This document shows, piece after piece, positions 1 through 20,964 of a DNA stretch of 20,964 nt. The translations under genes and the position numbers were made by a program. How positions within the stretch are numbered: position 1 is the first letter of the stretch; each line of letters begins with the position of its first letter. The DNA is from a virus. The notes under the pieces were generated by a model that saw only the letters and a list, made by a program, of their open reading frames with translations, searched no databases and was not told where the DNA came from. The stretch is taken from positions 1-20,964 of IMG/VR virus record IMGVR_UViG_3300042923_000979; one strand, written 5' to 3'.

Positions 1-410
1 TCAAATTCTACTGGTATAAAACTATCGGCCAATACATATTCAACCTTATTTTCACCCAACGGCTTAATAATAAAAGAACCTAACGCAAGCCCACTTTGTA
101 GGTTTTCGTTTAGGTCCTCTATTGCTGTTTCGTATATATCGTGTAGTTTTTTGATTGTAACCTTGGAAGTCATTTCATTCAAGCATACATTAGCAAACTC
201 TCTAGTGATGCCTTGCTCTAGCCTTAAGGAGTATATCGCGTCATTGTCTACCCATCCCGCTTTACCTTTTAGCATATTGGCCCATTCTTCAATTTTATCA
301 ACCATTGCTGCTGAAATTGCAACGTCACTTCCTATTGCCTGTTTTACATTCTTTACTGGGAACATTCTTTTTATCACTTCCTTTACGAATTTGATTATAT
401 TCTTAAACAC
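1..410 (-). CDS. Phage portal protein (N-terminal part, A118/SPP1-like), runs off the left edge
   Basis: The reading frame starts at a GTG (complement of 408-410) immediately after an in-frame TAG, and stays open to the window edge (136 codons). The leader AAAGGCGGTGAT is a near-perfect ribosome site. The protein begins MFKNIIKFVKEVIKRMF and has GKAGWVD, EFANVCLNEM and, near the edge, LADSFIPVEF. This amphipathic start followed by a 'trimmed LE..REFA..' stretch resembles A118-type portal proteins, which form the dodecameric DNA entry ring of the capsid. The position directly after the terminase gene, in the same direction with a gap of about 13 bases, is the standard packaging order. The C-terminal three quarters are missing, so the assignment rests on the N-terminal pattern plus context. 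Confidence 0.8.
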   Translation of the reverse strand, partial: MFKNIIKFVKEVIKRMFPVKNVKQAIGSDVAISAAMVDKIEEWANMLKGKAGWVDNDAIYSLRLEQGITREFANVCLNEMTSKVTIKKLHDIYETAIEDLNENLQSGLALGSFIIKPLGENKVEYVLADSFIPVEF

Positions 411-423
411 CTAATCACCGCCT

Positions 424-2562
424 TTATTGTCCTCGTTTCTTCCAAATAGATTCAGTTGCATATCTTACAGCATCTATAACGTGATCATTACCATCTGGAT
501 ACCCTGATATTACATTACCTTCTTTATCTCGGTCATACTCATAATTAAGAAATTCTTGTACTGCTTCAGGACAACGCACATTATCGATAATGATTTCCTT
601 TAAAGACTGCAGCCACTTATATGAATACTTCCGACTATCAGGTCCTTTAATTGCAGATCTTGTTAACAATCCATAGTTCCTATAATCCCCTACTGATTTG
701 TTCTCTGAACTATCGCACGTTATAAGGTCATTTGCAGTAATCCCTAATTCAAGAAGCTTATCTGCGGTTTCTCTATTAGACTGTTTATTACTGGTGTATT
801 CTTGCCAAATATAAAGCCTATGTTGTGCCGGTTCATACTGTAGTCTAACAAATGAATATAGGTCAGGGTAAAAACCCCAATCGACACCGTTGTATATGCG
901 ATCAAATTGTTTAATCTCATCATCTGTAATAGCTCTTACAATAATATTATCAAATACAGCTCCACCAGTCCCATTTGCAATACCCATATATTCGTTTTCG
1001 TATGCAGTAGGATTAACCTCTTTAAGGAAGTCCGCTTCATCAAGGAAAGGCTTTCCTAGCCATTGCTTTGGTACATCTAAATATGTCGACCAAGTTACTA
1101 ATCTACTTGCTTTCGGTATCTTAATATACTTATTGGCCCAGTTATTAGCGCTCTTTGGAGGGTTGAATGACTTGAATATATATGTCTTCTCACCACCACG
1201 AACTACTGACTGTGTTACTGTTCTAACAGATTCCTCACCTTTGAATTGATCTAATTCTTCGAACCATAATATACCTATATAACCGTTCTCAACTTTCATT
1301 GATGTATCGGTTCTTAGTCCTTGGAGTTTTTCTCTATTTACTTTAATACGCCTGATAGCCTCTTTCTTCAATGCAGGAGCCTTAATACCCTTTGATTTCA
1401 TTGGATCATCATTACCACGGAAGAATATCTTTTGTCCTGTGCTTTTCTTTGTAATCTCCATAGGTGACACATTGCACTTATATTCATCCTCTAATCCTAA
1501 TGCTGATATTGCCCAGCACATTTGAGCATATACCGAATCCCTTAATGTCTGCCCTACTTGCCTAAACACTGCAGCGTGTATATCAGGATTCTTTTCTAAC
1601 AAATCCACTATTTCTAGTGAAATAAATGAAGACTTTGTGGAACCTCTACCACCAGGGAATACGTATTCGTTAAAAACTTGTTGCTCTATATCATGAATAA
1701 CCTTAATAAAGGCTGGAGCTATCATTGTAGCTGGAATACCGGTGTATTTAACTCCTTCGGTATGATTATCAGGCTCCATCTTCTTGTATTCAAGTTCGAG
1801 TTTCTTGTTGTCGAAGTCTATTTTATGTCTATCGAGAGGATTATACAGGAAGTGCTTATCTAGCCAATCCATCGACTTCTGTTTGTCAAACAATTTAATA
1901 GACACTCCGTCTCTGCCTTGTTTTACCTCAGATATGAGCTGTGTGTCTGTATTTGACGATTCTTTAAGTGACACTGTACTGACTTCAATGGTCTGCTTCT
2001 TACCATTTTTATCGTAAACTACGGCGCCATCTTCTATTACAGTCTGTTCATAATTCCCAAATGATAAATAGTCACCTATATCGGAAAAGGCTATTCTCAT
2101 GTGCAGCTCGACTATATCTTGTTCTTTGATTGCTATTTGCTCACATTTCAATGCATTTAATCGTTGCACTTCTTGCTTTATCTCACTATTTTTCCATAGT
2201 GTACTAGCATTACTACAGGCGCTTTCATACGTACATTGATAAGCCTTTTGATAGCTTTGTGCTGCATTAAATGACTTACTGTAATATATACAAAAAAGCC
2301 TTTGTTCGTGGGTAAGGTTCTCATTTAACATAGTTCCCTTAATCCCATCATCAATAGGCTTTGTATTCTTTTTTTGTATGCACACCTTTTCTTTTTTTGT
2401 GTGCACACCTTTTTTATTATCTTTAGACCATTTATATCTTGTTTTCCAAGACTTTACTGTATTTATAGTTACATCATATTTCGTGGCAATATTTCTATAT
2501 TTCATACCGCCTGTATAATCTTTTTCTGCTAATTCATAGTTTGGAGCTTTTACTTCACTCAT
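424..2562 (-). CDS. terL: Terminase with small-subunit-like N-terminus fused to large subunit
   Basis: DNA-packaging motor and nuclease. Residues below are counted from a GTG at 2571. The better start is the ATG at 2562 (three codons later), because AGGTGGTGAT is then correctly spaced. Residues about 12-50 form a helix-turn-helix like phage terminase small subunits (KYRNIATKYDVTINTVKSW). Residues about 85-140 match the Terminase_2 small-subunit pattern (LTHEQRLFCIYY, FNAAQSYQKAY). The large subunit follows: Walker A GGRGSTKS at 307-314, Walker B ILWFEEL at 434-440, and a C-terminal RNase H-like nuclease with acidic residues in VDWGF (D564), TCDSSE (D620) and DGNDHVIDAVRY (D700). At 713-715 residues it is far longer than a usual large subunit of about 420-480. 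No separate small-subunit gene lies upstream. The upstream neighbour is an accessory gene ending in a terminator. Confidence 0.93.
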   Translation of the reverse strand: MSEVKAPNYELAEKDYTGGMKYRNIATKYDVTINTVKSWKTRYKWSKDNKKGVHTKKEKVCIQKKNTKPIDDGIKGTMLNENLTHEQRLFCIYYSKSFNAAQSYQKAYQCTYESACSNASTLWKNSEIKQEVQRLNALKCEQIAIKEQDIVELHMRIAFSDIGDYLSFGNYEQTVIEDGAVVYDKNGKKQTIEVSTVSLKESSNTDTQLISEVKQGRDGVSIKLFDKQKSMDWLDKHFLYNPLDRHKIDFDNKKLELEYKKMEPDNHTEGVKYTGIPATMIAPAFIKVIHDIEQQVFNEYVFPGGRGSTKSSFISLEIVDLLEKNPDIHAAVFRQVGQTLRDSVYAQMCWAISALGLEDEYKCNVSPMEITKKSTGQKIFFRGNDDPMKSKGIKAPALKKEAIRRIKVNREKLQGLRTDTSMKVENGYIGILWFEELDQFKGEESVRTVTQSVVRGGEKTYIFKSFNPPKSANNWANKYIKIPKASRLVTWSTYLDVPKQWLGKPFLDEADFLKEVNPTAYENEYMGIANGTGGAVFDNIIVRAITDDEIKQFDRIYNGVDWGFYPDLYSFVRLQYEPAQHRLYIWQEYTSNKQSNRETADKLLELGITANDLITCDSSENKSVGDYRNYGLLTRSAIKGPDSRKYSYKWLQSLKEIIIDNVRCPEAVQEFLNYEYDRDKEGNVISGYPDGNDHVIDAVRYATESIWKKRGQ

Positions 2563-2604
2563 AATCACCACCTGCCATTTTTAGTATATTTTATGCATAA
2601 TAAA

Positions 2605-2625
2605 AGAGCCTATATTATAGGCTCT
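2605..2625 (-). terminator. Intrinsic terminator of the 302-residue accessory gene
   Basis: A perfect 9-bp stem (AGAGCCTAT / ATAGGCTCT) with a 3-nt loop is followed on the minus strand by TTTTATT. The stop codon of the upstream gene (complement of 2615-2617) lies in the loop. It separates the accessory block from the terminase gene. Confidence 0.85.
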
Positions 2626-3523
2626 GTGATTTCATTTCTATAAATTTCAGCATATTTTCTGTCAACCCTTTTAAATCAGGTTGTTCAGGAAAAAGAACTT
2701 GTACTTCCCTTGGTGTATCGATTGCAGCATATATTTGGACACCGCTTTCTAATATTCCATCTAATTTAGAAAGGCATTTTTCAACTTTAGCCTCTTCTTC
2801 TGGGTCTAATTCTTTACCAAAACTCTCTTTTAGTTCATCAACATATTTTTGCATAATTATTTTTGTTTTTTCTTTCATTATAAGATTTAACCCCTGAGAT
2901 ATTTCAGCTTTTTGAACCATTTCCCTACTAAATGTTTCTAATTGCTTTATTGCTGCTAAATCAGCCTTCGCCTTTATTGCCACATTTACAACATAACCAA
3001 CACTTTTTAAAAATACATATGTTCCAGCCAATACCAACCACATTGAACCAACGTCAGTTTTTAATACAGTAGATGTTTTACCATCTTTCTCAATCACTGG
3101 GCATTGATTTAACACAAAATCTAAATCATCAAATAACTTTACAAGCTTATTTAGTTCAATTCCATCTGGAATTTTTACTTCTAAACTATTCTCATTTTCT
3201 TTGTAGCCTAATGATTCATATAAATCAATTATTGCTTGCATATAAGTAATTAGCTTATTTAATTTATCTTTGAATTTATTTAAATTAGCTCCATTAAATT
3301 CTATATAATCTCGGTATTTATAAACAGTAGGTACAATTTCATATACTTCATCTAAATGTTCTTTCAAACATGATATACTATACAAATTATCGATTCCTTG
3401 TTTTATACTAGGCCATTTCCCAACTCTATACTCGTCTCTATTAGGTGCTATTTGTTCCCCTGTTACATTTTCAAAAAGATCAATATTATTTTTACACAAA
3501 TAATAAGTTGTATATAATCTCAT
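2615..3523 (-). CDS. Uncharacterised membrane-associated accessory protein (302 aa)
   Basis: Function not recognised. The protein is mostly alpha-helical and charged, with one hydrophobic stretch at about residues 157-183 (DVGSMWLVLAGTYVFLKSVG) that could be a membrane segment. Just before it is FVLNQCP, and just after it a Lys/Ala-rich helix. The order 'F..NQCP ... DVGSxW ... hydrophobic ... KAxxxxxKQxE' recalls, from memory, a family of bacterial proteins of unknown role. The C-terminal 120 residues look like long helices. Start ATG with AAGGGGGAT upstream. The gene has its own promoter and a terminator over its stop codon, so it is a self-contained unit, the signature of a lysogeny-expressed cargo gene ('moron'). 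A role in superinfection exclusion or defence is possible from the context only. Confidence 0.72.
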   Translation of the reverse strand: MRLYTTYYLCKNNIDLFENVTGEQIAPNRDEYRVGKWPSIKQGIDNLYSISCLKEHLDEVYEIVPTVYKYRDYIEFNGANLNKFKDKLNKLITYMQAIIDLYESLGYKENENSLEVKIPDGIELNKLVKLFDDLDFVLNQCPVIEKDGKTSTVLKTDVGSMWLVLAGTYVFLKSVGYVVNVAIKAKADLAAIKQLETFSREMVQKAEISQGLNLIMKEKTKIIMQKYVDELKESFGKELDPEEEAKVEKCLSKLDGILESGVQIYAAIDTPREVQVLFPEQPDLKGLTENMLKFIEMKSQSL

Positions 3524-3552
3524 TATTTATCCCCCTTGTATAATTTTCCATA

Positions 3553-3581
3553 ATTATACATCATATTACATTATTTTGCAA
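3553..3581 (-). promoter_or_regulatory. Sigma-A-type promoter of the 302-residue gene
   Basis: Minus strand: TTGCAA (complement of 3576-3581), 17-nt spacer, TATAAT (complement of 3553-3558), then TATGG. It closely resembles the promoter of the 175-residue gene at 4607-4635. Confidence 0.8.
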
Positions 3582-3640
3582 TATAAAGACCTACGGTTTC
3601 GATATAATTATTATCTCATTCGTTTGTATTGCTGTATAAG

Positions 3641-3663
3641 AAAAAGAACCCTGTTACGAGTTC
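3641..3663 (-). terminator. Probable intrinsic terminator downstream of the 175-residue gene
   Basis: On the minus strand GAACTC-GTAACA-GGGTTC forms a 6-bp stem (one G-U pair) followed by TTTTT. It would end transcripts coming from the gene at 4052-4579 after a 3' untranslated region of about 390 nt. Confidence 0.6.
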
Positions 3664-4051
3664 CTTTAAAATTAACAAATAAAAATATGAAACTATAACT
3701 GCTTAATATGAATAATAAAATACTATCTGAACAATAATAGTATTACAGTACTATTTACGACTTCATGTTATGATTGCTTGTCTTGTTAATAATATATACT
3801 CCTATATAAATTATTAACTGCAAACTTAACAAGAAGTCTATATCAACAATAAATATGCATATAATACACTTCCTTTCTTTCCATTGAGGTGTGATATTAT
3901 TATGCTTATTTTATTATTATATATTCATAGATAATAATTTTTAAAAGGTACCAAGTTTATAAAACGAATGCTCTAAATTTATTTAAGCATTAACTAATAA
4001 TTGTGTATGAAAATATCTTTTTTCTACAATCGTACTTTCTTTAATATACCT
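3664..4051. repeat. Non-coding AT-rich interval with nested inverted repeats
   Basis: No credible gene is visible on either strand. It contains: (1) overlapping, mutually exclusive dyads AATACTAT (3719-3726) / ATAGTATT (3737-3744) and AATAGTA (3736-3742) / TACTATT (3749-3755); (2) nested dyads CTTGTTAA (3782-3789) / TTAACAAG (3826-3833) around TTAATAAT (3786-3793) / ATTATTAA (3810-3817). A plus-strand TATAAT (3860-3865) and a GAGGTGTGAT ribosome-site-like string lead only into a 10-codon ORF starting at about 3901. The interval may be 3' untranslated sequence or a regulatory region. Confidence 0.5.
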
Positions 4052-4579
4052 TTATTTCTGTTTTTTTAATGGTTTAATAATAAAGCAATTTATAAGAAAC
4101 AACATAATACCAATACTTGCAACCATACTAATATTAATTAATATTATTGATTTAATAATTTCATTTCCACTCGACTTCACTAACTCTGCAACGGTATTTG
4201 TATTAATTGTTATTATTGAGAATATGGAAATGAATAAAGCTATTATAGCTATAATATTTATGTATATCAAGTTTATATTACTGTCCATTTTTTTTATTTT
4301 TTCTCTCAATTCATCCACTTCACCTATAGCAGTAAACGTATCTGCTACTAGATTTTCTTTAACTTCCTTAAGCTTACCCTCATTATCGCTATTTGTTAGT
4401 TTATAATATGTTTTATTGTTATTTTTGATACCCTCTATTAACTTATTCTTAATCAATTCATCAATACATATTTTTATAAGGTCTTTATCAAAATTTGTTT
4501 TTTTATAAAGCTCTTCTAAATCTATTGGTTCTTTTGCTTTTGTAATTTCTTTATACATCTCTCTGGTCAATGGATTCAT
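4052..4579 (-). CDS. Uncharacterised protein with N-terminal winged helix and two C-terminal membrane helices (175 aa)
   Basis: Function not recognised. Residues about 1-62 look like a winged helix-turn-helix (EELYKKTNF, KICIDELIKNKLIEG, then a short beta wing with NKTYYKL). A helical linker (65-100, Lys/Glu-rich) leads to two clear membrane helices at about 103-125 (IYINIIAIIALFISIFSIIT) and 143-168 (IIKSIILINISMVASIGIML), ending in a basic tail. The layout is a cytoplasmic sensor or DNA/RNA-binding head on a two-helix membrane anchor. Start ATG with AAAAGGGGT upstream; it has its own promoter. The family is uncertain. Two-helix membrane modules occur as effectors in several phage-defence systems, but that link is inference. 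Confidence 0.72.
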   Translation of the reverse strand: MNPLTREMYKEITKAKEPIDLEELYKKTNFDKDLIKICIDELIKNKLIEGIKNNNKTYYKLTNSDNEGKLKEVKENLVADTFTAIGEVDELREKIKKMDSNINLIYINIIAIIALFISIFSIITINTNTVAELVKSSGNEIIKSIILINISMVASIGIMLFLINCFIIKPLKKQK

Positions 4580-4606
4580 ATTTACCCCTTTTTATCGTTT
4601 ACCATA

Positions 4607-4635
4607 ATTATACATCGTTTTAAATATCTCTGCAA
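4607..4635 (-). promoter_or_regulatory. Sigma-A-type promoter of the 175-residue gene
   Basis: Minus strand: TTGCAG (complement of 4630-4635), 17-nt spacer, TATAAT (complement of 4607-4612), then TATGG. It begins directly after the terminator of the candidate small RNA. It shares TTTATATTGCA and GATGTATAATTATGG with the promoter at 3553-3581. Confidence 0.8.
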
Positions 4636-4637
4636 TA

Positions 4638-4659
4638 TAAAAACCACCCAGGGGAGTGG
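4638..4659 (-). terminator. Intrinsic terminator of the candidate small RNA
   Basis: On the minus strand CCACTC-CCCT-GGGTGG forms a 6-bp stem with a 4-nt loop (one T-G pair), followed by TTTTTATA. It lies immediately upstream of the promoter for the gene at 4052-4579. Confidence 0.8.
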
Positions 4660-4809
4660 ATGGTCTTTAGGGCATAAAACTCTAGGGAGAGCATTTTTTG
4701 ATATCCTTATGTTATTAGGGCGATATCTATTCCCAAATCAGTCACCAAGCTTTGACACTTGGCAACCGTACACCACAGGAGGTCAACTGATAGCAAACAC
4801 TACCTTGAC
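4638..4809 (-). ncRNA. Candidate structured small RNA (about 170 nt)
   Basis: A GC-richer island in very AT-rich surroundings, with no ORF. On the minus strand an extended -10 (TGATATATT, complement of 4816-4824) would start it near 4809. Predicted helices in order: P1 ATCAGT/ACTGAT (4786-4791 with 4737-4742), enclosing P2 GACC/GGTT (with a wobble pair) and P3 CCAAG/CTTGG (4758-4762 with 4745-4749), a three-way junction; then P4 GATATC/GATATC (4722-4727 with 4700-4705); P5 CTCT/AGAG (4688-4691 with 4680-4683); and the terminator. GCCCTAA occurs twice, in the P4 loop and before the terminator, and the P5 loop also holds CCCT. It matches no RNA family I can name. Alternatives are a long leader for the next gene or a packaging-related site. 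Confidence 0.5.
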
Positions 4810-4868
4810 ACCTACAATATATCATAAAAAAGTGTATCATAATATATCATGTATATTTAATAATTAAT

Positions 4869-5462
4869 CTAACTAACTGTTGCCATTTTCCTTAAGTAAG
4901 CTCTTGTTTTATCAAGTAGTTCATTTGATGCATTATAAATTAAATTGCTTGTATCTTTCTTTTCTTTGCTAACTCCATATGTAATGTTGTTATCTTGTAA
5001 ATATTTATAACATAACAAAATAAAATCTCTATACTTTTCATACATTTCCTTATCCATAAACGATGAATACCTCGTTAAGATTAAATGTAATTCAAAACAC
5101 TTTTCCTTTGCCTTTTTTTGTAGACTACAGTCTTCTTGTTCGTGCATATCCATAATACTTTCTATGACTGCATTTGTTGCATCAATTAACTTTGGGGTAA
5201 TTTCTTGATATATATTAAATTCCACATCAAAAATTTTCAAATTTTTATATATAATTTGTTCATTTATTGCCTTGTATCTTTCCACTTCCAGTACTAACGA
5301 ATTTTTTAAATATTCAATTTGTTTATCGTACTCCGCAACTTTCTTCTTCATAAACAGATCTGCCCATATTTTAGATATAAATACAGATACTGCAATAATT
5401 ACAGCACTTGCTCCGCCAACAGCTATAACCCCTTTACCAATAATATCAAACACCTTGTCCAT
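4869..5462 (-). CDS. Uncharacterised membrane-anchored helical protein (197 aa)
   Basis: Function not recognised. An N-terminal membrane segment at about residues 8-33 (GKGVIAVGGASAVIIAVSVF) is followed by a basic stop-transfer stretch (FMKKK) and an alpha-helical coiled-coil region (41-65, KQIEYLKNSLVLEVERYK). The remaining cytoplasmic part is all helical, with KIFDVEFNIYQEITPKLIDA and a pattern of charged helices. The layout 'glycine-rich membrane helix, then coiled coil, then helical domain' is shared by many unannotated proteins of prophages and defence neighbourhoods (from memory). Start ATG with GGAGG six bases upstream and a strong promoter at 5494-5522. The candidate small RNA lies just downstream on the same strand. 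Confidence 0.72.
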   Translation of the reverse strand: MDKVFDIIGKGVIAVGGASAVIIAVSVFISKIWADLFMKKKVAEYDKQIEYLKNSLVLEVERYKAINEQIIYKNLKIFDVEFNIYQEITPKLIDATNAVIESIMDMHEQEDCSLQKKAKEKCFELHLILTRYSSFMDKEMYEKYRDFILLCYKYLQDNNITYGVSKEKKDTSNLIYNASNELLDKTRAYLRKMATVS

Positions 5463-5493
5463 ACATAACCTCCAAATTGTCTATAATAATCCA

Positions 5494-5522
5494 ATTATAT
5501 GTTATATATTTTCATTTATCAA
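5494..5522 (-). promoter_or_regulatory. Sigma-A-type promoter of the 197-residue gene
   Basis: Minus strand: TTGATA (complement of 5517-5522), 17-nt spacer, TATAAT (complement of 5494-5499). It is the third independent promoter of the accessory block and differs from the other two in sequence around the boxes. Confidence 0.78.
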
Positions 5523-5545
5523 TATGTTCCTGAGTATGATCTTTT

Positions 5546-5980
5546 TTAATATATTTTAAAATTAGTAAGTGCTTTACTATGCAACCTATGTGTCTGCATC
5601 CAACTGTACCCAATGTCAACACAAATCTGCTCCCACGTCTTAAACTCAATATACCTTTTATGAATGATCTGCGCTTCTACTCCATCCAGGATATCAATAA
5701 TACATTTTTCAATTTCAAGTTTCTTATCCTGGCACTCTTGCTTACACTTTAATATCTTAGATAAAACGTTGTCCAATCTAACAATATAATCAGATAAATC
5801 AGTCTGTATACTCCCTCGAGGCATATCCGTAATGTTTTGTATTTTAGCTGATTCCTCTGAGGCCCTTAGAGATTCAAGTTGCTCACCCAAAGATACTAAC
5901 TTTCTACAAAGCCTTTTATATTCATTTAGATACTCTTTTTTTGTTTCATTATTCTCTTTTTTTATATCGATCTCTTGCAC
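5546..5980 (-). CDS. Sigma-region-4-like phage late-gene regulator (DUF1492/ArpU-like)
   Basis: The C-terminal 45 residues (EAQIIHKRYIEFKTWEQICV, then DIGYSWMQTHRLHSKAL) follow the sigma-70 region 4 / ArpU pattern of a 'hhxxRY..xxxW..ia..lgys..tv.rlh..aL' helix-turn-helix. The N-terminal part is a charged helical region. Such small proteins activate late (packaging and structural) transcription in phages of Gram-positive bacteria and sit at the boundary between early and late genes, as here. An ATG exists at 5998 without a ribosome site. The GTG at 5980 has AAGGGGTGAT correctly placed, overlapping the stop of the upstream gene, so I chose GTG (144 residues). A sigma-like regulator of this type may drive the terminase/portal operon; no target promoter could be identified. 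Confidence 0.8.
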   Translation of the reverse strand: MQEIDIKKENNETKKEYLNEYKRLCRKLVSLGEQLESLRASEESAKIQNITDMPRGSIQTDLSDYIVRLDNVLSKILKCKQECQDKKLEIEKCIIDILDGVEAQIIHKRYIEFKTWEQICVDIGYSWMQTHRLHSKALTNFKIY

Positions 5981-5984
5981 TTTA

Positions 5985-6158
5985 TCACCCCTTACCATTC
6001 TTATTCATACAACTCCAAGTATGAAAATAACTCTTTTGCCCTTTAATTATTCTACAGTAGCTCCACTTGATGCCAGATTCTATATAAAATTCTTTCCCAC
6101 AGCTTGGACAAATTTCAAATCTACCTAGCTTGGTATCTATCGTTATTTCTTCTTTCAT
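5985..6158 (-). CDS. Small phage zinc-finger protein (57 aa)
   Basis: The frame contains CPSCGKEF and, about 26 residues later, YFHTWSCM: a CxxC ... HxxxC zinc-binding knuckle typical of tiny phage proteins. The stop TGA is embedded in the ribosome site of the following regulator gene, so the two are probably translationally coupled. The ATG at 6158 is the only conventional start downstream of the preceding gene's stop, but it has no good ribosome site (AAAGAGGT lies 17 nt away). The open frame continues upstream through the end of the gene at 6193-6786, so a +1 frameshift fusion cannot be excluded. Role unknown; nucleic-acid binding is plausible. Confidence 0.55.
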   Translation of the reverse strand: MKEEITIDTKLGRFEICPSCGKEFYIESGIKWSYCRIIKGQKSYFHTWSCMNKNGKG

Positions 6159-6192
6159 CGGAAAGATATGATGTACCTCTTTTCTAAGAGGC

Positions 6193-6786
6193 TTATCTGG
6201 GTTTCTTAGCTTGTACTTTGCTATCCCTAAATAGTTCCTTTTCTTTCTTACTAGGCTTGGTGAGATTATTCTGAACAATAAATCTATAAAGTGAACTCTT
6301 AGGTACACCAACTACTTTAGCAACATCTGCAATGATCATATCTTTATCGATATATAAATCCTTTACAAGTTCTACAGTTAATTCAACTTTAGGAACACTT
6401 TTATCAGCTTCAATTACACTTTTTACTGTTTCAACTACATTTTCCTTAGTTTTTATTCCACTTTGCTCCATTTCCTGTACAGTTTTTTCAAACTCCGGAT
6501 TGATGGTAGATGTTTTTATTGGACCAGGATTAATCAACTGCTCTAGCTCTGCAACTTTTTTCTTCTTTTCATCCACCAGAGTATTAAGAACTATAGTTTT
6601 TAATCCATTCATTACTTTTTCATCAAGAACTACTCCAAGAAATGTCGTTCCACCGTTGTTATGTATACATACTTTACTTTGTTCAGCAAGTGATAATATG
6701 TTTTCAAACTCTTCAATTTCGCCGCTTAGCCTATTTCCTTGTACCATTCTTTTGTTCCATTGTTCTAATAAATTTTTAGTTTCCAT
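6193..6786 (-). CDS. Phage helix-turn-helix protein (197 aa), function unknown
   Basis: The N-terminal half has a charged coiled-coil-like part (FENILSLAEQ; residues 68-85 rich in Lys/Glu) containing FLGVVLDEKVMNGLKTIVLN. A variable linker follows, and then at about 140-172 a resolvase-like helix-turn-helix (VKDLYIDKDMIIADVAKVVG, then VPKSSLYRFI). The tail is basic. Start ATG with AGGAGG nine bases upstream. It is likely a DNA-binding accessory or regulatory protein of the middle region. It sits first in a minus-strand group with the zinc-finger protein and the late regulator, facing the divergent small membrane gene at 6860. A small-terminase role was considered, but the terminase gene already carries that region. 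Confidence 0.7.
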   Translation of the reverse strand: METKNLLEQWNKRMVQGNRLSGEIEEFENILSLAEQSKVCIHNNGGTTFLGVVLDEKVMNGLKTIVLNTLVDEKKKKVAELEQLINPGPIKTSTINPEFEKTVQEMEQSGIKTKENVVETVKSVIEADKSVPKVELTVELVKDLYIDKDMIIADVAKVVGVPKSSLYRFIVQNNLTKPSKKEKELFRDSKVQAKKPR

Positions 6787-6813
6787 ATTGTTTTCCTCCT
6801 AAGTTTTTTCATT

Positions 6814-6849
6814 CCATAAATATCCATAATATGATATAATTATTTATGG
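6814..6849 (+). promoter_or_regulatory. Promoter -10 flanked by a perfect inverted repeat
   Basis: TATAAT at 6835-6840 precedes the plus-strand gene. It is bracketed by CCATAAATA (6814-6822) and TATTTATGG (6841-6849), a perfect 9-bp dyad that would span -35 to +3. The -35 itself is poor. The dyad is a good candidate operator; the right arm also overlaps the start of the ribosome site. Confidence 0.5.
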
Positions 6850-6859
6850 AGGTGTTGTT

Positions 6860-7096
6860 ATGTCAAGTACGATTATTAATCCTGATACTATTAACGATGG
6901 TATAGATGGCGCTTTAAGATTTTGTAACCAGTTATTAATGACATTACTAAAAATAAAAGAGATAAAAGCTTTACTTATAGGATCTTTCATCTTGTATATA
7001 CTTTATCTTATACTACGAAATAATGGTTTTTCTAGAAACAAAGCCTCTTTTATCACTGATTTTATAGACATTATTAGCAGCTTGTTTGGTAAGTAA
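6860..7096 (+). CDS. Small predicted membrane protein on the opposite strand (78 aa)
   Basis: A 78-residue protein with one strong membrane segment at about 34-54 (IKALLIGSFILYILYLILRN) and amphipathic helices before and after it (FCNQLLMTLLKIKEI; FITDFIDIISSLFGK). The ribosome site GGAGGTGTTGTT is well placed before ATG. It is the only plus-strand gene inside a long minus-strand region, and its TATAAT box is flanked by a dyad. That suggests expression independent of the lytic operons, for example in the lysogen. It resembles no family I recognise. A superinfection-exclusion protein, holin-like protein or small toxin are all possible; none is demonstrated. Confidence 0.65.
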   Translation: MSSTIINPDTINDGIDGALRFCNQLLMTLLKIKEIKALLIGSFILYILYLILRNNGFSRNKASFITDFIDIISSLFGK

Positions 7097-7111
7097 CTCA
7101 ATCAGAGCTAA

Positions 7112-7891
7112 TTAATAATTCATCCATACCGTTTCAATTCTTTTTAGTCCATATTCTGCATTAGTATTAAAACTAACTTTATTCCAATCTTTTAAGTACT
7201 GATTATACATATCTGATTCATACCCACTAATCATAATTTGTGCTTTTGACTGCAGTAATGTCTGTAATAATTCTTCGTGATCTAGATCAGTCATTTCGTA
7301 CTTATACTGCTTTGCTGTCCTGGTACCTAAAATATAAGGCGGATCAATATACATAAATACCTTTGAATAATTAAACCGTTGTATAACTTCTAATGCAGGT
7401 CTATTTTCTATCTGTACACATCTAAGCCGTTCTGCAATCTCAATAACCCAATCCGGTAGACGGTACCAGTTCCACATTGCGTACATTCGTTCCCTGCCTT
7501 GTACATCATTCTTCCAACCAACCTTATACCCATTAGTCCTAAATCCATGGCCTTGCCAACATTTAACTAAAAATCCTGCAGCTTTTTCAAATGCAGATAC
7601 ACATATTGCTCCTTCTGGAATCTCAAACTGCCTATCATATTGTTCTCTTGAAAATGGAGTTGTCATTACAAGTCTGGCCAACTTTTCCGAATCCTTTTGA
7701 ATACAATTAAAAAGATTTACAACATCATTATCTAAGTCGTTTATCATTTCGATATTACTAGGCTGCTTTTTAAAGAAAACTGCTCCACTGCCAAGATATG
7801 GCTCCACATATGTATGATGATCTGGTATTAAATTTATTATTTTGTCAGCCAATCTCCATTTACTTCCTGGATATTTTAATACTGTATTCAT
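7112..7891 (-). CDS. DNA adenine-N6 methyltransferase (Dam/D12 class)
   Basis: Transfers a methyl group from S-adenosylmethionine to adenine in a short DNA target. Motif order fits the D12 (alpha) class: LKYPGSK at 5-11, the SAM-binding motif I in EPYLGSGAVFF at 30-40, INDLDNDVVNLF at 50-61, and the catalytic DPPY at 183-186 followed by LGTRT. The length of 259 residues is normal and the protein appears complete. ATG with AAGGAG ten bases upstream, directly after the gene at 7904. It stands alone with no restriction enzyme nearby, so it is probably an anti-restriction or regulatory methylase of the phage. The target site cannot be read from the sequence; GATC is the usual one in this class. 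Confidence 0.93.
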   Translation of the reverse strand: MNTVLKYPGSKWRLADKIINLIPDHHTYVEPYLGSGAVFFKKQPSNIEMINDLDNDVVNLFNCIQKDSEKLARLVMTTPFSREQYDRQFEIPEGAICVSAFEKAAGFLVKCWQGHGFRTNGYKVGWKNDVQGRERMYAMWNWYRLPDWVIEIAERLRCVQIENRPALEVIQRFNYSKVFMYIDPPYILGTRTAKQYKYEMTDLDHEELLQTLLQSKAQIMISGYESDMYNQYLKDWNKVSFNTNAEYGLKRIETVWMNY

Positions 7892-7903
7892 CTTTTTCTC
7901 TCC

Positions 7904-8278
7904 TTAATCAAAAGTTATTACTAACCCTAACTCATTTTTAACTCTCTCCAACATATCAGTGGTATCTCCGTCCTTAGAGCATATCTCTTCAACTTTCGCA
8001 TCAAACGTCTCTTTAAACTTCCTAACTTGCATCTTACCCATTCCAAATTCATCAAGTAAAGTTATCAAAGCAACTGCTATAGCCATTTTGGTTGAATGTA
8101 CTTGCATTTCTTTTATAATTTTCTCAACCTCTGATTTTTTAAGAGTTGATGATATTCCTGTTATATTTCTGTATTTGATTTCTTCTTCTAGTGCTTCGAT
8201 TCCTTTTTCTTTAGCAATATCCAGTGCTAATAACAAACCTTGATTCCTGCCTTGCATTAGGTTATTTAGTTTCGCCAT
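7904..8278 (-). CDS. Conserved phage protein of unknown function (124 aa)
   Basis: A helical, charged protein with the opening GRNQGLLLALDIAKEKGIEA followed by LEEEIKYRNITGI, a pattern I associate with uncharacterised proteins of clostridial phages. The middle holds TLKKSEVEKIIKEM and a short hydrophobic helix (MAIAVALITLLDEFGMG). Two adjacent ATG codons exist; AGGAGG is 6 bases from the second (8278) and 3 from the first (8281), so I took the second. It overlaps the end of the DUF551 gene upstream and is followed 12 bases later by the methyltransferase, so it belongs to the same operon. Function unknown. Confidence 0.75.
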   Translation of the reverse strand: MAKLNNLMQGRNQGLLLALDIAKEKGIEALEEEIKYRNITGISSTLKKSEVEKIIKEMQVHSTKMAIAVALITLLDEFGMGKMQVRKFKETFDAKVEEICSKDGDTTDMLERVKNELGLVITFD

Positions 8279-8627
8279 CATAATCCTCCTTATATGGTTG
8301 AGGTAGTGGTTGCCAAGCTATAATTTTATGCCTTGTGAATGGGAATCCAAATGTATCTTCTGAATTAGGTAAAAACCAGAACCCATTATGGCAAGCCCCT
8401 ACTGTATGCATAGTTCCGTTTCTACAAATACCTTTTGCATAAACAAATACCGTTTTATTGCTTTCTGGCAATCTCTCACTTACTGGAATCCAACTGTTTG
8501 TTAGTTGCTTTTCAAGCGTAGTTTTAATGATATTAAATACCAATTCATTAACGTGTCTTGCTAACATATCTCCACTTTGCAATCTTTTTACTGTGCGTAA
8601 AGCAATTTCAATCTCTTGATTAGTCAT
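8262..8627 (-). CDS. DUF551-domain phage protein (121 aa)
   Basis: The C-terminal half has the DUF551 signature: NSWIPVSERLPE at 44-55, then VFVYAKG, then a Trp-containing core (NGFWFLP) ending in HKIIAWQPLPQPY. The N-terminal 43 residues are a separate helical segment (EIEIALRTVKRLQSGDMLAR). DUF551 proteins are common small early proteins of phages; their biochemical role is not known. Start ATG overlaps the upstream stop as ATGA (8624-8627), implying translational coupling, and GAGGAG is upstream. Confidence 0.87.
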   Translation of the reverse strand: MTNQEIEIALRTVKRLQSGDMLARHVNELVFNIIKTTLEKQLTNSWIPVSERLPESNKTVFVYAKGICRNGTMHTVGACHNGFWFLPNSEDTFGFPFTRHKIIAWQPLPQPYKEDYDGETK

Positions 8628-8878
8628 TCTTCTACGCTCCTCACACTTTCCAACATCTCCAACACAAGGCTTACACTATATGTATCATCTTTGTTAAAGT
8701 CTTTTTTGATGTCCGTAATCAGATTATTAAGTTCTCTTTGCTTTTCCACTACCTTAATCGCAATGTCAAGTGCCTCTATATCCGCTGTCCATATCTCATC
8801 CGCATATACGCCCTTTGCGTGACATTCGCTGTTTTGTCTTAGGCTTTTTAGTTGGCTTATTACTTCTTGGTTGTTCAT
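8624..8878 (-). CDS. Small phage protein of unknown function (84 aa)
   Basis: Helical protein with an N-terminal MNNQEVISQLKSLRQ and WTADIEALDIAIKVVEKQ, a pattern seen in many short phage early proteins without known function. Tandem ATG codons at 8881 and 8878; the G-rich ribosome site AGGGGGG fits the second better. Its stop overlaps the DUF551 start (ATGA). It lies just downstream of the small zinc-finger gene at 8890. Confidence 0.75.
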   Translation of the reverse strand: MNNQEVISQLKSLRQNSECHAKGVYADEIWTADIEALDIAIKVVEKQRELNNLITDIKKDFNKDDTYSVSLVLEMLESVRSVEE

Positions 8879-8889
8879 CATATACCCCC

Positions 8890-9051
8890 CTAGCTCTTAT
8901 TAGTTTTCAAATACTCATTCATACAATGATTATCTATGTGTATTTCCGATTTTCGTCTAGTTTTAATCACTATGTGGTCGCCTGATATTTCTTTCCCACA
9001 CAAAAGACAAAAGTAAATTTTTGTTTCTTTCTTTACTTCTAGAGCTTTCAT
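8890..9051 (-). CDS. Small zinc-finger-like phage protein (53 aa)
   Basis: A 53-codon ORF starting with ATG, with AGGAGG six bases upstream. It carries YFCLLCGKEI and, about 27 residues later, IDNHCMNEYLK, giving a CxxC ... HC pair that could bind zinc. It fills the gap between the genes at 8624 and 9067 with tight operon spacing (its stop sits 11 bases before the next start), supporting a real gene. Function unknown. Confidence 0.7.
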   Translation of the reverse strand: MKALEVKKETKIYFCLLCGKEISGDHIVIKTRRKSEIHIDNHCMNEYLKTNKS

Positions 9052-9066
9052 TTCATCCCTCCTGTT

Positions 9067-9279
9067 TTACACTTTATACTCCCTTTCAAGCTGCTCTATC
9101 ACTAGCAAAGTCATTTTCTTGCAAATTGGATCATCATATTTTTTATATAACTCCTCTGCTTCTAAACATACTTTGTCCCAGTTCTCAACTGTATTTTCCA
9201 TACCGTGATATTTTGTATATAGGTTATAAGTATCTTTGAATACATCTTTTACGATTAAGTTAATTGATTTAGTGTCCAT
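9067..9279 (-). CDS. Small phage protein of unknown function (70 aa)
   Basis: Acidic and basic helical protein: MDTKSINLIVKDVFKDTYNL, then WDKVCLEAEELYKKYDD and LLVIEQLEREY. The open frame extends upstream to 9336, but that part reads through the GTAACC repeat cluster (KSGYKRLKSGYKRK) and is unlikely to be coding. ATG at 9279 has AAAGGA about 10 bases upstream. It is the first gene after the candidate origin. Confidence 0.65.
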   Translation of the reverse strand: MDTKSINLIVKDVFKDTYNLYTKYHGMENTVENWDKVCLEAEELYKKYDDPICKKMTLLVIEQLEREYKV

Positions 9280-9299
9280 TTTTATCAAATCCTTTCGTT

Positions 9300-9522
9300 T
9301 GTAACCACTTTTTAGCCGTTTGTACCCACTTTTCAAGGTCTGTAACCAAGCAATCGGTTACGCTCAAAGCATTGATTTTACTGTGTTTCTTTCAGGTGTA
9401 ACCAGTGTAACCACCATTTTGTATATACTATATATAAACCCTTTGTTGTTAGAATTTTTCAAAATAGTTAACTCTATATATAGGTACCTTATTTTTACTG
9501 GTTACACTGATTACGCGGTTAC
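9300..9522. repeat. GTAACC/GGTTAC motif cluster around an AT-rich core: candidate replication origin
   Basis: About 240 non-coding bases downstream of the DUF927 gene. GTAACC or its complement occurs at 9301, 9342, 9356, 9398, 9407, 9500 and 9517 (first base), with near-copies GTACCC at 9322 and GATTAC at 9509. The two leftmost copies are part of a longer direct repeat, GTTTGTAACCACTTTT / GTTTGTACCCACTTTT. Copies on the left face right and those on the right face left, with an AT-rich stretch (about 9415-9495, including TATATACTATATATA) between. This is the layout of initiator boxes flanking an unwinding element. The last copy covers the helicase gene's stop codon. Origin function is inferred. 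Confidence 0.5.
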
Positions 9523-11423
9523 ACAAAAGGCATTTCTTCTTGTTCTTCTTTTGTTAATTTTCTAAATTCTTCATTACTTTCATAGCTAGGAGTTTTTAAG
9601 CAAACACACCAACATTGTGCGCCATTAAGCCTTTTTTGTTTAGTATTCCTACCTTTAACCGCATCAAGTTTTCCTTGTTTACTTGCCCAGGAGAGAAAAG
9701 ATTTACTTGAAAAGTTACCTCTTTCACAAATTCGATTAAAAACATTTGATAAAATAATTACATAACCATTTTCAATGGATCCCCAAACTTCACCTTTATA
9801 TTCTCCAGTAAAATTATCCGGCTTAAACTTATTCATATTGATTGCCACCTCTGACATTACATAATCATAAGCACGCTCATTTTCACTAACTTCACCTTTA
9901 TTTTTTAATAAATTGACACAGGTATTAAAGTCTAAATATTCGCCATCTTCAAATAGGTAATCTGTAGCAATTTTATCTGCAGTAAGTAATATTGACATTG
10001 GCAAGATCTGTTTTTCTTCCTTTTCAATCCCCAATTCTTTAGCTCTAGCCAATATTTGAGCATAAAATCCTACCTGTATTTCTTTTATTCGTTCCATCCC
10101 TATTTCATTGATGGCATCTATAAATCGTCTACCGGCAAAGCCGTAATTTTGTTTGATAGTTTCAACAATACCATTACCATTTTTAAATATGTATCCATCT
10201 GACATTTCAACGTCAATTATTCTGTTTACTGCTCCACCCTGCATCGTTTCAGTGACCAAGGAGTGTTCACCATTAGTTAAGATAACATTTCTCCAGGTAG
10301 TAGATTTATTAAGTCCTAAAGTCGCATTTGCTCGGTCTTTACCCTTACCCGAACAAAGCATATATACTAACTCTGAAAAGTCACCACTGAATTTATCTTT
10401 TAACTGAGCCATATCGTCTATAAGCATAGGGAAGTTATTCAAAAAATCTAATCTAAGTTCTAGAGCTGTTACTGTACTTTTAGGATCCGTTATATAATCA
10501 CTTCCCCCAGGAGAGGCCCAGACAGATGCTGCTAACATAATAGCAACCGTTTTACCTTTTCCGGTATCTCCCCAAAGGTTCAGTACGAATGGTAATGCAT
10601 TCAAAGGTTCAATTAAGGCACTTGCCATACTTCCAACAAGGTAAATTTTAGGTTCAAACCGTTCTGATTTTCTTATTTCTCTGACTAAATCTAACCAAAT
10701 GTCTTCATCCCCAACTTCTCGGATGCTTTCATAAGTCTCTTTGAATCTCGTTTCATTATCAAAGATAATCTTCCCCCCATATGGCATAAATTCTTTTTGT
10801 ATCCACCCTAGCTTGCTTGTAGATATTTGAGTACCAATTAAATCGATATTATAATTTTCTATATCCGATAGGTACCTAACTAAATTCCTTGCATCTTCTG
10901 AGGTAACTGATATTCCATAGTCAGCTAAAGCCACAATTTTATTAGAAGAAGCAATAACCCCTTTATCAATTATTATTTCTTTCCATCGATTGCCTTTTTT
11001 GTAGGCTAGTTTTATCTTTTCTTTTCCAGTCTCAGCATTGATTAATCTTTGAACTGGTAATATAGGATGATAACAAGCAAGGATTTCACCTCCGAATGGT
11101 CCAAATGTACGAATGCCATTTCCATTAGCAATCCAGTTTCCACATCTCATTTCTACATATTTACTATTGAATTCAGTCATTCTTTCTAGAGATTCCGGTT
11201 GTTGAACTGTTATTGATTTATTCTCCTTGTCATGCTTAGCCTTGGCTTTGTTATATGCTACTAAAATTCTTTCAAACTTAGTTTTTACTCCTAATTCATC
11301 CGCTCTATCAATAAGGCTCAATAGTAATCTAGCTTTATATATTTCATCATTCTGTTCCATTATTTCGCAGAATATATCATCTTCAAGGATAGATGCGGAC
11401 GTTAAACTATTTATTTCTTGCAA
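9519..11423 (-). CDS. DUF927 replicative helicase/primase-associated ATPase (634 aa)
   Basis: An AAA-like helicase of the DUF927 family, often replacing a DnaB-type helicase in phages and plasmids. The DUF927 core spans about 90-400: GNWIANGNGIRTFG, then LGWIQKEFMPYG, Walker A GDTGKGKT at 285-292, Walker B FPMLIDD at 331-337, a sensor-like RNVILTNGEHS at 378-388 and a possible arginine finger in NRIIDVE (400-406). The C-terminal 200 residues are a helical/winged tail (ending EEMPFV) that may bind DNA. The start is TTG at 11423 with GAGGTGAT six bases upstream; no ATG lies near. It follows the CHC2 zinc-finger gene by 18 bases, so the two probably form a split primase-helicase. The GTAACC motif cluster sits directly downstream. 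Confidence 0.88.
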   Translation of the reverse strand: MQEINSLTSASILEDDIFCEIMEQNDEIYKARLLLSLIDRADELGVKTKFERILVAYNKAKAKHDKENKSITVQQPESLERMTEFNSKYVEMRCGNWIANGNGIRTFGPFGGEILACYHPILPVQRLINAETGKEKIKLAYKKGNRWKEIIIDKGVIASSNKIVALADYGISVTSEDARNLVRYLSDIENYNIDLIGTQISTSKLGWIQKEFMPYGGKIIFDNETRFKETYESIREVGDEDIWLDLVREIRKSERFEPKIYLVGSMASALIEPLNALPFVLNLWGDTGKGKTVAIMLAASVWASPGGSDYITDPKSTVTALELRLDFLNNFPMLIDDMAQLKDKFSGDFSELVYMLCSGKGKDRANATLGLNKSTTWRNVILTNGEHSLVTETMQGGAVNRIIDVEMSDGYIFKNGNGIVETIKQNYGFAGRRFIDAINEIGMERIKEIQVGFYAQILARAKELGIEKEEKQILPMSILLTADKIATDYLFEDGEYLDFNTCVNLLKNKGEVSENERAYDYVMSEVAINMNKFKPDNFTGEYKGEVWGSIENGYVIILSNVFNRICERGNFSSKSFLSWASKQGKLDAVKGRNTKQKRLNGAQCWCVCLKTPSYESNEEFRKLTKEEQEEMPFV

Positions 11424-11441
11424 AAGGTTATCACCTCGTTT

Positions 11442-11936
11442 CTATGTAAGATTTTCTAGTAGGTAAATCTGATATTGTAGCTTGTTATAGCAATATACAT
11501 ATAAATCTGACATTGGCAGCTCTGTTCCCAAAATGATTCGATAAGCAGTAATAAGCCTATGTATTTTCCTCATTTGAGCCTTTTTCTTCATTTCTTCGGC
11601 AATTCTCTGATCGCGTTCTCTTTTAGCTTTATTGGCCTTAACCCAGGTTGTAAAGCTAGGCTTTTCTGCACCACCTAGCAATTCAAAAGCAGTATTAAAA
11701 TCACAATGATTAAAGTGCATAGTAATGTCGAATATGTCCATACTCTCATTGCATTTAAAGCAGTAGTATGTTTCATTTGTCACCTTGGCCGTATAGTTAT
11801 AACCATCGTGACAGATCGCTTTACACCTACCACGTTTTACATCCACACCGTAACTCCTAAGAACATCCGGTACAGTAGTTGTTATTTTAATTTGTTCAAT
11901 TCTTGTCTTATATTCTCCCTTAGTCAAGCCCACCAC
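11442..11936 (-). CDS. CHC2-type primase zinc-finger protein (164 aa)
   Basis: Residues about 20-75 match the DnaG zinc-binding domain: GRCKAICHDGYNY (C38 and C42/H43), then ETYYCFKCNESMDIFD (C59, C62), the 'CFxC' knuckle that reads the priming template. There is no TOPRIM catalytic domain, so it is a stand-alone zinc-binding module, presumably working with the DUF927 ATPase encoded next. The C-terminal half is basic and helical (KANKAKRERDQRIAEEMKKK). Start uncertain: GTG at 11936, GTG at 11933 and TTG at 11927 are all near the AGGAA ribosome site, overlapping the end of the ERCC4 gene by 8-17 bases. Confidence 0.85.
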   Translation of the reverse strand: MVGLTKGEYKTRIEQIKITTTVPDVLRSYGVDVKRGRCKAICHDGYNYTAKVTNETYYCFKCNESMDIFDITMHFNHCDFNTAFELLGGAEKPSFTTWVKANKAKRERDQRIAEEMKKKAQMRKIHRLITAYRIILGTELPMSDLYVYCYNKLQYQIYLLENLT

Positions 11937-12396
11937 TTCCTAGCAGTTCTATTATTTTCTGTCCAGTATGTAACTTGTCACAAAATAGAAACTCACATCC
12001 ATACTTGCGTTCCATTGTAGTCATAATCTTTGACAAAGTTTCACCTGTCATAGCCTTATTTCCATCTTTCAGTCTTGGATTTTGCCACTTGGCCACATCC
12101 TCCACAGACTTAATTTGGTTACTGTGCTCAATCAATATTACTATCTTTATACCGTTCTCTTGTGCTCTCAATAGCTCGGCTCGGAACCTTTCGTGTTGCT
12201 GACACATATTACTGCAAATCTCAGTTAAATTCTGTTTACGGTCAATTATCAGCCTTGGATTATCAAGGGACATATAGTCCCCAACGAATAATTTTGATAT
12301 GTAATGCTTTACCCCTTGCTTACCGAACTCAGTTAATATATTTTTGATTGCTCTCGCTTTTTCTCTCGAGTCAATTTGTATTGTTAGATTACTCAT
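11920..12396 (-). CDS. ERCC4-type endonuclease (158 aa)
   Basis: A structure-specific nuclease of the XPF/ERCC4 fold. IQIDSREK at 6-13, VGDY at 38-41 and LIIDRKQNLTEI at 49-60 give the GDx(n)(E/D)RKx(3-4) active-site pattern, with Asp in place of the usual Glu. CQQHERFRAELLRA and IVILIEH follow, as in other phage members. It probably cuts branched DNA during phage recombination or replication, a Holliday-junction or flap function (inferred). ATG with AGGAGG five bases upstream, 12 bases after the SSB gene. Confidence 0.9.
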   Translation of the reverse strand: MSNLTIQIDSREKARAIKNILTEFGKQGVKHYISKLFVGDYMSLDNPRLIIDRKQNLTEICSNMCQQHERFRAELLRAQENGIKIVILIEHSNQIKSVEDVAKWQNPRLKDGNKAMTGETLSKIMTTMERKYGCEFLFCDKLHTGQKIIELLGSGGLD

Positions 12397-12408
12397 ATCT
12401 TCCTCCTA

Positions 12409-12831
12409 TTAATTGAAAGGCAGCTCGTCTTCCAGACCATCTGGTATATTAATAAATCCGTCTCCCTGAGCTGCACTTGGTTCAGGACGTCTTCCTGTTT
12501 GTGCCTGGCTATTTTCATTTGCTTTACTTTCAACAAATTCTACATTTTCAATAATTACATCAGTGGTATAAATCTTTGTACCCTCTTTTTCATATGATCC
12601 AGTCTGAATTCTTCCGATCAATCCAATTCTTTGACCTTTTCTAAAATATTTCTCTATGAATTCGGCTGTTTTGCCAAATGCTACACAGTTAGGAAAGTCA
12701 GCATCAGGCTGTCCCTCTTTTTTAAAATGTCTATCCACTGCTATGCTAAACTTTGCTACACTTGATCCACCATCTGTATATCTAACCTCTGGGTCTCTTG
12801 TTAATCTTCCAACTAAACTTACGTTATTCAT
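12409..12831 (-). CDS. ssb: Single-stranded DNA-binding protein
   Basis: A classical OB-fold SSB: MNNVSLVGRLTRDPEVRYT, then VAKFSIAVDR, FPNCVAFGKTAEFIEKYFRK, GLIGRIQTGSYE and TTDVIIENVEF, followed by a low-complexity linker (SQAQTGRRPEPSAAQG) and an acidic C-terminal tip, DELPFN. The tip resembles the DDDIPF protein-interaction end, with one extra residue. The length of 140 residues is normal. ATG with AGGAGG seven bases upstream. It covers single strands for the ERF recombinase and the DUF927 helicase encoded beside it. Confidence 0.97.
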   Translation of the reverse strand: MNNVSLVGRLTRDPEVRYTDGGSSVAKFSIAVDRHFKKEGQPDADFPNCVAFGKTAEFIEKYFRKGQRIGLIGRIQTGSYEKEGTKIYTTDVIIENVEFVESKANENSQAQTGRRPEPSAAQGDGFINIPDGLEDELPFN

Positions 12832-12843
12832 GTTGTATTCCTC

Positions 12844-13707
12844 CTAGAATATTCTGTTGATGACTTCAAACAGATATGAATTATCAACTTGCCAGTTTGG
12901 GTCACTTTCTTTTTTCTGTTCCACTGCCTTAATTGCCATATCAAAATAAGCGCTATCTACACCAACTAATTGATCTTTAAGGACTTCAATATTATGTAAA
13001 TTCAATTCATTTAACTGTAGACACATCTTTAAATACTGACCTGCATTGATTGTATAACCGCGATTAATAAACTTTCTCGCCCTGATAATGGAACATAGAG
13101 GATACTTGCTACCTATGTAGTATAGCTCTTTGTTAATAATGCATTCGAGGGCCTTCTGAGGAAGCATAAGCTCGTTATTCCATGAACTCCAGGAGCAAGT
13201 ACAATGTGCAAAGTCATAGTTTTTATGGATTTCTTCAACGTCACCCCAAAATCGAATTACTATCTGAATCTTGTCCGATAAAGTAATTGCATTACTAGTA
13301 AGATAAACCGGACGGTATTTAAGCTTTTCTTCTTGTACTGGCTCTTCATTGGATGATTCAACTTCTGGGAACGAAAGTTTTTCTACTTCTTCGTCTTCTC
13401 CGGCAACTCCGGCACTTTTAATAAATATATTAATTCTTCCGTCTTCTTCCTTTTTGATAAAAGCATGAGTTTTATGTGCAGAATTGAACTTTTCAACATA
13501 ATACTTAGCCACTGTCAAAACAGCCTCTTTTGTTTTAAAATAAACATCATAATCGTGAACTTCTACTCCGGTAAGGAGCGAAACCAATGCTCCACCAGAT
13601 ATAATTGTATTGTTTTTAATTACTTTCTTAACTTCCTTGTCGTCAATACTTTCTATCCATTTATCAAGCTTAGCATTTAATGACTTCTTAATATTTTTAC
13701 TATTCAT
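12844..13707 (-). CDS. Nucleotidyltransferase-fold phage protein (287 aa)
   Basis: The N-terminal part has the polymerase-beta superfamily pattern: NTIISGGALVSLL (GG at 38-39) followed by EVHDYDVYF (D52, D54), the 'GG ... DxD' metal-binding core. The C-terminal half contains LTSNAITLSDKIQIVIRFWG, HKNYDFAHCTCSW and YPLCSIIRARKFINRGYTIN, a block I recall as highly conserved in unannotated phage proteins. A Glu-rich insert lies at about 100-125. The substrate is unknown; nucleic-acid or small-molecule nucleotidyl transfer is inferred. Start ATG overlaps the ERF stop as TAATG, with AAGGAGG upstream. Confidence 0.75.
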   Translation of the reverse strand: MNSKNIKKSLNAKLDKWIESIDDKEVKKVIKNNTIISGGALVSLLTGVEVHDYDVYFKTKEAVLTVAKYYVEKFNSAHKTHAFIKKEEDGRINIFIKSAGVAGEDEEVEKLSFPEVESSNEEPVQEEKLKYRPVYLTSNAITLSDKIQIVIRFWGDVEEIHKNYDFAHCTCSWSSWNNELMLPQKALECIINKELYYIGSKYPLCSIIRARKFINRGYTINAGQYLKMCLQLNELNLHNIEVLKDQLVGVDSAYFDMAIKAVEQKKESDPNWQVDNSYLFEVINRIF

Positions 13708-14372
13708 TATTGTGCAACCTCCTTAGATTTTGTTTTTTCGAGTGCTGACATTACTTTGATAAATAACTCCTCTGTAATCTCTTCTATTTTTTCAACCTTA
13801 TATCTACCTAAAATAGCCTTTTCAGATACACCAGTTCGTTCAAGTTCAGCCTTAATAGTGTTAATTTTGGCTTGTTCTATCTTCTGACCAGCTATCTTTT
13901 GTCGTTCAGCTGCAATCTCTGCCTCTGTCGGTTCTTTAATTTGATTTGGTTTTGTATTTGCCTTTTTAGAGTCAGTATCTCCGGAATTGGTCGAGTCACT
14001 GTCTTTCGTATCATCAATGCAAAATAGCCCATTCAGCGCGTATTTTCTAGCATAAGAAGACGAAGCCCCTGTTACCTGACTTCCGTCCATACCTTTTTTT
14101 GATTCTTCTTCTCTGGCATATGCAATATTCGTAATAGATTCATCGCTTTCACAATCCATTAATGCAGCAGTCGCTTTTACATAGTGTCTTGTACCTATAA
14201 CAACAATTTCATCTCCCACGACAAGGGATGTTTTTGTCTTAGCAAGAAGAGGCTTTAACCCCTCTTGGATATCTTCGCAACTTCTGTAATAATATTTTCC
14301 AAAAAGATTATACTGCCCTTTGGGAGCCTTTAATTCTGTTTGAATGATTTGTAGTTTTTCTCTTAAATTCAT
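13707..14372 (-). CDS. ERF-family single-strand annealing recombinase (221 aa)
   Basis: ERF proteins anneal complementary single strands and circularise or recombine phage DNA. The ERF core covers residues about 1-125: LREKLQIIQTELKAPKGQYN, FGKYYYRSCEDIQEGLKPLL, VKATAALMDCE and SSYARKYALNGLFCIDDTKD, the last being the family hallmark. A Ser/Asp/Thr-rich linker follows and then a C-terminal helical domain (EKAILGRYKVEKIEEITEEL) that probably contacts partners. ATG with AAAGGAGAGG upstream; the start overlaps the DUF1351 stop as ATGA. ERF next to SSB and DUF1351 is a common recombination module. Confidence 0.93.
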   Translation of the reverse strand: MNLREKLQIIQTELKAPKGQYNLFGKYYYRSCEDIQEGLKPLLAKTKTSLVVGDEIVVIGTRHYVKATAALMDCESDESITNIAYAREEESKKGMDGSQVTGASSSYARKYALNGLFCIDDTKDSDSTNSGDTDSKKANTKPNQIKEPTEAEIAAERQKIAGQKIEQAKINTIKAELERTGVSEKAILGRYKVEKIEEITEELFIKVMSALEKTKSKEVAQ

Positions 14373-15421
14373 AAATAACCTCTCCTTTCAAAAAATAGTC
14401 CAGTGCTTTCAAGAAACATTTCAACCTCTTCTAGTTCTTCAACTGTTCCAACTACGGTAAAAGTTGATCTAACTTCTCCTACGGTCACGAATGGAAGTTC
14501 TTCATCGACTTCGAAAGGTTCTTCCACAAAAGGTTCTTCCTCTACAATAAAAGCACCTTCCAATTCTTCATTTTGTGGCGGAATAAATTCAATTGGATTA
14601 ACAATTGGTTCAACTATTTCCTGCTTGGATTCCTCTTCTGTTACCCTCTGTTGTTCTTCTTCGATAGCTTTTTGCCCTGCCTCTTTGCGAATGCGTTCTT
14701 CTTCGGCCACCCTCTTACGTTCTTCTTCACGAATTCGCTGTTCTTCGGCTCTCCGTTTACGTTCATCCTCTTCCTTGCGTTTTTGCTCTTCTTTAGCCAG
14801 GATCTCGACTTTCATTTGTTCGTGTCTATTTATATAGGAGATTGCATTGGCAAGACTTAAATCTTTCCTATACTGTTCCAGAGCTTGTGGAACCACCTCT
14901 GTATTCATCCCCTTAATCGTGTCAACTGCCATAGCCGTGCTGGATACTGCTTGTTCGATTTCGTCCTTGATAGATTTCATCGATACAGAAACATTCTCCC
15001 ATTTACTATCATAGATTTTTGACAAAGGAAGATAATATTCTTTATCACCAATTAAATCTTTATAGGCTTCTTGGATTTTCTGCTTTTTCTCTTCTTTTTT
15101 CTTTTCTTCGAATGCTTGGACTTGTTTATCTATTAACTCGATTGGTTTATCAATTAATCCAGTAAGTTCATTTACTTTAGTTTTAAAATCTTCATATGGT
15201 TGAATGTATTCTTTTTGAACTTCAATTCGTCTATCATTCAAAGCCTTTTTAATCTTTCTAAGGGTAGCCACTTCTTTTTTTGCCACTATACTAGTTTCTT
15301 CTGTGACTTGAGTATCTGAATATGCTTCCATCATGTTTGATAGGTTGTCCTTGATTTCATCGAAATTAAAACTAATCTTACCTAATTGCTGTTTAACCTT
15401 TACCTCTAATTCATTTTCCAT
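14369..15421 (-). CDS. DUF1351 phage protein with long coiled coil (350 aa)
   Basis: The N-terminal part fits DUF1351: LGKISFNFDEIKDNLSNMME, KKEVATLRKIKKALNDRRIE, VQKEYIQPYEDFKTKVNELT. Residues about 205-275 are a Lys/Arg/Glu coiled coil (EEQKRKEEDERKRRAEEQ), and the C-terminus is an acidic low-complexity region (EEPFVEEPFEVDEELPF) ending in a small beta-rich domain. It is a usual partner of ERF-type recombinases; its exact role is unknown. I chose the ATG at 15421, ten bases from GGGAGG, over one at 15430 that sits too close. Its start overlaps the stop of the AbrB-like gene (TAATG). The long plus-strand ORF facing it is a shadow of the coiled coil. Confidence 0.88.
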   Translation of the reverse strand: MENELEVKVKQQLGKISFNFDEIKDNLSNMMEAYSDTQVTEETSIVAKKEVATLRKIKKALNDRRIEVQKEYIQPYEDFKTKVNELTGLIDKPIELIDKQVQAFEEKKKEEKKQKIQEAYKDLIGDKEYYLPLSKIYDSKWENVSVSMKSIKDEIEQAVSSTAMAVDTIKGMNTEVVPQALEQYRKDLSLANAISYINRHEQMKVEILAKEEQKRKEEDERKRRAEEQRIREEERKRVAEEERIRKEAGQKAIEEEQQRVTEEESKQEIVEPIVNPIEFIPPQNEELEGAFIVEEEPFVEEPFEVDEELPFVTVGEVRSTFTVVGTVEELEEVEMFLESTGLFFERRGYL

Positions 15422-15675
15422 TATTCGCATACCTCCCTAACTAATCCGTCTATACAATCATTGCAAATATGTATTCCAGCCTTTTCAATTAACTTGTCCT
15501 CGTTCGTTGATCCACAAAATACACACTGTAATTTACATTGCGCTATACAAATCACTCCATCTTTTAAGTAAATATCCATTGAATCATAATTTTTAATTCT
15601 TAAACTTTTCCTAATTTCTTTAGGAATTACTATTCTTCCTAGTTCATCTATATTGCGTACTATCCCTTTAATCAT
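15421..15675 (-). CDS. AbrB/SpoVT-like DNA-binding protein with zinc ribbon (84 aa)
   Basis: Residues 3-45 form a SpoVT-AbrB swapped-hairpin DNA-binding domain: RNIDELGRIVIPKEIRKSLR is the family signature. It is joined to a C-terminal zinc ribbon, CVFCG (C51, C54) and HICNDC (C71, C74). It is probably a dimeric transition-state-type regulator of early phage or host genes. ATG about ten bases from AGGAGG; the start overlaps the upstream stop as ATGA, and its own stop overlaps the DUF1351 start, so the genes are coupled. Confidence 0.9.
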   Translation of the reverse strand: MIKGIVRNIDELGRIVIPKEIRKSLRIKNYDSMDIYLKDGVICIAQCKLQCVFCGSTNEDKLIEKAGIHICNDCIDGLVREVCE

Positions 15676-15908
15676 CCTTTTATCCCTCCTGTTATTAATC
15701 CTTGCAAATAACTAGTTGCCTCTATAACTCCTTGTTGGTCCACTCCCAAATATGTATAAAACCAAATATGTGTATCAAATTTACCATTTTCTTTAATCCT
15801 GTAAAACTGTACCCAACCAAGATTGGGCTTGTACTCAAAATGCACGTCAATTCCTAACTTCTTCACTTGCATACACATTGTAAGCAATGTAATAATTCTT
15901 TCTTCCAC
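15672..15908 (-). CDS. Small phage protein of unknown function (78 aa)
   Basis: Compact alpha/beta protein rich in aromatic residues (GWVQFYRIKENGKFDTHIWF), preceded by a helix MEERIITLLTMCMQVKKLG. No family recognised. The start is GTG at 15908 with AGGAGG nine bases upstream; no ATG competes. It overlaps the AbrB-like gene by four bases and is the first of the tightly coupled group leading to ERF. Confidence 0.75.
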   Translation of the reverse strand: MEERIITLLTMCMQVKKLGIDVHFEYKPNLGWVQFYRIKENGKFDTHIWFYTYLGVDQQGVIEATSYLQGLITGGIKG

Positions 15909-15949
15909 TTGCTTGTACCTCCTGTAGGTGATATAATTCAGTTGTATAT

Positions 15950-16012
15950 TTAGTTCTGGGCTCTTTTGGAATTGCCGTTCCTTAGGGCTCTTTTTAGTCT
16001 CTTGTAAAACAT
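15950..16012 (-). CDS. Possible 20-residue basic peptide
   Basis: MFYKRLKRALRNGNSKRAQN starts with an ATG that overlaps the preceding stop (TAATG), with GGAG seven bases upstream. The same overlap style is used by neighbouring real genes. It is very basic. Too short to judge by composition; it may be a chance ORF in a roughly 100-base gap. Confidence 0.3.
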   Translation of the reverse strand: MFYKRLKRALRNGNSKRAQN

Positions 16013-16209
16013 TAACTCACTCCTTTAACAACGTCCTTAACAATAGATAAATGACTATCCATTGCTATATTTACTCTTCTTTTACCACCACCTATAAAGT
16101 AAATAATGACTGTTTCATCATCTTCTAGCTCTAAAGATAAAACGTCTGCATCTGCTAGTATGAGTGTTGTTTCTAGGCTCTTAATAAAATCTTGTTTTGT
16201 TACCTTCAT
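16012..16209 (-). CDS. Small phage protein of unknown function (65 aa)
   Basis: MKVTKQDFIKSLETTLILAD, followed by VLSLELEDDETVIIYFIGGG and KRRVNIAMDSHLSIVKDVVK: a helix, a beta meander and a helix. No family recognised. ATG with AGGAGG seven bases upstream, close behind the 45-residue ORF at 16222. Confidence 0.75.
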   Translation of the reverse strand: MKVTKQDFIKSLETTLILADADVLSLELEDDETVIIYFIGGGKRRVNIAMDSHLSIVKDVVKGVS

Positions 16210-16221
16210 CTTTCAATCCTC

Positions 16222-16359
16222 CTATACTACTGCTATAACTTGTCCATCATTTAAGATAATATCTTTGCCTAGATTATGTAGTGTGATCATATCTTCTACG
16301 GTCATATTTTGAAGATATTCGTTGTTTTCTGTCTTGCGTTGATTGCAATTAATCATCAT
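16222..16359 (-). CDS. Small phage protein (45 aa)
   Basis: A 45-codon ORF containing MTVEDMITLHNLGKDIILND and ending GQVIAVV: a short helix followed by a beta hairpin, as in many tiny phage early proteins. Tandem ATG codons lie at 16359 and 16356; AAGGTG is upstream. It follows the zinc-finger gene's stop by only two bases. Function unknown. Confidence 0.65.
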   Translation of the reverse strand: MMINCNQRKTENNEYLQNMTVEDMITLHNLGKDIILNDGQVIAVV

Positions 16360-16361
16360 TT

Positions 16362-16526
16362 TCACCTTCTTTCACTCTTTATGCGTTTCGAAATGTTTTC
16401 ACTGGCATATCCCCAGTATTCGCTTAACTTGTCCTTTTTCTTAGAATTAACAAAATCTATGTAGGTTTTGCAATAAGAGTGACAGCCTATATGCCTCTCT
16501 AAACATCCTTTACACTTTAATGCCAT
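16362..16526 (-). CDS. Small cysteine-rich zinc-finger phage protein (54 aa)
   Basis: A 54-codon ORF beginning MALKCKGCLERHIGCHSYCK. The CxxCxxxHxxCHxxC cluster is a familiar zinc-binding head of tiny phage proteins with no assigned role. The tail is basic and helical (NSKKKDKLSEYWGYASENIS). It overlaps the ORF upstream by 17 bases in another frame; its own ribosome site is weak, so coupling is likely. Confidence 0.7.
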   Translation of the reverse strand: MALKCKGCLERHIGCHSYCKTYIDFVNSKKKDKLSEYWGYASENISKRIKSERR

Positions 16527-16659
16527 ATTTGCCTATCCCAGCTCTTCTATATACATCCACTAGCTTTCTAGCAAATTCATTATAGGCTCTTTCTTTATCT
16601 TCTTCGTTTGCATACGTTGGGTGGGTATTTGTTACGGTATATAATTTTTTAGGTTTCAA
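16510..16659 (-). CDS. Small phage protein (49 aa)
   Basis: Reads LYTVTNTHPTYANEEDKERA, then YNEFARKLVDVYRRAG. TTG start at 16659, ten bases from AAGGAG; a GTG at 16668 in the same frame is closer than ideal. The pattern (a short lead-in, then an 'NEEDKERAYNEFA' helix) is seen in other small phage ORFs from memory. Function unknown. Confidence 0.55.
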   Translation of the reverse strand: MKPKKLYTVTNTHPTYANEEDKERAYNEFARKLVDVYRRAGIGKYGIKV

Positions 16660-16733
16660 TAGATTCACTCTCCTTTACAAATATGTATGCCGTATTGCTT
16701 GTTCAACTTGCCACTTATTATCAATCTTCGCTC

Positions 16734-16757
16734 TCGTATGTAATATTTTACATACGA
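16734..16757. promoter_or_regulatory. Perfect 24-bp palindromic site downstream of the cro-like gene
   Basis: TCGTATGTAA (16734-16743) and TTACATACGA (16748-16757) form a perfect 10-bp dyad with a 4-base centre. There is no T-run after it on either strand, so an ordinary terminator is unlikely. It could be a protein-binding site or an RNA hairpin between cro and the next early genes. Confidence 0.5.
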
Positions 16758-16766
16758 ATGTTATTA

Positions 16767-16782
16767 TCTTGCGCTACGCAAT
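16767..16782. promoter_or_regulatory. Switch operator copy at the end of the cro-like gene
   Basis: TCTTGCGCTACGCAAT is identical to the copy at 17009-17024. The dyad TTGCG-CTA-CGCAA is centred exactly on the stop codon of the cro-like gene (16774-16776). Confidence 0.75.
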
Positions 16783-16995
16783 TCTGTTTCCAAAAAAAAA
16801 CTCGTAGTATTCTTGCTGTGATAACTTTAACAACCTTGCTAATGCATCTGCTTCGTCTAAACAAACAGGCCTAACACCGTTTAGTTTTTGGCTAACTGTT
16901 GGTAATGCGCAGCCCCAAACATCCTTATCGGCTATATTCTTTTGTGTTAATCCCATTTCAACCAATCTGCCTTTTATCTTTAGAGTATTAATCAT
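16774..16995 (-). CDS. Cro-like repressor (DUF739-type HTH, 73 aa)
   Basis: A small helix-turn-helix protein: LKIKGRLVEMGLTQKNIADK, then a recognition helix in PTVSQKLNGVRPV, then LDEADALARLLKLSQQEYYEF. The pattern fits the DUF739/Cro-like group of phage repressors that open the early operon and shut down the CI promoter. Upstream in-frame codons (to 17046) run through an operator and lack a ribosome site. ATG at 16995 with AAAGGAG nine bases upstream is the start. It is the first gene of the minus-strand early operon, divergent from the CI-like gene. Confidence 0.83.
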   Translation of the reverse strand: MINTLKIKGRLVEMGLTQKNIADKDVWGCALPTVSQKLNGVRPVCLDEADALARLLKLSQQEYYEFFFGNRIA

Positions 16996-17008
16996 GTATT
17001 TTCTCCTT

Positions 17009-17024
17009 TCTTGCGCTACGCAAT
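17009..17024. promoter_or_regulatory. Switch operator in the cro leader
   Basis: Second copy of TCTTGCGCTACGCAAT, in the early transcript's 5' untranslated region between the -10 box and the cro ribosome site. A bound repressor here would block early transcription. Confidence 0.75.
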
Positions 17025-17036
17025 GTTTATGTTCAA

Positions 17037-17065
17037 ATCTTAACATGTTAAAAATTCAATGTCAA
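17037..17065 (-). promoter_or_regulatory. Early (PR-like) promoter of the cro operon
   Basis: Minus strand: TTGACA (complement of 17060-17065), 17-nt spacer, TAAGAT (complement of 17037-17042). The near-operator TTGCGCTAAGCTA (complement of 17066-17078, 11 of 13 matches to the full site) abuts the -35 on its upstream side. Confidence 0.75.
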
Positions 17066-17107
17066 TAGCTTAGCGCAACTTTTTACCCTGCTAAAGCAAA
17101 ATAATTG

Positions 17108-17136
17108 TTGCACTCTGCAATATTTTATTGTATAAT
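17108..17136 (+). promoter_or_regulatory. CI (PRM-like) promoter with operator over the -35 box
   Basis: TTGCAC (17108-17113), 17-nt spacer, TATAAT (17131-17136). The dyad TTGCA-CTC-TGCAA (17108-17120), 10 of 13 matches to the perfect operator, covers the -35. This suggests autorepression or Cro control. Confidence 0.75.
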
Positions 17137-17166
17137 ATTTACATAAAGTTTATGAGAGGTGTGACT

Positions 17167-17520
17167 ATGACAAACAAAGAGATAGGTAATAGAATTAAAC
17201 AAGCACGCGAAGAATTAGGCTTAACAAAAAAAGATGTAGCCTCTGCAATCAGGGTCGCAGATTCTACAATTAAACGTTATGAAGATGGCGAAATTGATAA
17301 AATTAAAATGCCAGTTATTGAATCAATAGCAAATGTATTGAAAGTAAATCCTATGTGGATTATTGGAAAAAGTGACTCAGTTGAAACGCTTGACGGCAAA
17401 AAAGAGTTACTATTGGAAGATGCTTATTTTAGCTTTGCAAAGGAGATGCAAGAAAAACAAGTATCAGAAGCTGATATGAAAAAACTTTGGGAATTTTATA
17501 GAATGATTAAGGACAAATAG
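17167..17520 (+). CDS. CI/ImmR-like phage repressor (XRE-family HTH, 117 aa)
   Basis: A lambda-repressor-type helix-turn-helix spans about 5-60: IGNRIKQAREELGLTKKDVA, then ADSTIKRYEDGEI and MPVIESIANVLKVNPMWIIG. The C-terminal part is short and helical (FAKEMQEKQVSEADMKKLWE). There is no S24 autoprotease domain, so RecA-driven self-cleavage is not expected; cleavage by the neighbouring ImmA-like peptidase is the likely induction route. ATG at 17167 with AGAGGTGTGAC upstream. An in-frame ATG at 17128 lies on the -10 box and is not usable. Divergent from cro, with the operators between. Confidence 0.88.
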   Translation: MTNKEIGNRIKQAREELGLTKKDVASAIRVADSTIKRYEDGEIDKIKMPVIESIANVLKVNPMWIIGKSDSVETLDGKKELLLEDAYFSFAKEMQEKQVSEADMKKLWEFYRMIKDK

Positions 17521-17534
17521 AGGGGAATGTTATT

Positions 17535-18113
17535 TTGATTATTAACGGCTATATAACGAAGGAAGAATTAGAGAAACTAGTATGTAAGAAATTAAATAAT
17601 ATAGGCGTTGCAGAAAGTGATTATCCTATTAATCCATTTGATATCATAAAAAGTGAAGGTATATATCTTCAAGAAACTCCGTTTAGCAATGAAAGTATCA
17701 GGGGAATGTTGGTAAATGGACCAAATGCAAGTGGCATAATTATCAACTCAAATCGCAGCGAAGTTTCTAAACGATTTACCGCTATGCACGAATTATCTCA
17801 TTATTGGTTCCATCCAAAACAGAATAAAACTGTATGTTTTGAAGAATGCATCATAGTCAAAGAGGGGTTAGAATGGCAAGCTAATAATGCTACCGCGTAT
17901 GCCCTTATGCCAACTAAATTAGTTAAAGATTTATTTGCCTATTGTGATGGTAACATAGATCAAATGTGCAATTTCTTCAAAGTCGGAAGAGACAGTATGA
18001 GTTATCGGATAAAGGAGTTAAAGTTAAAATCGCCCATATACTATAATTGCAATACTGCTAAAGATTATAATTATAAAATAGCAGAGGCAAGTTATTTGTA
18101 CGGAGGCTTGTAG
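17535..18113 (+). CDS. ImmA/IrrE-type zinc metallopeptidase (192 aa)
   Basis: A site-specific protease of the ImmA/IrrE family that inactivates ImmR/CI-type repressors. RFTAMHELSHYWFH carries the zinc motif HExxH at 85-89, and LEWQANNATAYALMP supplies the third ligand (E113) and the family's 'E..AN.fA..LLMP' signature. The C-terminal region is a helix-turn-helix-like segment (MCNFFKVGRDSMSYRIKELK). TTG start with GAGGGG nine bases upstream, 14 bases after the repressor stop, so both are on one transcript from the CI promoter. The context matches the ImmR-ImmA pair known from ICEBs1 and phi105-like elements. Confidence 0.9.
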   Translation: MIINGYITKEELEKLVCKKLNNIGVAESDYPINPFDIIKSEGIYLQETPFSNESIRGMLVNGPNASGIIINSNRSEVSKRFTAMHELSHYWFHPKQNKTVCFEECIIVKEGLEWQANNATAYALMPTKLVKDLFAYCDGNIDQMCNFFKVGRDSMSYRIKELKLKSPIYYNCNTAKDYNYKIAEASYLYGGL

Positions 18114-18182
18114 TAAAAATAATATACTAAATGCATTCTCATAAATAATTTTCACCGTATTTTACTAAAAGGGGGAAATACC

Positions 18183-19652
18183 ATGATAGCAGTATACGCG
18201 CGCCAATCACTAGATAAAAAAGATTCCATATCAATTGAAACTCAAATAGACCACTGCAAGCGCGAAGCAGATACGGATAATGTAAAAGTATTTCAAGACA
18301 AGGGATTTTCAGGAAAAAACATTGACCGCCCTGCATTCGCAGCATTAATGAAAGCAGTTGAGAATAATGAAGTTGAAAAAATTATAGTTTACCGGCTCGA
18401 TAGAATTAGCCGCTCCATTACGGACTTTTCCAATATAATGAATGTCCTGGAAGAGTGCAAAGTTGCCTTTGTATCTACCACTGAAAAATTCGATACCTCT
18501 GCACCTATGGGACGTGCAATGCTATACATTATAATGATTTTTGCACAACTTGAACGAGAAACAATCGCAGAACGTGTTAAGGATAACTATTATGCAAGAG
18601 GTAAAACAGGGGTATGGTTAGGTGGTCCTGCTCCGCTTGGTTTTGATACAACCAAAACGATATTAAATGGTAAACAAGCAAGCACTATCAAACCAAATAA
18701 GGACATTAATCTAATTCAAGAAATATATGACACTTATGCTAATACCACCCAAAGTCTTGGAACTATTGCAAAGACAATGTTAAGCCGCTACAATGTTATG
18801 TGGAATAACATTAAACTAAGTAGAATACTTCATAATCCATCTTATGTAAAAGCGGATGCAGATATTTATAACTATTATAGAACAAAAAATGTAATAATAA
18901 TAAATCCTATTGAAGAATTTACTGGAGAAAAAGGGTTATGCTTATACGGTAAGCGTGATCGAGGTGCTAATAAATATAATAGTGAAGAATTACAGGTGCT
19001 TTCATTAAGTATTCATGATGGTATTATTGATTCCCAAACTTTCCTAAAATGCCAGAGAAAACTAAACAGCAATAGGCAAATAAAAAACACCGGCAAGGGC
19101 AAACACTCTTGGTTAACAGGCCTTATTAAGTGCGGATATTGTGGATATGCAATGAATGTTAAGGCTTGGAAAGAAAATAAATACTTTAATTGTACTGGAA
19201 GATATGCGACTAATTTATGTATTGATAAACTAGACACAAACTATGTAGATGATATAGAAAATTATGTTTTTAAATCAATGCAAGTCTTTGTCGAAAAATT
19301 TGAAAATAAAGAAATCAATACAGATATGATTTTCAATGATACTGAGTTGAATTCATTCAAAATTGAATTAAGTATTATAGAAGATAAAATCAGTAAGTTG
19401 TTAGATACAATCGATCAGGCTAACTCTACTTTAATTAACTACATTAACTCAAAGATAGTTGAATTAGACAATCGTAAAAAAGAAGTGCTTGAAAAAATAA
19501 ATTCCAAATCTATAAAACAAGAAATATTTAAAGTTCCAAATTTAACCGAGTGGGAATCAATGGACATTAAAACAAAAGGCGATATTGCGCGTATGATGCT
19601 AGATAAAGTTTTAGTTAGAAATGGTGATATCGAAACTGTCTGGAAGTACTAA
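18183..19652 (+). CDS. Large serine recombinase (phage integrase, 489 aa)
   Basis: It catalyses attP x attB integration by a serine-protein intermediate. The N-terminal resolvase domain contains YARQS with the catalytic serine at S9, then GFSGKNIDRPAF and VYRLDRISRS (R71, R74). A long helix follows (ERETIAERVKDNYYARGK), then the recombinase domain (GPAPLGFD, SLGTIAKTML, LSRILHNPSYV). The zinc ribbon is CGYC (C317, C320) and FNCTGRYATNLC (C337, C346), and a coiled coil covers about 370-460. The length of 489 is normal and the gene looks intact. ATG with AAGGGGG seven bases upstream, 69 bases after the peptidase. Its 3' end faces the end of the lysis genes. Confidence 0.95.
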   Translation: MIAVYARQSLDKKDSISIETQIDHCKREADTDNVKVFQDKGFSGKNIDRPAFAALMKAVENNEVEKIIVYRLDRISRSITDFSNIMNVLEECKVAFVSTTEKFDTSAPMGRAMLYIIMIFAQLERETIAERVKDNYYARGKTGVWLGGPAPLGFDTTKTILNGKQASTIKPNKDINLIQEIYDTYANTTQSLGTIAKTMLSRYNVMWNNIKLSRILHNPSYVKADADIYNYYRTKNVIIINPIEEFTGEKGLCLYGKRDRGANKYNSEELQVLSLSIHDGIIDSQTFLKCQRKLNSNRQIKNTGKGKHSWLTGLIKCGYCGYAMNVKAWKENKYFNCTGRYATNLCIDKLDTNYVDDIENYVFKSMQVFVEKFENKEINTDMIFNDTELNSFKIELSIIEDKISKLLDTIDQANSTLINYINSKIVELDNRKKEVLEKINSKSIKQEIFKVPNLTEWESMDIKTKGDIARMMLDKVLVRNGDIETVWKY

Positions 19653-19825
19653 TTTAAAGCATTGCCTTTACTTCTATTTTTGTTTCTAATGTTGATAGTC
19701 ACGATACAAAAACAGATGTCAATAAGTCTTAGTTATTTTGACCCAATGTGGTATTTTTTGTATCAGTTTCTTCTATATAATAGTACTAATGTACTATTTA
19801 TAAGTCACTCTTTCTTCTATATAAT
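19653..19825. other. Repeat-rich interval after the recombinase; candidate attP region
   Basis: It contains, in order: GATACAAAAA (19703-19712) and its inverted copy (19755-19764), enclosing an imperfect GTCAATAA / TTATTTTGAC dyad; a 16-bp direct repeat TTTCTTCTATATAATA (19767-19782 and 19811-19826); and between these the dyad AATAGTAC-TAAT-GTACTATT (19779-19798). Imperfect dyads of about 50 bp are usual for attP of large serine recombinases, and this interval joins the integrase to the lysis end of the phage map. The exact crossover site cannot be read. The short gap before the recombinase (18114-18182) is the alternative location. Confidence 0.35.
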
Positions 19826-19847
19826 ATGTATAAGGAAGGTGATATTA

Positions 19848-20011
19848 TAGATAAGATAGGAATACTCAGATATATAAACAGATATAAGCAGTATTACACT
19901 GGTAAGGACAAGCGTGTTTTGAATTCAAGTTTTACAGATATATTAAGATTTGGTAAAAAAGTTTTAAAAGAAATGATCGGTGAAATAATAGCAAATAATA
20001 ATTACCCCTAA
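19848..20011 (+). CDS. Possible small basic protein (about 54 aa) with an odd or degraded start
   Basis: The frame reads IDKIGILRYINRYKQYYTGK, then VLNSSFTDILRFGKKVLKEM, ending NNNYP at a strong hairpin. A very good ribosome site, AAGGAAGGTGAT, lies inside the longer ORF (whose first ATG is at 19826, fused to a TATAAT box), so 19826 is unlikely to be the real start. The codon at the expected distance is ATA (19848-19850) or ATT just before it, not ATG, GTG or TTG. It may therefore be a gene with a mutated start, or one using a rare start. Its place beside the integrase would suit a recombination directionality factor, which is pure inference. Confidence 0.35.
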
Positions 20012-20026
20012 CCATAAGGTTAGGGG
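20005..20026. terminator. Bidirectional terminator hairpin between the small ORF and the endolysin
   Basis: CCCCTAACC-ATAA-GGTTAGGGG is a perfect 9-bp stem with a 4-base loop, followed by CATTGTTTTAATTT on the plus strand and TAATTATTATTT on the minus strand. It ends the convergent late (lysis) and recombinase-side transcripts. Confidence 0.8.
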
Positions 20027-20033
20027 CATTGTT

Positions 20034-20795
20034 TTAATTTAGTAATCCAAGTCTATCTAGTACACACACAAACTCTTGTCTTGTAAGTTGTTCACCTGGT
20101 CTAGTTCCGTCTAATATTTTTTTAACTGCAGCTTTATTCCAGGATACTTTTGCCCACTCTGCAGGTTGATCAGTTACTACTTCTTTTCCTACTTCTTTCA
20201 CTTCTATCACCTCTTTCGGTAAATTTTTGAATAGCAGCTCTTTGCTGTTTTTGATTTTAGTAAAATCCGGATTAATATGGAAAGCAACCTCAGGCTTTAA
20301 AGGTCCTACGGTTGTAGTCAAAACGTATGTACCCTTACTATTCTGTTGCCATCCATTACCTTTTATTTGTCCCTGTCCAACTGACATATGGAAATGGTAG
20401 CCTGTTGCCTTGCCTGTCAAATAGCCGTCTCTGCCCTCTCTAAACATCAATTCACTGCGTTTAAATGTTCGGCCAACTTTTACTTTTGTAAGATCATCAT
20501 CATCTGGATGCAACACCATTATCACTACATAATCTTCCTCGCCATTCGCAAAAACGACTTTTGATGTTGATTGCAACCATATCGTGTTGATATAGGCACT
20601 TCCTAGTCCACTAATACGCTTTACTATCATCTCATCACAAGGACAATGCATCCAACTTCTATATGCATCCTCTCCTGCTTCATCGATTGGGAAGTCACAA
20701 GGAGCTCCTGAAACGTGTGGTGCGTGGCTGTATTCGCCTGTCCAACTTTGAGATATGTTCATAATCTTGACCGGATATGTTAAATAATTCTTCAA
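20034..20795 (-). CDS. Endolysin: M23-like peptidase domain with C-terminal repeat-type tail (253 aa)
   Basis: The N-terminal region has the LytM/M23 ligand order: HAPHVSGAPCDFPID (H27 and D34), LHPDDDDLTK (H96) and GYHFHMSVG (H134, H136, the HxH motif). It likely cleaves peptidoglycan cross-bridges as a zinc endopeptidase. A Lys/Val linker (about 200-215) leads to WAKVSWNKAAVKKILDGTRP and LTRQEFVCVLDRLGLL, a short C-terminal motif frequent in clostridial phage lysins. TTG start with AGGAGG seven bases upstream; the holin stop lies two bases upstream of it. No signal peptide is visible, so export through the holin is expected. It is the last gene of the late operon, ending at the bidirectional terminator. 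Confidence 0.82.
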   Translation of the reverse strand: MKNYLTYPVKIMNISQSWTGEYSHAPHVSGAPCDFPIDEAGEDAYRSWMHCPCDEMIVKRISGLGSAYINTIWLQSTSKVVFANGEEDYVVIMVLHPDDDDLTKVKVGRTFKRSELMFREGRDGYLTGKATGYHFHMSVGQGQIKGNGWQQNSKGTYVLTTTVGPLKPEVAFHINPDFTKIKNSKELLFKNLPKEVIEVKEVGKEVVTDQPAEWAKVSWNKAAVKKILDGTRPGEQLTRQEFVCVLDRLGLLN

Positions 20796-20797
20796 AT

Positions 20798-20964
20798 CTA
20801 CTCCTCCTTCTTCGAATCTGTCTTACTAAAATAAAATGCAATAATTGTTCCTGCAATCGTGAGATATGCTGCATCAATTTCTTTGCCTTTTACAGCCAAT
20901 ACAGATACAGCAATGATAACTGTTAAGGTAATTATCGTTTTTACCTTCAATAAATTAGCTACAT
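20798..20964 (-). CDS. Holin (C-terminal 54 residues; runs off the right edge)
   Basis: The frame is open from the window edge to a TAG. It reads VANLLKVKTIITLTVIIAVS, VLAVKGKEIDAAYLTIAG, TIIAFYFSKTDSKKEE. Two membrane helices are separated by a short polar turn, with a charged tail, matching a common small holin family of phages of Gram-positive bacteria (pattern '.VK.i.tL.l...v....g......y..ii.FyF'). It sits directly upstream of the endolysin with stop and start almost touching. Only the first residues appear to be missing. Confidence 0.75.
   Translation of the reverse strand, partial: VANLLKVKTIITLTVIIAVSVLAVKGKEIDAAYLTIAGTIIAFYFSKTDSKKEE

What the first reader, a model, noticed from the sequence alone, without database searches (positions are those of the whole stretch)
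4638..4824. Candidate new small RNA with a three-way junction and repeated CCCTA loops
A GC-richer, ORF-free island in AT-rich surroundings has an extended -10 on one side and an intrinsic terminator on the other. In between are nested complementary segments (ATCAGT/ACTGAT around CCAAG/CTTGG and GACC/GGTT), a GATATC hairpin, and GCCCTAA twice plus CCCT in another loop. C-rich single-stranded loops are how several Gram-positive small RNAs pair with Shine-Dalgarno sequences. G-rich ribosome sites such as AAGGGG precede the neighbouring genes. It does not match a riboswitch or RNA family I know.
Basis: partly seen in the sequence, partly recalled or inferred. Interest (0 to 1): 0.7.

Follow-up and report, generated by a model that had tools for sequence, protein, structure and literature searches.

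The report
Conserved RNA starting phage late operons
The segment is the first ~170 bases of the message for a clostridial phage's late (packaging and structural) genes; it carries an RNA hairpin, not found in Rfam, that is conserved in dozens of phages of gut-type Clostridia and always points toward the terminase gene, and it probably lets RNA polymerase pass the stop signals that follow it.

Summary
The feature is real and lies on the minus strand (fold z -4.05; plus strand -0.29). It is the leader of the late operon of a clostridial prophage: late regulator 5546-5998(-), promoter with extended -10 at 4824-4816, leader ~4809-4638, intrinsic terminator, then two genes with their own promoters and terminators, then terminase 424-2571(-). 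The three-way junction is not supported. The conserved unit is a 34-nt hairpin (4769-4736, minus). It occurs in 63 viral contigs and in 20 loci of the genome collection, nearly all Lachnospiraceae-type Clostridia. Four base pairs carry compensatory changes, and conserved G-U wobbles fix the sense strand. In 48 viral records TerL is downstream on the same strand in 29 of 29 detected; a phrog_36 late regulator is upstream in 36 of 38. Intrinsic terminators are at background upstream of the hairpin and jump right after it (41 sense, 6 antisense in 250 nt). TerL has a terminator ~36 nt before its start, leaving no room for a promoter, so read-through is needed. Best reading: a cis-acting late-leader RNA, probably a processive-antitermination signal resembling HK022 put in layout but unrelated in sequence. 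Antitermination itself is inferred, not shown. No Rfam match; no earlier description found.

The parts
5546..5998 (-). Late transcription regulator (ArpU/DUF1492/Ltr-like, phrog_36): long N-terminal helices and a sigma-region-4-like C-terminal domain
   Evidence: phrog_36 E 1.9e-23; weak TIGR01637/DUF1492/Sigma70_r4; AlphaFold model pLDDT 91, weak matches to sigma region 4
4869..5462 (-). 197-aa membrane-type ORF between the regulator and the leader, with its own sigma-A-like promoter at 5522-5494
   Evidence: a similarly placed 202-aa ORF in L005
4816..4850 (-). Probable late promoter: ATGATA repeats 10 bp apart (4850-4845, 4840-4835) and extended -10 TG-A-TATATT (4824-4816), no -35; start near 4809 (inferred)
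   Evidence: sequence; similar block in L091; 9-bp iterons before the -10 in L122, L148, L154 and others
4782..4809 (-). Hairpin 1 (GUCAAGGUAG...CUAUCAGUUGAC)
   Evidence: pair probability 0.64-0.87 for the outer pairs; a hairpin 1 with covariation in the 8-phage subset
4778..4782 (-). CCTCC motif enriched in late leaders
4736..4769 (-). Conserved hairpin 2, core element (ACGGYUGCCRRGUGUMANAGCYYGGYRRCUGAUU)
   Evidence: covariance model R1 and pair counts; found in 48 of 48 viral records searched (most were chosen for a pattern match); pair probability 0.96-1.00
4700..4727 (-). GATATC hairpin, window-specific
   Evidence: fold
4679..4692 (-). Small hairpin CTCTCCCTAGAG
   Evidence: fold
4638..4671 (-). 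Leader intrinsic terminator
   Evidence: block conserved in L005
4607..4635 (-). Sigma-A-type promoter TTGCAG-N17-TATAAT before the next gene
   Evidence: sequence; same block at 3548-3591 and in L020, L091
4052..4579 (-). 175-aa moron-like gene (apparent winged helix and membrane segments; weak matches only)
3638..3670 (-). Second sense intrinsic terminator (T tract from 3645)
   Evidence: sequence
2615..3523 (-). 302-aa gene with its own promoter (3581-3553)
2600..2626 (-). Third sense intrinsic terminator (T tract from 2607), about 36 nt before the terminase start
424..2571 (-). Terminase (small and large subunit domains)
   Evidence: PF03592 1.3e-30, PF04466 4.7e-30

Best explanation
The segment encodes, on the minus strand, the 5' leader of the phage late transcript. 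A phrog_36 regulator (sigma-region-4-like) activates a promoter just upstream (inferred from repeats and the -10). The nascent leader folds hairpin 1 and the conserved hairpin 2 within about 75 nt of the start, before RNA polymerase reaches the leader terminator. Hairpin 2 acts in cis on the polymerase that made it, directly or with a host or phage factor, so that it passes the leader terminator and the following terminators and reaches terminase and the structural genes. Without it, transcripts end as a ~170-nt RNA, as lambda's pR' makes 6S RNA without Q. The terminators, two of them behind genes with their own promoters, insulate late genes from spurious transcription. Shown: conserved hairpin, sense-strand RNA constraint, position and orientation, terminator pattern. 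Inferred: promoter use, start site, antitermination, its target.
For: Covariation: 98.8% of cells paired, double-sided changes in 4 pairs and 29 cells, 0 of 500 shuffles as good on cells paired, double-change cells and covariation score, slid versions far worse; conserved G-U wobbles (U6-G27, G7-U26, U13-G20) would be A-C mismatches on the other strand. Synteny: TerL downstream on the same strand 29/29, phrog_36 regulator upstream 36/38, 23 within 160 nt. Terminators: sense/antisense 17/24 in the 3 kb upstream, 41/6 in the first 250 nt after the hairpin (p 2e-7), 112/54 at 250-2500 nt (p 8e-6), 29/33 beyond. Window: three sense terminators between leader and TerL, the last about 36 nt before TerL; similar TerL-proximal terminators in L005, L008, L009, L015, L022. 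Repeats before the -10 match the known Ltr/RinA/Alt late promoters (PMC13123087). A subset has two stem-loops 2-7 nt apart, both with covariation, the layout of HK022 put (PMC9378689).
Against: No transcript or termination assay. Related phages without hairpin 2 (L003, L009, L015, L022, L036, L042) have the same regulator-promoter-leader-terminator-terL layout, so hairpin 2 cannot be the only way to express late genes; the regulator itself could be a Q-like antiterminator. Terminator counts before TerL in phages with and without the hairpin do not separate cleanly, and two loci (L028, L029) were wrongly put in the 'with' group there. In several phages a gene lies between promoter and hairpin. 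Terminators may simply be leaky.
Confidence: 0.55

Rival explanations
1. Lambda-Q-like: the phrog_36 protein loads at the late promoter and is itself the antiterminator; the leader with terminator is the 6S/tR' equivalent, and hairpin 2 is accessory (pause, loading or stability).
For: Gene order regulator-promoter-leader-terminator-late genes is that of Q-pR'-6S-tR'; the layout persists in phrog_36 phages lacking hairpin 2; weak similarity of regulators to Q-like families (phrog_79, PF06530).
Against: Characterised Ltr/RinA-type regulators are described as promoter activators with repeats upstream of the -10 (PMC13123087); the model resembles sigma region 4, and no Q structure appears among the 50 matches listed; it does not explain the invariant hairpin loop and wobbles.
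Confidence: 0.22
2. Trans-acting small RNA: the ~170-nt terminated leader accumulates and pairs with Shine-Dalgarno sequences through C-rich segments.
For: Promoter and terminator bracket a ~170-nt RNA; CCTCC is enriched in leaders.
Against: Invariant cis position and orientation at the late operon; the CCCTA segments are not conserved; the most conserved part is a closed hairpin; the RNA 3' of hairpin 2 differs between phages.
Confidence: 0.1
3. Leader hairpin that stabilises late mRNA or binds a phage or host protein for mRNA decay or translation control, unrelated to termination.
For: 5'-proximal strong hairpin 40 nt from the inferred start.
Against: A mere stabiliser would not need a conserved loop and wobble pattern; the hairpin is sometimes hundreds of nt from the promoter, after a gene; the sharp terminator boundary is unexplained.
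Confidence: 0.1
4. A DNA packaging (pac/cos) or other DNA-level site near terminase.
For: Always upstream of terminase.
Against: Compensatory changes and sense-strand-only G-U pairs indicate RNA; distance to TerL varies from 0.66 to 5.4 kb.
Confidence: 0.03

Closest known systems
HK022 put RNA (putL/putR)
   Same: cis RNA near the promoter, two stem-loops in a subset here, followed by terminators that must be read through (PMC9378689)
   Different: No match of model R1 to the HK022 genome (best 13.9 bits, E 0.14); early operons of a coliphage against late operons here; activity and beta' zinc-binding-domain contact untested here
Lambda Q / pR' / 6S RNA / tR' late switch
   Same: Regulator gene directly upstream of the late promoter, short leader, terminator, then late genes (lambda side from general knowledge)
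   Different: Regulator is phrog_36, sigma-4-like with upstream repeats; conserved RNA hairpin in the leader
conAn (ConAn1 + conAn2 RNA) and Tn916 canT
   Same: Gram-positive mobile elements, antitermination at the operon start, terminators inside the operon, and in pLS20 an internally promoted gene (PMC8955417, PMC11658703)
   Different: Conjugation operons; canT activity was shown for a 452-nt region; no ConAn1-like partner sought or seen here; sequences not compared
Staphylococcal/lactococcal Ltr, RinA, Alt late promoters
   Same: Small late regulator encoded just upstream of the repeat-bearing promoter of the terminase/structural transcript (PMC13123087)
   Different: The words antitermination and terminator do not occur in that paper; no structured leader seen in the passages read

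Membership tests
HK022 put antitermination RNA | Sequence/structure homology to putL/putR | tested here: not met
   R1 against the HK022 genome: best 13.9 bits, E 0.14, not credible
HK022 put antitermination RNA | Two adjacent stem-loops in ~70 nt near the promoter | tested here: inconclusive
   Met in a subset of 8 phages; window has two hairpins 13 nt apart; many phages have only a C-rich tract before hairpin 2
HK022 put antitermination RNA | Suppresses termination through RNA polymerase beta' zinc-binding domain without phage protein | not testable with these tools
   Needs transcription assays
EAR (eps-associated RNA) | Match to an Rfam model | tested here: not met
   No Rfam match in the window, and only tRNA and GP20-b in 15 homologous loci
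Known Rfam family of any kind | Match at gathering score | tested here: not met
Ltr/RinA/ArpU-type late control region | Regulator gene directly upstream of the promoter it controls, repeats before the -10, terminase downstream | tested here: met
   as anatomy across the family; regulation itself untested; in the window a 197-aa ORF lies between regulator and promoter
C-rich, Shine-Dalgarno-binding small RNA | Conserved unpaired C-rich loops | tested here: not met
   CCCTA loops not conserved; a separate CCTCC motif is enriched but pairs in hairpin 1 in the two-hairpin subset
Conjugative antitermination RNAs (conAn2, canT) | Sequence homology | not tested
   Sequences not fetched

The most novel reading that the evidence does not exclude
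A new class of RNA antiterminator: a hairpin in the nascent late leader of phages of Lachnospiraceae-type Clostridia that makes the host RNA polymerase terminator-resistant over the late operon, a Gram-positive phage counterpart of HK022 put with unrelated sequence, tied to sigma-4-like late activators.
Probability: 0.45. Interest if true: 0.8.

Novelty: new variant of a known kind. Interest (0 to 1): 0.62.

Why it matters
RNA-based processive antitermination is known from very few systems (HK022 put, EAR; conAn2 and canT in conjugative elements). A widespread candidate at the late switch of phages of gut Clostridia would show how these phages insulate and switch on late genes, and would give a compact, testable RNA that acts on Gram-positive RNA polymerase. 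Even if the mechanism differs, it is a new conserved RNA family with strong covariation and a fixed genomic address that marks late operon starts in clostridial prophages.

Tried and rejected
Plus-strand RNA: rejected (z -0.29). Three-way junction: rejected. Rfam families at relaxed thresholds: suhB 18.5 bits against a cut-off of 41, chance. Nucleotide search of phage and plasmid collections: chance matches only. Exact pattern of the window's own hairpin in viral contigs: none. 175-aa protein relatives: none. TIGR01637 as regulator probe: no hits; phrog_36 used instead. Two-hairpin pattern scan: only about 8 true members, the rest GC-rich chance matches. With/without-hairpin comparison of terminators before TerL: not discriminating. 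The local regulator HMM was built from ORFs ending just upstream of hairpins, so it mixes in some non-regulators. Sampling 391 class, 299 phylum and 299 family genomes: 2, 1 and 7 hits, each including the centre genome G056 itself, so the element is rare and concentrated in the host family of Lacrimispora. Literature searches found no earlier description; the library holds only open-licence papers.

Full report
WHAT IS THERE. The window is a 20,964-base IMG/VR virus record, with terminase (PF03592, PF04466) at 424-2571 on the minus strand. The reported island is real: GC 0.42 against 0.23-0.27 around it, no convincing ORF. It matters only on the minus strand, which folds at -60.4 kcal/mol (z -4.05, 0 of 200 shuffles as good), while the plus strand is ordinary (z -0.29). 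On that strand it runs from an extended -10 (TG-A-TATATT, 4824-4816) to an intrinsic terminator (4659-4644), a predicted RNA of about 170 nt starting near 4809. The start site is inferred.

STRUCTURE. The proposed three-way junction is not supported: forcing ATCAGT/ACTGAT costs 5.3 kcal/mol and its probability is 0.00, whereas hairpin 2 (CGGTTGCCAAG-UGUCAAAG-CTTGGTGACTG, 4768-4739) has pair probabilities of 0.96-1.00. Hairpin 1 (4809-4782) precedes it.

HOMOLOGUES. Eighty terminase loci from viral contigs gave homologues at the same place and on the same strand. A pattern drawn from these found 63 viral contigs and, in a stricter form, 20 loci in the genome collection: Lacrimispora, Blautia schinkii, [Clostridium] asparagiforme, Herbinix, Cuneatibacter, other Clostridia, and two MAGs labelled Paenibacillaceae. 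The 34-nt consensus is ACGGYUGCCRRGUGUMANAGCYYGGYRRCUGAUU (sequences). On 35 distinct sequences 98.8% of pair cells are standard pairs, four pairs change on both sides, no shuffle reaches the observed pairing or covariation score, and slid versions are far worse. The search pattern fixed many positions, so variation is underestimated; the freely varying pairs (5-28, 10-23, 11-22) carry most of the compensation. Conserved G-U wobbles would be mismatches on the opposite strand, so the selected molecule is RNA read in the late direction. A terminase-anchored search independent of the pattern found the model in 12 of 81 sources; the 11 loci among them carry it on the terminase strand, and in the window it is likewise on the terminase strand. 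Several of these sequences had also gone into the model.

ADDRESS. In 48 viral records the hairpin occurs once each (most were chosen because they match the pattern). TerL was found in 29, always downstream on the same strand at 0.66-5.4 kb. The late regulator family phrog_36 was found in 38, nearest copy upstream on the same strand in 36, 23 of them within 160 nt. The window's regulator is 5546-5998 (phrog_36 E 1.9e-23); its AlphaFold model (pLDDT 91) weakly resembles sigma region 4 at the C-terminus. Between regulator and hairpin many loci show repeats 9-10 bp apart before a -10 without a -35 (L122, L148, L154, L135, L140, L091), as in the Ltr/RinA/Alt late promoters (PMC13123087). The pooled autocorrelation signal is modest (z 2.6-4.2 at lags 9-11), so the promoter claim rests mainly on individual cases.

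TERMINATORS. Intrinsic terminators on the late strand are at background in the 3 kb upstream of the hairpin (17 sense, 24 antisense), jump in the first 250 nt after it (41 against 6), stay raised to 2.5 kb (112 against 54) and fall to background (29 against 33). Some of these loci are related, so the p values are optimistic. In 45 of 64 loci a terminator lies within 400 nt. In the window three sense terminators (4643, 3645, 2607) separate the leader from terminase, two of them behind a gene with its own sigma-A-type promoter. The last lies about 36 nt before the terminase start, leaving no space for a promoter; similar terminators stand 20-70 nt before terL in L005, L008, L009, L015 and L022. 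Late transcription from the upstream promoter therefore has to read through terminators.

MECHANISM. The most economical reading is a cis-acting leader RNA that helps the polymerase through these terminators. The layout matches RNA antiterminators of other mobile elements: HK022 put (two stem-loops close to the promoter; PMC9378689) and conAn (antitermination at the operon start, an internally promoted gene followed by a terminator; PMC8955417). In a subset of eight phages the element is two stem-loops 2-7 nt apart, both with compensatory changes. It is not a put homologue by sequence. The main weakness is that phages with the same regulator and layout but without hairpin 2 exist, so the regulator may itself be the antiterminator, as lambda Q is, with hairpin 2 an accessory; a CCTCC motif is enriched in both groups of leaders (15/29 and 11/28 against 2.4 and 1.5 expected) and may be a further determinant. 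Nothing here measures transcription; antitermination is inferred.

NOVELTY. No Rfam family matches the element in the window or in 15 homologous loci, where Rfam found only tRNA and GP20-b. No description was found in the open literature searched. I rate it a new RNA family and a new variant of a known kind, late-leader / antitermination RNA.

Noticed in passing
window 4602-4645 and 3548-3591 (minus); also in L020, L091 (359-392), L139: A similar promoter block (TTGCAR-N17-TATAAT within a ~67-nt repeat, 79% identical) stands before two unrelated moron-like genes and after the leader terminator in other phages, suggesting promoter cassettes that travel with the inserted genes.
   Followed up: partly
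L005 5048-5119, L017 3715-3789, L034 4790-4865, L039 7491-7565, L044 7496-7570, L064 2648-2722, L140 1269-1337: tRNA genes (mostly Ile-TAT or Met-CAT) lie a short way downstream of the start of the late leader, as if it were a preferred place for tRNA cargo.
   Followed up: no
L085 and L130, just after the late promoter: A variant of hairpin 2 (GGCTTCTGAGC-GMAACA-GCTYRGGGGCC) directly after the promoter, in phages that carry the canonical hairpin again after the next gene.
   Followed up: no
L092, L098, L100, L114, L127 and others, downstream of hairpin 2; L084, L108: Conserved pseudoknot-like modules follow hairpin 2 (AAAGCCGACGTTCTTATGCTTTCTTCATGGCTTTTCAAATCGGATAGAAAGC; CTTTGTTTCCTGGTTTC...AAACAAAAACCAGAG) and differ between phages.
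   Followed up: no
L003 6912-7090: A phage without a model match has a leader whose terminator hairpin (GAGCTGCTAGAGAACATCTAGGTGGCTCTTTT) keeps the CTGC/GGTGGC wobble pattern of hairpin 2, perhaps a degenerate or fused version.
   Followed up: partly
leaders with and without hairpin 2: CCTCC, an anti-Shine-Dalgarno-like motif, is strongly enriched in the first 140 nt after the late regulator, with or without hairpin 2; its function is unexplained.
   Followed up: partly
L064 7615-7671, L020 12942-13007: Rfam GP20-b cis-regulatory motif downstream of terL in the same phages.
   Followed up: no
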